Below, piece by piece: positions 1-64,000 of a stretch of DNA of 64,000 nucleotides. A model generated the notes under the pieces. The model made no database searches and had not been told where the DNA came from. It worked only from the letters and a program-made list of their open reading frames with translations. Source of the stretch: Gemmatimonas sp. (lineage in GTDB: Bacteria > Gemmatimonadota > Gemmatimonadetes > Gemmatimonadales > Gemmatimonadaceae); the NCBI RefSeq assembly GCF_027531815.1, contig NZ_JAPZSK010000004.1:62001-126000 (forward strand), written 5' to 3'. The translations under genes were made by a program, and so were the position numbers. The stretch's first letter is position 1. Every line of letters begins with the position of its first letter.

Positions 1-109
1 CGAGCGCGACCGCAGGGCGCGACGTCCGGCGCGCTGAGCGGTCTGCCCGCTAGCGTTCCCGGTGGCCACTGCGTTGAATCATCAGGTCGGTCGACCCACC
101 AACTCTGTC

Positions 110-844
110 ATGACACCCACCCGATTCCCCTCTTCGTCGCCGCTCCTGTTGGCGCTGGTGCTCGGCGGCACCATTCTGAGCGGTTGTGCCAGCGCCACGG
201 CCGGCGTGGGGCGCGACCTGCGTTTCCAGCCGGGCGACGCGGGCGCCATCGCGCGCGCGCGCGCCGACAGTCTGCGGTACCCGTACACCAAGGCCGATAT
301 CGACTTCATGACGGGGATGATTCACCATCATGCCCAGGCCATCGTGATCTCGCGGTGGGCCGTCTCGCACGGTGCCGACGCCGCGGTGCAGCGCCTCACG
401 GCGCGCATCATCAACGCGCAGACCGACGAGATCCACCTCATGCAGACGTGGCTCAAGGATCGGTTGCAGCCGGTACCCACGGTGGATTCCACCGGGGCCG
501 TGACCATGCCGTCCGGTGCCGGTGGCCACGACATGCATGCCATGCACGCCGGCCACACCATGCCGGGCATGGGTGGCATGATGATGCCGGGCATGTTGAG
601 CGATGCCCAGCTCAAGGAGCTCGACGCGGCGCGTGGGGCGGACTTCGACCGGCTCTTCCTCACCTTCATGATCCTGCATCACCGCGGCGCGGTGACGATG
701 GTGAAGGAGCTCTTCACGAGCGATGGCGCTGGCCAGGACGAAACGATCTTCAAGTTCGCCAACGACGTGGAAGTGGACCAGAGCACCGAGATCAAGCGCA
801 TGTACACCATGATGCTGGAGCGCGGCTGGGTGCCGCCGGCGTGA
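110..844 (+). CDS. DUF305 family lipoprotein
   Basis: Exported DUF305 protein of about 244 residues. The ATG at 110 is preferred over an upstream GTG at 62 because it opens directly onto a lipoprotein signal peptide with lipobox LSGC, which predicts membrane anchoring on the periplasmic side. DUF305 hallmarks are visible: MTGMIHHHAQAI in the first half and ILHHRGAVTMVKEL in the second. Between them, roughly residues 139-163, lies a segment made mostly of His, Met and Gly, which suggests binding of a soft metal such as copper (inference). The family is ferritin-like and often found near metal-handling genes, but its biochemical role is unsettled. The next gene, 140 bases downstream on the same strand, is an LVIVD-repeat lipoprotein, and the two may form a unit. 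Confidence 0.9.
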   Translation: MTPTRFPSSSPLLLALVLGGTILSGCASATAGVGRDLRFQPGDAGAIARARADSLRYPYTKADIDFMTGMIHHHAQAIVISRWAVSHGADAAVQRLTARIINAQTDEIHLMQTWLKDRLQPVPTVDSTGAVTMPSGAGGHDMHAMHAGHTMPGMGGMMMPGMLSDAQLKELDAARGADFDRLFLTFMILHHRGAVTMVKELFTSDGAGQDETIFKFANDVEVDQSTEIKRMYTMMLERGWVPPA

Positions 845-876
845 GCGTGGGTGTGCGCCGCGGGACTCGGTAACGC

Positions 877-925
877 AACAGCAGACGGCAGACGGCAGGA
901 ACCACAGACGGCAGACGGGAGGCAG
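877..925. repeat. CAGACGGC-type short intergenic repeat
   Basis: Several copies of a CAGACGGC-like unit follow each other between the DUF305 and LVIVD genes. A similar arrangement, starting with AACAGCAGACGG and ending close to CAGCATG, lies upstream of the PEP-CTERM gene near 35724-35762. A related sequence in the opposite orientation occurs at about 37708-37745. It looks like a dispersed intergenic element or a low-complexity expansion. Confidence 0.55.
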
Positions 926-983
926 CATGTTCCCGGCATCCGACCCTCTTCACTCCCCCCTTACCTCCTTCCTCAAGCAACGC

Positions 984-2966
984 ATGAACTTCTCCACACC
1001 ACGCGTCGTGTTCGCGGGCGCTGCCATGGCGCTCGCGGCCTGCGCGCCAGCCAAGAAGCCGCAGACGGCGGCCAATCCGGCGATGGACCCGCGCAACGAC
1101 CTCAAGGCCGGTCTGTTCGACGCCGGTGAGTTCACGTCGAACATGAAGGTCGTGGGCAAGGCGGTGTCGCCCAACGGCTTCCTGGGCATCACCAACTCCG
1201 ACCTCGCCTTCACGGGCAACTACGTCATTCAGGGCAACTACAACGGCCCCGTGGTGTGGGATGTCAGCAACCCGTCGAGCCCGAAGCTCGTGGTGGCCTA
1301 CGAGTGCCCGGCGTCGCAGAACGACGTCTCGGTGTACAAGAACCTCATGTTCCTGTCGGCCGAGGCGCAGAACGGCCGCATCGACTGCAAGCCGGGCGGC
1401 GTGCGCGAGGCGGTGAGCAAGGAGCGCATGCGTGGCGTGCGCGTTTTCGACATCAGCAACATCCGCGAGCCCAAGCTCGTGGCCAACGTGCAGACGTGCC
1501 GCGGCTCGCACACGCACACGGTGCTGGAAGACCCGAAGGACCGCGAGAACGTCTACATCTACGTCTCCGGTTCGTCGGGCATTCGCCCGAGCACGGAGCT
1601 CGCCGGCTGCGCGGGTGATGTGTCGGCGAACGATCCCAACTCGTCGCGCCTGCGCATCGAAATCATCAAGGTGCCGCTGGCCGATCCTGCCAAGGCGGCG
1701 GTCGTGGGGCGTGCGAACATCTTTGCGGGGCTCAAGGAGCCGCCGCGTCACGGTCTGTCCGACGCCGACAAGGCGGCGGCGACGCAGCAGCTGGCGGCGG
1801 CCCGCGCGGCCGGGGCCTTCATTGCCAAGAACCCGCAGAGTGGCGCGGACATGGTGGCGCCGGGGCAGCTCGTGCGTCCGCTGCTCGACAGCCTGGCCAA
1901 GGCGCGCGGCGCCAGCACGCCCAACGGGGCCGACAGCGCCGCGGCGCGTCCGCTCGTGCAGGCCGCCATGAACCGCATCTTCGCCAACCCGGCCGGCGGC
2001 AACGCCAACAGCGGTGAAGTGAGCGAGCGCTCGCAGTGCCACGACATCACGGTGTACCCGGCGCTCGGCCTGGCCGGTGGCGCGTGTGAAGGGCACGGCA
2101 TTCTCATGGACATCAGCGACCCGGTGAACCCGGTGCGCCTCGACGCCGCGGCCGACTCGAACTTCGCCTACTGGCATTCGGCCACGTTCAACAACGATGG
2201 CACCGCGATGCTGTTCAGCGACGAGTGGGGCGGCGGCGGCGCGCCCAAGTGCCGTGCCGGCGACAAGCCGGAGTGGGGCGCGAACGCGATCTTCGACATC
2301 GTGCCCAACCCGCAGACCGGCAAGAAGCAGCTCAAGTTCCGCAGCTACTACAAGATTCCCACGTACCAGACGTCGAACGAGAACTGCGTGGCGCACAACG
2401 GGTCGCTCATCCCGATCCCCGGGCGTGACATCATGGTGCAGGCCTGGTATCAGGGCGGCATCTCGGTGTTCGACTGGACGGACACGCAGAACCCGAAGGA
2501 AATTGCGAGCTTCGACCGCGGCCCGGTGGACGGGACCCGCATGCAGATGGGTGGCTCGTGGTCGGTGTACTGGTACAACGGCAACATCGTGAGCTCGGAG
2601 ATTGCGCGCGGCCTGGACGTGGCGCAGCTCGTGCCCAGCGAGCACATCTCGCAGAACGAGATCGATGCGGCCAATACGGTGAAGTGGAGCGAGCTGAACG
2701 CGCAGGGGCAGCCGAAGATTTCCTGGCCGCCCAGCTTCCCGCTGGCCAAGGCGTTCACCGACCAGCTGGAGCGCAAGGGGTGTGCGGCGCCGGCGGTGAG
2801 TGCGCTGCGTACGCAGATCGCGGCGGCCGAGAAGGCCACCGGGGCGGCGCGCAACAGCGCGCTCGACGCCGCGGTGTCGGCGGCCGAAGGGGCGCGCGGC
2901 TGCGATGGCAAGAAGACCGACCTGCTCAAGAAGGCGCTGCAGGATTTGCGCGCACCGGCGATGTAA
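984..2966 (+). CDS. LVIVD-repeat (beta-propeller) lipoprotein
   Basis: Secreted protein of about 660 residues with repeated LVIVD-type blades, such as VWDVSNPSSPKLVVAY, VFDISNIREPKLVANV, LMDISDPVNPVRLDAA and SVFDWTDTQNPKEIASF. These repeats are expected to fold as a beta-propeller. The ATG at 984 is chosen because it gives a signal peptide with lipobox LAAC; the in-frame ATG at 927 would add a non-signal extension. Several Cys and His residues in the propeller could bind metal or form disulfides. A C-terminal segment of about 90 residues is Ala-rich and probably helical. It sits downstream of a DUF305 lipoprotein and is followed by a strong terminator at 3009. The molecular function is unknown. 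Confidence 0.88.
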   Translation: MNFSTPRVVFAGAAMALAACAPAKKPQTAANPAMDPRNDLKAGLFDAGEFTSNMKVVGKAVSPNGFLGITNSDLAFTGNYVIQGNYNGPVVWDVSNPSSPKLVVAYECPASQNDVSVYKNLMFLSAEAQNGRIDCKPGGVREAVSKERMRGVRVFDISNIREPKLVANVQTCRGSHTHTVLEDPKDRENVYIYVSGSSGIRPSTELAGCAGDVSANDPNSSRLRIEIIKVPLADPAKAAVVGRANIFAGLKEPPRHGLSDADKAAATQQLAAARAAGAFIAKNPQSGADMVAPGQLVRPLLDSLAKARGASTPNGADSAAARPLVQAAMNRIFANPAGGNANSGEVSERSQCHDITVYPALGLAGGACEGHGILMDISDPVNPVRLDAAADSNFAYWHSATFNNDGTAMLFSDEWGGGGAPKCRAGDKPEWGANAIFDIVPNPQTGKKQLKFRSYYKIPTYQTSNENCVAHNGSLIPIPGRDIMVQAWYQGGISVFDWTDTQNPKEIASFDRGPVDGTRMQMGGSWSVYWYNGNIVSSEIARGLDVAQLVPSEHISQNEIDAANTVKWSELNAQGQPKISWPPSFPLAKAFTDQLERKGCAAPAVSALRTQIAAAEKATGAARNSALDAAVSAAEGARGCDGKKTDLLKKALQDLRAPAM

Positions 2967-3008
2967 GGGTCACGCGATCGTGGCCGATTGCGGCTGATCG
3001 CGGTATTG

Positions 3009-3048
3009 GCGGCGCGCCTCTCCTGGTGGAGGCGCGCCGCGCTGTTTT
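3009..3048 (+). terminator. Rho-independent terminator after the LVIVD gene
   Basis: A 12-bp GC-rich stem (GCGGCGCGCCTC paired with GAGGCGCGCCGC) with an 8-base loop is followed by GCTGTTTTCC. It lies about 40 bases after the LVIVD stop codon and before the epimerase gene, so it should end the DUF305-LVIVD transcript. Confidence 0.8.
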
Positions 3049-3063
3049 CCCACCTCGCGCGGA

Positions 3064-4167
3064 GTGGTCGTGACCTGCACAGCAGCAACCCCGGCAGCGA
3101 CGGCACGCCACGGAGGCACGCCCTTCGGCGTGCTCCCCAGTGGCGACACGGTGCACGTGTTCACGCTCGCCAACGGCGACGTGACCATGCGGGTGCTCGA
3201 CTACGGTGGCATCGTGCAGTCGCTCGAGACGCCCGACCGGCAGGGGACCCGCCAGGACGTGGTGCTGGGCTTCGATGATCTGGAGGGCTACCTGCGCCGT
3301 TCGCCGTACTTCGGTGCCCTGATTGGCCGCTATGGCAACCGGATTGCCAAGGGACGCTTTACGCTCGACGGCACGGAGCACACGCTCGCGGCGAACAACG
3401 GCCCGCATGCGCTGCACGGTGGCCTCACCGGTTTCGACAAGGTGCGCTGGCAGGTGCTGCAGGCCACCGACAACAGTCTCGTGCTGCGTCATGTGAGTCG
3501 CGACGGTGACGAGGGGTACCCGGGCACGCTCACCGCGACGGTGACGTATACGCTCACGGCCGACAACCGCTGGGTGATCGACTACGAGGTCACCACCGAC
3601 GCGGCCACGCCGGTGAACCTCACGCAGCATACGTACTGGAATCTGCGCGGCAACGGTGCGGAGCCGGTGCAGGAGCACGAGCTGCAGCTGGCCGCCAACG
3701 CGTTCACCCCCGTGGACTCCACGCTCATCCCCACCGGCGTGCTGCAGCCGGTGGCCGGCACGCCATTCGACTTCCGCACGTCGCAGCCGATTGGTGCGCG
3801 CATTGACGCGGACGACGAGCAGCTGCGCTACGGTGGCGGTTACGACCACAACTTCGTCGTGAGCGGTACAGGCGACGCCGCCGGATTGCGACGCGTGGCG
3901 CAGGTGCGGGAGCCGGTGTCCGGGCGCACTCTGACGATGTCCACCACCGAACCCGGCGTGCAGTTCTACACGGGCAACGTCCTGGATGGGAGCGTGACCG
4001 GAAAGCGCGGTGTCGTGTACGTGCGGCGCAGCGGCTTCTGCCTGGAAGCGCAGCACTTTCCCGACTCCCCCAACCAGCCGGCGTTTCCCTCGACCATCCT
4101 GCGCCCCGGCGAGCGGCGCACGTCGCGCACCGTGTACGCGTTCGGAGTGGATGCACAACGGCCGTGA
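3064..4167 (+). CDS. galM: Aldose 1-epimerase (galactose mutarotase)
   Basis: 367-residue GalM-family enzyme that interconverts the alpha and beta anomers of galactose or glucose. The family pattern is clear: an early LDYGGIVQSL segment, then FGALIGRYGNRIAKGRF, then LHGGLTGFDK. The segment NLTQHTYWNL contains a conserved active-site His, and the downstream GGYDHNFVV and the acidic residue in TTEPGVQFYTGN fit the catalytic region. The GTG at 3064 is the annotated start. The first 15 residues are Ala/Thr-rich and not clearly a signal peptide, so the true start may be slightly downstream. It is monocistronic: a terminator precedes it and a hairpin overlaps its stop codon. No other galactose genes are nearby. 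Confidence 0.93.
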   Translation: MVVTCTAATPAATARHGGTPFGVLPSGDTVHVFTLANGDVTMRVLDYGGIVQSLETPDRQGTRQDVVLGFDDLEGYLRRSPYFGALIGRYGNRIAKGRFTLDGTEHTLAANNGPHALHGGLTGFDKVRWQVLQATDNSLVLRHVSRDGDEGYPGTLTATVTYTLTADNRWVIDYEVTTDAATPVNLTQHTYWNLRGNGAEPVQEHELQLAANAFTPVDSTLIPTGVLQPVAGTPFDFRTSQPIGARIDADDEQLRYGGGYDHNFVVSGTGDAAGLRRVAQVREPVSGRTLTMSTTEPGVQFYTGNVLDGSVTGKRGVVYVRRSGFCLEAQHFPDSPNQPAFPSTILRPGERRTSRTVYAFGVDAQRP

Positions 4168-4198
4168 ACGGACCCCCCTCCGAGTCCGTCCACGGCCG
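4159..4198 (+). terminator. Hairpin overlapping the galM stop codon
   Basis: CGGCCGTGAACGGAC pairs with GTCCGTCCACGGCCG with one mismatch across a 10-base loop. The left arm contains the galM stop codon. There is no T-run, so it is only a possible terminator or mRNA-stabilising hairpin. Confidence 0.5.
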
Positions 4199-4627
4199 CC
4201 GTGGCCCTGCCCCTCTCTCTGGTGTGGTGATACTCCAGCGTCACCCCCGGGTTCCACCCCCCTGATTACCCCCTGATTACCCCCTGATTACCTGGTCCTG
4301 GGTTGGGCAGCCTCGGCGACCGCCGCGCTGCCCGGGGGCACCGGTGGCGGGAATGGACGAGCCGGAACCGCTGCCGCGTCAGCGCCTCGTCATCTCGCTC
4401 TCGCGAAATGGCGCGGCCTGAGGCCAAGTTGACCGGGTGGGTCCTCGTCGGATGAGCGAAACGTTGCGGAGCGTCAGCGCAACGTCATCTCCTGGGACAC
4501 GAATCGCCGCATTTGCGACCTGGCGTGTGGATCATGTGCCAAATGGCGCTCCGCCACTATTGACGACCGTCGCATACTGGGCGTGTACGCGTGCCGCGCC
4601 TGTCCCGAGAGTCGGTGACGGGCGCCG
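4168..4627. other. Intergenic region upstream of the ADP-ribosylglycohydrolase gene
   Basis: 460 bases without a credible gene. It contains the hairpin after galM, three tandem copies of an 11-base unit near 4257-4291, and an inverted repeat ACGTTGCG/CGCAACGT at 4461-4468 and 4478-4485. The latter could be an operator for the downstream gene. No RNA gene was recognised. Confidence 0.5.
4257..4291. repeat. Three tandem copies of an 11-base unit
   Basis: CTGATTAC recurs at 4262, 4273 and 4284, giving an 11-base unit CTGATTACCCC. The copies are perfect, which suggests recent slippage or a short regulatory array. Confidence 0.85.
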
Positions 4628-5806
4628 GTGGCGCTCATTGACCTGACCGTCGGGGCGTTGTGTATGGGCTTGCATGACCATGTGCCGCACATGGTGTACG
4701 GACCGCGCCGCTCCCTGGAAACGCGCGCGTCGGAAACCGATCGGCGTGACCGTGTGCTGGGCTGTTTGCTGGGGGGCGCCGTGGCCGATGCGCTGGGCGC
4801 GCCGCTGGAGTTCCGCAACAGCAAGGATATCGTGGGCCTGTTCGGTCCGCGTGGCCTACGCGATTTCGTGCCGCTGCACGGCACGCTGGGGGCGATCACC
4901 GACGATACCCAGCTGTTGCTCTTCACCGCCGAGGCGCTGCTGCGCGTGCGGGTCATGTCGCACGGGTATCGCACGTACTATCCGCCCACCATCCTGCGCA
5001 ACGCGATGCGGCGCTGGCTCATGACGCAGCGTCACACGGGGCCACTGCCCGATCATCTGGATAGTGCGCGCGGCTGGCTGCTGGACATTCCGGCGTTGTG
5101 GGTGGAACGGCAGCCGGACAAGGTCACCATGATCGCCCTCAAGCGGCCGGGACTGGGCACGCCGGAGGAAGCCATCACCGACTCGGCGGGGGCCGGCGCC
5201 ATGGTGCGCTGTGCCCCGGCGGGGATGTTCCCGCAGGACGACCCGTTTCGTCTGGCCTCGGAGATCACCGGCATCACGCACGGCAATCCGCACGCGCTGG
5301 TGGCGGGCGGCTACATGGCGGTGATCATCTCGCAGCTCATGTACGGCACCACCATCCAGGTGGCGGTGGAGGCGGCCATCAGTCGCGGGCTCTATATCGC
5401 GGGGCAGCGTGAACCCACGCTGACCATTCGGGATGCCATGGAGCGCGCCAACCAGGTCCGCTTTGCCGGGATCGACCCCGGATGGTTCGAGCTCGAGCAG
5501 GTGGGGGATGGCAAGCTGGCCCACGATGCGCTGGCCGTGGCACTCTATTGTGCGCTCTGTCACCCCGAGCCCACGCAGGAGAGCTTCGAGAAGGCGGTCA
5601 CGCTGGCGGTGAATCACTCCGGCAACAGCGTGGTCATTGGTGCGCTGACCGGGCAGATCCTGGGTACCATGCACGGCATGTCCGTCATTCCGCCGCGGTG
5701 GATCGAGCAGCTGGAGCTGCGTGACGTGATCGTGGCCATGGCGGAGGATCTTGCCACCGAGCATGTGCCCGGCCCGGAGTGGAAGCAGCGGTATCCACCG
5801 TTGTGA
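4628..5806 (+). CDS. ADP-ribosylglycohydrolase-family protein with altered metal site
   Basis: 392 residues from a GTG at 4628; an in-frame ATG at 4691 would give 371. The N-terminal family signature GGAVADALGAPLEF and the metal-binding TDDTQ motif are present. These are typical of enzymes that remove ADP-ribose from proteins or small molecules with the help of two Mg ions. The C-terminal signature normally has the pattern GDSDTIGAIAG with two metal-binding Asp residues. Here it reads HSGNSVVIGALTGQ, so both acidic residues appear to be replaced. The protein may be inactive, use a different metal arrangement, or only bind ADP-ribose. It is a single gene with no recognisable ADP-ribosyltransferase next to it. 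Confidence 0.85.
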   Translation: MALIDLTVGALCMGLHDHVPHMVYGPRRSLETRASETDRRDRVLGCLLGGAVADALGAPLEFRNSKDIVGLFGPRGLRDFVPLHGTLGAITDDTQLLLFTAEALLRVRVMSHGYRTYYPPTILRNAMRRWLMTQRHTGPLPDHLDSARGWLLDIPALWVERQPDKVTMIALKRPGLGTPEEAITDSAGAGAMVRCAPAGMFPQDDPFRLASEITGITHGNPHALVAGGYMAVIISQLMYGTTIQVAVEAAISRGLYIAGQREPTLTIRDAMERANQVRFAGIDPGWFELEQVGDGKLAHDALAVALYCALCHPEPTQESFEKAVTLAVNHSGNSVVIGALTGQILGTMHGMSVIPPRWIEQLELRDVIVAMAEDLATEHVPGPEWKQRYPPL

Positions 5807-5846
5807 CGGACGGGGGGTGGTGGGGTAAGGCAGGGCATGACTTCAC

Positions 5847-6952
5847 TTGCTGCCTCCTCCGCCTCCGCCCCCGCCTCCGCCTCCACTGCGCCGCGCGGGC
5901 GAGCCCCGGTTCACCCCGCGGGGCACCGTGGCGCTGCTCGCCGTGGCGCTGCTCGCCGTGCGCGGTGGCAGCCACTTTGCCTTTGACCTGCTCAAGGCGG
6001 TGGATCAGGGGGCGCGAGGCAACGTGCTGCTGTCCCCGCTCAGCGTGTCGTTCGCGCTGGGGCTCACCATGGAGGGGTCGGCGGGCACGACCCAGGCGCA
6101 GATGCCGCAGGTGCTGGGATGGGGCGCCGCCCCGCGTGCGGAGATCAACGCGGCCTACCGCGACCTCATGACCCTGCTGCCGCAGCTCGACAGCGGCAAC
6201 GTGACGGTGCAGATCGCCAACGGTATCTGGGTGCGGCGGCCCAATGTGCCGGACACCGGTTTCGTGAGTGACGCGCGTGTGTTTTTCGGCGCGCCGGTGC
6301 AGTCGCTGGCGACGCCGTCGCTCATGTACGACTCGGTGAACGCCTGGGGGGCGCGGGCCACGCGCAACATGATCCCGCGGGTTCTCGAGGGTACACCGAG
6401 CGACGATCTCATGATGGTTCTGGGAACACCGTGTACTTTGCCGGCACGTGGCGTGAGCGGTTCGATCCGGCCCGCACCGCCCCCCGCCCGTTCACCCTGG
6501 AGAACGGCACGGTCGTGCAGGTGCCCATGATGTCGCGGGTAGGGGGCGCGCCCACCGTGTACCTGGGCGGGGCGGATCGCCTGCCGCCGCTGGTGGCCAC
6601 CGGGGAAACGCGCGGGGAGGTCGTGCTTCCCAAGTTCACGCTGACCGCCTCGCGGGCCCTGTCGCCCGCGCTGAGTGCGATGGGCATGAGCCGCGCGTTC
6701 AGCGATCAGGCCGAGTTTCCCCGCCTCTTTCCGTCGGTCGCGACCAAGATTGGGTTTGTCCAGCACGCGGTGGCGGTCACCGTGGAGGAACGGGGGACGC
6801 GTGCCGCCGCGGTGACGGCGGTCGGGATCGTGCCGGTCAGCATGCCTGCCGGGGTGGTCGTCAACCGCCCGTTCATCTTTCTCATTCGGGAGCGGTTGGC
6901 TGGCGCCATTCTCTTTGCCGGCGTCGCGCGCGACCCGCGGCCGCCACAATGA
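5847..6952 (+). pseudogene. Serpin gene with frameshift and internal deletion
   Basis: Two overlapping frames together spell a serpin, a suicide inhibitor of serine proteases. The first frame (to about 6420) gives GNVLLSPLSVSFALGLTMEG and the helices that follow. The reading then shifts by one base near 6420-6425 and continues with NTVYFAGTWRERFDP, PMMSR and the C-terminal RPFIFLIRE. The reactive-centre hinge region EERGTRAAAVTAV is present. Compared with intact serpins, about 35-50 residues are missing between PMMSR and VVLPKFTL, which normally hold strands of sheet B and two helices. The N-terminus starts with an unusual poly-Pro run. A sequencing error could explain the frameshift but not the missing segment. 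Confidence 0.75.
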
Positions 6953-7032
6953 CGAACGGTGACGCGCCGCTGATATGGTGGTGACGTGATGGCGACCGGG
7001 ATTGGCGGCGGCGAACCCGACGCGCGTGGGGG

Positions 7033-8367
7033 GTGGTTGACAGCGGCCGGGGAACCTATGCATTTGCCGGGGTGGACAACGTTACGCACGGACTTGCAGG
7101 ACTGCTCGTTGCCGACGCGGCGGTGCACTGGTTGGAGCGACGCGGGGTCACCGTCGCTCCTCGACAGCGGCGCACGCTGAGCGTGCTGGGCGTGGTCGCG
7201 GCCGAGTTTCCGGACAGCGACCTCATCTACTCCGGCCCGCTGCTGGACATGGGGCCGTTGGGGTATCTGCTGCACCATCGCGGGCACACGCACACGCTGG
7301 TGTGGGCCGTGGTGAGCGCCCTGCTGCTGTGGCTGGTGGCCAGGTGGTACGCGGGGCGTGATGGGGCGTTGGTGCCCGCACGGCTGCAACGTGTGCTGCT
7401 GCTGGTGGCGCTAACGGGAACGTGGTCGCACATCCTGCTCGACTGGACGAACAGCTACGGCGTGCACCCCTTCTGGCCGCTCAACGGCCGCTGGTACTAC
7501 GGCGATGCGGTGTTCATCGTGGAGCCGTGGCTGTGGCTGGTGGCCATTCCGCCGCTCTACTGGAACCGTCCGGGTGCATTGGGCCGCTCGGTGCTGGTGT
7601 TCTGCTTCGTTGCCATTCTCGCGGCGGTGCTGCTGCTGGGGCAGGTGGCTGCCGAGGTGGTGGCTGTGCTGCTGGTGTTCGCGGTGCTGTGGCCGCTGGT
7701 GCAGTGGAGGCTGCGCGCGCCCACGCGCACATGGAGCGGCATGGGTACCTGGGCGTTGATCACGGTGGCGTTCTTTGCGGCGTCGCGCACCGCGGAGGCG
7801 AGTGTGCGCGAGGCGGTGGCCGCCAGTCGTGTCGGGAGCGGCGGCGAGGCGGTCGTGCTCGATGTGGTGCTCACGCCCGGCCCCGGTGACTGGGGGTGCT
7901 GGTCGGCACTGGTCATGAGCCGCAGCCCGGACGCGTACACCGTGAGTTCCGCCTTCGTCGCCCCATTCCCCGCGGCACGTTCGCTGGCGCGCTGCACCGC
8001 AGGCTCTCGTACCGGGCGCGTGGGCGGCGATGTACTGGCTGGCTTGCGTGCGCACCGGGCTCCGGTGTTTTCGCCGAGCGCCAAGGTTGCGTGGCGATCA
8101 TCGTGGAGCACGCCGCTGCCGTCGCTGGCAGCGCTGGCGCGATCCCGGTGCGAGGTGGAGGCCGCCCTGTATTTCATGCGCGCGCCGGTCTGGCAATCGC
8201 TGGACAACGGGCGTCTGCTGCTGAGCGACGCCCGCTTTGGCGTAAGCGGCGGGGGGTTCAGCGAAATCGAGCTGCCACCCGCCGGTGCGTGCACTCTGCG
8301 CGCACCGTGGATTCCCGGTTGGGTGCCGCCGCGCGCGGAGTTGCTGCGCACGGAGTTGCTGCGCTAG
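7033..8367 (+). CDS. DUF457/YdjM-type membrane-bound metal-dependent hydrolase
   Basis: 444-residue integral membrane protein of the DUF457 (YdjM) family, annotated by homology as an inner-membrane metal-dependent hydrolase. The conserved motifs are NVTHGLAGLLVA near the start, EFPDSDLIY, HHRGHTHTL, and SHILLDWTNSYG. The His and Asp residues in them are the presumed metal ligands. Four or more hydrophobic segments follow between about residues 95 and 260. The C-terminal 170 residues are likely extracytoplasmic and are not conserved in shorter family members. The GTG start at 7033 is uncertain. It is convergent with the serine hydrolase gene at 8395. The substrate is unknown. Confidence 0.8.
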   Translation: MVDSGRGTYAFAGVDNVTHGLAGLLVADAAVHWLERRGVTVAPRQRRTLSVLGVVAAEFPDSDLIYSGPLLDMGPLGYLLHHRGHTHTLVWAVVSALLLWLVARWYAGRDGALVPARLQRVLLLVALTGTWSHILLDWTNSYGVHPFWPLNGRWYYGDAVFIVEPWLWLVAIPPLYWNRPGALGRSVLVFCFVAILAAVLLLGQVAAEVVAVLLVFAVLWPLVQWRLRAPTRTWSGMGTWALITVAFFAASRTAEASVREAVAASRVGSGGEAVVLDVVLTPGPGDWGCWSALVMSRSPDAYTVSSAFVAPFPAARSLARCTAGSRTGRVGGDVLAGLRAHRAPVFSPSAKVAWRSSWSTPLPSLAALARSRCEVEAALYFMRAPVWQSLDNGRLLLSDARFGVSGGGFSEIELPPAGACTLRAPWIPGWVPPRAELLRTELLR

Positions 8368-8394
8368 GCTCGCCGCTCCGCGCAGGGCGCACGT

Positions 8395-9972
8395 TCAGGG
8401 CCGACAGGTGGGCGCGGGGCCGATCTGCTCGCCGGGGCGCATGGGGGTGACCGCGAGATACTGCACGCGGGCCGGGGTGGTGGGGGCCAGGGTGATGCGC
8501 ACGCGGAGATTGCCGCTGGCGCACGCCAGCTTCCACTCGCCGCGCAACGCGTTCTCCACCCACATCTCGCTGTCGGGGCGGCAGTTGCCGCCGGCCGCAC
8601 GGACCTGGCGCGCCAGCTCGGCCGCGCGACGCGATTGGCTTTCGTCGCGGTACAGGTTCATGGCCGCGATGCTGTCGGCCAGCGGCGCGCTCCAGCCGGC
8701 GGTGACGAGCCGCGTGACCTGCTCGCGCATGGTGGTGAGCACCGGTGCCGGCCGCACGGTGCGCGGCACGAGCCCTCCGCTGCGCTTGAGCGCCGCGAAC
8801 GCCTCGTCGATGGGCGTGTTCCAGCCGGTGTAGGTGAGGTTGCCCAACGCGATGATGCCCACGCCGTACTCGGGGAGCCAGCGCATCTGCGAGCCGAAGC
8901 CGGGCAGGCCACCGCTGTGCGCCACGATGTGCGCGAACTCGCAGTTCTGCGACATGCGCAAGCCGTAGGCATAGCCGCCGGCGTTGAGCGACAGCGCGCC
9001 GCCGGGCGTACGGGCCGCCGTGGCGCCGGCGGAGCGCCAGAGCTGCTGCATCTCGCGCAGCGACGAGCGCTTGAGCACCGGCGATTCGGCACCATCGCGG
9101 GCCGGCCACGCACTCAGCATGAGCCCCACCCAGCGCGACAGATCGGCGCTGCTGGTGAGCATGCCGCCCATGGCACCGAAGGAGCCGTCGGGGAGCGGCG
9201 GCTCCTCGAGCCACTGGCCGTCCTGCAGGCGATACCCGTGCGCCAGCCGTGCGGCGGGCACCTCACGCGCTTCCATGGTGGTGCTGGTCATGCCGAGGGG
9301 ATGCAGCACCCGGTCCGTGATGTACCGGGCGTAGGGCACGCCGCTCACGTTCACGACGATACGCCCGAGCATGGCGAAGCCGAAGTTGCTGTACTCGTAG
9401 GCAACGCCCGAGACATTCGCGAAGGGAATGCCAGCACGCATGAGGCGCGAGAGATCGGCCTCGGTCGCGTCGAGCTGCTGGTCACCCCAGGGGTTGTCCT
9501 CGGGGAAGCCGGCCGCGTGCGTGAGCAGGTGCCGGATGGTGATGCGGGGCGCGTCGCTGGTGGCGTAGCGCAGCGATCGCAGCTCCGGGACGTACTTCTC
9601 GGCCGGGTCGTCGAGCTGCAGGCGGCCCGCGTCGCGCAGCTGGAGAATGGCGAGCGCGGTGAAGCTCTTGGTCATGCTGGCAATGCGGAACACCGTGCTG
9701 GTGTCCACCCGCGCGCCACTGGGTACCTCGCGCAGCCCATGCGCCGCCACGTGCAGCAGTCGGCCATCGACGACGAGGCCATAGGCAATGCCGGGCGCGC
9801 GGGTGCGCTCCATGAACGTGCGCATGACGCTGTCGACCGCCGGGATGGCGCGCGTGAGTTTACCCACGCGATCGGGATCGTCGAAGGCGGGGGGCGGCGC
9901 AATGCTGGACTGCGCGCCGGCGGTGGCGGCGAGGCCGAGCAGGGCGGCGGTCAGCAGGGCGGAGGGCGACAT
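8395..9972 (-). CDS. Secreted serine hydrolase, beta-lactamase (class C) family
   Basis: 525 residues with a cleavable signal peptide ending near ATAGAQS. It belongs to the serine beta-lactamase/D-Ala-D-Ala carboxypeptidase fold. The catalytic SMTK (SxxK) sits in FRIASMTKSFTALAIL, the second motif is YSN in YEYSNFGFAMLG, and the third is HSGGLPGF. The family covers esterases, peptidases and beta-lactamases, and resistance cannot be inferred from sequence. About 110 extra residues at the C-terminus follow the catalytic domain and lack a recognised domain. It is transcribed in the same direction as the 9991 gene, with an 18-base gap, so the two may be cotranscribed. Confidence 0.88.
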   Translation of the reverse strand: MSPSALLTAALLGLAATAGAQSSIAPPPAFDDPDRVGKLTRAIPAVDSVMRTFMERTRAPGIAYGLVVDGRLLHVAAHGLREVPSGARVDTSTVFRIASMTKSFTALAILQLRDAGRLQLDDPAEKYVPELRSLRYATSDAPRITIRHLLTHAAGFPEDNPWGDQQLDATEADLSRLMRAGIPFANVSGVAYEYSNFGFAMLGRIVVNVSGVPYARYITDRVLHPLGMTSTTMEAREVPAARLAHGYRLQDGQWLEEPPLPDGSFGAMGGMLTSSADLSRWVGLMLSAWPARDGAESPVLKRSSLREMQQLWRSAGATAARTPGGALSLNAGGYAYGLRMSQNCEFAHIVAHSGGLPGFGSQMRWLPEYGVGIIALGNLTYTGWNTPIDEAFAALKRSGGLVPRTVRPAPVLTTMREQVTRLVTAGWSAPLADSIAAMNLYRDESQSRRAAELARQVRAAGGNCRPDSEMWVENALRGEWKLACASGNLRVRITLAPTTPARVQYLAVTPMRPGEQIGPAPTCRP

Positions 9973-9990
9973 GGCGGGGAAGCTTGGGCC

Positions 9991-11076
9991 TTAGGGGATG
10001 TGCGTGAGCTCGTCGAGGAGACGGGCGCCGAAGGCGGTGGATGGGGTGTGATAACCCGCCGCGGGCGGCGCCGCCAGCATGCGGCGCGCGCACTCCACGG
10101 CGGCGAGGGCGGTGAACCGGTAGCCTTCAGGGACCGTGGCGGTTTCTTCGACGGTGCGCCCGTCGGGGTGGGTGACCCGACCCCAGAGCTGCATGCGGGC
10201 GCTGGCGCGCACGTCCGCCGACGGTCCGCTCACCCGCGCGTCGATCTGCCGCTCGGCGAACCGGCGCACGGCGGGAAGGGCGAGCAGCGGCTGCAGCAGT
10301 GACATGAGCGGCAGCAGGCGCCGGGTGGCGGGCGGGAGCGCGAGGTACGTGTGCACGTTGGGGATCTTCGTGCTCCACTGCGCGGTGCTCACATCGCCCC
10401 ACGGAATGGTGATGGCGGTGCGTGGCCGGTCGCGAAAGGGGATGCGTTGCGTGCGCCACGCGCGCGGCACGGTCACGATGCGGCCATCCTGCCGGATGGC
10501 GCCGTCTCTGCCGCCCAGAAGCATGGTTTTGAGGGTGCCCCGGCTGAAGCCGCCACCGCCCGCGAAGGCCAGCTCGAGCAAGGAGGCGCCCGGGAGCTGG
10601 GCGGCGAGGCGAGCGGCGAGGCAGTCGGTGGGGACCACATCGAACCCCACGCCCGGGAGGATGACCACGCCACGCTGCCGCGCCGCCGTGTGCTGGTGCC
10701 GGCAAGCCTCGAAGACGGTGATTTCGCCGGTGATGTCGAGGTAGTGCGCGCCCACTTCGAGGCAGGCCTGCACCATGGGGCCGCTGGTACGGAAGAAGGG
10801 CCCCGCACAGTGCAGCACCACGTGTACGCCAGCGAGGATGGCGCGCAGTTCGTCGCTGGGCGGCGGCGGAAGCGGGTCCGGCGGTGTGAGGCGCGGCAGA
10901 TCGGGGGAGAGGTGGCGGGAGAGGGGCGCCACCCGCGCTTCCAGCTGATGGTGCGCCGCCAGGGCGCGCACGGCCTCGGCGTTGCGCCCTGCCACGATGG
11001 GGCGCAGCCCGCGCCGCACACACTCCTCGACAATCAGCTGGCCGGTGAATCCGTTGGCCCCGTAGATCAGCAGCAT
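9991..11076 (-). CDS. Saccharopine dehydrogenase-like NADP-binding protein
   Basis: 361 residues starting at MLLIYGANGFTGQL, which is a classic Rossmann nucleotide-binding loop; this ATG is preferred over one 27 codons upstream. The family includes saccharopine dehydrogenase and trans-acting enoyl reductases. Other family features are the VVLHCAGPFF segment, HYLDITGEI, and GVGFDVVPTDCLA. The substrate cannot be assigned. The C-terminal third carries the substrate-binding part, including the typical VTHPDGRTVEETA stretch. It is divergent from the AraC-MGMT fusion gene, with about 100 bases between them holding both promoters. Confidence 0.85.
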   Translation of the reverse strand: MLLIYGANGFTGQLIVEECVRRGLRPIVAGRNAEAVRALAAHHQLEARVAPLSRHLSPDLPRLTPPDPLPPPPSDELRAILAGVHVVLHCAGPFFRTSGPMVQACLEVGAHYLDITGEITVFEACRHQHTAARQRGVVILPGVGFDVVPTDCLAARLAAQLPGASLLELAFAGGGGFSRGTLKTMLLGGRDGAIRQDGRIVTVPRAWRTQRIPFRDRPRTAITIPWGDVSTAQWSTKIPNVHTYLALPPATRRLLPLMSLLQPLLALPAVRRFAERQIDARVSGPSADVRASARMQLWGRVTHPDGRTVEETATVPEGYRFTALAAVECARRMLAAPPAAGYHTPSTAFGARLLDELTHIP

Positions 11077-11178
11077 GCGGGGCAATATGCGACATTCCGC
11101 ACACTCCGCACGATTCGGAGTGCGCGGCCGCGGCTCGCGCTGTTTCGTGTGGGGCATGCATCACGACGAACCATACCG

Positions 11179-12033
11179 ATGAGCAAGCCCTTTTCTCCCG
11201 CGCTGGTGGCACGCATGCGGCAGCTGGCCGCGTTCATCGAGGCGCACGCCAGTGAACGGCTCCCGCTGGCGCGACTGGCCGGCGAAGTCCACATGAGTCC
11301 GCATCACCTGCAGCGAACCTTTCGCGCGGTGATGGGGGTCAGTCCTCATCAGTACCAGGCCGCGCGCCGGTTGTCGCAGTTCAAGGAGGCGCTGCGCACC
11401 GGGCAAGCCGTGCTGGCGGCGACGTATGCCGCCGGCTACGGCTCTTCGAGCCGCGTGTACGAGCAGGTGACCGGTGGTCTGGGCATGACCCCGTCGGCCT
11501 ATCGGGCCGGCGGCGCCGGCGAGTCGATCGTGTACGCGGTGCGCGAGACGGGCTTCGGCGCGCTGCTCATGGCGGCCACGGCGCGTGGCGTGTGCCAGGT
11601 GGAGTTCGGCGACGATGGTGACGGATTGGTGGCGCGGCTGCACGACCACTATCCGCGCGCCACGATCGAGGCGGCGGTGGAGTCGGCGCGCGAACCGCTC
11701 GATGCGTGGATGGAGGCGCTGGCCGCGCACGTGGAGGGGGACGGCCCCTGTCCGCAGCTGCCGCTCGACGTGCGGGGCACGGCGTTTCAGATCAAGGTGT
11801 GGCGCTTCCTGTTGAGCGTCCCCGCCGGCTCGGTGGTGAGCTACGGCGAGGTGGCCGCGGGGATTGGCCACCCTGAGGCGGTGCGGGCGGTGGGGACGGC
11901 GTGCGGCGCGAACCGGCTGGCGGTGCTCATTCCCTGTCATCGTGCGCTCCGGGCCGACGGCAGTCTCGGGGGGTATCGCTGGGGGCTGAAGCGCAAGCGG
12001 GCGCTGCTCGACAGGGAGCGCGCGGCGGGCTAA
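11179..12033 (+). CDS. AraC-type HTH fused to O6-methylguanine-DNA methyltransferase (Ada-like)
   Basis: 284 residues in two parts. Residues 1 to about 110 form an AraC-type helix-turn-helix (MSPHHLQRTFRAVMGVSPHQY). Residues 120 to 284 form an MGMT domain with the alkyl-acceptor Cys in IPCHRALR. It repairs O6-alkylguanine in DNA and probably regulates transcription. Compared with E. coli Ada, the N-terminal zinc domain that senses methylphosphotriesters is absent, so Ada-type activation by that route is not possible. Start ATG at 11179. A histidine phosphatase gene follows 12 bases downstream on the same strand, likely in the same transcript. A second alkyltransferase-like gene lies at 42035. 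Confidence 0.92.
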   Translation: MSKPFSPALVARMRQLAAFIEAHASERLPLARLAGEVHMSPHHLQRTFRAVMGVSPHQYQAARRLSQFKEALRTGQAVLAATYAAGYGSSSRVYEQVTGGLGMTPSAYRAGGAGESIVYAVRETGFGALLMAATARGVCQVEFGDDGDGLVARLHDHYPRATIEAAVESAREPLDAWMEALAAHVEGDGPCPQLPLDVRGTAFQIKVWRFLLSVPAGSVVSYGEVAAGIGHPEAVRAVGTACGANRLAVLIPCHRALRADGSLGGYRWGLKRKRALLDRERAAG

Positions 12034-12045
12034 CCTTTGCTCATC

Positions 12046-12603
12046 ATGACCAAAACAGCTCTTCTCGCTCTTATTGGGCTTGTTGCTGGCGCTATGATGC
12101 CGCATCAGGTTACCGCCCAGCCCTCGCTCGTGATGCTCGTGCGGCACGGCGAAAAGCAGCCGGCGCCGGCCGACGACCCCTCGTTGAGCGAGGCGGGGGT
12201 GGCCCGGGCGCAGGCGCTGGACAAGGCGCTCGCCCTCACGACCCCCGGCACGATCGTGGTGAGCCCGCGCAAGCGCACCGTGGAAACGGCGGCGGTGGTG
12301 CGACAGCGAGTTGGGGTGACCCCCACGGTGATTCCGCTGGATGCACAGCACGTGCAGCACGTGGCGGCGGCGGTGATGAAGGCCAGCGGGGTGGTGCTGG
12401 TGGTGGGACACTCCAACACCATTCCGGCGATCGTGAATGCGCTGGCCGGCACCACCCTGCCGGACCTCTGCGACGCGAGCTACGCGACCCTGTTCGTTGT
12501 GACGCCGGCGCGCGACGGTGGCAAGGCGCAGGTGGTGAAGTCGATGTACGGGACCCCCGACACGGTGGGTGCCGACCAGTGCGCGGGGATGGTGCCGAAG
12601 TAA
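12046..12603 (+). CDS. Secreted histidine phosphatase superfamily protein
   Basis: 185-residue exported protein with a signal peptide ending near VTAQPS. The phosphoglycerate-mutase-type signature is VMLVRHGEKQ with the catalytic His, followed by LSEAGVARAQAL, a conserved Arg in SPRKRTVETA, and the second His in VVVGHSNTIPAI. The ATG at 12046 is preferred over a TTG at 12037. The substrate is unknown, since this superfamily covers phytases, protein phosphatases and sugar phosphatases. It follows the AraC-MGMT gene closely and is ended by a perfect 17-bp hairpin. Confidence 0.87.
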   Translation: MTKTALLALIGLVAGAMMPHQVTAQPSLVMLVRHGEKQPAPADDPSLSEAGVARAQALDKALALTTPGTIVVSPRKRTVETAAVVRQRVGVTPTVIPLDAQHVQHVAAAVMKASGVVLVVGHSNTIPAIVNALAGTTLPDLCDASYATLFVVTPARDGGKAQVVKSMYGTPDTVGADQCAGMVPK

Positions 12604-12604
12604 C

Positions 12605-12646
12605 CCCCTGCGACCGGATGGCCTTGGACCCATCCGGTCGCAGGGG
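12605..12646. terminator. Bidirectional hairpin between convergent genes
   Basis: A perfect 17-bp stem, CCCCTGCGACCGGATGG with its exact complement, closes an 8-base loop. It lies one base after the histidine phosphatase stop codon and 15 bases before the end of the opposing lipoprotein gene. There is no long T-run, so it probably acts as a two-way terminator or RNA-stabilising structure. Confidence 0.75.
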
Positions 12647-12661
12647 CCGTACGCCAGGTGC

Positions 12662-13477
12662 TTAGCCCTGGCAGGGCGACGTGCCCATGATTTGCGCGAT
12701 GTCGGCGGCCAGCTTCTGCTGCGCCGCCCGCACCCGCTCACGCGCCGGCGTCACCAGGTTGAGGATGTCGCGAACCTGTGTCTCGATGCTGCTGCTGGAT
12801 TGTCCGCTACTGCGCAGCTTCGTGATGTTGGCCAGCGCCGACTCGATGGCGGCGAGATCGGCGGCATTCGCGCTCGCGAACGCCCGTTCCAATGCAGCGA
12901 TCTGCTCCGCTTGCGCCTGCGAGAGCGCGGGGGTCGTCTGGCATGTCTGCAGCCACTGGCGCTGCGCCGGCGTGAGAAGGGCGTCGATGTTCTTGAGCAG
13001 TGCCGCGTCCGCCGTCTCCAGACGCTTCTGCACTGCGGTGCCCGTGGCGACGATCGAATCGATGGTCGCCGCGGACGCGCCGGCCACCCGCGCGGCCCGC
13101 GCCTGTGCAAGAATCGCGTTGTACGCCGCCACGTCCGCTGCCGTCTGCTGGGCGTGTGCGGCGCGAAGGGCGTTGAGCTGCTGCTGTTGCGCCGGGGTCA
13201 GCGCCAGCGACGCCGGGAGCCCCAGGCCGGGTTCGTCACTGCTGATTGGCGTGCGCGGTGTGGATGTGCTGCCATCACGCTGCGTCGCCGACGCCGTGAG
13301 GTTGATGATGCTGTCGTTGGCGGCCACCTGCCCCGCGAGCCCGCTGCGCGTGCCGGTGGAGGCGGACGGTGACACCGGGCTTGTCTCGCTGCAGGCCGTG
13401 ACCAGCGAGAGCACAAGCACCGGCATCCAGCCCGTGGTGGCGACCGTCGACCGGCCGCGCATCGGAAACATGAACAT
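12662..13477 (-). CDS. LTPAQ-motif lipoprotein, Spy/CpxP-like
   Basis: About 271 residues. The ATG at 13477 is chosen because a GGAG Shine-Dalgarno sequence lies 6 bases upstream and a lipoprotein signal with lipobox VTAC follows. Two LTPAQ blocks (LTPAQQQQLNALRAAH and LTPAQRQWLQT) resemble the LTxxQ motif of Spy/CpxP-like periplasmic proteins, which bind unfolded proteins or metals. The rest is Ala/Gln-rich and predicted helical. The gene follows the ECF sigma gene at 13582 in the same direction, so it is probably cotranscribed with it. The role is inferred by motif only. Confidence 0.7.
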   Translation of the reverse strand: MFMFPMRGRSTVATTGWMPVLVLSLVTACSETSPVSPSASTGTRSGLAGQVAANDSIINLTASATQRDGSTSTPRTPISSDEPGLGLPASLALTPAQQQQLNALRAAHAQQTAADVAAYNAILAQARAARVAGASAATIDSIVATGTAVQKRLETADAALLKNIDALLTPAQRQWLQTCQTTPALSQAQAEQIAALERAFASANAADLAAIESALANITKLRSSGQSSSSIETQVRDILNLVTPARERVRAAQQKLAADIAQIMGTSPCQG

Positions 13478-13581
13478 GAACCACTCCGGAAAGTTGAGGA
13501 GGTGAGCAGCACCGTCGGCTGTGCCAGCACGCCAGCGCTGACGATGCCTACCACACACCCGGAGGGCGTCTCCCCCTGACA

Positions 13582-14145
13582 TCACGGCTGCCATGCCTGC
13601 AACCGCTGGCGTAGCGCGCGTAACGCGCGGCTCATCTGGGTTTCCACCGTCTTGACGGAGATGTCCCGGAGGGTTGCGATTTCGGAGTACGAGAGACCGC
13701 GCTCACGGCTCAGGAGGAAGACGTCGCGCGCGCCCGGCGCGAGGGTGGCGATGGCGTCGTCCAACGCCCGGCGCAGGTCGGTCGCCATGATCGTCTGATC
13801 TGCGCTGGATGCCGGTGCGGCGACGTTCATCGTTGCCTCGGGATCGGCCGCCATTGTGCGGTCACGTCGGCGTTGATTGCGCAGATGGTTGAGTGCCCGG
13901 TTCCGACATGCCTGGAACAGATACGCGGCCAGGCCTTCCGGCACACCCAGGGAATCGCGCCGCCGCCAGGTGGCCAGGAGTGCGTCCTGGACGATGTCCT
14001 CGGCCGCCGCCTTGTCGCGCACGATCATGTACGCGGCCGCCGCGAGCCGCGAGTGCAGGGCCCGCACCGTCGCGTCGAAGGTCTCGGCGTCTGTCACGTC
14101 AACGGTTCGAGATCGGCTGGGCGTTGGCTGGTCAGGGCGGCCCAT
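13582..14145 (-). CDS. ECF-family RNA polymerase sigma factor
   Basis: 187 residues with the standard two-domain ECF layout. Region 2 (about residues 30-95) contains AEDIVQDALLATWRRRDSL and YLFQACRNRALNHLRNQRR. Region 4 (about residues 125-180) contains ARDVFLLSRERGLSYSEIA and ISVKTVETQMSRALRALR, the -35-binding helix-turn-helix. A divergent fecR and TonB-receptor pair lies about 140 bases away, which is the usual arrangement for FecI-type cell-surface signalling. This sigma probably drives the receptor operon, and its activity should depend on FecR (inference from arrangement). Confidence 0.93.
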   Translation of the reverse strand: MGRPDQPTPSRSRTVDVTDAETFDATVRALHSRLAAAAYMIVRDKAAAEDIVQDALLATWRRRDSLGVPEGLAAYLFQACRNRALNHLRNQRRRDRTMAADPEATMNVAAPASSADQTIMATDLRRALDDAIATLAPGARDVFLLSRERGLSYSEIATLRDISVKTVETQMSRALRALRQRLQAWQP

Positions 14146-14286
14146 GCCGGTGACGACGCGTTGTCAGGGTAGGACGACGTCCGTGTGTCCTTGTAGAGTG
14201 AAGCGATCGCATGCCCAGACAAGACACCCATGGCCGACGCTACCCTGACGCCGTTCACCGACCGACACTCGTAATTGGTCCACTCC

Positions 14287-15330
14287 ATGTCCGATTCCGA
14301 CGATTTACTCTGGCTGCAGGCCACCCGATTGGTGACCGGCGGCCTGGCTCCCGAGGAGGCGGCCCGCGTGCGGGCATGGATATGCGCCACGGAGGCGGGC
14401 CAGGTGATCCTTCGCCAGGCCGAAGCGACGTGGGACAGTGCTGCCGCGCTCGCGACCGTGCCGCCAGTGGCGTGGGACACGGCGGGTGCGATGCGACGCT
14501 TCGAGGAGGCGCGGGCGTTCGAGGTTCGCTCGCGTGCCGCGCCGGTGCCGCTGACGGCCACGCGCGTGTCCCGGAGTCGCGCCGCGTCGCTGTGGCAAGC
14601 CTGGCGGAGGCCGTTGGCTACGGCGGCCACGCTGACGGTCTTCGTCCTTGGCGGCACGTCTTGGTTACGGCGTTCTTCGACTGCGGCGACCGGCACCACG
14701 GCGTCTGACGCCCTTGCCGCCACGGCCGCGACCACCCCGCGCGTGGTCATGCTTGCTGATCGATCTCAGGTGACGCTCGCCCCCGGCAGCACGGTGCGCG
14801 CCGCTCCGGGATTCGGGACGACGCATCGACAACTCGCCCTCGAAGGCGAGGCGTCGTTTCGCGTTGCGCCAGGGACGCTGCCCTTTCAGGTGCGAACGCG
14901 AGGCGTCGTCGTGGAGGACGTGAGTACCGCGTTCGTGGTGCGCGGGCAGGAAGCGGATGCACTGGTCGCGGTGGTGGAGGGTGCGGTGGTCGTGGGTGCA
15001 CGTCGGGATACGCTCCGCGCGGGGAACGGCGGCGTGGTGGGCGGCGCAGGGCTGCTCGCGCCACTGCCCCCCTCGCTGTTCCGCAGTGTGACCGAGGGCC
15101 CGCGTGGCGTGCTGGTCTTCGCGGATGAGCCACTCGCCGAGGTGGCGCAGCGTGTGAGCCGGTGGACGGGGTACACGCTCGAGGTGGACCGCGACCTGGG
15201 AGCGCACCGGATCACCGCCACCTTTGCGGGCGAATCACCCCAAACCATCATTGACGTGCTGGCGACCATCGTGGGTGCCTCGGTCGACTCGACCAGCAGC
15301 GGTTGGAGGCTGCGACGCGCCCTTCGATGA
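14287..15330 (+). CDS. FecR-like transmembrane sigma regulator
   Basis: 347 residues. The N-terminal cytoplasmic part starts with DDLLWLQATRLVTGGLAPEE, typical of the FecR N-terminal anti-sigma domain. A single membrane segment follows around residues 105-120 (PLATAATLTVFVLGGTSWL). The periplasmic FecR domain shows LADRSQVTLAPGSTVRAAPG and LEGEASFRVAPGTLPFQV. The C-terminal domain resembles an STN-type domain (FADEPLAEVAQRVSRWTGY). The ATG at 14287 is taken in preference to one four codons upstream. The stop codon overlaps the receptor start codon as ATGA, showing translational coupling. It should transmit a receptor signal to the divergent ECF sigma factor. Confidence 0.9.
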   Translation: MSDSDDLLWLQATRLVTGGLAPEEAARVRAWICATEAGQVILRQAEATWDSAAALATVPPVAWDTAGAMRRFEEARAFEVRSRAAPVPLTATRVSRSRAASLWQAWRRPLATAATLTVFVLGGTSWLRRSSTAATGTTASDALAATAATTPRVVMLADRSQVTLAPGSTVRAAPGFGTTHRQLALEGEASFRVAPGTLPFQVRTRGVVVEDVSTAFVVRGQEADALVAVVEGAVVVGARRDTLRAGNGGVVGGAGLLAPLPPSLFRSVTEGPRGVLVFADEPLAEVAQRVSRWTGYTLEVDRDLGAHRITATFAGESPQTIIDVLATIVGASVDSTSSGWRLRRALR

Positions 15331-17783
15331 ACGTACGCGCGTCGCTGGCGCCAGCACTGTGGGCCGCGAGCGCCCTGCTGGCCGTACCGGGTGCTCGAGC
15401 CCTGGCCATGCCCGCGGCGGGCGATTCGCTGCGGGCGCCGTTGTGTGTTGCGGGTGAATGGCCCGCGCGCGCCGGTGGCTGGCGGCTACGTCCTCGACCG
15501 CTGCCAGAGGCGCTGCAGATCATTGCGACCCGCGCCGGCTGGCGGTTGTCGTACAGCAGCGCGCACGTGCCGCCGGTACTGGTGTCGGTGTGGTGTGACC
15601 CCTTCGACGGCCTGGCGGCGGTACGTGCGGTCCTGCGCGGAACCGGTCTGCGTCCGCTGCTGCGTGACGGTCTGCTCATGGTGGCGCCGTCGCCCGAGGC
15701 CCCCGATGAGGGAGCGCGGGTCGCAGCGCTACAACAGCTGCCCCTGCAGCGGGTCGAAGGGTTGCGGCCGACGCCGGCGCTCCCGTTTGTCGGCGTCTCC
15801 GCCGGTGACGGCGGCGGGCGTGTGGTGCTCAATGCCGACAGTCTCCTGGCGCAGGGCACCCTGACCCTGGGCGACGCGCTGCGTGGTCAACTCCCCGGTC
15901 TCGCGGGGTGGGATCGCGGGGCAGGGGCGCTCCGGGTGGCGAGTGTACGCGGACGTGGTGCCGATGGCGGCGCCGGGGTCAAGATCTTCGTGGACGGGGT
16001 CGAAGCCGCCGATCCATCGGCCGTGCTCGTGGGGGACCTGCGCAGCATTGCCGAGGTGGAGTGGCTGCCGGGCGCAACCGGCGCCGCGGCATACGGGACC
16101 GATGCGCTCGATGGCGTGTTGGCCATCCGGACGCGGGCCGTTGCCGCAGCCGATGACGCGCCCTCGGCTACGCCGCTGTCGATGCGTACGAGTGCGGCGA
16201 CCGCACCCCTGCAGCGTGGATCGCTCTGGTCAGTGGACGGCGCGGCTACCGGGCGCTGGCAGCGCGGATGGGGCAGCAGAAGCGCCGGGGAAGGCCCACT
16301 GGCGCCCCCGTGGCGCCTGGCGACGGGGGTCACCACGTCGGTGCAAGGGCAAGAGGTGCCGGTGGGGCGAGCGCGCAACACGGTTGCCAGCGGCGCGTGG
16401 TCGACGAGTCTTCATGCCCCCGCGTGGCGTGGGGCCCTTACCGTTCGGGGGGCAACCGGGCGTCAGATTCAGGTATTCGCTCCCGCATCGCTCCCCAATG
16501 CGGCGACCGCTGGCCGCGTCGCGCCGCCCAACGAGGCGACGCTGGACGAGGAGCTGGTGCGTGAGGCGCATGCCGGTGTGTCGGTGGGGTGGGGATCGCC
16601 TCGCGCTGCCCAAGCGCTGCAGGCGGCCGTGGCCTATTCCGATCGCGAAGCGGGTGCGGAGGCGCGGCGACGTTCGCTGCTCGACAGTGTGCGGGTGGCG
16701 TGGCGTGGCCCTGTCCGTCGGTGGACGGCGCGCTATCGCGGCGAGCTCCCGCTGTGGGGCGAGGGATTGGCGATGACGGTGTTGGGCGATGCCGCGCGAC
16801 TGGTGCGTACGGCGCCGGACAGCAACGGGGCCTTGAACTCCCTCGGCGACAGCTCCGTGACCCAGTCACTGGTGGGTGGCACGGCCATGCTCCGCGGGCG
16901 CTTGGCGAGCGCCACCTGGTCGCTCGGCATGCGGGGCGAGTGGAACGATGCCTTCGGGCAGGCTCGCCGGTGGCTCTGGCTGCCGTCCCTGGGGATGCAG
17001 TGGGCCCTGCCCACCGTCGGGCACTTTGCCTCCCGCGTGCGGTTCGCCCATGGCCGCAGTGCCCGCGCGCCCACGCCGAGCATGAGCGCCGCGCGAAGCA
17101 CGTCGCGATTCGTGCAAATTGCCAACCCGTTGTTGGAGGGGGAGCGTCAACAGGCGACCGAGCTGGGGATCACGGGGGCCGTCGGCACCGCGGCGTCGGT
17201 GGAGGTTACCGCCTTCCGACAACGCACGGATGGGTTCACGCAGCGCATCGCGACGGGCGTCATCGACTCGACGGGGGTGGAGCGGCGGCGGGAGCTGCAG
17301 TACCGCACCATCGGCACCGTGGATGCGCATGGCCTGGAGCTGAGCGCGACGCTGCGTACCTCGTGGGGTCGGTGGCATGCCAACAGCAGCGTGGTTCACT
17401 CGCGCATTGCGAGTCTGGACACGGGCTACGTCGGCGTTCTGTCCGTTGGTGGGCGTCCACTGGAAGCCCCGCAATTCACCGCCGCGCTCGCGTGGACGAT
17501 GCCCATCGCCGGTGGCGCGCTCACCGCGGGGGGCAGCATCATCGGTCCCTGGCGGAGCGCCATCGGGGGCTGTGTGGTGGAGCGTGATGTCGGCTGTCTT
17601 GCCACTACCCCCATCACCATCCCCTCGTCGGCTCGCTGGCACGTGGGGTACGAGGGGCCCACGGTCGCGGGCTGGCGCTGGCGCGTGCGGGCGGAGAACC
17701 TCACCAACAATCAGCGTGTGGACGGCAGCGCGCTGCTGATCGGTCCGGGCCGGGCGATTTCCGTGGAACTCGGGCGCTGGTAG
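15327..17783 (+). CDS. TonB-dependent outer-membrane receptor with STN signalling domain
   Basis: 818 residues. A signal peptide is followed by an STN (secretin/TonB N-terminal) domain around residues 55-125 with PLPEALQIIATRAGWRLSYS, which couples to FecR-type partners. The plug domain follows (LTLGDALRGQLPGLAGWD, VKIFVDGVEAADPSAVLVGDLRSI is its core), then the beta-barrel, which ends in an aromatic residue (GRW) as required for outer-membrane assembly. The substrate is unknown; with an ECF sigma and FecR alongside, ferric siderophores or another scarce nutrient are likely. The gene overlaps fecR by four bases. The barrel is shorter than in many SusC-like receptors, and no SusD partner is present. 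Confidence 0.9.
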   Translation: MNVRASLAPALWAASALLAVPGARALAMPAAGDSLRAPLCVAGEWPARAGGWRLRPRPLPEALQIIATRAGWRLSYSSAHVPPVLVSVWCDPFDGLAAVRAVLRGTGLRPLLRDGLLMVAPSPEAPDEGARVAALQQLPLQRVEGLRPTPALPFVGVSAGDGGGRVVLNADSLLAQGTLTLGDALRGQLPGLAGWDRGAGALRVASVRGRGADGGAGVKIFVDGVEAADPSAVLVGDLRSIAEVEWLPGATGAAAYGTDALDGVLAIRTRAVAAADDAPSATPLSMRTSAATAPLQRGSLWSVDGAATGRWQRGWGSRSAGEGPLAPPWRLATGVTTSVQGQEVPVGRARNTVASGAWSTSLHAPAWRGALTVRGATGRQIQVFAPASLPNAATAGRVAPPNEATLDEELVREAHAGVSVGWGSPRAAQALQAAVAYSDREAGAEARRRSLLDSVRVAWRGPVRRWTARYRGELPLWGEGLAMTVLGDAARLVRTAPDSNGALNSLGDSSVTQSLVGGTAMLRGRLASATWSLGMRGEWNDAFGQARRWLWLPSLGMQWALPTVGHFASRVRFAHGRSARAPTPSMSAARSTSRFVQIANPLLEGERQQATELGITGAVGTAASVEVTAFRQRTDGFTQRIATGVIDSTGVERRRELQYRTIGTVDAHGLELSATLRTSWGRWHANSSVVHSRIASLDTGYVGVLSVGGRPLEAPQFTAALAWTMPIAGGALTAGGSIIGPWRSAIGGCVVERDVGCLATTPITIPSSARWHVGYEGPTVAGWRWRVRAENLTNNQRVDGSALLIGPGRAISVELGRW

Positions 17784-17870
17784 CGACGTGAGACCAGCCG
17801 TCGCGGACCGTGGAGCAGACGATCACCCGGGAGGCAACCGCGACGGTCTCTTTCCGTAGTAGATTGACGG

Positions 17871-18392
17871 ATGCTTTCCCTCGGTATCGTCACCATCAGT
17901 GACCGCGCCTCCACGGGCGTATACGATGATCGCTCCGGCCCCGCCATCCGGGACGTGTTCGCGCGGTGGGTGGCCACGCCGGTTCACGAGGTGTACAAGC
18001 TGGTGCCCGACGACCAGGCGGTCATCGAGGCGACGCTGCGCGAGCTGGCCGACGAGACGCGGTGCCATCTCGTCGTAACCACCGGCGGCACCGGGCCGGC
18101 GCCGCGCGATGTGACCCCCGAGGCCACGCTGGCCGTGTGTGAGCGGGTGCTGCCGGGGTTTGGCGAGCAGATGCGCGCCGAAAGCCTCAAGTCGGTGCCC
18201 ACCGCCATTCTGTCGCGGCAGCTGGCGGGCACCCGCGGTGGCTCCCTCATCATCAACCTGCCGGGGAAGCCGGCGGCGATCGAGGAGTGCCTGCGCGCCG
18301 TCTGGGGCGCCATCCCGTACTGCATCGAACTGTTGGGCGGACCGCGGCTGGCGTTCACCGCCGAGGCGCCGCGCCATCATCGTCCGTCCTGA
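17871..18392 (+). CDS. mogA: Molybdopterin adenylyltransferase-like protein (MogA/MoaB)
   Basis: 173 residues of the MogA/MoaB family, which adenylylates molybdopterin before metal insertion into the molybdenum cofactor. Hallmarks are GIVTISDRASTGVYDDRSGP at the N-terminus, LVVTTGGTGPAPRDVTPEAT containing the conserved TTGGTG loop, and the C-terminal LIINLPGKPAA. Length is normal for a single-domain family member. It stands at the head of a co-directional series of genes with short gaps. No other molybdenum genes are in the window, so whether it is MogA or MoaB is uncertain. Confidence 0.92.
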   Translation: MLSLGIVTISDRASTGVYDDRSGPAIRDVFARWVATPVHEVYKLVPDDQAVIEATLRELADETRCHLVVTTGGTGPAPRDVTPEATLAVCERVLPGFGEQMRAESLKSVPTAILSRQLAGTRGGSLIINLPGKPAAIEECLRAVWGAIPYCIELLGGPRLAFTAEAPRHHRPS

Positions 18393-18426
18393 TGTCACGC
18401 CCCGCCATTCTTCTGCCCTCGTTGAC

Positions 18427-18633
18427 ATGAGTCTCGCCCCGGAACTCCTTCGCATTCTCGTGTGCCCCAAGAGCAAGGCCCCGCTGGAGTACCACGCCGG
18501 CCCGCCGGAGGTGCTGGTGTGTCGTGAGAGCAAGCTGGTGTACACGGTGCAGGACGGCATTCCGGTGATGCTCATTGAGGAGGCGAAGCCGCTCGACGAG
18601 GCGGTGTATCCGCCGGCACCGTTGACCCCGTGA
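18427..18633 (+). CDS. Trm112-like zinc-ribbon protein
   Basis: 68 residues of the Trm112/UPF0434 family. The start ATG at 18427 gives the family N-terminus MSLAPELLRILVCPKSK. Only one clear Cys lies in the first pair (VCPKSK) and one in VLVCRESK, so zinc binding may be reduced. The conserved YTVQDGIPVMLIEEA follows. Family members activate methyltransferases in other organisms; in bacteria the role is poorly known. The next gene starts with a GTG overlapping its stop codon, so the two are translationally coupled. Confidence 0.82.
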   Translation: MSLAPELLRILVCPKSKAPLEYHAGPPEVLVCRESKLVYTVQDGIPVMLIEEAKPLDEAVYPPAPLTP

Positions 18634-19796
18634 GTGACCAGGGGGCGGTGAGCGCCAACGACCGGGCGTGGCAGGGCGCCACGCAGGTGGTGCGCGCCGG
18701 GTTGCCGCCCAAGGCGGCGGGCACGCCGTACCTGCCGGGGCCGGTGTTCGCGGCGCCCTATCACGCGCCCGGTGACCCGGCGCAGTCGCCGTACACCTAC
18801 GGCCGCTTTCACAACCCATCGTGGACGCATTACGAGGCGGCGTTGGCCGCGCTCGAGGGCGGGCCGTGCCTGCTCTTTCCCAGCGGCATGGCGGCCACGG
18901 CAGCGGTGCTGGCCACGATGGTCCCGCCCGGCGGCACGCTGCTCATGCCGCAGGAGTGCTACTACACCACGCGCGTGATTGCGTCGCAGCCGTTCGACGG
19001 CGCGTGGTTCGCGTCGCAGGGGATACGCGTGATCATGGCGCCCACGGCGGGTGATGGGCTGCAGCGCGCCCTCGACGAGGCGGGGCCCGGTGGCGTCTCG
19101 CTGCTGTGGCTCGAGTCGCCCACCAACCCGGGGCTCGACGTGTGCGACATTGCCGCCCTCGCGGCGCGCGCCCACGCGCTGGGCGCGCTCGTGGCCGTGG
19201 ACAACACCACCGCCACGCCGCTGCTGCAGCAGCCGCTCGCGTTGGGGGCCGACTTCTGCGTGGTGTCCGACACCAAGGCCATGACGGGCCACGCCGATCT
19301 GGTGCTGGGGCATGTGGCGGCGCGCGATGCGCAGCACGTGGAGACACTGCGGCTCTGGCGCACACGCATGGGGGTGATTCCCGGTCCCATGGAAGCCTGG
19401 CTGGCACACCGGTCGCTGGGCACGCTGCACGTGCGTCTCATGCAGCAGTGCCGATCGGCCTTGCAGGTGGCGCAGTTCCTGGCGGCGCACGACCGCGTGC
19501 GGGGGGTGCGCTATCCCGGACTGCCGCACGATCCATCACACGCCATTGCCGCAATGCAGATGGCCGCTTTCGGCTGCGTCGTGAGCTTCGAGCTGGAGAG
19601 TGCCGAGGCGGCGGCGCGCTTCTTCGCGCAGTCGCAGCTGGTGTACGAGGCCACGAGCTTCGGCGGGCTGCACACGAGCGCCGAACGCCGCGCGCGCTGG
19701 GGCGGCGATGTGGTGTCGGAAGGGTTCGTGCGCATGAGCGTTGGGCTGGAAGACGTGCAGGACCTGCTCGCCGATCTGGCCGCGGCGCTTCGTTGA
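18630..19796 (+). CDS. PLP-dependent trans-sulfuration-type lyase (Cys/Met metabolism family)
   Basis: 388 residues from a GTG that overlaps the previous stop. It belongs to the cystathionine beta/gamma-lyase family. The PLP lysine lies in SDTKAMTGHADLVLGH. Other family segments are YGRFHNPSWTHYEAALAALE, LLFPSGMAAT, and WLESPTNPGLDVCD with the conserved Asp/Asn contacts. The C-terminal substrate-binding region TSFGGLHTSAERR is divergent, so reaction and substrate (cystathionine, methionine, or a homocysteine analogue) are not decided. Gene order suggests cotranscription with mogA and the Trm112-like gene. Confidence 0.88.
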   Translation: MSDQGAVSANDRAWQGATQVVRAGLPPKAAGTPYLPGPVFAAPYHAPGDPAQSPYTYGRFHNPSWTHYEAALAALEGGPCLLFPSGMAATAAVLATMVPPGGTLLMPQECYYTTRVIASQPFDGAWFASQGIRVIMAPTAGDGLQRALDEAGPGGVSLLWLESPTNPGLDVCDIAALAARAHALGALVAVDNTTATPLLQQPLALGADFCVVSDTKAMTGHADLVLGHVAARDAQHVETLRLWRTRMGVIPGPMEAWLAHRSLGTLHVRLMQQCRSALQVAQFLAAHDRVRGVRYPGLPHDPSHAIAAMQMAAFGCVVSFELESAEAAARFFAQSQLVYEATSFGGLHTSAERRARWGGDVVSEGFVRMSVGLEDVQDLLADLAAALR

Positions 19797-19814
19797 TCAC
19801 CTCCTGAGTCGACC

Positions 19815-21443
19815 ATGGATCGTCGCCACTTCCTGAACACCGCCGGTGCGGTTGCCGCCGGGGCCGCGCTGGTTCCGCATGTCGCCCACGCGGCGGAGCC
19901 TGCCGACGTCACTGCCCCCACCGAGCCTGCCGCGCAGCCGCCGGCCTTCGCCTTCGAGGAGGCCACGGCCGCCGGGCTGCTGGCGCGCATGCAGGCGGGC
20001 ACGCTCACGTCGAGCGCGCTCACGGCCGCATATCTCGCGCGCATTGCGGCCATCGATGCGGCAGGACCGCGGCTGCGCAGTGTGATCGAGGTGAACCCCG
20101 ACGCCATGGCCCTGGCGCGCGAGCGCGACGCCGAGCGCCGGGCGGGGCGTGTACGTGGCCCGCTGCATGGGCTGCCGGTGCTGGTAAAGGACAACCTCGA
20201 CACCGCCGACCGCATGCAGACCACGGCCGGCTCGCTGGCCCTGGTGGGCAAGCCGGCGCCACGGGACGCCACGGTGGTGGCGAAGCTGCGTGAGGCAGGC
20301 GCCGTGCTGCTGGGGAAGACCAACCTCAGCGAGTGGGCCAACTTCCGCAGCACGCGCTCCACCAGCGGCTGGAGTGGACGCGGCGGACAGACGCGGCACC
20401 CGTACGTGCTCGATCGCAATCCGTGCGGATCGAGCAGCGGCACGGGCACCGCCATTGCGGCCAACCTTGCCGTGGTGGGGATCGGCACCGAGACCGATGG
20501 TTCCATCATCTGCCCGAGCGCCATCTGCGGCCTGGTGGGGCTCAAGCCCACCGTGGGGCTCGTGAGCCGGGCCGGGATCATCCCCATTTCGGCATCACAG
20601 GATACCGCCGGTCCCATGACGCGCACGGTGGCCGACGCGGCGCTGGTGCTGCAGGTCATTCGCGGGGCCGATGCGCGCGATGCAGCCACCGCGGACGCGG
20701 CGCGTCACACCGACGACTACCTGGCCGCGCTCGACCCGAATGCGCTGAACGGGGCACGCATTGGCGTGGCGCGCAACATGGCCGGCTTCCATCCGGCAGC
20801 CGACGCCGCCTTCGATCGCGCCCTGGCCGTGATGCGGAAGGCTGGTGCCACCCTCATCGATCCGTGCAACGTGCCCACGGTGGGCAAGTACGACGCCGCG
20901 GAACTCGAGGTGCTGCTGTACGAGTTCAAGAACGGCCTCACGGCGTATCTCGCCTCGCGGGGCGATACGGTGGCGCACCACACGCTCGCGGAGCTCATGG
21001 CGTACAACACGGCGAACGCCGGCACCGAGCTGCCGTGGTTCGGGCAGGAGCTGTTCGAGCAGGCCGCGGCCAAGGGTCCGTTGACCGACACGGCGTATCA
21101 GGAGGCGCTCGCCACCTGCCGGCGTCTGTCGCGTGACGAAGGGCTCGACGCACTCTTCCGCGAGCATCGGCTCACGGCCGTGGTGGCGCCCTCCAACGGG
21201 CCGTCGTGGCCCACCGACTGGATCAACGGCGACCGCTACAGCGGCGGGAATTCGAGTGTCGCTGCCGTGGCCGGCTATCCGTCCCTCACCGTGCCCATGG
21301 GCTACGTGCAGGAGCTGCCGCTCGGCGTGTCGTTCATCGGCCCGGCGTTCAGCGAGAAGTCGCTGCTGGCGCTGGGGTACGCCTTCGAGCAGCAGACGCG
21401 CGTGCGGCGTCCCCCGCGCTTCCGCCCGACGATTGCCGGCTGA
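19815..21443 (+). CDS. Amidase signature family hydrolase, exported
   Basis: 542 residues with an N-terminal signal starting MDRRHFLNTAGAVAAGAALV, which looks like a Tat/Sec-type secretion signal. The amidase signature is complete. The catalytic Lys is in PVLVKDNLDT, the cis-Ser is in NPCGSSSGTGTA, and the nucleophile Ser is in GTETDGSIICPS. The substrate could be an amide of amino acids, peptides or another small molecule. The gene begins 18 bases after the PLP lyase stop. It lies in a co-directional cluster of amino-acid and peptide-degrading enzymes. Confidence 0.9.
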   Translation: MDRRHFLNTAGAVAAGAALVPHVAHAAEPADVTAPTEPAAQPPAFAFEEATAAGLLARMQAGTLTSSALTAAYLARIAAIDAAGPRLRSVIEVNPDAMALARERDAERRAGRVRGPLHGLPVLVKDNLDTADRMQTTAGSLALVGKPAPRDATVVAKLREAGAVLLGKTNLSEWANFRSTRSTSGWSGRGGQTRHPYVLDRNPCGSSSGTGTAIAANLAVVGIGTETDGSIICPSAICGLVGLKPTVGLVSRAGIIPISASQDTAGPMTRTVADAALVLQVIRGADARDAATADAARHTDDYLAALDPNALNGARIGVARNMAGFHPAADAAFDRALAVMRKAGATLIDPCNVPTVGKYDAAELEVLLYEFKNGLTAYLASRGDTVAHHTLAELMAYNTANAGTELPWFGQELFEQAAAKGPLTDTAYQEALATCRRLSRDEGLDALFREHRLTAVVAPSNGPSWPTDWINGDRYSGGNSSVAAVAGYPSLTVPMGYVQELPLGVSFIGPAFSEKSLLALGYAFEQQTRVRRPPRFRPTIAG

Positions 21444-21482
21444 CCTGCTGACGACCTGCTGCTGACCTGCTCCCCTGCTGAT
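21440..21482. repeat. CTGCTGAC-type microsatellite before the small membrane gene
   Basis: GACCTGCTG and CTGCTGA units recur several times between the amidase stop codon and the next gene start. It is low complexity and may vary in length between strains. Confidence 0.5.
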
Positions 21483-21861
21483 GACCGACGAACGCACCGC
21501 CTCACCTTCTCCCTCGCGCACGGCACCGAGTGGCCCGCCCCCCGCCGCGATCGGCAGCCTGCTGCTGGCCGTCGTCGTGGGCGCAGGGGCCTGGTACTGG
21601 TTCGGCCGCGCCGCCGACGCCGGTGTGCGCCGTCTCGAACGGCTCGATACCATGCGCGCCTATTGCGAGCGATTCTATGCGCAGGCCCGCGACAAGAACG
21701 ACACGATGCGTGTGGATCGCGCCGCCGTGCCCGATACCGTCGATGCGGGATCGAAGGACGCCTTCGATCGGTGCGGGGATTTCCGCGGACCCAGCGTCCC
21801 CAACGCGCTGCCCAATCCGCGCGAGATGAATGGCCAGGAGATGCCTCGCGGACTGCGGTGA
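21481..21861 (+). CDS. Small single-pass membrane protein, function unknown
   Basis: 126 residues from ATG at 21481. A Pro/Ser-rich N-terminus of about 22 residues leads into one hydrophobic segment (IGSLLLAVVVGAGAWYWF). A soluble, charged C-terminal part follows, with two Cys residues (YCERF and RCGDF) that could form a disulfide. No family was recognised. It lies between the amidase and the M19 dipeptidase on the same strand with short gaps, so it may be cotranscribed with them. Confidence 0.6.
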   Translation: MTDERTASPSPSRTAPSGPPPAAIGSLLLAVVVGAGAWYWFGRAADAGVRRLERLDTMRAYCERFYAQARDKNDTMRVDRAAVPDTVDAGSKDAFDRCGDFRGPSVPNALPNPREMNGQEMPRGLR

Positions 21862-21874
21862 ACCGCCACCCGTC

Positions 21875-23056
21875 ATGAAGAAAATTCTCCTTGGCCTCAT
21901 CGTGCTGCTGGTCACCGCCGTGGTGGCTTTCTTCACCATCGTCCCGGTGGTGGTGGATGGTCGCATGAACAGCGTGGTGAGCCCCACCATTCCCGACGTC
22001 TCCCCGCGCGCATCGGCGCTGCATCGCACGCTGTTCGTGGCCGACCTGCACGCCGATGAGCTGCTCTGGGGGCGCGACCTGCTGGAGCGCGTGGACCGCG
22101 GGCATGTGGATTTGCCGCGGCTGCAGGAGGGGAAGGTGGCGCTGCAGGTGTTCAGCGTGGTCACCAAGACGCCGCGCGACATGAACTACGGGCGCAACAC
22201 CGGCGAAACCGACAACATCGCGCTGCTCGCGCTGGCGCAGCGGTGGCCCAGTGAAACGCGACGCAGCCTGCGGGCGCGCGCCACGTATCAGGCTGAGCGG
22301 TTGCAGGATGCCGTGCTGCGCGCCGGGGGGGCGATCACGCTCATCACGTCGCGTGATTCGCTCGAGGCGTTTGTGGAGCGGCGCGGTGGCGACCCCATGC
22401 AGGTGGGTGCGCTGCTGGCCATCGAGGGGCTGCACGCGCTCGACGGCGAGCTCGCGAGCGTGGACGTGCTCTTCGCCCACGGCTATCGCATGATGGGGCT
22501 GACGCACTTCTTCGACAACGAGGTGGCGGCCAGTGCGCACGGCGTGTCGCAGGGCGGGCTCACGCCCTTCGGCCGGCAGGTGGTGCAGCGCATGGAGCAG
22601 CTCGGCATCATCGTGGACCTGGCGCACGCCTCGCCGCGCACGGTGCAGGAGGTGCTGGCTGTGGCGACGCGTCCCGTGGTGGTGTCGCATACGGGGGTGG
22701 CGGCGGTGTGTCCGGGCTCGCGCAACCTCACCGACGCGCAGCTGCGGGCGATTGCCGCCAACGGGGGCCTCATCGGTATCGGCTACTGGGACGGCGCGGT
22801 GTGCGCGCCCACCATCGAGAACATCGTGAAGGCCATTCAGCACGCCGTGAGCGTCATGGGTGTGCGGCACGTGGCGCTGGGGTCCGACTTCGACGGGGCC
22901 ACGAAGACGCCGTGGGACACGCGCGGCGTCGTCGTGATTACCGATGCCTTGCTCAAGGCCGGCATGCGTGAGGACGAGGTGGCGCGCGTGATGGGAGGCA
23001 ACACGCGGGACTTTCTCTGGCGGCTGCTGCCGGAAGCGCAGGCGCACGGGCGCTGA
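21875..23056 (+). CDS. Membrane dipeptidase, peptidase family M19
   Basis: 393 residues; the ATG at 21875 (MKKILLGLIVLLVTAVVAFF) gives a membrane anchor or signal. Peptidase M19 metal sites are all visible: DLHADELLW (first His/Asp), LLAIEGLHAL (bridging Glu), HASPRT and VVSHTGVAAV (His ligands), and GSDFDGATKTP (Asp). The family hydrolyses dipeptides, often with D-residues, in the periplasm. The gene sits downstream of an amidase and a small membrane protein and is the last gene before the repeat array at 23127. Confidence 0.9.
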   Translation: MKKILLGLIVLLVTAVVAFFTIVPVVVDGRMNSVVSPTIPDVSPRASALHRTLFVADLHADELLWGRDLLERVDRGHVDLPRLQEGKVALQVFSVVTKTPRDMNYGRNTGETDNIALLALAQRWPSETRRSLRARATYQAERLQDAVLRAGGAITLITSRDSLEAFVERRGGDPMQVGALLAIEGLHALDGELASVDVLFAHGYRMMGLTHFFDNEVAASAHGVSQGGLTPFGRQVVQRMEQLGIIVDLAHASPRTVQEVLAVATRPVVVSHTGVAAVCPGSRNLTDAQLRAIAANGGLIGIGYWDGAVCAPTIENIVKAIQHAVSVMGVRHVALGSDFDGATKTPWDTRGVVVITDALLKAGMREDEVARVMGGNTRDFLWRLLPEAQAHGR

Positions 23057-23082
23057 CGCCTTCGGGGGAGGAGCTACGCGTG

Positions 23083-23126
23083 GGCAACAACGGAGGACCG
23101 GCGTGTTGGCAACAACGGAGGACCGG
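23083..23126. repeat. 19-base direct repeat, two copies
   Basis: GGCAACAACGGAGGACCGG occurs at 23083-23101 and again at 23108-23126. It immediately precedes the inverted array and is part of the same repetitive locus. Confidence 0.8.
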
Positions 23127-23403
23127 GGACGCGTTGGCACGGACGCGTTGGCAGGAACGCGTTGGCGGAGACGCGTTGGCACCGACGCGGAGCAACGCGG
23201 GCAATAACGCGCGGAGCAACGCGGGCAATAACGCGAGAAGCAACGCGTTGCCCCCACGCGGCAACCACGGTCGACCGCTCCGCGCAATTACCCGCGTCGG
23301 TGCCCGCGTCGGTGCCCGCGTCGGTGCCCGCGTCGGTGCCCGCGTCGGTGCCAACGCGTTCCTGCCAACGCGTAAGTGCCAACGCGTCCGTGCCAACGCG
23401 TCC
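23127..23403. repeat. Large inverted array of ACGCGTTGGC units (64-bp imperfect stem)
   Basis: Left arm 23127-23190, right arm 23340-23403, with the central 149 bases between. The outer 27 bases (23127-23153 against 23377-23403) are perfectly complementary. The remaining 37 pairs have about 6 mismatches and no gap. Each arm holds four copies of the 10-base unit ACGCGTTGGC or its complement at about 14-base spacing. The centre holds two 22-24-base repeats (AGCAACGCGGGCAATAACGC) at 23191-23236 and five perfect copies of CCCGCGTCGGTG at 23291-23350. Open frames across it give only short-period peptides, so it is unlikely to be coding. Confidence 0.9.
23291..23350. repeat. Five perfect tandem copies of a 12-base unit
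   Basis: CCCGCGTCGGTG repeats exactly five times at 23291, 23303, 23315, 23327 and 23339. The last copy merges into the right arm of the inverted array. Perfect identity implies recent expansion or conversion. Confidence 0.95.
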
Positions 23404-23528
23404 TCGATCGCGCGTAGTTGCTGTCCGTCGTTTCCGCCCGCCACTCCGTGTGTCGGTCCGGACCGCCCGCGTCCCGCGCCCGCGGCGCCGACAGGCAACA
23501 AATCCCCCCGTTCCGGTGTTCTTCGGGT

Positions 23529-23936
23529 ATGCCTCAGTTTGTTGCCATTGTGCCCGTGCTGCGAGTGTCCGATGTGGAGCGCAGCATTGCCTGGTATACG
23601 GCGAACCTCGGGTTCGCGCCGGAGCCGTCGCCGAGTGCGCCGCCGTTCGAGTCGTGCATCCTGCGTCGGGATGCCACCGAACTGATGCTGCGCCGCGCCG
23701 TGGCGCCGCTCACCAAAACGCGGGGCTCCTACGAGTGGGATGTGTACATCCGGCTATCAGGCGATGAACTCACCAGCCTGCTCGATCATGCGCGCCGGCG
23801 TACACCGCTGGTGCGCGGTCCCGAGGTCATGCTCAGCGGCACCGTGGAGTTCGAGCTGGAAGACCCCGACGGCTACCGTGTGTGTGTGGCCGAGGCGCTC
23901 CGCGATACCCGCGGATTTCCGCGCGCGGTGGGCTGA
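23529..23936 (+). CDS. VOC-family (glyoxalase/bleomycin resistance-like) protein
   Basis: 135 residues from ATG at 23529. The vicinal oxygen chelate fold is indicated by PVLRVSDVERSIAWYTANLGF at the start and the C-terminal FELEDPDGYRVCVAE. Length matches a single-chain VOC protein that would dimerise. Such proteins include metal-dependent lyases, dioxygenases and drug-binding proteins, and the sequence does not decide between them. It lies alone between the repeat array and a convergent M20 gene. Confidence 0.88.
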   Translation: MPQFVAIVPVLRVSDVERSIAWYTANLGFAPEPSPSAPPFESCILRRDATELMLRRAVAPLTKTRGSYEWDVYIRLSGDELTSLLDHARRRTPLVRGPEVMLSGTVEFELEDPDGYRVCVAEALRDTRGFPRAVG

Positions 23937-23972
23937 CGCAGGCACAACAGCAGCAGCGGGGCGCGCGCACCG

Positions 23973-25184
23973 TCAGGCGTCGGAGAGCAGGTCGATCGTG
24001 GCCGCCGTGAGGTAGCGCAGCCCCATATCGAGGGCGCGTTCGTCCACGTCGAACCGCGGATGGTGGTGCGGGTGCACGATGCCCGTCTCCACGTTGCCGG
24101 CGCCCACGAAGGCAAAGACGCCGGGCGCGCGCTGCTGATAGGCGGAGAAATCCTCGCCGCCCATGGTGGGGCGCAGGTCGACGAGCGTGTCTGCCCCGAA
24201 CGTGCGTGCCACCACCTGGTGCAGTCGCTCGGCCAGGGCGCGGTCGTTCACGACGGGGCGATAGCCGCGCTCGTAGTGAAAGGCGACCGTGGCCCCGAAC
24301 GCTTCGGCAATGCCGCGAATGACGCGCTCCATGGTGGCCGGCACGCTGTCGCGCAGCGTGGGTTCGAAGGTGCGCACCGTACCGGCGAGGTAGGCGCTGT
24401 TGGGGATCACATTGAACGCGCTACCGGCGATGAACTGCGTGACCGAGAGCACCATCGGGTCGAGCGGGTCCACGGTGCGCGTGACGACCTGCTGCAGCGC
24501 CGTGACCACCTGGGCGCCAATGGCAATGGGATCGACACACTCGTGGGGAATGGCGGCATGCCCGCCCTTCCCGGTGATGGTGCACTGGAAGTTGTCGGGG
24601 GCCGCCATGGCGGGGCCGGCCAGAATGCCAATGCGGCCCACGGGCATGGGGGCCCAGAGGTGCAGGCCGATGACCTGACGCACCCCGTCCATCACGCCCA
24701 GCTGCACCAGCGATTCGGCGCCGCCGGGAGACAGCTCTTCGGCGTGCTGAAAGATGAAGCGCACCGTGCCGGGCAGTTGCGCCACGTGCTGCGCGAGCAG
24801 CGTGGCCAGCCCCAGCGCGATGGCGGTATGCCCGTCGTGGCCGCAGGCGTGCATGGCGCCGGCGCGGGTGCTGCGATAGGCGTGCTCGTTCTCCTCGTGA
24901 ATGGGGAGGGCATCGATATCGGCGCGCACGGCAATGGTGGGCCCCGGCCGCGCGCCGCGCAGCTCGGCCACGACGCTCGTGGGGGTGGGACGGGTGATGA
25001 CAAGCCCCGGCACGTGGGCGAGCGTGTCGGCAATGAAGCGACTGGTGTCGACCTCGTGGAAGGCCACTTCCGGGTGCTGGTGGAGGTGGCGGCGCCAGCG
25101 CACCACCTGCGGGGCCATGGCGGCGGCGGCGTCGAGCCACGGGGCCGCCGTGCGAAGATCGGGGAGTTCCTGCAGACTGGTCAT
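23973..25184 (-). CDS. M20-family amidohydrolase (hippurate/IAA-amino acid hydrolase type)
   Basis: 403 residues from the ATG at 25184. Metal-site motifs of the M20D family are present: MHACGHDGHTAIALGLA, QHAEELSPGGA, HPHHHPRFDVDERAL, and GGEDFSAYQQRAPG with the last His/Glu region. The dimerisation domain (about residues 185-295) contains KGGHAAIPHECVDPI. These enzymes hydrolyse N-acyl amino acids or amino-acid conjugates. No signal peptide is visible, so it is probably cytoplasmic. It is divergent from the coiled-coil membrane gene, with 72 bases between the starts. Confidence 0.92.
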   Translation of the reverse strand: MTSLQELPDLRTAAPWLDAAAAMAPQVVRWRRHLHQHPEVAFHEVDTSRFIADTLAHVPGLVITRPTPTSVVAELRGARPGPTIAVRADIDALPIHEENEHAYRSTRAGAMHACGHDGHTAIALGLATLLAQHVAQLPGTVRFIFQHAEELSPGGAESLVQLGVMDGVRQVIGLHLWAPMPVGRIGILAGPAMAAPDNFQCTITGKGGHAAIPHECVDPIAIGAQVVTALQQVVTRTVDPLDPMVLSVTQFIAGSAFNVIPNSAYLAGTVRTFEPTLRDSVPATMERVIRGIAEAFGATVAFHYERGYRPVVNDRALAERLHQVVARTFGADTLVDLRPTMGGEDFSAYQQRAPGVFAFVGAGNVETGIVHPHHHPRFDVDERALDMGLRYLTAATIDLLSDA

Positions 25185-25256
25185 GCCGAACCCGGAAGAG
25201 TCGGTGTTCGAGGGCACGGGTGTAACCGGACCCGCGCTGATCACGTAGGTTGCAGT

Positions 25257-25928
25257 ATGTCTTGGATTCAACCTCCCGCGCCACCCGCACCCCCGGAGGC
25301 GCCCGGCGCGCCAGCCGGGGCGCAGCCGGTGGCCATCGATGTCGGCACTGGCGAAGCCATTACCGTGGCGCAGCCGCGCACGGCCGCCGAGGTGGAAGCG
25401 CTGCGCGCCAAGCGCTCGGAGCTGTCGCGCCAGATCGAAAGCGCGGTGAACCGCCGCAAGGGGGTGGAGCGCGACCTGCTCAAAGCCAACGAAACGACCC
25501 GGCCGGGGCTCGAGGCGCGGCTCAAGGTGCTCGATGCGCGCATCGTGCAGATCGAGCAGGAGATCGCCGCCAACGGGCGGGCGCTGGCCGCGGCGCCGTT
25601 GGCGCTGGCGGCGGCCGAGGCAGCGGAAGCGCCGGTGCGCTACGGTCCGTTCACGGCGAGCCAGCTGACCGGCATTTCCATCGTGGGCACGCTCACGGTG
25701 CTCATGCCGCTGGCCATTGCTGCGGCGCGCGCCATGCTCATTCGCGCGCGTCAGCCCAAGCTCACGCCGGAGATCCTCGAGGCCACGCGCCGCATGGAGC
25801 GCATGGAGCAGGCCATCGACACGGTGGCCGTGGAGGTGGAGCGCATCAGCGAAGGGCAGCGTTTCGTGACGCAGCTGATGGCGGCCAAGCAGAAGGACGA
25901 GGCTCGGCTGGGCCGCGGCGAGGGCTAG
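25257..25928 (+). CDS. Coiled-coil single-pass membrane protein, function unknown
   Basis: 223 residues from ATG at 25257. The N-terminal 35 residues are Pro/Ala-rich. A charged segment (about residues 45-100) with AEVEALRAKRSELSRQIES and LEARLKVLDARIVQIEQEI is a strong coiled-coil candidate. One hydrophobic segment follows (GISIVGTLTVLMPLAIAAARAML), then a second helical charged tail. The layout resembles scaffold or envelope proteins but no family was recognised. It is transcribed away from the M20 gene and convergent with the GH2 pseudogene. Confidence 0.65.
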   Translation: MSWIQPPAPPAPPEAPGAPAGAQPVAIDVGTGEAITVAQPRTAAEVEALRAKRSELSRQIESAVNRRKGVERDLLKANETTRPGLEARLKVLDARIVQIEQEIAANGRALAAAPLALAAAEAAEAPVRYGPFTASQLTGISIVGTLTVLMPLAIAAARAMLIRARQPKLTPEILEATRRMERMEQAIDTVAVEVERISEGQRFVTQLMAAKQKDEARLGRGEG

Positions 25929-25935
25929 CGGGCTC

Positions 25936-27125
25936 TCAGACGAGATGCTCCGTGCTGGACAGCCCCAGCGCCTGCATGCGCGCGTCCACCTTGCCGGCGG
26001 TGGCGGCGTGGATTGCCTCGATGGGGATCTTGGGGGTGCGATCGGCGAAGAGCAGGCCGTTGGCTTCCTGGTACGTGTCGGCGAATTGCGTGTAGCAGAA
26101 GCCGGCGAGCAGTGGCAGGCGGTGCAGCGTGCCGATGAGCGCGTCGTAGCGCTCGGCAAACTCGGGGGCGCTGATGGAGCGTGAGTAGCCCCACGTGTAC
26201 CGCTCGTCGGAGGCGAACGCAATGCCGCCGCACTCGGTCACCATGAGCGGCTGCCCGCGGTGTTCGTATCCCTCGAGGGTGAGCAGGCGGCCGGCCGGCC
26301 CCACCTGCTGCAGCAGCTGCGGCACCACAGCATCTCGTTGCGAAAGTCGTCGATGCCCGGGTCGCTGAGGGCACTGCGGCGGTGCACCTCGCCGGCGATG
26401 ACCGTGTAGGTGTCATCGGCGAGCACCTTGTCCTCGATGCTCAGCTTCACGTTGAGCCGCAGCCCATCGCGCCGGGTGCCGTGACACCAGGCCTCGACGC
26501 CGATTTCGTAGCGCTCGAGGTTGCTGGTCCAGCGCACGTTGCCGATCCAGGTACCGGGGACGCACTCCAGCCACACGGTCTGCCAGATGCCGGTGGTGCG
26601 TGGATACCAGATGCTGTGCGGTTCCTTCTGCCAGTCCTGCGTGCCACGCGGCTTGGCGAGGTCGTGCGGATCGTCTTCGCAGCGCACGACCACGATGGCG
26701 CGCTCGTCGCTGTGCACGAACCAGGTGATGTCGATGGTGACGGGGGTGTAGCCGCCCTCGTGGAATCCGGCGGGGTGGCCGTTCACCCACACCACGGCGC
26801 TGTAGTCCACCGCCCCGAAGTGCAGAAGGAGGCGCTGGCCCTCCTGCAGCACGGGAACGTCGACGGTGCGGCGATACCAGCAGGAGCGGAAGAAGTCGGT
26901 GTGGCTGACGCCGCTGGCGGCGGTTTCGGGGGCGAAGGGCACCACGATGGTCTCGGTCCAGCGGACATGGCTGGGGATGGACCATTCCGCGTCGGGGTCC
27001 ACGGCGAAGTCCCACGGCCCGTCGAGCGAGACCCACCCCTCGCGTTCGAGTTCGGGGCGCGGGTAGCCGCGGGAGAGCGGGTCGTTGGGATCGAGCGTCA
27101 CGGCACCGTTGGGCAGAGGGTTCAC
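25936..27125 (-). pseudogene. Glycoside hydrolase family 2 gene with large internal deletion and frameshift
   Basis: The 5' part (27125 down to about 26335) encodes the GH2 sugar-binding and immunoglobulin-like domains (GYPRPELEREGWVSLDGPWD, CWYRRTVDVP, HSIWYPRTTGIWQTVWLE). In a second frame, 26328 down to 25936 encodes the C-terminal end of the TIM barrel, including MVTECGGIAFAS, whose Glu should be the nucleophile. About 230 residues that normally hold most of the barrel, including the NES acid/base motif, are missing at the junction near 26328-26335. The frames also disagree there. The remnant cannot be a normal beta-galactosidase or beta-glucuronidase. Confidence 0.8.
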
Positions 27126-27166
27126 TGCGCGACAGTGCAGGGATAGTGCCGTGGGGTGAGGGGAAA

Positions 27167-27259
27167 GACTGACGACCGAAAACCGTTACTGCGAACGGCG
27201 AACTCCCTGCCGTTCGCGGGGCGTTCGCAGTGTGTAGTGCGAATTGTCAGTCGTCAGTC
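27167..27259. repeat. Nested inverted repeats
   Basis: GACTGACGAC at 27167-27176 pairs with GTCGTCAGTC at 27250-27259. Inside it, ACTGCGAACG at 27188-27197 pairs with CGTTCGCAGT at 27222-27231, and CGTTCGCG also occurs at 27211. The structure could form a long hairpin in front of the GH2 remnant, or mark the edge of an acquired segment. Confidence 0.7.
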
Positions 27260-27558
27260 CGTCCTACGCCGGTAGATCGTCTGCCGTGCGATCGCCGAGG
27301 AGCCGCGGCGTGCCCAGCCATGGCGCGGAGGCGGGGCGGAGTGGCGGTGCGGCGCAGGCGGACGTAGTTGAGGCGGAAGAGCGCGACGAGCGCGGGACTG
27401 TCGTGCTCGCTGCGCACCCGGAATCGAAACTCGATGCCGCCGAACCGGAGCGGGAATGGCACCAGGAGGGGTGTAACGACCCGACCACGGTATTCGACCA
27501 TGGACCTAAGGCTGGGCATGGGGCGCGCCGGAAAGACCACACCTTCGTGTTCTACCAC
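27247..27558 (-). CDS. Doubtful short hypothetical protein
   Basis: 103 residues. Third-position G+C is high in the middle, and the run FGGIEFRFRVRSEHDSP then ALFRLNYVRLRR looks protein-like. No family was recognised, and the C-terminal 30 residues overlap the inverted-repeat region and read as low-complexity Arg/Ser. It may be a fragment of a larger gene. Confidence 0.25.
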   Translation of the reverse strand: MVEHEGVVFPARPMPSLRSMVEYRGRVVTPLLVPFPLRFGGIEFRFRVRSEHDSPALVALFRLNYVRLRRTATPPRLRAMAGHAAAPRRSHGRRSTGVGRTDD

Positions 27559-27819
27559 GGCGTCGCATGTCGCGACCGCGAGGCTCCAGCGATCGCTGCG
27601 TCACGGTAGAGGGGATCGTCGACGTCATCCAGTATCTGCATGCACTGCGAGGCCGTCTATCGGCGCCCACGCGATCCCCCTTTGCGGCGCATCTCCGTCA
27701 CGACGGCTGATGACGTCTGGGCATGGTGCCCTGCGATCTGGCGACGGCGATCGCCAGCCTCGTTCCGGCGTCGCTTCGCGGAGATGCTCCTCCCTACGGC
27801 GACACTGCCCACCGATCAG

Positions 27820-28107
27820 CTATTCCGTCGCGTGCTGGGACGTGCTGAGGCGCTCATCACGGATTCGCGCCATCAGCCCGCATATCGTATGAATACCGCC
27901 AGCGGCCTCCTGTCGCCGGAGGGCATCGTGTGCCTCCGGTGGCAGGTGCGTCCAGCAATCGACGGCCTCGAGAACAACCTGGGCCGTAGTCTGATTTGCC
28001 AATTGCTGGATGCCTTCGATGCGTCCAGATAACTCCACGCTTGGCTGCGCGGAAATCGTCTTGCCAATCGCGCGGGGTATGCTTCGCGTTCGGCTGAGAG
28101 GCGTCAT
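27820..28107 (-). CDS. Possible fifth gene of the exported-protein operon, unknown
   Basis: 95 residues. Its ATG overlaps the stop codon of the preceding 28104 gene as ATGA, the sort of coupling seen elsewhere in this window. Third-position G+C is about 60 percent, lower than most neighbours, and there is no signal peptide or known motif. The start codon overlap favours a real gene, the composition speaks against it. Confidence 0.3.
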   Translation of the reverse strand: MTPLSRTRSIPRAIGKTISAQPSVELSGRIEGIQQLANQTTAQVVLEAVDCWTHLPPEAHDALRRQEAAGGIHTICGLMARIRDERLSTSQHATE

Positions 28108-29102
28108 GGACGCCCTGCCCCGTTCGACGAGCGTCCCAGTGCCGCCGTGATCTCAGTCGACAGCTTGTCCGAGATCTCCTCGAGCATCTCGCGCTTCCAC
28201 TGCTCGGCATCAACGTCATCCTGCAGCGCTTCCTCCGACTGACGCTGAGCCGTGCCCTTGCCCGCGGCGAGTACCTGTCGGGATGCGACGTGAACGACCT
28301 TGTAATCCACCTCAGCCGCACCCGAGTACTGCACGATCTGCCGATCCGTCGTTCGCATCCGGCGTGCCTGCCGCTTCACGGTCAATGCCGCGACGCTGAG
28401 TTGCACCACAAAGTCGGCAATTCTAGCCTGATTGCGCTTGAGCGCTTCCGTCGCTGCCACGTTGTCGGATGACGCAAAGTCCATCTCCGCCACGACGTCC
28501 GAGTTGGACGATCGGTCCAGAACGGCGAACTCTCCCGACGTCACGATGGTCGAGGCAATTCGATCCCGCAGTGCACCAGCCTCGGGGCCCGTCGCGTCGA
28601 CACCGCGCGGCGTACCAACAACGACCGTCGGCTTCGACACCGTTGGCGGTACATACTTGGCGATCTTGGCGGAGATCCGGACCTCCCAGGCTCCACGATT
28701 CTCCACGCCCTGCTCGACCACGATGCTCGTGACCATGCCGGCCGTGGACTCCATGAGCCTGCGCCCACCCTCGGTGATGCGCGCCGACTGTTGCGCCAGG
28801 GTCCGTGCTCCATTCGACTCTAGGCTCTGGCTCATGTCGATCGACGCAACCTCCTGGCTCACCGTCACGAGTGAGATCGCCCGGCCATGCACCTGCTCTA
28901 CCGCACGCAACGTGGCATCACGAATTGCCTCTTCACGGGTGCGACCGTTGCCTGTGGCCTTCACTTCAACGTTCTCGATACCGCCCACCAGCTCCTGTCT
29001 TGTCGCCGATGGTGATTCGGGCAGTATCGCCTGTGCCTCGTCCTCGGTCGCGCCGGCGCAGGCGGTGGTCATCACGAGGACGAGGCTCACAAGACGCCGC
29101 AT
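28104..29102 (-). CDS. Lipoprotein with FlgT-N/LPP20-like and CsgG-like regions
   Basis: 332 residues with a lipobox in VMTTACAGA. The segment GNGRTREEAIRDATLRAVEQVHG (about residues 52-75) has the feel of the FlgT N-terminal or LPP20-type domain, in which an Ala-rich helix follows a small beta strand. The second half (about residues 180-270: RDRIASTIVTSGEFAVLDRSS then NQARIADFVVQLSVAAL) resembles the CsgG/FlgT-M nucleotide-like fold used in envelope assemblies. The family match is by eye and moderate. It overlaps the preceding gene by one base. The role is probably in an outer-membrane or periplasmic complex. Confidence 0.6.
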   Translation of the reverse strand: MRRLVSLVLVMTTACAGATEDEAQAILPESPSATRQELVGGIENVEVKATGNGRTREEAIRDATLRAVEQVHGRAISLVTVSQEVASIDMSQSLESNGARTLAQQSARITEGGRRLMESTAGMVTSIVVEQGVENRGAWEVRISAKIAKYVPPTVSKPTVVVGTPRGVDATGPEAGALRDRIASTIVTSGEFAVLDRSSNSDVVAEMDFASSDNVAATEALKRNQARIADFVVQLSVAALTVKRQARRMRTTDRQIVQYSGAAEVDYKVVHVASRQVLAAGKGTAQRQSEEALQDDVDAEQWKREMLEEISDKLSTEITAALGRSSNGAGRP

Positions 29103-29737
29103 TATTTGCCGGGGAAGTTCATGTTCAGGACTTCCGTCGGTACCTTGATCCTGTTGGCGGTGACGTAGGCCTTCAGCGCCTTGGTCGTCTGCAGGTTGCT
29201 GCTCAACAGCACCGGGACGTTGTCCACAAGGGCCTTGGCAGCGCCGACGGTACTCATGGCTTTTCTGGCCGCCATCGGATTCTTGGGCATCTGGAACGCA
29301 CTGAGCGCCTTAGACAGGTCGGGAATGAGTTGCGCGGCTTCGCCGGTCTTGACCGTCCCCTCGAAGTAGCTCACGACGCCGTCGATGAACGCCTGCATCT
29401 GGTCGGCACTGACTTTCGCTGTTCCGGCCGTGAGATCATCCGCCAGTGACTTGCTCGCTTCCGATTGCAGTGTCATGACCGTTTTCGTCAGGTCCGGGTT
29501 GGGCTTGTCCCCACCTTTCGCAAGATCGGCCGCCGCGGCGCGCACCTTTGCCGCTTCGTCCTTGTGGCCGGTCGCTTCCTTCAGCTTGGCCGTCGCCTCG
29601 AGGAGCCTGGGCATGGCCTCGACGTACGTCATCCTGTACATGTCGTTGAGCTTCACGTCGAGATCGTCCTGGGCGAACACGGGCGAGGACGTCGTGGCGA
29701 GCAGCGTGGTGATCTGGAGAACTCGGGTGATTCGCAT
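29102..29737 (-). CDS. Exported helical protein, function unknown
   Basis: 211 residues with a signal peptide ending in SSPVFAQD. The mature part is rich in Ala, Lys, Leu and predicted to be all-helical (for instance MPRLLEATAKLKEATGHKDE and VSADQMQAFIDGVVSYFEG). No family was recognised. Its stop codon overlaps the start of the next gene by one base, and its gene lies 32 bases after the end of the 29769 gene, placing it firmly in the operon. Confidence 0.65.
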   Translation of the reverse strand: MRITRVLQITTLLATTSSPVFAQDDLDVKLNDMYRMTYVEAMPRLLEATAKLKEATGHKDEAAKVRAAAADLAKGGDKPNPDLTKTVMTLQSEASKSLADDLTAGTAKVSADQMQAFIDGVVSYFEGTVKTGEAAQLIPDLSKALSAFQMPKNPMAARKAMSTVGAAKALVDNVPVLLSSNLQTTKALKAYVTANRIKVPTEVLNMNFPGK

Positions 29738-29768
29738 GGTAGATACACGGAAAGAGGGGAAAGACGGC

Positions 29769-30992
29769 TTACTTTACTTGCCTGTTGCTGAGCTGGTTGA
29801 TTACCGCGCGAGCCGTTTCGTCGGCTGCCGACTTGATGGCGTTGGTCCGTGCAGTGTTCGCGTCGGGACCGAGTCCGGCGTGGACTGCAGGGCCCACAGT
29901 GACGACGGTGCGGGGCAATCGCCCGGAGAGGTCGTAGACCTTCGCGGAGACTTTGGCGTTGACGCGCTGACTGCCGGAGACTGCGTCGGTAGTGGGCAGT
30001 CCTGCTTCGACAAAACCGACGAGCACGTAGCGAACCTCCTGCGCCTGCGCGGCCCCGAGCATGCGCCGCAGCGTGGTCGCCCTGAGGTCATCGCCGGCGC
30101 CGAAGTCGGCACGGATCGTTTCAAGCAGGGCAGGCTTGCTGTCATCCTCAAGCAGGGCCCCCTCGACGGGCTCATAACCGGCGACATTCAGCCGGCTTCC
30201 GATCGCTGACTCGAGATCCTGCGCTGGTGCAACGGAGTACTCGTCCTGGTTGGCTCGCGTCATCGAGGACCCAGTGGTGACGTTGCCGCTGTTGGTCTGA
30301 GTGGCGGTATTCACCTTTTGGCTGCTCTGGATGCGTTCGTCGAGGGCTACGACGCCCCCCTTGAGCGAATCCGCCTCGCGTACCGCGCGTGTCGAGTCGG
30401 CGGTGTTCGCGCTGGTGGAGGTGGTGGAGGCGCTGCTGTTCGTTCGACGCTCGCTGTCGAACCGCGTCGTGCTGCGTTGAGAACGCGCCAACATGAACAT
30501 GCCCATCAGCGATCTCTCGGTCGTCGGTGCACTGGCCACCGCGGACGTGGCGCGCAACAGATCCCGCAGCTTCGCCTCGCTGATGTCGGCGCGGACGTTG
30601 ATCGTGACCTGCCGTGTCGTGGAGTCGATGGTGCGGCTTAGTTCGAGGACACCAACGACTAGCTGATCGAAGCGCGCTGATGCGGAGTCCCGGACGCGTT
30701 CAAAACTCCGCTGCGTGGCTTCGCCATCACGCGCGGCGAAGCGCTCCAGCGCATTCAGGGCGGCCCGTCGTTGAAGGTCGCGCAGTTCGGTGGCCGTGGG
30801 CTGCAGGCATTCCGGCAACAGTTGCTTCCCCTTGGCCACGGCCTTCCCTGTGCTGCAGATCGGCGGACCGTTGAACGGAGCGGTGGCTGTGCCGCGTTCG
30901 CTCGTGACCTGTGCTTCGACGGCCAGAGGGAGCAGCACGGGCAGCACCACAGAGGGAACCACGCCGCGCAAGGTACCTTTCAGGGTGCGCAT
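29769..30992 (-). CDS. Exported FlgT/LPP20-like protein, function unknown
   Basis: About 407 residues from ATG at 30992 with signal peptide (LPVLLPLAVEAQV). The early region ELRDLQRRAALNALERFA resembles the N-terminal helix of FlgT-like domains. The middle is rich in Ser, Thr and Asn (about residues 190-265) and is likely disordered. The C-terminal half (RRMLGAAQAQEVRYVLVGFVEAGLP, then VSAKVYDLSGR and TARTNAIKSAADETARAVINQL) has the alternating pattern of CsgG-like domains, ending in a helix. It overlaps the 30980 gene by 13 bases. Homology is inferred only by pattern. Confidence 0.6.
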   Translation of the reverse strand: MRTLKGTLRGVVPSVVLPVLLPLAVEAQVTSERGTATAPFNGPPICSTGKAVAKGKQLLPECLQPTATELRDLQRRAALNALERFAARDGEATQRSFERVRDSASARFDQLVVGVLELSRTIDSTTRQVTINVRADISEAKLRDLLRATSAVASAPTTERSLMGMFMLARSQRSTTRFDSERRTNSSASTTSTSANTADSTRAVREADSLKGGVVALDERIQSSQKVNTATQTNSGNVTTGSSMTRANQDEYSVAPAQDLESAIGSRLNVAGYEPVEGALLEDDSKPALLETIRADFGAGDDLRATTLRRMLGAAQAQEVRYVLVGFVEAGLPTTDAVSGSQRVNAKVSAKVYDLSGRLPRTVVTVGPAVHAGLGPDANTARTNAIKSAADETARAVINQLSNRQVK

Positions 30993-32140
30993 TTGTTGAT
31001 CCAGGCCGGAAGTGAAGGGAAGCTGCTTCGCGTCACATCGGCCGAATCGAACCATCGCTGGTCATGGCTGCGTGATGCGATTGCGAGCTTGGCAGTCAGG
31101 CCCGCAAGGGAGTTGACGAGCCCCGACCATGTGTCCGTGTCGGTGCGCAGCTGCGGGATGGTATCGAGAGTCACGTGGCGATAGACGCCGCGGACGAGCG
31201 GTGTCGGACTTCCAGGTACGGTAACGCGCGCTTCGAGCTGCAGGCCGACCGCATCGACGCGAAGGGCGGCGTTCTGTCCGGCGACTTGTCGGCGAGCGGC
31301 GAGGTTGTCGATCGCCAGCACATAGTCCGGCTCCGGAACGCGCAGTCGGTAGATGTCGCCATTGGCAAAGCGTGTCTGCATCTGCCCCTGCACCTGCGAG
31401 CTGCGAGTCGGCAAGAGCGGCTGACGCGCGGCGGTGACCCAGGTTCGGGCCGCCTCGCGGGCAAGCGCGGCGCGAAGTCGAGCGGTGTCCGTGCCAAATC
31501 TCGGACTCGCCAGGCGCGTGGTCACTGAATCAAACGAGACCTCTCCCAATTGCACGCGGCAGATCGCGCTGCCGGGCGCGGGCAGTGCGGCGAAGCCTCT
31601 GGCAAGCGTCGCAAACTGCCCCGTCGCGTCCTCCGACATGAAGGCAGGAAGGATCGCGTCCGCAACACGTTGAGTATACGACGGTCCGGGACGTGCCTGT
31701 TGCACATCCACGTACTCCACGACCGATGGCAGGGCCGAGAGTACGGTCGCGAATCCATCGCGGAAGTCGATGGTGAGCAGCTGCGCGCTCAGGGTGGTTA
31801 CTATCTTGAAGCCCACCCCCTGCACCGCCTCCACAGAGCGATACTCCTCGTCAAAGGCCAGGGCGAGGGCGAGGCCGGCTCGATCGGCGAGGCCAATGGT
31901 GACGGGTACGCCCGCGCGACGGAGCGCGGTCAGGAGACGATTGCTCAAGGACTGACCTCCCGCTTCGGCCATGCGCTCAAGTGAGCTCGCCAACGGAAAG
32001 AGCGAATCCACTGTCGCGGCATCTCCCAAGTAGCCAACTCCGGCAAACCGCAGGGAGTCGGCGGTCGACTGCGCCGACAGCGTTCTCGGAGGCGCAGTGC
32101 ATAGCATGAGAAGAGCGACAGGGACCAACGCGCGGCCCAT
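30980..32140 (-). CDS. Exported protein of unknown family, first gene of the operon
   Basis: About 386 residues with a signal peptide (VPVALLMLCTAPPRTLSAQ). The ATG at 32140 is chosen for signal-peptide fit; an upstream in-frame ATG at 32194 would add 18 residues. The mature protein mixes helical and beta segments, with FDEEYRSVEAVQGVGFKIV and TIDFRDGFATVLSALPS standing out. No family was recognised. Its end overlaps the start of the next gene, so the genes at 32140, 30992, 29737 and 29102 form one operon. The upstream region up to 32569 should hold its promoter. Confidence 0.62.
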   Translation of the reverse strand: MGRALVPVALLMLCTAPPRTLSAQSTADSLRFAGVGYLGDAATVDSLFPLASSLERMAEAGGQSLSNRLLTALRRAGVPVTIGLADRAGLALALAFDEEYRSVEAVQGVGFKIVTTLSAQLLTIDFRDGFATVLSALPSVVEYVDVQQARPGPSYTQRVADAILPAFMSEDATGQFATLARGFAALPAPGSAICRVQLGEVSFDSVTTRLASPRFGTDTARLRAALAREAARTWVTAARQPLLPTRSSQVQGQMQTRFANGDIYRLRVPEPDYVLAIDNLAARRQVAGQNAALRVDAVGLQLEARVTVPGSPTPLVRGVYRHVTLDTIPQLRTDTDTWSGLVNSLAGLTAKLAIASRSHDQRWFDSADVTRSSFPSLPAWINKCAP

Positions 32141-32194
32141 GCTGGCGAGGGCGCGAAAGTGGACCCGGACCGCTGAGTTCAAGACGTCATGCAC

Positions 32195-32568
32195 AGGGAC
32201 AATCCGTACTGGATGATCGCTTAGGATGCGCAGGCGTAGGGATCATCTCACAAACTCAAGTTGGTCCGTCTCGTGCACGTCTCGGTCGGACGCTCCGGTG
32301 ACCACCCGTGCGCTCGCGCGCTGTCAGACGCCGGTGAGACGTGCGTGAGACGGCGGCCTGGCTCAACGTGGGCGCGTGTAGGCCAGCCGCATTTCGGGCG
32401 GCAAAACCGCAGCACTTTCGGCGTTGGCACTGCACGGCTACTCCCGCGGCAGTGGAGTTTGTGTGGAGCGATCGCTCGGGAGAGCGGGAGCGCTACACGT
32501 TTGCGCGGGCGCCATTCCTGGCGGCGGGGGCGTGAGCGGCTCCGGGCGTGCACGAAGCGCCGCCGCCC
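32195..32568. other. Intergenic region with a possible gene remnant
   Basis: 374 bases between the exported operon and the SARP-like gene. A plus-strand frame ending at 32535 closes with AVEFVWSDRSGERERYTFA, which reads like a real protein C-terminus although it has no start or upstream homology. It may be a decayed fragment. The promoter for the exported operon should also be here. No RNA gene was recognised. Confidence 0.4.
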
Positions 32569-35500
32569 CTACTTCACCACCACCTCGATCGCGAGCAGGC
32601 CGACCTTGCCGACGCACAGCTTGAGCATGGCGTCGGGATGTGGTGTGCATTGCCATGGCCAGACGGCGCGATACGCCATGGCGATCGACACCGTGCCGGC
32701 ATCGCGTGCGGCGCGGATGACCGAATCGGGCAACGTTGCGAGATCGTTGCCGTCCCCCCACACGGGAGCGCCCACGGTCCAATTGGTCCCGGAGAGCAGG
32801 AATCCCCCGCTGGGCTCTGCGCCGATGACAACCAAGAGCCAGTACGTGCCCGCCGTTGATGGTGTCTGCACCGTGATGGGCACGTCGATGACGTCCCAAC
32901 GGACGGGTGTCGCGAGCGGCATGAGCTCGCGCCCCACCGTGCGCGGGTCGCCCCACGTGGGCGTCATGGACAACCACACCGACGCCGCGGCCCAAGGCGA
33001 CGAGTACTCCACCTGCAGCACTCCATCGAGCAACGCGGCGGGCGGGACCTCGATGCGCGCCCGGTCGCCACGAACGAACACCGACCTGACGCCGGCAGTC
33101 AGTCGCCCTTCCACAAGGCGCAACTGGGCGATGTTGGACTTGCCGTCGGGTCCTGGTGCGTCGGAACGAATGGTCATGATCGTCGGCGTCGCGCCGCCGC
33201 CTTCGAATTGCAGCCGCATGACGGGTGCGTTCGGGACGAGGCGCAAACCGCCGAAGCGCGCAACACCCGCGCGCGTGGTCACCCGGTCGCCGCCCAGTAT
33301 CCGCGCCGAGCCGTCGAGCGCGCGTACGCGCACCTCCCCATCGACCACATCGGTGCGTGAGGCGATGCGGACGACAGGCGAGGGAACGAGCCGAACGGCC
33401 GACTCACCGAAGAGTCGAGCGGCGGTGGTGGCCATGCTCGCCTGCTCGACTTGCAGGGCCGGCTGGTGGTACATCCGCCAGGCCACGGTTCCCATGACTA
33501 TCGTCAGCAGAGCCGCAGCGCCCGCCAGTACCCGCGTGCCGACTCGGTCCACCCGGTGATACCACGGGACGCGCGCGATTATCAGGGCGGCATCCGCTTC
33601 GGGCAGCTGCCCCACGAGATCGGTCAGCAGGTCGTGCACACGGCGATGATCGTGCCGCGCGCGGGCGCGGGCGACGAGGCGGGTGAACACCGTGCCCGCG
33701 GTCGCCAGGTCACCTGCCAGGGAGAAGTGGCGCACGGCGAGGGCGAGTCGGTCCGTAAACTGTGACTGCTCGAGGGCCGTGGCCAATCGCGCGTGTGCGT
33801 GTCGAATGGCTGCCTCACCCGCATCGGCGCGGAGCTGCTCGCCAATGACGTCATGGGTGGGGAGCCAGAACCCGCTCTCCCTTCGTACGAAGCCCTTGGC
33901 GTCAAGGTGGCGCAACAGCGTCCGCTCCTCGGGGGAACTGCCCAGCAGTTCCGGCGCCACCGGGGTTCCCGCTACGGTGAGCATGAGCAGCAGGGCCCGC
34001 TCTTCCGGTGTGCAACTGCGCAGGCGACGGAGAATCGGCGAAGCGTAGGCAATCTCGTGTATCGCCTGGGGCCAGGACGGCGCAGACCACGTACCCTCCC
34101 GCCTGTGCAGCACTCCCGTCTCCAGCGCGAGCGCCAGACGCTCGACCAGCGTGAGCGGAATGCCGGCGCAGGAGTCGGCCAGCGTACGCATGAACTGCTC
34201 CACGACAGGGCCCGCTGGCCACGTCCCGGCACTGCGGATGGCGTCGATGACGGCATCATGATCCAGCGGCGTGAGGAGGTGTGTCTGGAGCGAGGGATGC
34301 TCGATCAGCGGGGCACCGGAGCGTGCCGTCCCCGCCACCAGCAGTGGGACGTCGGCTACGCGGGTCAGCGCGAACGACAGCGCCTGTCGCGACGCCTCGT
34401 CCATCCAGTGCAGGTCATCGACCAACAGCGCCAGCGGCTGTTGCTCGGCCACGGCGTGCACCAGATCCAGCAGCGCCAGCGCCCGACGTGGGGTGCTGTC
34501 GGTCAGCTCGGCAGGTGAGGTTGCTGCGCTGTTGGCCGGGAAGCGGCCCGCCAACCCCGGATCCAGGCGCACCAGTTCACGGGCGCTCTCGCTCCCGATG
34601 CCTGCGGCCCCGGGCTGCATGGCCAGTGCTCGCACCAGCGATACAAGGAAGCTCCAGAGCAGCGCCTGTTCTCCGGGATGGGCGCGAACAACGAGCACGC
34701 AACTGCTGCGTCCCCTGAACCGATCGGCCAGGGCGTGCAGCAGCCGTGTCTTGCCGACGCCGGCCACCCCGGTGTACAGCAGTACGCGGCACTCGCCACG
34801 TTTGACGCGCGCCCACGCCGCCATGGCATCACCGAACGGCTCATCGCGACCGACCATGTCCAGCACGAAGTCGTCGTCGGCGTCGACTGGCGGGTGGTGC
34901 TCGCGGGTGCGCGCCACGAGGGTCTGCATGGTGGCCGAAAGGGGCCGCCCCTCCCGAGCCGCCAGCGCTTCGAGCTGATCGGCTCCGCGTCTTGCGTTAA
35001 CCGCGTCGTCGCTGTCGAGGTGGAGTTGAATCGCGAGGCGGTGTGCGTCGACGGCGTCCGGAGCACGGGCGACGAGCGCTTCTGCGACCCTCCGGCGCTC
35101 GGAGGGGCGGATGCGCGAGGGCTCGGCACGCATGGCCTGCTCCACCGCACGAATCAGCGTGTCTTCAAGGCGCCCTCGCTCGCTGGCGGCCCAGTCCTCG
35201 AACTCGTCTCCCCCCGGCAGCGACACGCCGTCGAGGAAGGGACCGGCATACAGGCGGAGCGCTTCGGCATGGTCCTGGCGGGCCACGGCGTCCAGAAACA
35301 GCTCCCGGTCGGTGACCACCGCCGCCGCCACGCCCGTGACGGCGTCGTCGCGCGTCTGGAGGAGGTCGCCGAGCACCCGGCGGAGGCGCCAGAGGGCCTG
35401 ACGGATGTTGTGCCGGGCGCGCTCCGGGGCGGCGTCGGCCCAGAGCAGGGCACTCAGCGTCTCCCGGGAATGGGGGCGCCGGCGTTCGGCGCTGCAATAG

Positions 35501-35652
35501 GCCAGGAGCGCCAGCGGCTTCCCCTTTTGCAGCAGCGGCGTGGTACCCGTGTCCGCATCGCGGCGACAGAGCTCCAGTGTGCCGAAGGTGCGAAGCAGGA
35601 ATGCCGGCGCGGGGGCCGTGTCTACCGCCTCAATGGAAGGGGCCTGCGTCAT
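32569..35652 (-). CDS. Membrane-anchored SARP/BTAD-type regulator with AAA ATPase domain
   Basis: 1027 residues. Residues 15-105 form an OmpR/SARP-type winged-helix DNA-binding domain (RTFGTLELCRRD, RRPHSRETLSALLWAD). Residues 110-250 form a bacterial transcriptional activation domain (BTAD). An AAA/STAND-type ATPase follows, with Walker A GVAGVGKT near residues 295-302 and Walker B LALLVDDLHWMDEA near 407-420. A hydrophobic segment near residues 700-722 (VLAGAAALLTIVMGTVAW) looks like a membrane anchor. The last 300 residues would lie outside the cytoplasm and carry beta-rich segments of unknown family. A DNA-binding protein with an extracytoplasmic domain would couple an outside signal to transcription. 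It is encoded upstream of the exported operon on the same strand. Confidence 0.82.
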   Translation of the reverse strand: MTQAPSIEAVDTAPAPAFLLRTFGTLELCRRDADTGTTPLLQKGKPLALLAYCSAERRRPHSRETLSALLWADAAPERARHNIRQALWRLRRVLGDLLQTRDDAVTGVAAAVVTDRELFLDAVARQDHAEALRLYAGPFLDGVSLPGGDEFEDWAASERGRLEDTLIRAVEQAMRAEPSRIRPSERRRVAEALVARAPDAVDAHRLAIQLHLDSDDAVNARRGADQLEALAAREGRPLSATMQTLVARTREHHPPVDADDDFVLDMVGRDEPFGDAMAAWARVKRGECRVLLYTGVAGVGKTRLLHALADRFRGRSSCVLVVRAHPGEQALLWSFLVSLVRALAMQPGAAGIGSESARELVRLDPGLAGRFPANSAATSPAELTDSTPRRALALLDLVHAVAEQQPLALLVDDLHWMDEASRQALSFALTRVADVPLLVAGTARSGAPLIEHPSLQTHLLTPLDHDAVIDAIRSAGTWPAGPVVEQFMRTLADSCAGIPLTLVERLALALETGVLHRREGTWSAPSWPQAIHEIAYASPILRRLRSCTPEERALLLMLTVAGTPVAPELLGSSPEERTLLRHLDAKGFVRRESGFWLPTHDVIGEQLRADAGEAAIRHAHARLATALEQSQFTDRLALAVRHFSLAGDLATAGTVFTRLVARARARHDHRRVHDLLTDLVGQLPEADAALIIARVPWYHRVDRVGTRVLAGAAALLTIVMGTVAWRMYHQPALQVEQASMATTAARLFGESAVRLVPSPVVRIASRTDVVDGEVRVRALDGSARILGGDRVTTRAGVARFGGLRLVPNAPVMRLQFEGGGATPTIMTIRSDAPGPDGKSNIAQLRLVEGRLTAGVRSVFVRGDRARIEVPPAALLDGVLQVEYSSPWAAASVWLSMTPTWGDPRTVGRELMPLATPVRWDVIDVPITVQTPSTAGTYWLLVVIGAEPSGGFLLSGTNWTVGAPVWGDGNDLATLPDSVIRAARDAGTVSIAMAYRAVWPWQCTPHPDAMLKLCVGKVGLLAIEVVVK

Positions 35653-35831
35653 TGCCGTCGAAGAATTTGGGTGAGTGCGAGTGAGACACTCGGCTGACGG
35701 CGTCTCTCCCCCGTCTCACGGACGAACAGCAGACGGCCGGCAGACGGTGGGACGCCAGCATGCGCCCACAGTGTGCAAGTCTTCCTTCTCTCGAGGTCCG
35801 TATGCGCCGTCTCCGTCCCAGCGGGTCCATC

Positions 35832-36860
35832 ATGACGTTCCACAAGATGCGCCTGGTATTCCCGAGTGCACTCCTCCTGCTTGCCAGCCTCGCACCGGCG
35901 GCGCGGGCGCAGACGGTGACGCTGCTCCCCGCCCTGCCGTTCGACAATTCCTTTGCCACGTGGGGTACGAGTCCGAACAACGTGTGGGCCGCCGGAGGAG
36001 TGCGCGGCATTGCCCGCTTCGACGGTACCACGTGGACCTCGGAAACGGTCACCACCGGCTTCAATCGGTACACCGTGTTTGGTACGGCGACCGGCACGAT
36101 GTATTCCTCAGGGCAGCTGGGGTACCAGTCCGGCGCACTGCTGCGCCGAAACGCCTCGGCCACCTGGTCGCCCGTCTTTACGGCCTCCACCGAGCTGGTG
36201 GGGCTATGGGCCGGCGATGATGGGAGTGTGCTGGTCGCCGGAGACGGTCGCTTCTTCTACAGCCCCGATGGCACGACGTTTCTCGAGGCCCCCACGGGGC
36301 TGTCGAGCGCCTTCAATATCGATCGGCTCGAGACGATCTGGGGGCGCTCCGCGAGTGATGCGTACATCGTCGGACGGGGTGGGTTGTATCGGTGGGATGG
36401 AGCAGCCTTCAGCCGTGTGAACATTGCCGCCACCGCGCTCAACTCGGTCCACTACAGCGGTGCCTCCTGGTGGGCCGTAGGGAACGGGGGGCAAGTCTGG
36501 CGTGGGAATGGCGCGACCTGGAACTCGGTGGATATGGGTACCACGAACGACATCCTCAGCGTGTGGGCGTACAGCGATGCGGACGTGTGGGTGAGCGGTG
36601 TAAACGGGATGCTGCGCCACTTCGACGGGACCTCGTGGCGCGCGGTCGCGAGCGGCACGAACGACCCGTTGGGGCGGCTACACGCGGTGGACAACAGTAC
36701 CCTGTTCGTGGGCTCCTCCAGCAACCCCGGTCTGGTGCGTCGCATTGATGTTCCTCGGGCCGCGGTCCCCGAACCGTCGTCGCTGGCGCTGGTTGCGGCG
36801 GGGGCGGCCGCGCTTGCGCTGCGACGTCAGCGGACGCGCCTGCAGCACGGGCGGAGCTGA
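35832..36860 (+). CDS. PEP-CTERM protein with beta-propeller-like repeats
   Basis: About 342 residues from the ATG at 35832; upstream in-frame ATGs exist at 35802 and 35760. A signal peptide (LVFPSALLLLASLAPAARAQ) is followed by several repeats with the pattern NNVWAAGGVRGIARFDGTTW and DADVWVSGVNGMLRHFDGTSW, expected to form a beta-propeller. The C-terminus carries a PEP-CTERM sorting signal: VPEPSSLALVAAGAAALALR followed by basic residues. This signal is recognised by exosortase, which would need to be encoded elsewhere. It is divergent from the SARP-like gene, about 180 bases away, and could be an extracellular matrix protein. Confidence 0.87.
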   Translation: MTFHKMRLVFPSALLLLASLAPAARAQTVTLLPALPFDNSFATWGTSPNNVWAAGGVRGIARFDGTTWTSETVTTGFNRYTVFGTATGTMYSSGQLGYQSGALLRRNASATWSPVFTASTELVGLWAGDDGSVLVAGDGRFFYSPDGTTFLEAPTGLSSAFNIDRLETIWGRSASDAYIVGRGGLYRWDGAAFSRVNIAATALNSVHYSGASWWAVGNGGQVWRGNGATWNSVDMGTTNDILSVWAYSDADVWVSGVNGMLRHFDGTSWRAVASGTNDPLGRLHAVDNSTLFVGSSSNPGLVRRIDVPRAAVPEPSSLALVAAGAAALALRRQRTRLQHGRS

Positions 36861-36993
36861 CACGGCGAGCACAAGGGCAGGGGAGGTCTGGCAAGGGGAG
36901 AACCCGCCTGACGCTCCCCTGTCGTCGCTGGCGGTTGGCGCCCATGCTTGAGGAGCCCGTTGCTCTCTCCTCCCCTGCGCCTCACGCCCTTCT

Positions 36994-37644
36994 GTGACCA
37001 TGACTGTGACCGGTGCCATCGCCCCACCGCAACGGTGGCCATCATTCCTCCGCGAGATCGCATGGGTGCGCCGCGTCTGGCTGGCCGGTACCCTGCTCGT
37101 GGCCGCGCCGGTGATGCCGTTACGGTCGGTCATGGCGCAATCCGCAGCACCGGCGCCGGCGCGTGCCTCCTCGCCCGAGGCGTGGACCGGCACGTGGCGC
37201 GGGGTGCTCACCACCTACGGCGCCGTGGACAGCGTGAAGTTCACGGTGCCGGTCACGCTCACCATTGCGCCGCTCGCTGAAGCCGGGGCCTATCGCTGGC
37301 GGCACGTGTACGCGAACGACAGCACGCGCAACGTGAAGGACTACGTGTTGCGCACCATCGACGCGGCGGCCGGCCGCTACGCCACCGACGAAAACAACGG
37401 CATCGTGCTGGACGAGCAGTTTGTCGGGGGCATGCTGGTGAGTGTCTTCCAGGTGGGCGAGCAGGTCATCGAGAACCGCACCGAGGTGCGGGGGGACACG
37501 CTCGTGCAGGATCTCCTCGCCTGGCGGCGCACCGCAGTACGCGAGACGCGCGGCACGGGCCCCAACGGCGAGCAGGGGGCGCCCGTGTCGTCGTTTCGCG
37601 TGACGAGCCGCCAACGGTCGGTGCTCGTGCGGGCTGGCCGGTAG
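36994..37644 (+). CDS. Exported protein of unknown function
   Basis: 216 residues from GTG at 36994 (an ATG follows at 37000). A signal-peptide-like segment ends near SVMAQSAAP. The mature part contains WTGTWRGVLTTYGAVDSVKF, YRWRHVYANDSTRNVKDY and VIENRTEVRGDTLVQDLL, a pattern of beta strands that suggests a small barrel or lipocalin-like fold. No family was recognised. It follows the PEP-CTERM gene by about 130 bases on the same strand and is followed by a weak hairpin at 37657. Confidence 0.65.
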   Translation: MTMTVTGAIAPPQRWPSFLREIAWVRRVWLAGTLLVAAPVMPLRSVMAQSAAPAPARASSPEAWTGTWRGVLTTYGAVDSVKFTVPVTLTIAPLAEAGAYRWRHVYANDSTRNVKDYVLRTIDAAAGRYATDENNGIVLDEQFVGGMLVSVFQVGEQVIENRTEVRGDTLVQDLLAWRRTAVRETRGTGPNGEQGAPVSSFRVTSRQRSVLVRAGR

Positions 37645-37656
37645 GGAGTACGACAA

Positions 37657-37684
37657 CGGGGGCGCCGCACCGCGGTCGCCCCCG
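37657..37684 (+). terminator. Possible terminator hairpin
   Basis: CGGGGGCG pairs with CGCCCCCG across a 12-base loop, 13 bases after the preceding stop codon. The sequence after it (AATCGTTCT) has few T bases, so it is only a moderate candidate. Confidence 0.45.
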
Positions 37685-37776
37685 AATCGTTCTACGGTAT
37701 CACTCCAGTCTGCCCTCTGTCATTCCTGCCGTCCCCCGTCTGTTGTTCAGCCCGGAGCATCAGGCATGCACCATGG

Positions 37777-39999
37777 TCAGACCGGGAACAGCATCTCGCG
37801 GTAGCGCGGCAGCGGCCACTGGTCGTCGGCAATCGTCAGCTCCAGCGCATCGCTCGCCTCACGCACCTCGGCCATCGTGTCGCACGCAGTCGTGGTGAGA
37901 TACACGCCCTGCGCGGCGAGGTCGTCGTGCAGATGCTCGGCCTTGGCCGTCACCTTGGCCAGCTCGGCCCGCTTGGTCTGCAGGGTGGTCACCAGCTTCG
38001 ACGTGGCGTTGGCCGCGTTGATGATGGGCTGCATGTTGATCCCCGCCGACGCCCCCTGGCCAGCCGCGCCCGCCAGCTGCCCGAGATAGGCGTAGGCGGC
38101 CGGCAGCACCTGCGTATCCACGATCTGCTGCAGCGTATGCAGCTCGATGAGGATGTCCTTCACGTAGCGCTCGAGACGCACGTGGTAGCGGCTTTCGAGC
38201 TCGACCTGCGTGAGGATGCCGGTGTTGTCGAAGAGCGCCTTGGCGCCGTCGCTCAGCAGCTGCGCGAGCGCTTCGGGGGTGCGACGCAGGTTGAGCAGCC
38301 CGCGGCGATTGGCTTCCACCACCCACTCGTCGGAGTAGTTGTTGCCCTCGAAGCGCACGGCGGCGGTTTCCTTGAACGCCTTGCGCACCACGGTGAGCGC
38401 GGCGTCGTCGGTGCTCTTGGCCGTCGTGATTTCCTTCTTCAGCTCGTCCACGAGTTCACCAATGGCCTCGGCCACCGCGGCCTGCAGCAGCATGACCGGG
38501 AAGGCGATGCTCTGCGACGCGCCCACGGCGCGGAATTCGAACTTGGCACCGGTGAAGGCGAAGGGCGACGTGCGGTTGCGATCGGTGTTGTCCTGCTCCA
38601 CCTCGGGCAGCTTGGCCACGCCCAGTTTGAGCATGGCCTGCTCGGCGTTGGTGGGCGACGTCTTGCCGGCGGCGATGTCTTCCACCACTTGCGTAAGGCC
38701 GCTGCCGAGGAACGCCGAGATGATGGCCGGCGGCGCTTCGTTGGCGCCGAGGCGGTGTTCGTTGCCGGTCACGGCAATGCCGGCGCGCAGCAGCCCGGCG
38801 TGCTTGTGCACGCCCTTGAGCACCGCCGCCAGGAAGAGCAGGAAGCGGATGTTCTGGTGCGGCGTCTTGCCCGGCTTGAGCAGGTTGGTGCCGTCGAGCT
38901 GATTGTCGGCGGCGATGGCCATGGACCAGTTGCAGTGCTTGCCCGATCCGTTGATGCCGGCGAACGGCTTTTCGTGCACGAGCGCCTGCAGGCCATGCCG
39001 CAGCGCGACCTTGCGCAGAATCGCCATCACCAGGTGGTTGTGGTCGACCGCCACTTCGCTGTCCTCGAAGTACGGCGCCATTTCGAACTGGCTGGGCGCG
39101 ACTTCGTTGTGACGCGTGGTGATGGGCACGCCGAGCTTGTAGAGCTCCGTTTCCACTTCACTGATGCACGCCTGCACGCGCTCGGGGATGCCCCCGAAGT
39201 AGTGGTCTTCGAGCTGCTGGCCACGTGGCGGCGGCGAGCCCACGAGGGTGCGGCCGGCCATCACGAGGTCGGGGCGCAGCGCAAAATGGCTGCGGTCGAT
39301 CATGAAGAACTCCTGCTCCACACCCAGCGTGGTGATCACGCGCAGCACGCCGGTGTCGCCGATGAGCCCCAGCAGCTCCGTGGCGCGCGCGGAGAGCACG
39401 TCGCAGCTGCGGAGCAGCGGGGTCATTTCATCGAGCGCTTCGCCGTTGTAGCCGATGAAGACCGACGGGATGCAGAGGTACTTGACCCCCCCGGTTTCGC
39501 TGATGAACACCGGCGAGGCGGGGTTCCAGGCGGTGTAGCCGCGTGCTTCCCAGGTGGCGCGCAGGCCGCCCGACGGGAAGGACGAGGCGTCGGGCTCCGA
39601 CTGGATGAGCTGCTCCCCCGAGAAGGTCTCGATGGGGAGGCCGTTCTCGTCGAAGGTGAGGAAGGCGTCGTGCTTTTCGGCGGTAAGGCCGGTCTGCGGC
39701 TGGAACCAGTGCGTGAAGTGGGTCACCCCGCGGGAGATCGCCCACTCCTTGATGACCTGCGCCACGACCGGGGCGATGTCGGAGTCGAGCTTTTTGCCGA
39801 GACGGATGGAGGCCGCGAGCTTCTTGTACACGTCCTTGGGCATCTTCGCGCGCATCTGGCGCAGGCCGAAGGTGTTCATGCCGAACCAGGCGCTGGTGGG
39901 CAGCTGAACGCCGTTCTCTTCGGGGCGCGGGGTGTGGCGCGGGGCGCGGTGCGAGATCTCGCGCAGGGCGACGATGCGCGAGTTGTTGTTGTTGGACAT
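37777..39999 (-). CDS. glnN: Type III glutamine synthetase
   Basis: 740 residues, the normal length for GSIII (about 700-740), which makes glutamine from glutamate and ammonia with ATP. The ATG at 39999 (MSNNNNSRIVAL) is preferred over one 15 codons upstream. GSIII landmarks are SAWFGMNTFGLRQMRAKMP at the N-terminus, VTTLGVEQEFFMIDR-type residues (VITTLGVEQEFFMIDRSHFA), ITTRHNEVAPSQFEMAP, and AGINGSGKHCNWSMA. The C-terminal 100 residues contain GSIII-specific helices. It is divergent from nothing on the left and is followed upstream by about 220 bases of regulatory sequence. GSIII typically responds to nitrogen limitation. Confidence 0.95.
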   Translation of the reverse strand: MSNNNNSRIVALREISHRAPRHTPRPEENGVQLPTSAWFGMNTFGLRQMRAKMPKDVYKKLAASIRLGKKLDSDIAPVVAQVIKEWAISRGVTHFTHWFQPQTGLTAEKHDAFLTFDENGLPIETFSGEQLIQSEPDASSFPSGGLRATWEARGYTAWNPASPVFISETGGVKYLCIPSVFIGYNGEALDEMTPLLRSCDVLSARATELLGLIGDTGVLRVITTLGVEQEFFMIDRSHFALRPDLVMAGRTLVGSPPPRGQQLEDHYFGGIPERVQACISEVETELYKLGVPITTRHNEVAPSQFEMAPYFEDSEVAVDHNHLVMAILRKVALRHGLQALVHEKPFAGINGSGKHCNWSMAIAADNQLDGTNLLKPGKTPHQNIRFLLFLAAVLKGVHKHAGLLRAGIAVTGNEHRLGANEAPPAIISAFLGSGLTQVVEDIAAGKTSPTNAEQAMLKLGVAKLPEVEQDNTDRNRTSPFAFTGAKFEFRAVGASQSIAFPVMLLQAAVAEAIGELVDELKKEITTAKSTDDAALTVVRKAFKETAAVRFEGNNYSDEWVVEANRRGLLNLRRTPEALAQLLSDGAKALFDNTGILTQVELESRYHVRLERYVKDILIELHTLQQIVDTQVLPAAYAYLGQLAGAAGQGASAGINMQPIINAANATSKLVTTLQTKRAELAKVTAKAEHLHDDLAAQGVYLTTTACDTMAEVREASDALELTIADDQWPLPRYREMLFPV

Positions 40000-40217
40000 G
40001 GCGGGGCGTGGTATGGGGACAGGTGACAGCGCACAGGCTGTCACCGATTTCGTGCGTGGATTGCAGAAATATCACCACATTCGGCCCGAAATCCAATGGA
40101 TGACGGCATCAACGCGCCACGGCCTGTGCAGCTTGTGCACGATGGTGGTGTCACAGGGCAAGAATGCCCAGTTGCACCGAAACAAGGCCGAATCGTGCCG
40201 GCCCAAGGTCCATCAAG

Positions 40218-41102
40218 TCAGATGTACGGGCGCTGCAGCGGCTCCAGAAAGGCCGCGATCTGCCGGTTGAGCTGTCCGTGGTAGGTGGCGCGGTCGAAGC
40301 CCGGGGGGTCGTGGGCTGGCGGGAAGGCGGGGGAGACCAGCGCCGGCGGGAAGGGCGTCTGAAAGCTGAAGTGCCCGGCGCCCGGCACCACCTCCTCGTG
40401 GAGCGGCGCGTTGGGGGGGAGGGCGTCGCGGATGATGTCCGCATGGAAGGCGGGGGTGACGGTATCGGCCTCGCCGCGCAGCAGCAGCACGGGCACGGTC
40501 ACCTCGTGCAGGCTGGCGGGGGGCATGAACCACCCCGCGGCGGGGGCGAGCAGCACCAGCGCCCGGAGCCCCGGCGTGTGGGTCACCTCCAGCCGCCGTG
40601 GCGCCTCGAGGGGCGTATCGAAGGGCGTGTTCACGGGCGCGCCGCCGGCGGCGGCCAGCGCGGTGCAGGCGCCAATGGAATGCCCCACGATGGCCCGCCA
40701 GTGCGGGTCGACATGGGCCCCGAGCTCGTCGTCGTGCTGCAGCGCCGCGAAGGCATCGTGCACCTGCTGCGGGCGGACCCGGAGCCGCTCGATGGTGCCG
40801 TCGAGCGACGTATCGCTGCGGCTGTTGCCCACATGCTCGGGGAGCAGCACCACGAAGCCGTGGCGCGCGAGGTAGGTGGCGGTGTCGCGGTGGGTCAGCG
40901 GCGACCCGTTGTTGCCATGGCTGATGAGCACGACCGGGTGCACCCCGGCCCGTACCGGTGCATCGGCGGCCGCGCGCACGGTGTAGGGGCCAAGCGCCTG
41001 CGGCTGCTCGGGCGCGTCCGTGGGATACAGGGCGATGAGCGGGAGCGCGCGTCCGCCCGACTGGGCCGTGAGATGCCGGAGTCCGGCCTGATGGGGTGAC
41101 AT
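40218..41102 (-). CDS. Alpha/beta-hydrolase, dienelactone-hydrolase-like
   Basis: 294 residues without a clear signal peptide. The nucleophile elbow is VGHSIGACTALAAAGG (GHSIG). The oxyanion-loop motif HPVVLISHGNNGS precedes it, and the acid and His are probably in LLLRGEADTVTPA and GAGHFSFQ. It resembles secretory and platelet-activating-factor-acetylhydrolase-like dienelactone hydrolases. Its substrate is unknown. The gene lies between the glutamine synthetase and an AraC-type regulator encoded on the opposite strand, with about 90 bases between the divergent starts. Confidence 0.87.
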   Translation of the reverse strand: MSPHQAGLRHLTAQSGGRALPLIALYPTDAPEQPQALGPYTVRAAADAPVRAGVHPVVLISHGNNGSPLTHRDTATYLARHGFVVLLPEHVGNSRSDTSLDGTIERLRVRPQQVHDAFAALQHDDELGAHVDPHWRAIVGHSIGACTALAAAGGAPVNTPFDTPLEAPRRLEVTHTPGLRALVLLAPAAGWFMPPASLHEVTVPVLLLRGEADTVTPAFHADIIRDALPPNAPLHEEVVPGAGHFSFQTPFPPALVSPAFPPAHDPPGFDRATYHGQLNRQIAAFLEPLQRPYI

Positions 41103-41191
41103 GGGGGGAATTCACCGGTGCGCCCCCGTTCCGTCAACGGCAGAGCACGGGCGGTCAAGCAGACGACCCGTTCCTGCCCCATACTCGGTAC

Positions 41192-42016
41192 ATGACACAG
41201 ACCAGCTGGGCAGACCGGATCCTGCGCGTTCTCGATGCCATTCACGGAAATCTGGACGGCGATCTCGACCCCGCCGCCCTGGCGACCGTTGCCGGATTCT
41301 CGCTGCATCACTTCCACCGCGTCTTCCGCGGCATGATCGGCGAATCAGTCATGCAGTACATCCGCCGCCAGCGACTCGAGCGCGCGGCGTTTCGTCTGCG
41401 CCACGTGGGTGGCGAGGTGTCGGCGACGGCCTTTGCGCACGGGTACGACAGTCACGAGGCGTTTACACGTGCGTTCCGCGCCCACTTCGGCGTACCGCCC
41501 CGGGAGTATCGCGACCAGCAGCGCGCGGCGAGCGACGTTGCCGTCGTGTCGGCAGAGCGCCGCGTCGAGCCCCCGCGCCGACTGCTCACGTGCCGTTTCA
41601 CGGGCCCGTACGACGCGTGCGCGCCGGCCTGGGAGCAGCTGATGGGCGTGGCCGTTGGTGTCCCGGGGGTGCGACTCGATCGTCCCACCCTGGGACTCGT
41701 ATACGACGACCCCGAGATCACGGCGCCCGAACACTGCCGCTACGATGCCGCCGTGGAGCTCGATGCGTCCACGGTGCTGCCCACCCTGCCGCCGGGGGTG
41801 GTGGCGCGTACCATTGATGGTGGTACCTACGCGGTACTGGTGCACGCGGGCTCATACGATACCATCCTCGACAGTTATGTCGCGCTGCTCGGGCGGTGGT
41901 TGCCGCGTCAGGGGTGGAATCTGGCCAACGAACCGGTCGTCGAGCGGTACGTCGTGCCGTTCGGGTCGGCCGCACCCGATGACCTGCGCACGGACGTCTG
42001 CGTCCGTTTGGCTTGA
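41192..42016 (+). CDS. AraC-family regulator with GyrI-like C-terminal domain
   Basis: 274 residues from ATG at 41192. Residues 1-110 are an AraC HTH pair (ATVAGFSLHHFHRVFRGMIGE, ATAFAHGYDSHEAFTRAFRA). Residues 125-274 form a GyrI/SOUL-like effector domain (LLTCRFTGPYDACAPAWEQL and VHAGSYDTILDSYVALLG). Such proteins often respond to small aromatic or cationic compounds. It could control the divergent hydrolase gene or the downstream alkyltransferase-like gene (inference from position). Confidence 0.9.
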   Translation: MTQTSWADRILRVLDAIHGNLDGDLDPAALATVAGFSLHHFHRVFRGMIGESVMQYIRRQRLERAAFRLRHVGGEVSATAFAHGYDSHEAFTRAFRAHFGVPPREYRDQQRAASDVAVVSAERRVEPPRRLLTCRFTGPYDACAPAWEQLMGVAVGVPGVRLDRPTLGLVYDDPEITAPEHCRYDAAVELDASTVLPTLPPGVVARTIDGGTYAVLVHAGSYDTILDSYVALLGRWLPRQGWNLANEPVVERYVVPFGSAAPDDLRTDVCVRLA

Positions 42017-42034
42017 GGGAGACCGATACCGACC

Positions 42035-42526
42035 ATGTCCACTCGTCCTGCTCATCCTTCCACGCGATCGACGCGTGCGCGCAGTGCCGTGGCCAAGCGC
42101 GATGGGGCACCGGCACCGCACGTGAAAACGCTCACGGACGCGAAAGGCAGCAGCTATCCGCCCGGACGCATGCTCATCGCCTCACCGTTGGCGGTGCAGG
42201 ACGAACTGGCCAGCGTGCCGGAAGGACGCGTGATCACGGCGCCACAGCTGCGTGCGCGCCTGGCTCGGCGGTTCGGCGCCGACTACACCTGTCCCATTAC
42301 CACCGGCATCTTCCTGCGCATCGTGGCCGAGGCCGCGTTGGAAGAGGCGCGGGCCGGTGAGGTGCCCGTGTGGCGCGTCGTCTCGGAGAACGGGGCGCTG
42401 CTGGACAAGCTGCCCGGAGGCCCCGAGCGACAGGCGGCGCGTCTCCAGGCCGAGGGGGTGGCGGTGGTGCGCCGTCGCTCGCGCTGGTTCGTGGACGACA
42501 TGGAGCACGTCGCCATGACGGGGTGA
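42035..42526 (+). CDS. MGMT-family alkyltransferase-like protein lacking the acceptor Cys
   Basis: 163 residues from ATG at 42035. The pattern of the MGMT-like DNA-binding domain is clear: ASVPEGRVITAPQLRARLAR, YTCPITTGIFLRIVAEAA, VPVWRVVSENGALLDKLPGG and RQAARLQAEGVAVV. The PCHR acceptor motif of true methyltransferases is absent (the position reads WRVV), so it is an alkyltransferase-like protein. These bind damaged guanines and hand them to nucleotide excision repair in other organisms. A 30-residue basic N-terminus precedes the domain. It is downstream of the AraC-GyrI gene on the same strand by 18 bases. Confidence 0.78.
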   Translation: MSTRPAHPSTRSTRARSAVAKRDGAPAPHVKTLTDAKGSSYPPGRMLIASPLAVQDELASVPEGRVITAPQLRARLARRFGADYTCPITTGIFLRIVAEAALEEARAGEVPVWRVVSENGALLDKLPGGPERQAARLQAEGVAVVRRRSRWFVDDMEHVAMTG

Positions 42527-42564
42527 TGCGATGACGGGCGGCGGTGGAGGTGCTATTCTCCGGT

Positions 42565-43113
42565 ATGCCTCTTCGTCGCCTTCTGCCCGCGCTGTCCTTG
42601 CCTTGCGTCATGTTGGCCGCGTGCAGCGATGCCCCTGCGCCGGAGAACGCTCCGGTGGCAAACACCACGCCGGTGCCGCGGCCGCTCACGCCCAGCGATT
42701 CCCTGTGCCCGCGCGATGGTCAGTGGCGGGGCTGCCATCTGGAGGACCGCATCAACAAGGCGGGGATGGGGATCAAGGTGCTGGACACCATCACCGTGCC
42801 GTATTTCCCGCAGCCGGGGACGCGCTACAAGATCGGCAAGACGGCGAAGCTGGTGGCGTTCTTCTTTGCCGACTCGCTGGCCGGCGCGAAGGCTACCGAG
42901 TCGCTCGGCAAGCTCAGGCTCACGCCCCCCGGCGACACCATCGGCAAGTGGCCAACGGCCCCGTACGAGGCGATTCGCTCGGCGAACATGATCGCGGTGC
43001 TCTTCGAGGTGAACGCCACGCAGGCAGAACGGGTGCGGCTGGCGCTCACCGCCGGCGCCCCGCAGCCGTATAGGGGACAGGTGCAGACGTTGCCGCCGGC
43101 GAGGGTGCAATGA
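42565..43113 (+). CDS. Lipoprotein of unknown function
   Basis: 182 residues from ATG at 42565 with lipobox LAAC in VMLAACSDA. The mature N-terminus is Pro/Ala-rich. Conserved-looking segments are CPRDGQWRGCHLEDRINKAG, containing two Cys, and GTRYKIGKTAKLVAFFFAD. No family was recognised. The stop codon overlaps the next start as ATGA, so the pair is coupled. Confidence 0.68.
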   Translation: MPLRRLLPALSLPCVMLAACSDAPAPENAPVANTTPVPRPLTPSDSLCPRDGQWRGCHLEDRINKAGMGIKVLDTITVPYFPQPGTRYKIGKTAKLVAFFFADSLAGAKATESLGKLRLTPPGDTIGKWPTAPYEAIRSANMIAVLFEVNATQAERVRLALTAGAPQPYRGQVQTLPPARVQ

Positions 43114-43733
43114 GCGGCGCGCGGTGGGCCCTTGCCGCGCTCGCGTGGGCTGGTGCGGCCGGCGCGCCGCGGGCGGCCACGGCCCAGGGCCCGGAGCGTG
43201 CCGATCGTGCCGAGCATGTGGGCGCGCCGGGTGACACCACGGCCTCGCCGGGCGGCAAGTACGCGATCATCGCGGCCGCAAGCGTGGCGGCCGCAACGTG
43301 GAATCAGGCCATCGGCCTGCCGGCAGGATGGCCGCGCACGTGGCGGGGCTACGGGGCTCGGCTGGGCGATCAGGCCGGATTTGCGGTGGCGGAGGAGTCA
43401 CTCCACGCCGGCATTGGCGCGCTGGTGCCGTGGCACGCCGTGCGCTCGCCCTGCCTGGCAGCACGGCGCGGGCATCCGTTTGGCCGACGTGTCGTCGCGA
43501 CCACGCGGTGCGCGGTGCACGACCGTTTCGTGGCGCAGAACGCGGCCGGGGAGGCGCGACCCAACGTACCGTTTCTCGGCGCGGTGGTGGGCGCCAGCGC
43601 CATCAGTCTGGCGTGGCGCCCGGAGCGGGCGGATGCCCGCCAGGGGCAGGTTTTCGTGGCGACCCGCATTGGCATCGTTCTCGCCGGCGCCGTGGGCAAG
43701 GCGATGTGGGAGGCGTGGCGCGAGGCACCGTGA
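43110..43733 (+). CDS. Exported/membrane protein of unknown function
   Basis: 207 residues, translationally coupled to the preceding lipoprotein gene. An N-terminal signal is likely (ALAALAWAGAAGAPRAATAQ). Several hydrophobic segments (KYAIIAAASVAAATW, VPFLGAVVGASAISLAW, TRIGIVLAGAVGKAMW) suggest a small membrane protein. No family was recognised. It could work with the lipoprotein encoded just before it. Confidence 0.6.
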   Translation: MSGARWALAALAWAGAAGAPRAATAQGPERADRAEHVGAPGDTTASPGGKYAIIAAASVAAATWNQAIGLPAGWPRTWRGYGARLGDQAGFAVAEESLHAGIGALVPWHAVRSPCLAARRGHPFGRRVVATTRCAVHDRFVAQNAAGEARPNVPFLGAVVGASAISLAWRPERADARQGQVFVATRIGIVLAGAVGKAMWEAWREAP

Positions 43734-43738
43734 ATGAC

Positions 43739-43755
43739 TGACATACCGTATGTCA
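43739..43755. promoter_or_regulatory. Palindrome, possible operator of the orphan RHH gene
   Basis: TGACATACCGTATGTCA has perfect 7-base arms around a 3-base centre and lies 8 bases before the start of the RHH gene. A third half-site GGTATGTC follows inside the gene at 43769-43776. Such spaced half-sites are typical binding sites for ribbon-helix-helix autoregulators. Confidence 0.6.
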
Positions 43756-43762
43756 GCGGGCA

Positions 43763-44008
43763 ATGTTCGGTATGTCGCGCACCACCGTAAGGCTCCCCGA
43801 CGAGCTGTTGCTGCAGTCGCAGGCGCAGGCGCAGGCTCACGCGATGCGCACGGGGCGTACGTTCACGCAATTGCTGGCCGATGCGCTTCGCTACGAAATA
43901 CAGCGCGCTCCGGAAATGCGGCGTGTGTGCGAACCGCTCCCGACGTACGGGGTGGTGGGTTGCAGACCGGGGGAGACCAGCGGACCGTGGGTCAGCTGGC
44001 CTTCTTGA
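43763..44008 (+). CDS. Orphan ribbon-helix-helix (CopG/VapB-type) protein
   Basis: 81 residues from ATG at 43763, or 78 from an ATG at 43772. The ribbon-helix-helix pattern is TTVRLPDELLLQSQAQAQAH then GRTFTQLLADALRYEI. Such proteins are antitoxins of VapBC-type modules or plasmid-type regulators. No toxin gene follows: the 3' end overlaps the convergent EAL-HDOD gene by 17 bases. A palindromic site lies just upstream, suggesting autoregulation. It could be a remnant of a toxin-antitoxin module. Confidence 0.75.
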   Translation: MFGMSRTTVRLPDELLLQSQAQAQAHAMRTGRTFTQLLADALRYEIQRAPEMRRVCEPLPTYGVVGCRPGETSGPWVSWPS

Positions 44009-45215
44009 CCGGCGCCGCCGCCTGACTCTCCAGCGATGCGCCCAGGGCTTGCGCCGCCCACGTGATGGCATTGGTGTAGAACTCGCCCACCTTCGCCGGG
44101 TCCACGCCCATCTCCCGCGCGATCTCCGAGGCGTTCTCGAACAGCCCCAACTCGTACGATTCCGCAAAGTTGATCGCGTCGGCATAGGGGCCGGTGCGAT
44201 CGATGAGCGCCTCGTTGGCTTCGGCACTGAGCGCCACCCGCTCGAGGATATCCGCCAGCGGCATGCGGAAGACCGCGTCGAGCAATGAGAACAGGCCCAC
44301 GAGGAAGAGCGTCCCGGCGTCGCGGCGGCTGCCCACCAGCTGTTCGCACAGGCGCCCGCGTTCCACGGCCTGCCGGACGAGCTCCTGGTCCACGCCGCTC
44401 GTGCACTTGCGCGCGGCGGCCACGGCGACGGCCAGCCACCGGAGGAACGCGCTGCGGCCAGTGAGGCGCAGCGCCTGACCGATGCTCGCCACCCCACGCC
44501 CGCCCAGCGCGGCACTGTTCACCAGACGGATCAGCTGGAAGGTGAGCACCGGGTCGGTGGCAATCACGTCCTCGAGCTGGCGATCGCTGACCGTCTGATC
44601 ACGCGCGAGCCCCATGAGACGCATGGCGGCCACGGTGCTCTGTGGCATGTCGGCCGTGGGGAGCGGCTCGGGGCGGCTGAAGAAGGTGCCCTGGAAGCCG
44701 TCAAAGCCGCGTTCGAGGGTGGCTTCGTACTGGTCGAGCTCCTCCACGTGCGCCGCCACAAGTCGCAGCGACGACCCCTGCGCCGTGAGGCGATCGCAAA
44801 TGGCGTTGACCGTGGCCGGATCGCCACTGCGCGAATCCACGCGCACCCACTGTACCAAGGGCAGGAACGCCTCGGCGGGCACGGGCTCCGCCCCCACCTC
44901 GTCGATCGCCAGCTGGGCGCCGGCGGCGCGCAGGCGCTCGAGGGCCTCGTTGACCTCCGTGTCAGGCGTGAGCCAGGCGGGGAGCATGACGATGACCGAC
45001 CCGGGCTCTGCCACCAGAAACGCATCGCCAAGCAACTGGTCCCGCGTGGCGGACACGAACGCCGGGAGGCGATTGCGCACCAGGTCGAAGGTGCCGTTCA
45101 GGAAGCTCTGCGCGAAGGAACCCGCCCCTTCGGTCTCGTGAAACCGGATGTCGTACCCGAGCAGGGAGCCGGTTCCACCGAAAACCGGTTGGCGAACGAG
45201 AGCAAAGTCGGACAT
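43992..45215 (-). CDS. EAL-HDOD signalling protein
   Basis: 407 residues. The N-terminal 190 residues are a degenerate EAL domain (RQPVFGGTGSLLGYDIRF, LAIDEVGAEPVP, WVRVDSRS); the catalytic EAL motif and metal residues are not preserved, so it is unlikely to hydrolyse cyclic di-GMP. The C-terminal half is an HDOD domain (VIATDPVLTFQLIRLVNSAAL, SIGQALRLTGRSAFLRWLAV), which normally lacks HD metal residues. Family members regulate motility, surface behaviour or stress. It stands alone, with its end overlapping the orphan RHH gene. Confidence 0.88.
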   Translation of the reverse strand: MSDFALVRQPVFGGTGSLLGYDIRFHETEGAGSFAQSFLNGTFDLVRNRLPAFVSATRDQLLGDAFLVAEPGSVIVMLPAWLTPDTEVNEALERLRAAGAQLAIDEVGAEPVPAEAFLPLVQWVRVDSRSGDPATVNAICDRLTAQGSSLRLVAAHVEELDQYEATLERGFDGFQGTFFSRPEPLPTADMPQSTVAAMRLMGLARDQTVSDRQLEDVIATDPVLTFQLIRLVNSAALGGRGVASIGQALRLTGRSAFLRWLAVAVAAARKCTSGVDQELVRQAVERGRLCEQLVGSRRDAGTLFLVGLFSLLDAVFRMPLADILERVALSAEANEALIDRTGPYADAINFAESYELGLFENASEIAREMGVDPAKVGEFYTNAITWAAQALGASLESQAAAPVKKAS

Positions 45216-45365
45216 GGCTTAGCGAGATTCAGCGTGGGGGCCCGCAAGGGGTGGCGCCGAGGCGCCTACCCTGACGAGCTTCAGACGATCAAGGGCCCTC
45301 AAGGGCACGTGCGGCCGACTGATCGGACCGCCTCACTTTCCAGAATCGTCCCCGAAACGTCCGAG

Positions 45366-45878
45366 ATGAGTCTTTCGACCCTCGATGGGACCCTGCACCG
45401 CGGGTGCGGGGGCCGTTACGCCCTGCAAACGGAAACGGTGACCATGCGGCTGAGCGGCATGGCCGCCGAGGTGACGCGCGAGTTTTTCCGGTGCGAGAAG
45501 TGCGCTCATGAACAGCGCACCATTGAACAGCGCGACGCCGCGGAAAAGTCGGCGACCGAGTATATCCGGGCGGAGCACAACCTGTTGGCGCCCAAGGCCA
45601 TCCGTCAGTTGCGCGAATCGCTGGGGCTCACCCTGCCACAGTTCGCGGAGCTGATCTACGGGACCCCCAAGGGGATCGTGGACGGGTGGGAGAAGGGGAA
45701 ATACCTGCAGAACCGTGAGGCCGACGCGCTCATTCGCGGCCTGGCCGATCGTGAAACGCTGGAGCTGCGGGCGGCGAAGGCGGGGGTGCCGCTACCGGTG
45801 GTGGAAATGGCCGCGGCTTCCGTTCCGGCGGTGGTCCCGGCCGCGGGCGCCGGCGCCGCCCCCCCCGCGCACCCATAG
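45366..45878 (+). CDS. MqsA/YgiT-type zinc-finger HTH protein
   Basis: 170 residues from ATG at 45366. The N-terminus has a zinc-ribbon pattern (HRGCGGRY then FRCEKCAHEQ). Residues about 68-125 form an HTH of the MqsA/YgiT kind (PKAIRQLRESLGLTLPQFA and GTPKGIVDGWEKGKYLQN). The last 40 residues are Ala/Pro/Val-rich and probably disordered. MqsA antitoxins pair with MqsR toxins, but no toxin-like ORF adjoins it, so it may be a stand-alone regulator. The stop codon runs into a very G-rich tract. Confidence 0.78.
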   Translation: MSLSTLDGTLHRGCGGRYALQTETVTMRLSGMAAEVTREFFRCEKCAHEQRTIEQRDAAEKSATEYIRAEHNLLAPKAIRQLRESLGLTLPQFAELIYGTPKGIVDGWEKGKYLQNREADALIRGLADRETLELRAAKAGVPLPVVEMAAASVPAVVPAAGAGAAPPAHP

Positions 45879-45960
45879 GGGGGGGCGCGGGGGGGGGGGG
45901 GCCGCCTCCGGGTGTGGTCAGGGCCGGGGGCTGGTGTGCGGGGGGGGCGCCCGCCGGCGC
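45879..45960. other. Extremely G-rich tract
   Basis: Just after the MqsA-like stop codon come runs of 8, 13 or more, 5 and 8 G bases separated by one to a few tens of bases. Multiple G-runs of this length can form G-quadruplexes on the displayed strand. Such tracts are also prone to assembly and sequencing errors, so exact lengths are uncertain. Confidence 0.7.
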
Positions 45961-45981
45961 CCGCGGCCGCGGCCCAGCCGG

Positions 45982-47586
45982 CTACCTGAGCGGGGCGGGC
46001 AGGGGGCGCTGGTGTTCGAGGACCAGCGCTCGCGCCAACAGGGCGTCGCGCCCGTAGACGTCGGGGCGGAACTGCAGCGTGCCGTCACGGTCGGCGAACG
46101 CGGTGGCATACGTGATCCGCACCGGCACCGGCGTCTTGAGCAGTACCGCCGTGCGGCGGCCGGTGGCGATGACCGAGTCGAGGCGGGCGCGCGTCCCCCC
46201 GTCGGCCTCGAGCAGCAACGTGGCGAGTTCGTGCGGGCGCTGCACGCGAATGCAGCCGTGCGAGTGGGCACGATCGGGTAGCGCAAACAGCGCCTTGGCC
46301 GGCGTGTCGTGCATGTACACGTTGAAGCGGTTCGGAAACAGGAAGGCGATCTGACCCAGGGCGTTCCACGGCCCTGGCACCTGCTGGATGTCGCCGCCCA
46401 CCCGAATCATGTGATTCCGTTCGAGGTAGTCGGGCTCCCGCCGTAGCCTGGGGAGAATCTCCTTCGCGGCGATGCTGGGCGGCACGTTCCACGCCGGGTT
46501 GAGCACGATGGTGGTGAGCGTGTCCACGAACATCGGCGTCTTGTGATTCCGGTCGCCAATGACCACCCGCGTGGCAAACACGGGCTGGCCATCGTCGAAG
46601 ACGAACGCCATGTAGTCGGCCAGATTCACGGTGATCCACCGATTCCCCGTCACCGCGGGGAGCCATCGGGTGCGCTCCATGCCGAGGCGCACCTGCTCGA
46701 TCCGGTCGCGCACGGGCACGTTGAGCGCGGCAGCGGTCGCGCGACCCGCCAGGGTGTCCACGGTGAGGCCGTGCCGCTCCTGGAACCGCGCCACGGCCAC
46801 GGCCAGCGCCGAGTCGAAGGTGGCCGTGCTGTCTTCGCGGTGCGCCCCCTCCAGATCGCCGCGCTGCCGCAGCAGCTGGTGCAGCTGCGCCACGCGCGCC
46901 CCCGACATGCCGAGTCGCAGCGTGGGGCCGGCGGGGAGCGTATCCCAGCCGCCGCGCTGTTCGATGGCGCGGAGTTGATGCAGCGCCTCGCGCAGCCGCA
47001 CATAGCCCGGTGTCGCAGGCGCCGCGGCGAGCAGGGCGCGATTGGCGTCGGCTGCGTTGCGTAGGGCGCGGAGCAACGAGTCCCCATGCAGGCGCGGGCG
47101 GACGAATGCGTGGTCGCGGTGGATGGCGCCCGGCACCGCGAGCCCTACGGCGAGATCCTCGGCGAAGCGGAGGGCGAGGAACGACAGCCGCACATCGGCG
47201 CGGGCGAGTGCGGCGGTGTCTCGCGGATCGGGCGTCTGGACGTCGTAGGCGCGTGCGTCGAGCCCCTCGTCGTTGGCCGTGGCCAGCGCCTGCGTCAGGC
47301 CTGCGCCGGCGACCGTGAGCCCGCGGGCATCGGTCCACGCCGGGGTGAAGCGCCGGCCGGTGTAGAATCGGATGATCGCATGCAGCAGGGGCCGGTCGTG
47401 CCCGTCGGCGGCCGACGGGTCAAGCGAGCGTACGACCGCTTCAATGGTAGTGGCGGGCAGCCCAGGCACCGCGCGCGGCGGCGGCGTTGCCAACTGCGGC
47501 CGAGCCGACTGCGGCCGAGCCGACTGCGGCGATGCCGAATGCACGAGGCTGGCGCAGAGTAGTGCCGCGGCGACCACGCGGTACAT
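45982..47586 (-). CDS. L,D-transpeptidase of YcbB/LdtD type, exported
   Basis: 534 residues from ATG at 47586, with an alternative six codons upstream. A signal peptide leads into a Gln/Pro/Ala-rich stretch with a short tandem repeat. A peptidoglycan-binding domain follows (LRLGMSGARVAQLHQLLRQRG, VARFQERHGLTVDTLAG). The YkuD catalytic domain contains RAHSHGCIRVQRPHELA with the nucleophile Cys. It forms 3-3 cross-links in peptidoglycan or attaches lipoproteins to it. It is divergent from the gamma-glutamyltransferase gene. Confidence 0.92.
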   Translation of the reverse strand: MYRVVAAALLCASLVHSASPQSARPQSARPQLATPPPRAVPGLPATTIEAVVRSLDPSAADGHDRPLLHAIIRFYTGRRFTPAWTDARGLTVAGAGLTQALATANDEGLDARAYDVQTPDPRDTAALARADVRLSFLALRFAEDLAVGLAVPGAIHRDHAFVRPRLHGDSLLRALRNAADANRALLAAAPATPGYVRLREALHQLRAIEQRGGWDTLPAGPTLRLGMSGARVAQLHQLLRQRGDLEGAHREDSTATFDSALAVAVARFQERHGLTVDTLAGRATAAALNVPVRDRIEQVRLGMERTRWLPAVTGNRWITVNLADYMAFVFDDGQPVFATRVVIGDRNHKTPMFVDTLTTIVLNPAWNVPPSIAAKEILPRLRREPDYLERNHMIRVGGDIQQVPGPWNALGQIAFLFPNRFNVYMHDTPAKALFALPDRAHSHGCIRVQRPHELATLLLEADGGTRARLDSVIATGRRTAVLLKTPVPVRITYATAFADRDGTLQFRPDVYGRDALLARALVLEHQRPLPAPLR

Positions 47587-47677
47587 CAGGGCAACGGGTC
47601 CCATGGCCGGAAGATGGGAGGCGCCGGTGGCATATTCCATCGGACATTTCCTCACGCCTCTGACCTCGAGAGCCTGC

Positions 47678-49396
47678 ATGCCCCGTTGCCCGCTCCGGAC
47701 GTTCGCGCCCATCGCCGCCCTGCTGCTCACCTCGCCGGCCGGCGCCCTTGGGGCGCAGGACCGCTCGCAGTCCCGCTCCATGGTCCAGTCCCATCTGGGC
47801 GTCGTGGCCAGTGAGAGCGTGCTGGCGTCGCAGGTGGGCGCCCGCATTCTCGAACAGGGGGGGAACGCGGTGGACGCCGCCATTGCGGTGAACGCCATGA
47901 TGGGGCTGGTGGCCCCCATGAACGACGGGATTGGCGGCGATCTCTTCGCCATCTACTACGAAGCGAAGACGGGGACGCTGTACGGGCTCAACGCGTCGGG
48001 ATGGGCGCCGAAGGCGCTCACGGCCGAGTATCTGCGCGCCAAGGGGAACACGCGCATGCCGCAGCGTGGCATCGACGCGGCCACGGTACCGGGTGCCGTG
48101 AAGGGGTGGGAGGCGCTGCGCACGCGCTTCGGCCGCCTGCCCTTCACGCAGATTCTCGCGCCGGCCATTCAGTATGCACAAACCGGTTTCCCGGTGGGCG
48201 AAGTGGTGAGTGTGTACTGGAAGGACAGCGAAGAGGTGCTGCGGGCCGACGCAGCCACGGCGAAGACGTTCCTGCCTGGCGGGAAGCTGCCGCGCGTGGG
48301 CGACATGTTCCGGAATCCCGAGCTGGCGTGGACGTACCGCCAGATTGCCGCGCAGGGAGCGAAGGCGTTCTACACGGGCAATGTGGCGGCCAAGCTGCTG
48401 GCGAGTTCGAAGACACACGGTGGCACCATGACCGCCGCCGACCTGGCCGAGTACGACGTGGAGTGGGTGACGCCCATTTCCACCACGTATCGCGGCTGGA
48501 CGGTGTACGAGCTGCCCCCCAACGGGCAGGGGATCGCCGCGCTCATGATGCTCAACATGATGGAGCAGTTCGACCTCAAGGCGATGGGGCACAACTCCGT
48601 GCAGGCGCTGCACCACATGATCGAAGCGAAGAAGCTGGCGTACGCCGACATGCAGCGGTACGACGCCGATCCGCGTTTTGCGAAGATTCCGGTGAGCGGG
48701 CTCATCTCCAAGACGTACGGTGTGGCGCGCGCGAAGCTGATCAGCGCGTCGATGGCCAACTGCAACGTGCCGGTGGGGACGCCGGAAGGCACGGACAACG
48801 GTACGACGTATCTGAGCGTGGTGGACAAGGAAGGGAACCTCATCTCCTTCATTCAAAGCAACTACAGCACCGTGGGCTTCGGTGCGGGGCTCACGGTGGC
48901 CGACGCCGGCTTCGTCTGGCACAATCGCGGTGGCGGGTTCTCACTCGACGCGGCGAGTCCCAATCTCATTGCGGGGCGTAAGCGGCCGTTGCACACCATC
49001 ATCCCCGGCTTCATGGAGAAGGGCGACGAGAAGATCGCCTTCGGCATCATGGGCGGATGGAATCAATCGCAGGCGCACGCGCAGTTCGTGGCGAACCTCG
49101 TGGACTTCGGCATGAACATTCAGGGCGCGCTCGATGCGCCGCGGTTTTCGAAGGAAACGTTCCCCGGGTGCGATGTGAACTTTGAAGCGCGCATTGCGAA
49201 GAGCACGCGCGATTCTCTGGCGGCCATGGGGCACGAGATCGTGATGCGTGGTGACTACTCCAGCACGCGCATGGGGGCAGGGCAAGCGGTGCAGCGCCAT
49301 TTCGTCACGAAGGTCAACTCGGGCGCGTCGGACCCGCGCAAGGATGGGGCGGCGATTGCGGAGATGATCGTGGCGGCGCCGGCAAAGCGAAACTGA
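47678..49396 (+). CDS. ggt: Gamma-glutamyltransferase family protein
   Basis: 572 residues from ATG at 47678 with a signal peptide (FAPIAALLLTSPAGALGAQ). It cleaves gamma-glutamyl bonds, for example in glutathione, in the periplasm. The family segments are VLASQVGARILEQGGNAVDA, GIGGDLFAIYYEAKTG, YEL-type core PPNGQGIAALMMLNM, and the autocleavage site NGTTYLSVVDKEGN, where the second Thr region forms the new N-terminal nucleophile. The usual TTH is TTY here. C-terminal FGIMGGWNQSQAHAQFV is conserved. It is followed by an exported asparaginase, so both probably release ammonia or glutamate outside the cytoplasm. Confidence 0.93.
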   Translation: MPRCPLRTFAPIAALLLTSPAGALGAQDRSQSRSMVQSHLGVVASESVLASQVGARILEQGGNAVDAAIAVNAMMGLVAPMNDGIGGDLFAIYYEAKTGTLYGLNASGWAPKALTAEYLRAKGNTRMPQRGIDAATVPGAVKGWEALRTRFGRLPFTQILAPAIQYAQTGFPVGEVVSVYWKDSEEVLRADAATAKTFLPGGKLPRVGDMFRNPELAWTYRQIAAQGAKAFYTGNVAAKLLASSKTHGGTMTAADLAEYDVEWVTPISTTYRGWTVYELPPNGQGIAALMMLNMMEQFDLKAMGHNSVQALHHMIEAKKLAYADMQRYDADPRFAKIPVSGLISKTYGVARAKLISASMANCNVPVGTPEGTDNGTTYLSVVDKEGNLISFIQSNYSTVGFGAGLTVADAGFVWHNRGGGFSLDAASPNLIAGRKRPLHTIIPGFMEKGDEKIAFGIMGGWNQSQAHAQFVANLVDFGMNIQGALDAPRFSKETFPGCDVNFEARIAKSTRDSLAAMGHEIVMRGDYSSTRMGAGQAVQRHFVTKVNSGASDPRKDGAAIAEMIVAAPAKRN

Positions 49397-49406
49397 GGGT
49401 TTGCTC

Positions 49407-50672
49407 ATGACGCATGTGATTCGAGTGGGTCGCCCGACTGTTGCGCTGCTGGCGTTCGTGATCGGCGCGTGCGCGCGACCTGGTACTTCTCCCGCCCCGG
49501 TGCCGAGTCCCGCCGCGCCCGCAACGGCCGCACCCGGATCGACCGCGCCGGCGCCTTCCGCGCCGGCGCCTGAGACAGGCGTTGCCGCGCGCCAGGCGGC
49601 CGTCGTCCCCAATCCCAACGCGCCCAAGGTGCTGGTCATTGCGACCGGCGGCACCATTGCCGGTGTGCAGAACGCGCCGGGTACGCTCGGGGGCTACCGC
49701 GCCGGTACGCTGACCGCCGAGCAGATTACGGCGTCGGTGCCGGAGCTCGCGCGTTATGCGCGGGTGGAAACCGAACAGTTCTCCAACGTGGCCAGCACAC
49801 TGGTGACGCCGGAGATGTGGGTGAAGCTCGCCAAGCGCATCAACGTGGTGCTGCAGCGCGGCGATCTGGCTGGTGTGGTGGTCACGCACGGCACCGATCG
49901 GCTGGAAGAGACGGCGTTCTTTCTGTATCTCACCGTGCGCTCCAGCAAGCCGGTGGTGGTGGTGGGGTCGCAGCGTCCGGCCACGGGCATCAGCCCGGAT
50001 GGTCCCATCAACCTGCTGAGTGCCGTGCGGACCGCCGCGTCGCCCAAGGCCGTACAGAAGGGTGTGATGGTGGTGATGGACGATCGCATTCTGTCGGCGC
50101 GCGAGTCGCGCAAGCTGTATCAGCGTACCGGCGGCTTCGATACCGGCGACATGGGGATGCTGGGTGTGGTGGCGTCGCAGGGGCCGGAATTCTTCTTTGC
50201 CCCGGTGCGTCGCTTCGGTGAACGGAGCGAGTTCGACCTGGATGGCGTGGATACGCTGCCCAAGGTCGAGCTGACGATGTCGTACCCCGGTGGCACGGGG
50301 CAGACGTTCACCACCAACCCGAAGGGCGTGGTGGTGGCTACGACGGGCATGACCGCCGCCGAGAACGCCACGTACCGCGCGCTGCGGCAGACGGGTGTGG
50401 TGGTGGTGACGTCGTTCACCTCGGGGGAGAATGTGAACGGTGGGGGTGGTGGTGGCGGCGGCGGCGATGGACCGCCACCGCCGGCGGCGCGCGTGGATAC
50501 GACGGCGCCGCGTGATTCCGTGGCGCGTCCGGCGGCGCCGCCTGTACCACCGGTGCCGCCCGCCGTCGTTGCGCAGCACCTGACAGCCACCAAGGCGCGC
50601 ATCCTGCTCATGGTCGCGCTCACCAAGACGAAGGATCCGCGCGAGATCCAGCGGATCTTCAACGAGTACTGA
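49407..50672 (+). CDS. Type II L-asparaginase lipoprotein with Gly/Pro-rich insertion
   Basis: 421 residues from ATG at 49407, supported by a GAGG Shine-Dalgarno-like sequence at suitable distance. A lipobox VIGAC is followed by a long Pro/Ala linker. The asparaginase domain starts at about residue 75 with VLVIATGGTIAGVQ, whose Thr is catalytic, then VVVTHGTDRLEETAFFL with the second Thr and Asp. The usual C-terminal MVALTKTKDPREIQRIFNEY is intact. Just before it, about 45 extra residues rich in Gly and Pro (around GGGGGG and PPVPPVPP) interrupt a normally short loop. The gene lies 10 bases after ggt and is probably cotranscribed. Confidence 0.92.
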   Translation: MTHVIRVGRPTVALLAFVIGACARPGTSPAPVPSPAAPATAAPGSTAPAPSAPAPETGVAARQAAVVPNPNAPKVLVIATGGTIAGVQNAPGTLGGYRAGTLTAEQITASVPELARYARVETEQFSNVASTLVTPEMWVKLAKRINVVLQRGDLAGVVVTHGTDRLEETAFFLYLTVRSSKPVVVVGSQRPATGISPDGPINLLSAVRTAASPKAVQKGVMVVMDDRILSARESRKLYQRTGGFDTGDMGMLGVVASQGPEFFFAPVRRFGERSEFDLDGVDTLPKVELTMSYPGGTGQTFTTNPKGVVVATTGMTAAENATYRALRQTGVVVVTSFTSGENVNGGGGGGGGGDGPPPPAARVDTTAPRDSVARPAAPPVPPVPPAVVAQHLTATKARILLMVALTKTKDPREIQRIFNEY

Positions 50673-50705
50673 CGGGACGACGCGCCGGCGCCGTACCTTC
50701 TGCCA

Positions 50706-51938
50706 ATGACCATGCCCCCGTTCGGCCGTCGCGGGTTTCGCGCCCTCACGGCCCTTGGCCTGTGCGTGGCCGCCAGCGCCGCCGTGGCCTCGCAAACCAG
50801 CGCCCCCCGCGTCTTTGAGCGCGTGCTGTTGCTCGAGACGACCAGCGAAACCTCCGCCAGCGTAAGCCTCGGTGATATCGACGGTAACCGTACGCTCGAC
50901 GTGATTCTCGCCAAGGGGCGCCATTGGCCGCTGGTCGACCAGATTCTGCGCAACGACGGCAAGGGGCACTTCACCACGCAGCCCCTCTCGGACGCCCCCG
51001 ATCGCACCTACTCGGCGGCGCTCGCCGACCTCGATGGCGATGGCGATCTCGATATCGTGGCGAGCAACGACAAGCCCGACCGGAAGCTCATCTACCTCAA
51101 CGATGGGGCGGGGCACTTTCGCGTTGGCGGCACCTTTGGCGAGGCCGCGTGGAACACGCGCTACGTGACCGTGGCCGACCTGAACGGCGACCAGCGCCCC
51201 GACTTGATCGTGGCCAACCGGAGCTCCAACCCCGCAGCGCCGCGGCCGAGTTACGTGTGTCTCAACAACGGGGCGGGCGCGTTTCCCACGTGCGCGCCGC
51301 TCGCCACGCAGTCGGCCACCATTGTCGTGGCCAGTGATCTCGACGGCGACGGCAAGACGGACCTCGTGGTGCCGCACCGCGACGGTGGCCAGAACCTGAT
51401 CTTCTGGAACGACGGCACGGGCGTGTTTCGTGAGCCGCCAACGCCACTTGGCCCGCCCCAATCGCAGATTCGTGCCGCCGCGGCGGCCGACATCAACGGT
51501 GACGGCCTGACGGATGTGGTGGTGGGCGATGAACGCAACGGACTCTTCGTGTACATGGGGGCGGGGCCGCGCGCGTTCGATGCGCCGGTCGCGCTGCCCT
51601 CGGTAGGCGGGGCGCCCTATGCGGTGGCCATTGCCGACATGAATCGCGATGCGAAGCCCGACCTCGTGGTGGGGCGGCAGGAGGCGGTCGGGTCGGTGCT
51701 CTTCAACACTGGTGGGGCGCGTGTCCCGCGCTTTGCGGACATGCCGTGGGGCGACGGCAAGGGCTCGGTGTACGGCGTGGCCGTTGGGGATTTGGACGGC
51801 AATGGCTGGCCGGACATTGCGGCGGCGCGATCAGAGGCGCCGAACGCGGTGTGGTTCAGCGGCGCCACCCAGCGGCGTACGCCGACGCGCAACTCCCAGT
51901 GGCTGCAACAGGTAAGCAAGAGCGGGGTGGTCCGATAG
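50706..51938 (+). CDS. FG-GAP/VCBS repeat protein, secreted
   Basis: 410 residues from ATG at 50706 with a signal peptide (ALGLCVAASAAVASQTS). About seven FG-GAP repeats of the form VADLNGDQRPDLIVAN, ADLDGDGDLDIVASND, ASDLDGDGKTDLVVPH, AADINGDGLTDVVVGD and GDLDGNGWPDIAAARS are present. Their DxDxDG loops bind calcium. The protein should form a calcium-binding beta-propeller outside the cytoplasm. It follows the asparaginase gene closely on the same strand. A ligand cannot be inferred. Confidence 0.92.
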   Translation: MTMPPFGRRGFRALTALGLCVAASAAVASQTSAPRVFERVLLLETTSETSASVSLGDIDGNRTLDVILAKGRHWPLVDQILRNDGKGHFTTQPLSDAPDRTYSAALADLDGDGDLDIVASNDKPDRKLIYLNDGAGHFRVGGTFGEAAWNTRYVTVADLNGDQRPDLIVANRSSNPAAPRPSYVCLNNGAGAFPTCAPLATQSATIVVASDLDGDGKTDLVVPHRDGGQNLIFWNDGTGVFREPPTPLGPPQSQIRAAAAADINGDGLTDVVVGDERNGLFVYMGAGPRAFDAPVALPSVGGAPYAVAIADMNRDAKPDLVVGRQEAVGSVLFNTGGARVPRFADMPWGDGKGSVYGVAVGDLDGNGWPDIAAARSEAPNAVWFSGATQRRTPTRNSQWLQQVSKSGVVR

Positions 51939-52993
51939 TCCGCGTCGCGCTCATCGGGTTCGGTCCCGGCGGGGCGTACTTTCACGCACCCCTCATCGCG
52001 GCAACGCCGGGGCTGACGCTCAGTGTCGTAGTCACGAGCGATGAAGGTCGTCGCGCGCAGGCGCTGCGCGATTATCCCGGCGTTACCGTCGTTGCCTCCG
52101 CGGCGGAGTTGTGGGACCGGTCGAGTGAGATCGACCTCGTAGTGATTGCCACGCCGAATCGCACTCATGCGCCGCTCGTACTGGCGGCGTTCGACCACCG
52201 CATGCACGCGGTGGTCGACAAGCCGTTCGCTGTGACAACGGCCGAGGGAAGGACCATGGCCGATGCTGCGCGCGCCGCGGGGCGGCTGCTGATACCCTAC
52301 CAGAACCGGCGTTGGGATGGGGACTTTCTCACCGTGCGCGCATTACTCGCAGAGGGCGCGTTCGGCACGGTCCATCACTTCGAGAGCCGATTCGACCGCT
52401 GGCGTCCGCAGGCAACGGGACGTTGGCGTGAGTCAGGAGAACCGGGCGTGGCCGGTGGTCTGCTCTACGATCTCGGGAGTCATCTCATTGACCAGGCGCT
52501 GCTGCTCTTTGGCCCTGTGACGGCGGTGTACGCCGAGTTGGATACGCGACGGCCCGGCGTCACGGCAGCGGATGACGTGTTCGTGTCGCTCACGCACGCG
52601 AACGGCGTGCGTTCGCATCTATACGCCAGTGCACTCGAGGCGCAGGCCACTCCACGCTTCCGTGTGAGCGGGTCGGTGGCGTCATTGGTGAAGTGGGGGT
52701 TCGATGTGCAGGAGGCCGCGCTCAAGGCGGGAGTGAAGCCGGGTGGCGGCGCGTGGGGCCAGGAGCCGCCCGAACGATGGGGGATGCTTGGCACCGAGAC
52801 CGCGAGCGCGCCGGTACCAACACAAGCCGGCGACTATCCGGCGTTCTATGCGGGTGTTGCCGCCGCCATTCGCGACGGGGCGCCACCGCCCGTGCATGTG
52901 CACGAAGCCATCGCCATGCTGAACGTCATCGAAGCCGCGCAGCGCGCCGCGCGTGAGCGTCGCGTGGTGGAGCTGGCGTCCGCGCACGAGTAG
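51899..52993 (+). CDS. Gfo/Idh/MocA-family oxidoreductase
   Basis: About 364 residues. No ATG lies near the expected N-terminus; the GTG at 51899 is the closest in-frame start and overlaps the end of the FG-GAP gene by about 40 bases. The Rossmann loop is VALIGFGPGGAYFHAPLI, the second is LVVIATPNRTHAPLVLAAF, and the catalytic-type motif is AVVDKPFAVTTAEGRTM. C-terminal catalytic region includes GGLLYDLGSHLIDQ. It is NAD(P)-dependent with a sugar or cyclitol substrate likely but undetermined. Confidence 0.9.
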   Translation: MAATGKQERGGPIVRVALIGFGPGGAYFHAPLIAATPGLTLSVVVTSDEGRRAQALRDYPGVTVVASAAELWDRSSEIDLVVIATPNRTHAPLVLAAFDHRMHAVVDKPFAVTTAEGRTMADAARAAGRLLIPYQNRRWDGDFLTVRALLAEGAFGTVHHFESRFDRWRPQATGRWRESGEPGVAGGLLYDLGSHLIDQALLLFGPVTAVYAELDTRRPGVTAADDVFVSLTHANGVRSHLYASALEAQATPRFRVSGSVASLVKWGFDVQEAALKAGVKPGGGAWGQEPPERWGMLGTETASAPVPTQAGDYPAFYAGVAAAIRDGAPPPVHVHEAIAMLNVIEAAQRAARERRVVELASAHE

Positions 52994-53021
52994 CGAACTC
53001 GTAGTGACCCCACCGTGATCG

Positions 53022-53876
53022 TCAGCTTCGACTGGCGATCGCCATGGCCAGCGCCTCGGCCACCCCGTCCGACTCCACGTCGGCCACGATATGCGCGGCC
53101 AGCGCCTTGGCCACCGGCTCGGCGTTGCCCATGGCCACGGGCCACCCCACAATCCCGAGTGCCGGTGTGTCGTTGAGGCCGTCACCAACGTACATCACTT
53201 CGTGAAGCGCTACGCCATACTCGGCGGCGATCACCCGCAGGGCATACCCCTTGTCCACGCCGCGCCGGGTGAGATTCACGAACACCTGATCCGGGAGTGC
53301 CGGGCCCATCGCCGGAGAGATTTCCAGCCCTTCGTGCGGCTCGGCGACGAGGGCGTCCAGCTCGTGGTGTGGCACGATCCACTGCGCGCGCACGATAGGC
53401 GGTGACAGTGATTCGTAGGGCTGCGGCGCATACGGCAAGCCGAGCACTTCGGCGTGCACGCGTGCCACATGTGTCTCGCTCTCCGTGACGTACTGCGCGT
53501 CGGTGTACAGTTCGAGCAGGCGATTCTTCTCGCGCGCGCGCGCGATGAGCATGCGAATGGTGTCGTCGGGGAGCACCGCCGACTGCGACTGCCCGTCGTG
53601 CAACCGTACGATGCTGGCCCCATTCTGGAAGCAGTGCCATCCGGTAGCGTTCACACGATGTGCCAGCTCGCGCGTGACCCCCAAGCCCGGACGCCCCGAG
53701 CACATGGTGAGCTGAATGCCGGCGCGGCGCGCCATCTCCACCGCGTGCCAGACCGCAGCGCGCACGGTACCGGACGCACCGAGCATGGTGCCGTCCACAT
53801 CCAGGCACACCATGCGCACGGGGCGTCGCGCGTCGACACCGATGTCCACGGCGCGCTGCTTTTGTGCGTTGCTCAC
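53022..53876 (-). CDS. Cof-type HAD hydrolase
   Basis: 284 residues. HAD motif I is [13 protein letters not shown] with the nucleophile Asp; motif II is CSGRPGLGV; motif III and IV are [14 protein letters not shown] and [13 protein letters not shown]. It belongs to the Cof/YidA-like subfamily that dephosphorylates sugar phosphates and other phosphorylated metabolites. Its start overlaps the stop codon of the PTS permease by four bases (ATGA), so it is part of the PTS operon and probably acts on the imported sugar phosphate or on a related phosphate. Confidence 0.9.
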
Positions 53877-55693
53877 CGCGATGCGGAAACGGAGGGCAAT
53901 ATGGCCGCCGCGATGCCGGCGGCGTCTTCGCCAACGATGAGGTGCACGACACCCTCGTCCACGCGCATTACGCCGCGTACACCGGCGGCTGTGAGTGTGG
54001 ACTCATGCAGTCGTGACGGGTCGTGCAGGACCACGCGCACGCGGGTGAGGGCCACGGCTTCGGACGCGGTGATGTTGCCGATACCGCCGAGGGCGGCCGT
54101 GATGGCGGCCGCGCGGGTACGGTGCCCGTGTGTGATGACGACGGCTGGTGCGTCAGCGATGGCAGCCGACGCGACGTGGGGTGCAGGAGAGGGGCCGCGG
54201 GCGGACGTCAGCGGCATGGTCCGCATGAACTCTTCCATGTCCGTCTTGAGGTTCTCCGACCGGGTCCCGAAGATGGCTTGCATGCCATCGCCCACCTGCA
54301 TCACGCCGGATGCGCCCAACCCCTTGAGGGCCGCGGCGCTGGCGCGCGAGACGTCGTGCAGGTCTACCCGCAGCCGGGTGATGCAGGCGTCGAGATTGCG
54401 GATGTTCTCGGGGCCACCAAAGGCCGCCACCAGTTGTGCCGCGAGACTGCCGCCTACTCCAGCGCCACTGCCCGAGACCTGCTCGGCATTCGCCGCCTCG
54501 TCGGACACCGTGGTACTGTCCTCGACTTCACGCCCCGGGGTCTTGAGATCGCGCTTGAGGATCATGGTGCGGAACAGCGCGAAGTACATCGCCGCCCACA
54601 GGGGGCCCAGCCACAGGAACCAGAGCCCGCGCGTGGAGTTGGGAAAGAGGACGATGTAGTCGATGAGTCCGTGCGAAAACGTGGTACCGTGCCGGATGCC
54701 CAGCTCCACCGCCACGAAGTACGCTGCGGCGGCCAGCATCGCATGCATGGCGTACAGCAGCGGCGCCACGAACATGAAGGCGAACTCGATGGGCTCCGTG
54801 ATCCCGGTGAGGAACGAGGTGAGCGCCGCCGAGATCATGATGCCACCCACCTTGGTCCGATTTTCCGGACGCGCGGTGCGCCACATGGCGAGGGCGGCGG
54901 CGGGGAGTCCCCACATCTTGAAGAGGTAGCCGCCCGCGAGGTAGCCCGCGGTGGGATCACCCGCCGCGAACCGCGGGATCTCTCCAGTGAGTACTTGCCC
55001 CGTGGCCGGATCGGTGAACGATCCCACCTGGAAGAAGAAGGGCACGTTCCAGATGTGGTGCAGGCCGAAGGGAATGAGTGACCGTTCCACGACGCCGTAC
55101 ACGGAGAAGGCCAGCGCGGGGTTGCTGTTGGCGGCCCAGTGCGAGAACAGGTCGATCTGGTGACCAATGGGCGGCCAGACCACGCTGAGCACGATGCCGG
55201 TCACCACCGCCGCAAGAGCGGTGAGAATGGGCACCGAGCGCTTGCCGGCAAAGAAGCCCAGATACGACGGCAGCGTGATGCGATAGAACCGATTGAACAG
55301 CAGCGCCGCGATGGTGCCAATGAGGATGCCGCCGAATACGCCGGTCTCGATGGACGGCATGCCCATGATCTGCTTGGGCTCGTAGCCCACCAACGGAGCC
55401 ATGACGCCCATGGTCGCCACCATGACCGCGAAGCCCACCACGGCGGCCAGCGACGCCACGCCGTCGTTGCCGGTGAGACCCAGCGCGACCCCGATGGAGA
55501 AGATCAACGGCAGGTTGCCGAAGATCGCTCCGCCTGCCTGCGCCATGACGCTCGACATGGCCGCCGGCAGGATGCTGAACTTGGCGCTGCCCACACCCAG
55601 CAGGATGCCCGCAGCCGGGAGCACCGACACGGGGAGCATCAGCGACTTGCCGATTTTCTGCAGCCACCCGAAGGCGGCGCGACCCTGACTCAT
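53873..55693 (-). CDS. PTS permease IIC-IIB with a second, cysteine-less IIB domain
   Basis: 606 residues from ATG at 55693. Residues 1-385 are a PTS IIC of the glucose/N-acetylglucosamine superfamily ([53 protein letters not shown]). The IIB domain has its phospho-Cys at about position 437 in [14 protein letters not shown] second IIB-like domain (about residues 528-600) repeats the pattern [13 protein letters not shown] then [10 protein letters not shown], but the Cys position is Val/Ala. No IIA is fused, unlike E. coli NagE. IIA is in the upstream fusion protein. The sugar is likely GlcNAc or glucose (inference from family). Confidence 0.88.
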
Positions 55694-55745
55694 GTGGATA
55701 AACTCCGGTTCGAGTGCCGCGTCATGTCTCGCCTCATGTATCGCA

Positions 55746-58307
55746 TCATGAATGACGCTGCGTAACGATCGCCCGCACCTCCGCACCATCACCCGCCTCG
55801 AGGGCCAGGCGCGCCGTCTCCCGGCACTCGGCCAACGAAAGCGAACGCACGCGCGCCTTGACGGCCGGCACCAGCGGAATGTCGGCGCTCAATTCGTCGA
55901 CACCAAGGCCAACGAGGATGGGCACGGCGTGCAGATCACCCGCCAGCGCGCCGCAGACCCCCACCCAGCGTGCGTGGGCGCGAGCGCCCGCCACCGTGCG
56001 CTCGATGAGCCGCAACACCGAGGGGTGCAGTGCGTCCACCTGCGGCGCGAGCCGCGGGTTGGTGCGATCCATGGCCATTGTGTACTGCGTGAGGTCGTTG
56101 GTGCCGATGGAGAAGAAGTCGGCCTCACGTGCGAACTGCTCGGCGATGAGCGCCGCCGCGGGAACTTCCACCATGATGCCCACTGGAACGGGCGCCACTC
56201 CCAACGCCTCACGTTCACGCTCCACGAGCGCCTTCGCGGCCCGCCACTCCGCCAAGGTGGCAATCATGGGAAACATCATGGCCACCTTGCCGGACCCGGA
56301 CGCCCGGAGAATGGCGCGCACCTGCGTGCGAAAGAGCTCGGGACGCGCCAGCGTGAGACGCACGCCCCGTTCACCGAGGAAGGGATTCAGCTCGGCGGCG
56401 ACATCGAGGTAAGGCAGCGGCTTGTCGCCGCCGACATCGAGCGTGCGAATGACGAGAATGCGGTCGTGACCCAAGGCACGGGCCACCGTGGCATAACTGG
56501 TGGTCTGTTCGTCCTCATCGGGTGCCGTGCGCCGGTCCATGAAGAGGAACTCGCTGCGCAGCAGCCCCACCCCTTCGCCGCCAACGTCGGCGACGCGCGC
56601 GCCCTCGCTCACGGCACCGATGTTGGCCACCACCTCCACGCGATGTCCGTCGGTGGTGGTCGCGGGCTCCATGGCCACGGCGAGCTCCCGCTCGCGGCGT
56701 TCGCTGTCCACCGCCTGCCGCGCGACGATGCGACTGTCGTCGGCGGCGCTGGGGGTCGTGTTCACGATGCCGCGATCTCCATCCACCACCACGCGCGTGC
56801 CGGCCGGCACCGCGAGGATGCGCGGATCCACGCCGGCCACCGCCGGCAGTCCCAGCCCGCGGGCGAGGATGGCCACATGCGAGGTGGCGCTCCCCATCGT
56901 GGTGCAGAGCGCCCGCACCTTGGTGCGGTCGAGCGCGGCCGTATCCGACGGGGTGAGGTCTTCGGCCACGACAATGGAGTCGGCCGGGACGTCCACCGGC
57001 GCCGAGCCGCCCACGAGCAGGTGCAGCACCCGTCGCCCCACATCGCGCAGGTCGGTGGCACGTCCGCGCATGACGGCATTGGAGAGCGCCGAAAGCCGGT
57101 CGGCTTGCGACGTATAGGCCTGTTGCCACGCCCAGGCGGCGGAGTCGCCCGCGCGCACCTGCGCGGCCGCGCGGTCGAGTACTTCCGGGTCTTCCAGCAG
57201 TTCCTGATGCGCTGCGAAGATGGCCGCGTGGTTGGCGTCGGCTTCTTCGGTGAGACGTTGCCGTAACCCTTCCAGCTGCAGATGTGCGGCACTCAGCGCC
57301 GACTCGAGCGCGCGCTGCTCCTGCACCGGGTCGGCACCCCGCTGTTCGACGACGGCGTCGTCGTGACGCAGGTGGAAGACCTGCCCGATGGCCAGCCCCG
57401 GCGACGCGGCAACGCCGCGCAGTACCCCGTCGGCGACTGGCTCGGTGGTGGAGGGGGCGACAATGGGCACTGGGGCTGCGGGCGCGGATGCGCCATGTGC
57501 CGCGTCGGCACCACCATCAAGATCTGTTGCGAGCAGCGTGACCAGCGCCTGAATGGCTTCGGCGGCGTCACCACCGCGCCCGACCACCGTGAGAGTGTCG
57601 CCGCCTCCCACTTCGAGCGCCATGATGGAGACGACACTGCGCGCGTTGGCCTCCTGCTCGCCTTTGCGCAGCCGGAGGTCGGCGGCAAAGCGCCGAGCGG
57701 CTGCCGCGACCACCGCCGCGGGACGTGCGTGCAGACCCGTGCGCGCCCCCACGATAACCGGGGCCGACGTGATGGCCGTGTCGGCGGAGGCCGGCGCCGC
57801 GGGGCTGCTGGGGGCGGTCTTGAGCTCCACTTCGAACAGCACGTCGTGGCCCGCGACCACCATGCCCGAACGCGGCCGCAAGGCGGCCACGAGGTCCATG
57901 TTGGAGATGACCACCTCCGTGAGCAGCGCGCGCGCGCGCCGAGCAACGGCGTCAATGTCGAAGCGGAGGAGCACGTCGCCGGCGCGCACCGGCTGGCCAG
58001 CCTTGACCGCGGGGTGGAATCCGGCCCCCTGCAGCAGCACCGTATCGAGCCCCACGTGGATGACGATTTCCAGGCCGCACGCCTCGAGCGTCACGGCGTG
58101 CGAGGCGCGATGGACCTGCCGCACCACGGCATCACAGGGGGCGACCACCTCGCTCCCCAGCGGGTCGATCGAGAGCCCGTCGCCGGCCAGTCGTTGGGCA
58201 AAGACCGGGTCGGGCACTTCGTCGAGGGGGACGATGACGCCTGAGACGGGGGCGAGCAGGGCGAGCGTCGCGCGACCGGGGGTGGGCGCGAGGGGGGACT
58301 CCGGCAT
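55746..58307 (-). CDS. PTS phosphoryl-transfer fusion IIA-HPr-EI
   Basis: 853 residues from ATG at 58307. Residues 1-165 are a glucose-type IIA domain with the active His in [14 protein letters not shown] (about His84). Residues 178-265 are HPr with the phospho-His in [11 protein letters not shown] (about His193). Residues 295-853 are enzyme I, with the active His in [19 protein letters not shown] (about His477) and the Cys in [10 protein letters not shown]. It passes phosphate from phosphoenolpyruvate to the sugar. The order IIA-HPr-EI on one chain is a compact arrangement. The IIC-IIB permease follows 52 bases downstream. Confidence 0.95.
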
Positions 58308-58416
58308 CAGACGGGCGTGGCTGTGGGGGGCGAGGGCGGGGAGGAATCGTTGCTCCAAGCGCAGCCGCACGGAAGGGGGGTCTGTTACTGTGGGTCGCTT
58401 GAAGAGACAGGAAAAA

Positions 58417-58433
58417 GGTATAGTTTTTATACC
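58417..58433 (+). promoter_or_regulatory. Palindrome before brnT, possible operator overlapping the promoter
   Basis: GGTATA-N5-TATACC lies 16 bases before the brnT start. TATAGT inside it fits a -10 element. Its position fits a BrnA-type autoregulatory operator. Confidence 0.5.
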
Positions 58434-58448
58434 GAAGAAGGGGGTTCT

Positions 58449-58724
58449 GTGGAGTTTGAGTTCGACCCGCTCAAGAGCGCCAGCAACTTCGCCAAACACG
58501 GCATCGACTTCGACTTCGACGCCGCGCAGGCGCTGTGGCGTGACGACCGACTGCTCGAAGTGCGAGCGAGGACCACCGATGAGCCACGCTGGCTGGTCGT
58601 GGGACGCATCGCGGGCGTCGTCTGGTCGGCGGTGGTCACGTATCGTGATGACCGCGTTCGTCTGATATCCGTGCGCCGCGCGCGCGCTGAGGAGGTGGCG
58701 TTGTATGAAGGCGAAGGACTTTGA
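58449..58724 (+). CDS. brnT: BrnT-family ribonuclease toxin
   Basis: 91 residues from GTG at 58449, normal length for BrnT. Family pattern: VEFEFDPLKSASNFAKHGID, WRDDRLLEVRAR, RWLVVGRIAGVVWSAVVTYR and RLISVRRARAEEV with the conserved Arg/Arg pair. BrnT is a RelE-like ribonuclease that inhibits translation. The antitoxin gene starts inside its 3' end (20-base overlap), and a strong AGGAGGT sits at 58690-58696 before that start. Confidence 0.9.
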   Translation: MEFEFDPLKSASNFAKHGIDFDFDAAQALWRDDRLLEVRARTTDEPRWLVVGRIAGVVWSAVVTYRDDRVRLISVRRARAEEVALYEGEGL

Positions 58725-58932
58725 CCGCAAGTTCGACCGCGAGGTCGACATCACGGATGATCTCGACCTGTCCACAGTGCGCCGCCCGACGCAAGCACCG
58801 CGTCGCGTGAACGTCGACTTTCCCGTCTGGATGATTGATTCGCTCGATCAGGAAGCCGCGAGACTCGGTGTCACACGGCAGTCGATCATCAAGGTGTGGA
58901 TCGCTGAACGCCTCGAGAAGCGGACGTCCTGA
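58705..58932 (+). CDS. brnA: BrnA-family antitoxin
   Basis: 75 residues. The C-terminal ribbon-helix-helix region RVNVDFPVWMIDSLDQEAAR then GVTRQSIIKVWIAERLE is a typical BrnA/CopG DNA-binding domain. The N-terminal acidic segment should wrap the toxin. The toxin-first order and the 20-base overlap are typical for this family. An exceptionally good Shine-Dalgarno sequence, AGGAGGT, lies 8 bases upstream of its ATG. The pair likely represses its own promoter at the palindrome near 58417. Confidence 0.9.
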   Translation: MKAKDFDRKFDREVDITDDLDLSTVRRPTQAPRRVNVDFPVWMIDSLDQEAARLGVTRQSIIKVWIAERLEKRTS

Positions 58933-59059
58933 CCAACCGCAGCGGTTGCGCGTGACGCCCGCGAGACTGGCGGCGACCCTGTCCGACCGCTACCGCCTCG
59001 ACCGCGAGCATGGAAACCGGTTTTCAATTGCGCGGTGTTCGCCGCCCGCTGAGACGCGA

Positions 59060-59470
59060 CTACGGCACCAAGGACACCAGGCGGCTTCCGTTCGTGCGCA
59101 CCGCGGTGAAGTGACGCCGGTCGGTGGTTAGGATCTCGCGCGCACCGAGTCGTTCAGCCACAGCAATCACCGTTGCGTCGACGAAACCCAAATGGAAATC
59201 GAGATACTCGCGCATCAGAGCCGATGCCCGCAGCACGTCGTCCGACTCCACCGGCTCGATGATCAGCTCACCGTTCGCCACGGATCGTACGAATGCCTGC
59301 TCCGCCTGCGCGCTGATTCGCGTCTGTAGCAGGTAGGACACTTCGGGCAATACGGTGATGGGCACGCGAACGTGACGCGCCTGTGCGGTCCACCACGCGG
59401 TGACCCGCGTATGCCACGCATCGCTGCGATCGACCAGCGCATACAGTGGTCCGGTGTCGGCAATGACCAT
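59060..59470 (-). CDS. PIN-domain toxin, VapC-like
   Basis: 136 residues. The PIN pattern is visible: MVIADTGPLYALVDRSDAWH with the first Asp, PITVLPEVSYLLQTR with a conserved Glu, and FVDATVIAVAERLGAREILTTDR with the C-terminal Asp pair. PIN toxins cleave RNA such as tRNA. The start codon overlaps the stop of the preceding gene by one base, giving a standard antitoxin-toxin pair. Confidence 0.9.
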   Translation of the reverse strand: MVIADTGPLYALVDRSDAWHTRVTAWWTAQARHVRVPITVLPEVSYLLQTRISAQAEQAFVRSVANGELIIEPVESDDVLRASALMREYLDFHLGFVDATVIAVAERLGAREILTTDRRHFTAVRTNGSRLVSLVP

Positions 59471-59700
59471 CAGCCGTGCGGATCCTTCCAGAGCAGGGTG
59501 TCCACCTGCTCGGACGTGTCGCTCGTGCCGCTCGCAAACTGCCCGGCAACGGACGGCAGCGGCGACGTGGCCCCCGGAGCGGCGAGGTACATGGCAACGG
59601 CCTCCCGCACGAGAGACGCTGTACTCACGCCCGTGCGCTGCGCGGCCCGCTGCAGCTGGAGCATCATCTGATCGTCAAAGAACACGGTAGTACGCTTCAT
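59470..59700 (-). CDS. RHH antitoxin, VapB-like
   Basis: 76 residues. The ribbon-helix-helix is MKRTTVFFDDQMMLQLQRAA followed by GVSTASLVREAVAMYLA. It is the antitoxin for the PIN toxin encoded directly downstream (start/stop overlap by one base). A GCCATAT-N13-ATATGGC palindrome lies at the start, which suggests autoregulation. Confidence 0.88.
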   Translation of the reverse strand: MKRTTVFFDDQMMLQLQRAAQRTGVSTASLVREAVAMYLAAPGATSPLPSVAGQFASGTSDTSEQVDTLLWKDPHG

Positions 59701-59727
59701 GCCATATGTATGCTGGATATATATGGC
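59701..59727 (-). promoter_or_regulatory. Palindrome at the antitoxin promoter
   Basis: GCCATAT at 59701-59707 and ATATGGC at 59721-59727 flank 13 bases and abut the start codon of the RHH antitoxin gene. It is a candidate operator for the VapBC-like complex. Confidence 0.5.
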
Positions 59728-59781
59728 TCAGGCAACCTGTTGCCGGGGAACCCGGTTCGCCTGGCGCCGCTTTCTCGCTGT

Positions 59782-60390
59782 ATGCATGCCGCGATGCGCT
59801 TACTCCTCCTGCTCCTGCCTGTCCTGTGGCTGGTACTCGGCGCGTCCGCCGGGCCTCAGGGCGCCCCCATAGACCCCCTGCCCATGCCCGCGCCCGTCAC
59901 GCTCTTCACCTTCGACCGTACCGACGAGGCCGAGTGGGACGTGGTCAACGACGGTGTCATGGGTGGCCGTTCGGCGGGCTTTGTGGCGGTCGAGCAGGGC
60001 GCCCTGCGCTTCACCGGCACGCTGGTCACGCAGGGGGGTGGGTTTACCTCGGTGCGGGCGCGCCGCGCCGTGGATCTCACCGGTCAGCTGGGTATCGAAA
60101 TGCGAGTCCGCGGCAGTGGACGCCAATTCGAGGTGGAGCTCGACGACGGGGTGCGCGCCTACGGCCGCACCGTGTCGCGTCGGGCGCCCTTTGCCACGTC
60201 GGCCGAGTGGACGGTGGTGCGCGTCCCCTTCAGCGCGCTTCGCAGCACGATTTTCGGGAGAGCGGTGAACGCCCCGGTCATTGATGTGGCGCGTATTCGT
60301 GGCATGGGGCTCTACATGGCCGACGGGCAGGACGGGCCCTTTCGCCTCGACGTGGACTACGTGCGGTCGTACGGGGCGGGCAACGAATAA
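59782..60390 (+). CDS. CIA30-domain protein, exported
   Basis: 202 residues from ATG at 59782; another ATG at 59794 gives a cleaner signal peptide (MRLLLLLLPVLWLVLGASAG). The mature part has the CIA30 pattern: WDVVNDGVMGGRSAGFVA, LTGQLGIEMRVRGSGRQFEV, RAPFATSAEWTVVRVPFSAL and GLYMADGQDGPFRLDVDYV. CIA30-like proteins have a beta-sandwich carbohydrate-binding-type fold; in bacteria their roles are diverse. It is encoded divergently from the VapBC-like pair. Confidence 0.85.
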   Translation: MHAAMRLLLLLLPVLWLVLGASAGPQGAPIDPLPMPAPVTLFTFDRTDEAEWDVVNDGVMGGRSAGFVAVEQGALRFTGTLVTQGGGFTSVRARRAVDLTGQLGIEMRVRGSGRQFEVELDDGVRAYGRTVSRRAPFATSAEWTVVRVPFSALRSTIFGRAVNAPVIDVARIRGMGLYMADGQDGPFRLDVDYVRSYGAGNE

Positions 60391-60496
60391 CGACGCGGCC
60401 AACACGGTGCGTCAGCTGGCGTTCATGCCGATTCTGCGCAGGTAACGGCCGTGCCGTCTCACGCTCCCGAGCACTCTCGGCTGTCGCGTGATTTCC

Positions 60497-61537
60497 TCAA
60501 CGATCCCGATCGGTATCGGCACCATCTGTTGGCCCACGACGAGGGGGAGCGCCCGCGAACCGCTGTTGCACCCACGCGGGGATCAGGAGATTGTCGGCGA
60601 TGGCCGCGATCTCCTCGGCTTCTTGCCACGCGCGTTCGAGGGCGGCAAGGTCGCCTTCGAGTGCGACGCGTTCGGTGTCTTCGTGGAGGGCCATCTCGAG
60701 CGCGAGTTGCCGTTCACGTGTGCCGTCGCGCCACGAGCCGGAGAAAACCCCCTTGCCGGTCTTGATGTATTGCTGAATGAAGGCCTCGGCTGAACCGGCT
60801 TCGGCCAGCCGCGTCACGGCGGACTTCACGGTGTCGGCCGAGCCGCCCTCTTCGTTGGCGACCGTGAGCAGCTTGCCAAGGAGGCGCTGCGCCTCGTCAC
60901 CGGCGAGGATCGTTCGTCCTTTCTTGTGCATCACGTTCAGGCGCCACGACTGTTCGTGGTCGTCGAGCTCGAGCTTGATGTTGCCGATGTCAGGGCGTCG
61001 GAGCGTGACGAGGCCACTCTTGTACGGCACGCGCCCCACGGGGCGCAGAAGCTGCCGATACATGGCCAGGTAGTTGACCAACAGATGCGAAATCGTCCCG
61101 GCGGCGGGGATGGCACCGTGCAACGCCGGGTCGATCCACTTGAGGGCCATCATGCCCATCGCGAGGGTAAAACTCCCTCCGACGATCGCCCATGTCTTCA
61201 CTCGCCGTCGCACGAGCTCGCCGCCATACCGCCACGCCGCGAACTCCGGCCTGGTCGGCTGTCCCACGCGCACGAGCTGCAGCCCCTCGCTCAGCTTGGC
61301 GAGGCCGATGTTGTCGGTGCTGGCCTTGAGGGGGGTGGCGCGGTACAGGCGCTCGCAGGTCTCGATGGCCTCCCACCGCTCTTCGAGCGGCGAGAGGTTC
61401 CAGCGGGCGCAGCGCGGGCAGACGGCCCAGAGCCGGCCGCGTGCCGCGTCGAAGGCGAGCTTGCGCCCCACGGGGAACGACTCGACGACGTCGTTGGCGC
61501 CGAGGGCGCTGTGGCAATAGACACAGGTAGAGAACAC
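60497..61537 (-). CDS. Zinc-ribbon membrane protein, function unknown
   Basis: 346 residues. The N-terminus has two CxxC pairs, CVYCHSALG and VCPRCARWN, which suggest a zinc ribbon. Two hydrophobic segments around residues 113-165 (TWAIVGGSFTLAMGMMALKW, HLLVNYLAMYRQLLRPVG) suggest membrane insertion. The C-terminal half is helical and charged (LALEMALHEDTERVALEGDL). No family was recognised. It is flanked by the CIA30 gene and an SDR gene, with no sign of functional linkage. Confidence 0.65.
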   Translation of the reverse strand: MFSTCVYCHSALGANDVVESFPVGRKLAFDAARGRLWAVCPRCARWNLSPLEERWEAIETCERLYRATPLKASTDNIGLAKLSEGLQLVRVGQPTRPEFAAWRYGGELVRRRVKTWAIVGGSFTLAMGMMALKWIDPALHGAIPAAGTISHLLVNYLAMYRQLLRPVGRVPYKSGLVTLRRPDIGNIKLELDDHEQSWRLNVMHKKGRTILAGDEAQRLLGKLLTVANEEGGSADTVKSAVTRLAEAGSAEAFIQQYIKTGKGVFSGSWRDGTRERQLALEMALHEDTERVALEGDLAALERAWQEAEEIAAIADNLLIPAWVQQRFAGAPPRRGPTDGADTDRDR

Positions 61538-61601
61538 GCGCGGAATTTAGCCCGGGCGCTGTGGCGTCCGCCCGCCACGTCGCGGGCGGACCTACGTGCC
61601 C

Positions 61602-62366
61602 TCAGCCGAACACCAGCCCGCCGTCCACGATGAGGTTCTGCCCGGTCACCGATCGTGCCCACGGGCTCGCGAAAAAGAGCACCGTATCAGCCAGCTCCTC
61701 GGGGGTCGTGACACGCCGCAGCGGCGTGTTGGCGGCAATGAGGTCGAACACCGCGTCGGGGGTGGCCGCACTGGCATCCGTGGTCCGCAGCAGCCCGCCC
61801 GACACCATGTTTACCGTGATGCCACGCGGCCCGAGCTCGGCCGCTGCCGTTCGCGTGAAGGCCAGCAGGGCGCTTTTGGCCGCGGTGTAGTCGTGGTACG
61901 GCACCACCGGGTTCTGCACGAGGTTGCTGCCAATGGTGACAACGCGCCCGAAGCCGGCCTGCGCCATGGCCGGCACCGCGCGCTGCAGCAGCGTGAGTGC
62001 GCCCACGCAGGCCGTGTTGGTCTGCTCCAGCAGCTTGTCCGGGGTGAGCGTGGCGATGGTGTCGCGCGCGTCGCCATTGAACCGGTAATCGGCGAGCGCG
62101 TTGTGGACGACGGTCGTGACCGGGCCCATCGTGCGCTCGATGGTATCGAACATCGCGCCCACCTGCGACGCATCGCGCACATCGGCTTGCAGCGCTACCG
62201 TGCGCGGCCCCAGCGTGGCCGCCAACGCCTCGGCCTGGGCCCGACTGGCGCGATAATTCACGACGACCTGCGCGCCCTCGCGTGCGAACGCGGCGGCAAT
62301 GGCGGCACCCAGTCCGCGACCGGCACCGGAGACAACGACGACCTGCTTGGAGAGAGAATGGGACAT
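61602..62366 (-). CDS. Short-chain dehydrogenase/reductase, FabG-like
   Basis: 254 residues from ATG at 62366. Glycine-rich NADP loop GAGRGLGAAIAAAFAREG, active-site YHDYTAAKSALLAFTRT (YxxxK) and the Ser in VVTIGSNLVQ are visible. The C-terminal VTGQNLIVDGGLVFG is typical of FabG-like ketoacyl reductases. The gene lies 2 bases after the thiD stop, so it is probably the last gene of the thiamine operon transcript, although its role in thiamine synthesis is not known. Confidence 0.9.
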   Translation of the reverse strand: MSHSLSKQVVVVSGAGRGLGAAIAAAFAREGAQVVVNYRASRAQAEALAATLGPRTVALQADVRDASQVGAMFDTIERTMGPVTTVVHNALADYRFNGDARDTIATLTPDKLLEQTNTACVGALTLLQRAVPAMAQAGFGRVVTIGSNLVQNPVVPYHDYTAAKSALLAFTRTAAAELGPRGITVNMVSGGLLRTTDASAATPDAVFDLIAANTPLRRVTTPEELADTVLFFASPWARSVTGQNLIVDGGLVFG

Positions 62367-62368
62367 GA

Positions 62369-63184
62369 TCAGTCCTGCCAGAGCGTGTGGAAGTGGTGGG
62401 TGGGACCGTGGCCGTGTCCCACCGTGAGCTGATGTGCCGCCCCGATGGCGGCCGTGACGTACGTCTTGGCCGTGTGCACCGCGTCGGGGAGCGAGGCGCC
62501 GTGCGCGAGCTGTGCGGCGAGCGCGGCCGAGAGCGTGCACCCCGTGCCGTGCGTGTGCGTGGTGGGCAGGCGTGACGACTCGAACCAGTGCACGCCACCG
62601 TCGAACACCAGACAGTCCGGGCTCTCGTTGGCGTCCAGGTGTCCGCCCTTGAGCAACACGGCCCGGGCTCCCAGCGCGAGCAGCGCTTGCGCGTGTGCCA
62701 TCATCTCCGCGCGCGTGTCGGCTACGGTCGTGCCAAGGAGCCGCGCCCCCTCCGGCAGGTTTGGAGTGATGACGGTGGCCAGCGGTACGAGGCGCGTGCG
62801 CACGGCGTCGATGGCGTCATCGCGCAGCAGGGGCGCCCCACCCTTGGCGATCATCACGGGGTCGAGGACGATCGGTACGCCGGGGTATGCCGAGAGCGAG
62901 TCGGCGACGGCGCTGGCGATGTCGGCGGTGGCGATCATGCCGATCTTCACGGCGTCTACGCGAATGTCGTCGAAGATGGCGGCGATCTGCTGCTGCACGA
63001 ACGACGGCGGCACCAGATGCACACCCGACACGCCGCGCGTGTTCTGCGCCGTCAGCGCTGTGATCGCGGCCATGCCGTAGCAGCGCTGGGCCGCGAAGGT
63101 TTTGAGGTCGGCCTGGATGCCGGCACCGCCGGACGGGTCGGAGCCCGCGATCGAGAGCGCATTGGGAATGCGGGCGGGCGTCAC
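62369..63184 (-). CDS. thiD: Hydroxymethylpyrimidine/phosphomethylpyrimidine kinase
   Basis: 271 residues from GTG at 63184, overlapping the thiE stop by four bases. ThiD phosphorylates HMP and HMP-P in thiamine synthesis. Family segments: ALSIAGSDPSGGAGIQADLK, YGMAAITALTAQNT, VLDPVMIAKGGAPLL, VITPNLPEGARLLG, and GTGCTLSAALAAQLA with the catalytic Cys-adjacent anion hole. Length is normal. Confidence 0.95.
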   Translation of the reverse strand: MTPARIPNALSIAGSDPSGGAGIQADLKTFAAQRCYGMAAITALTAQNTRGVSGVHLVPPSFVQQQIAAIFDDIRVDAVKIGMIATADIASAVADSLSAYPGVPIVLDPVMIAKGGAPLLRDDAIDAVRTRLVPLATVITPNLPEGARLLGTTVADTRAEMMAHAQALLALGARAVLLKGGHLDANESPDCLVFDGGVHWFESSRLPTTHTHGTGCTLSAALAAQLAHGASLPDAVHTAKTYVTAAIGAAHQLTVGHGHGPTHHFHTLWQD

Positions 63185-63843
63185 GAGAGGGTTTCCGGTG
63201 AGAAGGGGAGGGAGCGGGCGATCGTATCGCTGAGTGCCTGGGCTGCTGCCTGTACATCGGGCTGGCCGCAGATGGCGGAGACCACGGCTACGCCCGCCAC
63301 GCCGGTGGCCAGCACCGACGTGAGGTTCGTGCCGTGAATGCCGCCAATGGCGACCGCCGGCAGCGAGGTCGCGGCTCGCGCTGCGGCCAGGTCGTCCAGC
63401 CCCATGGCCGCGGCGTGATCGGGCTTGGTGCTCGTGGCGAACACGGGGCCGAGGCCAACGTAGTCCAGCACGGACCGGTCGGCCGCCACGGCGTGGGCAA
63501 CCGTTTCGCACGAGAGGCCCACGATCGCGTGCGGGCCTAGACGCGCGCGTGCCTGGTGCGGCAGCACATCCGATTGCCCCACGTGCACGCCGTGGGCGCC
63601 AATGGCGACGGCGGCCTCGAGGTCATCGTTGATCACGAGCGGGACGTTGGTCCCCGCGAGCACGTCCATGAGCGCCCGCCCCAATGCCACACGCTCCGCT
63701 GTGGTGGCGTCCTTGTCACGGAGTTGCACCATGGTCACTCCACCACGTACGGCATCGCGCACCGTGTCCACGACGCCCCGCGCGGCACACAGCGCGGGGT
63801 CGGTGACGAGATAGAGGCGCAGCTGTGGGGCGATCACCCCCAT
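63181..63843 (-). CDS. thiE: Thiamine phosphate synthase
   Basis: 220 residues from ATG at 63843. It joins HMP-PP and thiazole phosphate to make thiamine phosphate. Conserved features are YLVTDPAL, GGVTMVQLRDKDATTAE, PLVINDDLEAAVAIGAHGVH, VGLSCETVAHAVAA, DYVGLGPVFATSTKPDHA and AIGGIHGTNL. Its start overlaps the thiM end by 10 bases and its stop overlaps thiD, so the operon is translationally coupled throughout. Confidence 0.95.
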   Translation of the reverse strand: MGVIAPQLRLYLVTDPALCAARGVVDTVRDAVRGGVTMVQLRDKDATTAERVALGRALMDVLAGTNVPLVINDDLEAAVAIGAHGVHVGQSDVLPHQARARLGPHAIVGLSCETVAHAVAADRSVLDYVGLGPVFATSTKPDHAAAMGLDDLAAARAATSLPAVAIGGIHGTNLTSVLATGVAGVAVVSAICGQPDVQAAAQALSDTIARSLPFSPETLS

Positions 63844-64000
63844 GTCACGCGCTCGGTGGCGGCGAGCTCCGCCGGGGAGGTCGCCGCCAGGGCATCGAGG
63901 AAGCGCCACCCGAACGATCCCGGGCCCTCGGCCTCGCGGCCAGCGCGCTCCCCCGCGTGCGCGAACAGTACGAGCGCCGCCACCGCCGCCTCGAGTGGCG
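63834..64000 (-). CDS. thiM: Hydroxyethylthiazole kinase, C-terminal part (5' end outside window)
   Basis: The minus-strand frame running in from the right edge to a TGA at 63834-63836 reads PLEAAVAALVLFAHAGERAG then EAEGPGSFGWRFLDALAATS. The GPGSF block before a short helix is the characteristic ThiM C-terminus. The gene overlaps the thiE start by 10 bases. It phosphorylates the thiazole moiety during thiamine salvage. Only about 55 residues are visible. Confidence 0.8.
   Translation of the reverse strand, partial: PLEAAVAALVLFAHAGERAGREAEGPGSFGWRFLDALAATSPAELAATERVTWG

Follow-up and report, generated by a model that had tools for sequence, protein, structure and literature searches.

An inverted-repeat hairpin of Gemmatimonas as a probable S23-less copy of a dispersed S23-hairpin element

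What is the inverted array of short repeats that lies between a peptidase M19 gene and a VOC/glyoxalase gene in Gemmatimonas sp., and to what kind of element does it belong? Within the window, that is, the whole 64,000-nucleotide stretch of DNA analyzed here, the left array (23129–23180, + strand) contains four ACGCGTTGGC units starting at 23129, 23143, 23157, and 23171, and the right array (23350–23401, − strand) contains four complements starting at 23350, 23364, 23378, and 23392, with a 14-base period throughout and 149 bases between the arms. The inner left stem (23186–23233, + strand) consists of two identical 24-mers in direct repeat, CGCGGAGCAACGCGGGCAATAACG, and the inner right stem (23292–23351, − strand) of five 12-mers, CCGCGTCGGTGC, in direct and inverted repeats; both sets of centre repeats, like the 4 + 4 inverted units, are found as the original prediction had described them. 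The apical region between them (23234–23291, no strand assigned) holds a degenerate form of the GGCGACC..GGTCGCC hairpin found at the apex of many copies of the family described below. On the outside, two degenerate direct repeats of ~25 nt (GGCAACAACGGAGGACCGG; 23077–23126, + strand) form the outer left stem, whose fold partner is 23402–23437, and the right array is followed by an outer boundary motif, CCTCGATCGCGCGTAG (complement CTACGCGCGATCGAGG; 23402–23417, − strand), which is common to most copies. The M19 gene (21830–23056, + strand; PF01244, E 1.5e-70) has its stop codon 27 nt before the paired region. The VOC/glyoxalase ORF (23418–23936, + strand; PF00903, E 4.4e-7) probably has its true start near 23530, at MPQFVAIVPVLRVSDV, where the homologues in relatives begin.

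The arms at 23109–23190 and 23340–23421 (82 nt each) are 85% complementary without gaps and constitute by far the strongest inverted repeat within the 64-kb window, with a local alignment score of 45 as compared with a maximum of 13 among 200 dinucleotide shuffles. Folding of 23080–23440 gave −250.9 kcal/mol as RNA (z −11.6) and −156.3 kcal/mol as DNA (z −12.6), values equalled by none of 100 shuffles in either case, which supports the large cruciform or hairpin that had been proposed. Moreover, the pairing continues outward to about 23083/23437 and inward through the 24-mers and 12-mers, and the unit is therefore a single hairpin of about 355 nt (23083–23437, no strand assigned), lying between the M19 stop codon and the VOC gene with both ends joined in the minimum-energy fold. 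Thus, the inverted array originally placed at 23127–23403 is real, but its extent was drawn too short. Its separation from coding sequence, insertion sequences, and CRISPR was judged right; 10-nt repeats, 4-nt spacers, inverted arms, and non-cas flanking genes rule out a CRISPR array, and a REP/BIME assignment was rejected because the palindrome of about 355 bp exceeds the 20–40 bp of that class. Elsewhere in the window, a very GC-rich, low-complexity stretch (45833–45974), which contains long G runs and a weak inverted repeat of 34 nt (82%), may reflect poor sequence quality.

A fold of this strength could also belong to a structured RNA at transcript ends, which, once transcribed, would terminate or shield mRNAs or serve as an RNase III substrate and be retained for that function. 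The strong RNA fold, the start 27 nt past the M19 stop codon, and the removal of rRNA IVS hairpins by RNase III (PMC4990558) agree with such a role, which we nevertheless regard as rather improbable: the + strand has no U-tract terminator and the other strand one weak, chance-level match, an Rfam search of the hairpin locus gave no match above the gathering threshold (and no rRNA match either), and some copies of the hairpin, such as L040, lie between divergent gene starts.

These copies were found in a census by pattern search and BLAST, in which the genome of the window (G000) was compared with those of the sister species Gemmatimonas sp. CoA8N_M110 (G014), a third species (G005), and further relatives. 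The ACGCGTTGGC-N4-ACGCGTTGGC pair occurs 32 times in G000, clustered at inverted arrays, and a reversed-pattern control gave 0 occurrences; together with weaker copies added by the DNA search, the genome contains 14 family loci, 11 of which have both arms. Their order is modular, running from outer 13-mers near GGGGAACGACGC through the boundary ACGCGCGATCGACG, the 14-mer array, and 12-mers near ACGCGGGCACC to the mirror image. The outer 13-mers vary in number, the element edges differ between copies, an empty site was seen only in a diverged relative, and the number of repeat units differs between orthologous hairpins. Among 29 congeners, the exact pattern occurs in G014 alone (28 have no exact sites and 27 no relaxed ones), and it is absent from 149 further genomes of Gemmatimonadaceae. 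Of the 13 mapped loci of G000, 12 have a syntenic counterpart in G014, and most of their flanks are 84–94% identical. In G005, the hairpins have stems of >100 bp and an altered unit, ACGCGYTGGGANNN (ACGCGYTGGGA), and three of them (L090, L093, and L094) occupy loci common to G000 and G014, so the unit has changed at orthologous places. Single exact-pattern matches in Verrucomicrobia, Planctomycetes, and Streptomyces were not counted as family, and the G029 matches and L104/L105 from the DNA search were discarded as low-complexity chance matches. On sequence comparison, the family is of long standing, its copies keeping their positions between G000 and G014, and no recent jump of it was seen among the compared species.

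The copy in the window has its G014 counterpart (L052) at a contig end. At the same locus in other congeners (L062, L065, L068, L069, and L072), a small multidrug resistance (SMR) gene (PF00893) separates M19 from VOC, with no hairpin at the site; in G000, the SMR gene is missing and the hairpin occupies its place, and G005 has neither hairpin nor transporter there. The checks suggested in the original prediction have yielded, for the locus, an orthologous copy in G014 and no hairpin in the other relatives compared, and, for the unit, a dispersed family including members with a gene in the loop that had gone unnoticed. Membership of a well-known dispersed repeat family, named at the outset as grounds for dismissal, holds as to dispersal but not as to being well known, since no description was found. 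The family is provisionally regarded as previously undescribed, because the literature search covered open-licence PMC only. Several G014 copies, and G000 copies of a second family, lie at contig ends, as might be held in favour of an assembly artefact or contamination; however, orthologous copies with flanks 84–94% identical stand in two independent assemblies, and S23 hairpins (see below) also occur in single-contig genomes (G001, G002, and G003). The window hairpin is therefore no assembly artefact, the probability of which we consider negligible.

The units themselves differ in constraint along their length. In 101 and 117 units collected from two genomes, positions 1–10 showed an entropy of 0 to 0.9 bit and the last three spacer positions 1.4–1.8 bit, with 35 and 32 different spacers, respectively, although the requirement of at least 7/10 matches for collection somewhat favoured the 10-mer over the spacer in this comparison. 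The 10-mer, almost invariant while the 4-nt spacer is free, is probably under constraint, because homogenisation alone would level the spacers as well. A left arm also fits the right arm of its own element better than right arms taken from other elements (permutation p 1.5e-4 in G000, 0.04 in G014, and 0.07 in G005). Hence, of the earlier suggestion that the arms arose by inverted duplication and homogenisation, the likeness of arms within an element is borne out, but a local duplication is too narrow an origin because the element belongs to a dispersed family that has been kept by vertical descent.

A 10-mer that hardly varies beside freely varying spacers is compatible with the earlier idea that each unit may bind a protein, and the inverted array might accordingly be read as a series of operator sites, in which a host protein (a dimer on ACGCGT) binds each ACGCGTTGGC to control genes or organise the chromosome and the inversion is secondary. 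The 218 almost invariant 10-mers, with 32–35 spacer forms per genome and a fixed 14-bp period, and the concerted change of the unit in G005, like that of a co-evolving site, accord with this reading. It is unlikely, however, given that neighbour genes of the family copies have no common orientation or function, that 28 congeners lack exact sites and 27 even relaxed ones, and that cognate arms track each other; it also leaves unexplained the gene found in the loop of one member and the arms around unrelated genes of the same kind, as described below.

That member of the family (L044 in G000, L053 in G014, and L094 in G005) has an intact S23 ORF (PF05635, E 9.4e-20) in its loop. PF05635 is the four-helix-bundle '23S rRNA-intervening sequence protein', and the S23 of the family is related to the solved structures 2gsc and 2rld. 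In L044 (G000:C4:394213-395029), the ACGCGTTGGC arrays and boundary motif of the window copy recur around the S23 gene; the window copy thus has its arms in common with an S23-bearing hairpin of its own genome. The presence of S23 in a family loop led us to examine S23 genes in general for framing by inverted arms. Within the genus, 51 of 67 S23 loci are framed (score at least 15) as against 3 of 870 control intervals. The framing arms are tandem arrays of short units that differ by S23 lineage and often have a period of 7 or 14, and 46 of the 51 loci have a G-skewed 5′ arm. In other genera of Gemmatimonadaceae, framing was found for 19 of 26 S23 genes, including perfect arms of 71 and 59 bp and one arm of 177 nt; this set includes a genome that matches Gemmatirosa kalamazoonensis. 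Beyond the Gemmatimonadaceae, arms are short, and in Verrucomicrobiota just 4 of 17 S23 loci reached the threshold. On named plasmids, a score of at least 12 was reached by 11 of 16 S23 genes (the maximum among 512 controls being 11), including those of Calothrix, Nostoc, Anabaena, Geminocystis, Leptolyngbya, Stanieria, Picosynechococcus, and Azospirillum, with arms consisting mostly of G-rich heptamers, e.g., GTAGGGT, GTAGGGA, and AGGGAAC. Since the S23 locus sets include orthologues, all these counts overstate the independent cases. The association suggests that S23 and the framing inverted short repeats may be one kind of genetic element.

Some S23 genes stand apart. Eight of the 14 arm-less S23s on the tree fall within one clade of ten, and ychF neighbours several of these eight in the ORF lists (L111, L113, L121, L124, and L172); this lineage is possibly a domesticated copy. 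On cyanobacterial plasmids, three S23 genes (L243, L296, and L301) lie inside CRISPR-Cas operons, twice as cas6-S23-cas4 and once as cmr2-S23-cmr3, and two Calothrix brevissima plasmids carry identically arranged S23 loci (L293 and L294) adjoining a phage-integrase-family gene.

In all 11 hairpin pairs compared, S23 showed a dN/dS of 0.05–0.18, which indicates purifying selection and hence a protein in use. Moreover, S23s that are more alike tend to have arms that are more alike, even among pairs <70% identical (r 0.28), a value reached in none of 2000 permutations. G-U mismatches in the S23 sense are not in excess over A-C mismatches in S23 hairpins (164 vs 219), so a role as RNA in the S23-sense orientation is unsupported, which weighs further against the structured-RNA reading; nor was any Rfam rRNA match found at S23 loci. 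These data also bear on the possibility that the hairpins are by-products of replication, in which fold-back slippage and template switching make and repair palindromes between genes without any trans-acting factor and S23 is a chance passenger. Although the variation of unit copy number among orthologues and the ability of inverted arms to invert in place would be natural outcomes of such events, a fixed 10-mer with free spacers is unlike the outcome of slippage, and the framing of 51 of the 67 loci, the purifying selection on S23, and its co-divergence with the arms render this explanation quite improbable.

Both S23-bearing and S23-less copies occur within one genome in three arm families. 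Besides the family of the window, these are a second in G000 (L177 with and L231 without S23) and a third in the congener G016 (L162 with and L289 without S23). The second, unrelated hairpin family, to which L177 (G000:C8:81000-87000) and L231–L241 belong, has a unit near GGTACTGCCACTGCGGTC and many copies at contig ends. Comparison of sites and REARRANGEMENT revealed three states of one site flanked by convergent genes: no element in G016, an S23-less member of the window's family in G005, and, in both G000 and G014, an S23-bearing hairpin built from a different unit. At a second intergenic site, G005 carries the window's family and G016 that of L162. G016 and G020 have collinear flanks at the L162/L166 locus, but the hairpin with its S23 is inverted in place. 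Two S23 elements at different loci of G016 (L160 and L161) are 93% identical over 1.85 kb, and their arms are ~120-nt repeat arrays containing small hairpins. The site differences, the inversion, and the near-identical pair show turnover of the elements. As no catalytic gene was found to accompany S23 and no target-site duplication could be defined, mobility is inferred from the site differences only.

Collectively, we consider it likely that the hairpin in the window is a copy of a dispersed S23-hairpin element that has no S23 of its own and looks non-autonomous. The full element would be a long DNA palindrome of short tandem units with an S23 gene in the loop, the S23 protein presumably recognising its own arms, in the form either of RNA or of DNA folded back on itself. 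Copies with S23 would act as the source, and those without it would be spread or maintained in trans; slippage would lengthen or shorten the arms, which arm-to-arm conversion would re-match on folding. Such an element would be selfish, well tolerated, and intergenic, with the hairpins of 23S rRNA IVS as its ribosomal cousins.

Similar features are known separately from other systems. BOX elements of Streptococcus pneumoniae are modular stem-loops with inner units variable in copy number, as here, but their sequences and host differ, and we know of no link between BOX elements and S23. MITEs are gene-less copies that exist alongside gene-bearing ones, again as here, but the present hairpins yielded no defined terminal repeat or target duplication. 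BIME/REP sequences with RAYT are likewise dispersed extragenic palindromes, presumably kept by a protein in trans; compared by size and tags, however, REPs have 20–40 bp and GTAG/CGTC tags (PMC3733652), in contrast to the modular 300–1000 bp stems tied to S23 here. In Xanthomonas, G-rich heptamers (GGGAATC) form 70–75 close inverted pairs per genome in intergenic regions, and the heptamer repeats of Xanthomonas and Nostoc are stable in position between species (PMC4692102), so that short tandem intergenic repeats, inverted pairing, and positional stability are all shared with the present family; S23 is mentioned 0 times in that paper. The nearest known system is the rRNA IVS of Coxiella and Leptospira, in which an S23 ORF is likewise looped by terminal inverted repeats. 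In Coxiella, the terminal stem measures 28 bp and the ORF is preceded by tandem GACAGAT heptamers (PMC4990558), as compared with stems of 30–200 bp of tandem units here. These IVS lie in rRNA genes, whereas the present hairpins are intergenic and dispersed and, in the window's family, mostly lack the S23 that occupies the IVS loop. The window element has terminal inverted repeats forming a stem, but it is itself no IVS, lying between the M19 and VOC genes rather than inside a 23S rRNA gene and having no S23 ORF in its 149-nt loop, which is too short for one.

More tentatively, as a joint reading that we hold to be possible but short of probable, S23/four-helix-bundle proteins may serve in trans as the factor for a widespread class of hairpin elements that has gone unrecognised. 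This class would extend over Gemmatimonadota, Cyanobacteria, Proteobacteria, and Verrucomicrobiota, be bounded by inverted G-rich short repeats, insert at intergenic positions, even within cas operons, and give rise to copies that lack S23; two of its manifestations would be the IVS of ribosomal genes and the orphan heptamer repeats found in Xanthomonas and cyanobacteria. No paper tying S23 to intergenic inverted repeats was found in the open-licence PMC literature. S23 proteins occur commonly and have solved structures (2gsc, 2rld) but no known function, and the origin of the rRNA IVS hairpins and of the abundant intergenic heptamer repeats has been a question for decades. The rule that S23 lies between inverted repeats, together with the S23-less spread of the same arms, would offer one testable explanation for all three, and the S23 hairpins provide suitable material on which to assay S23 binding and mobility for the first time.
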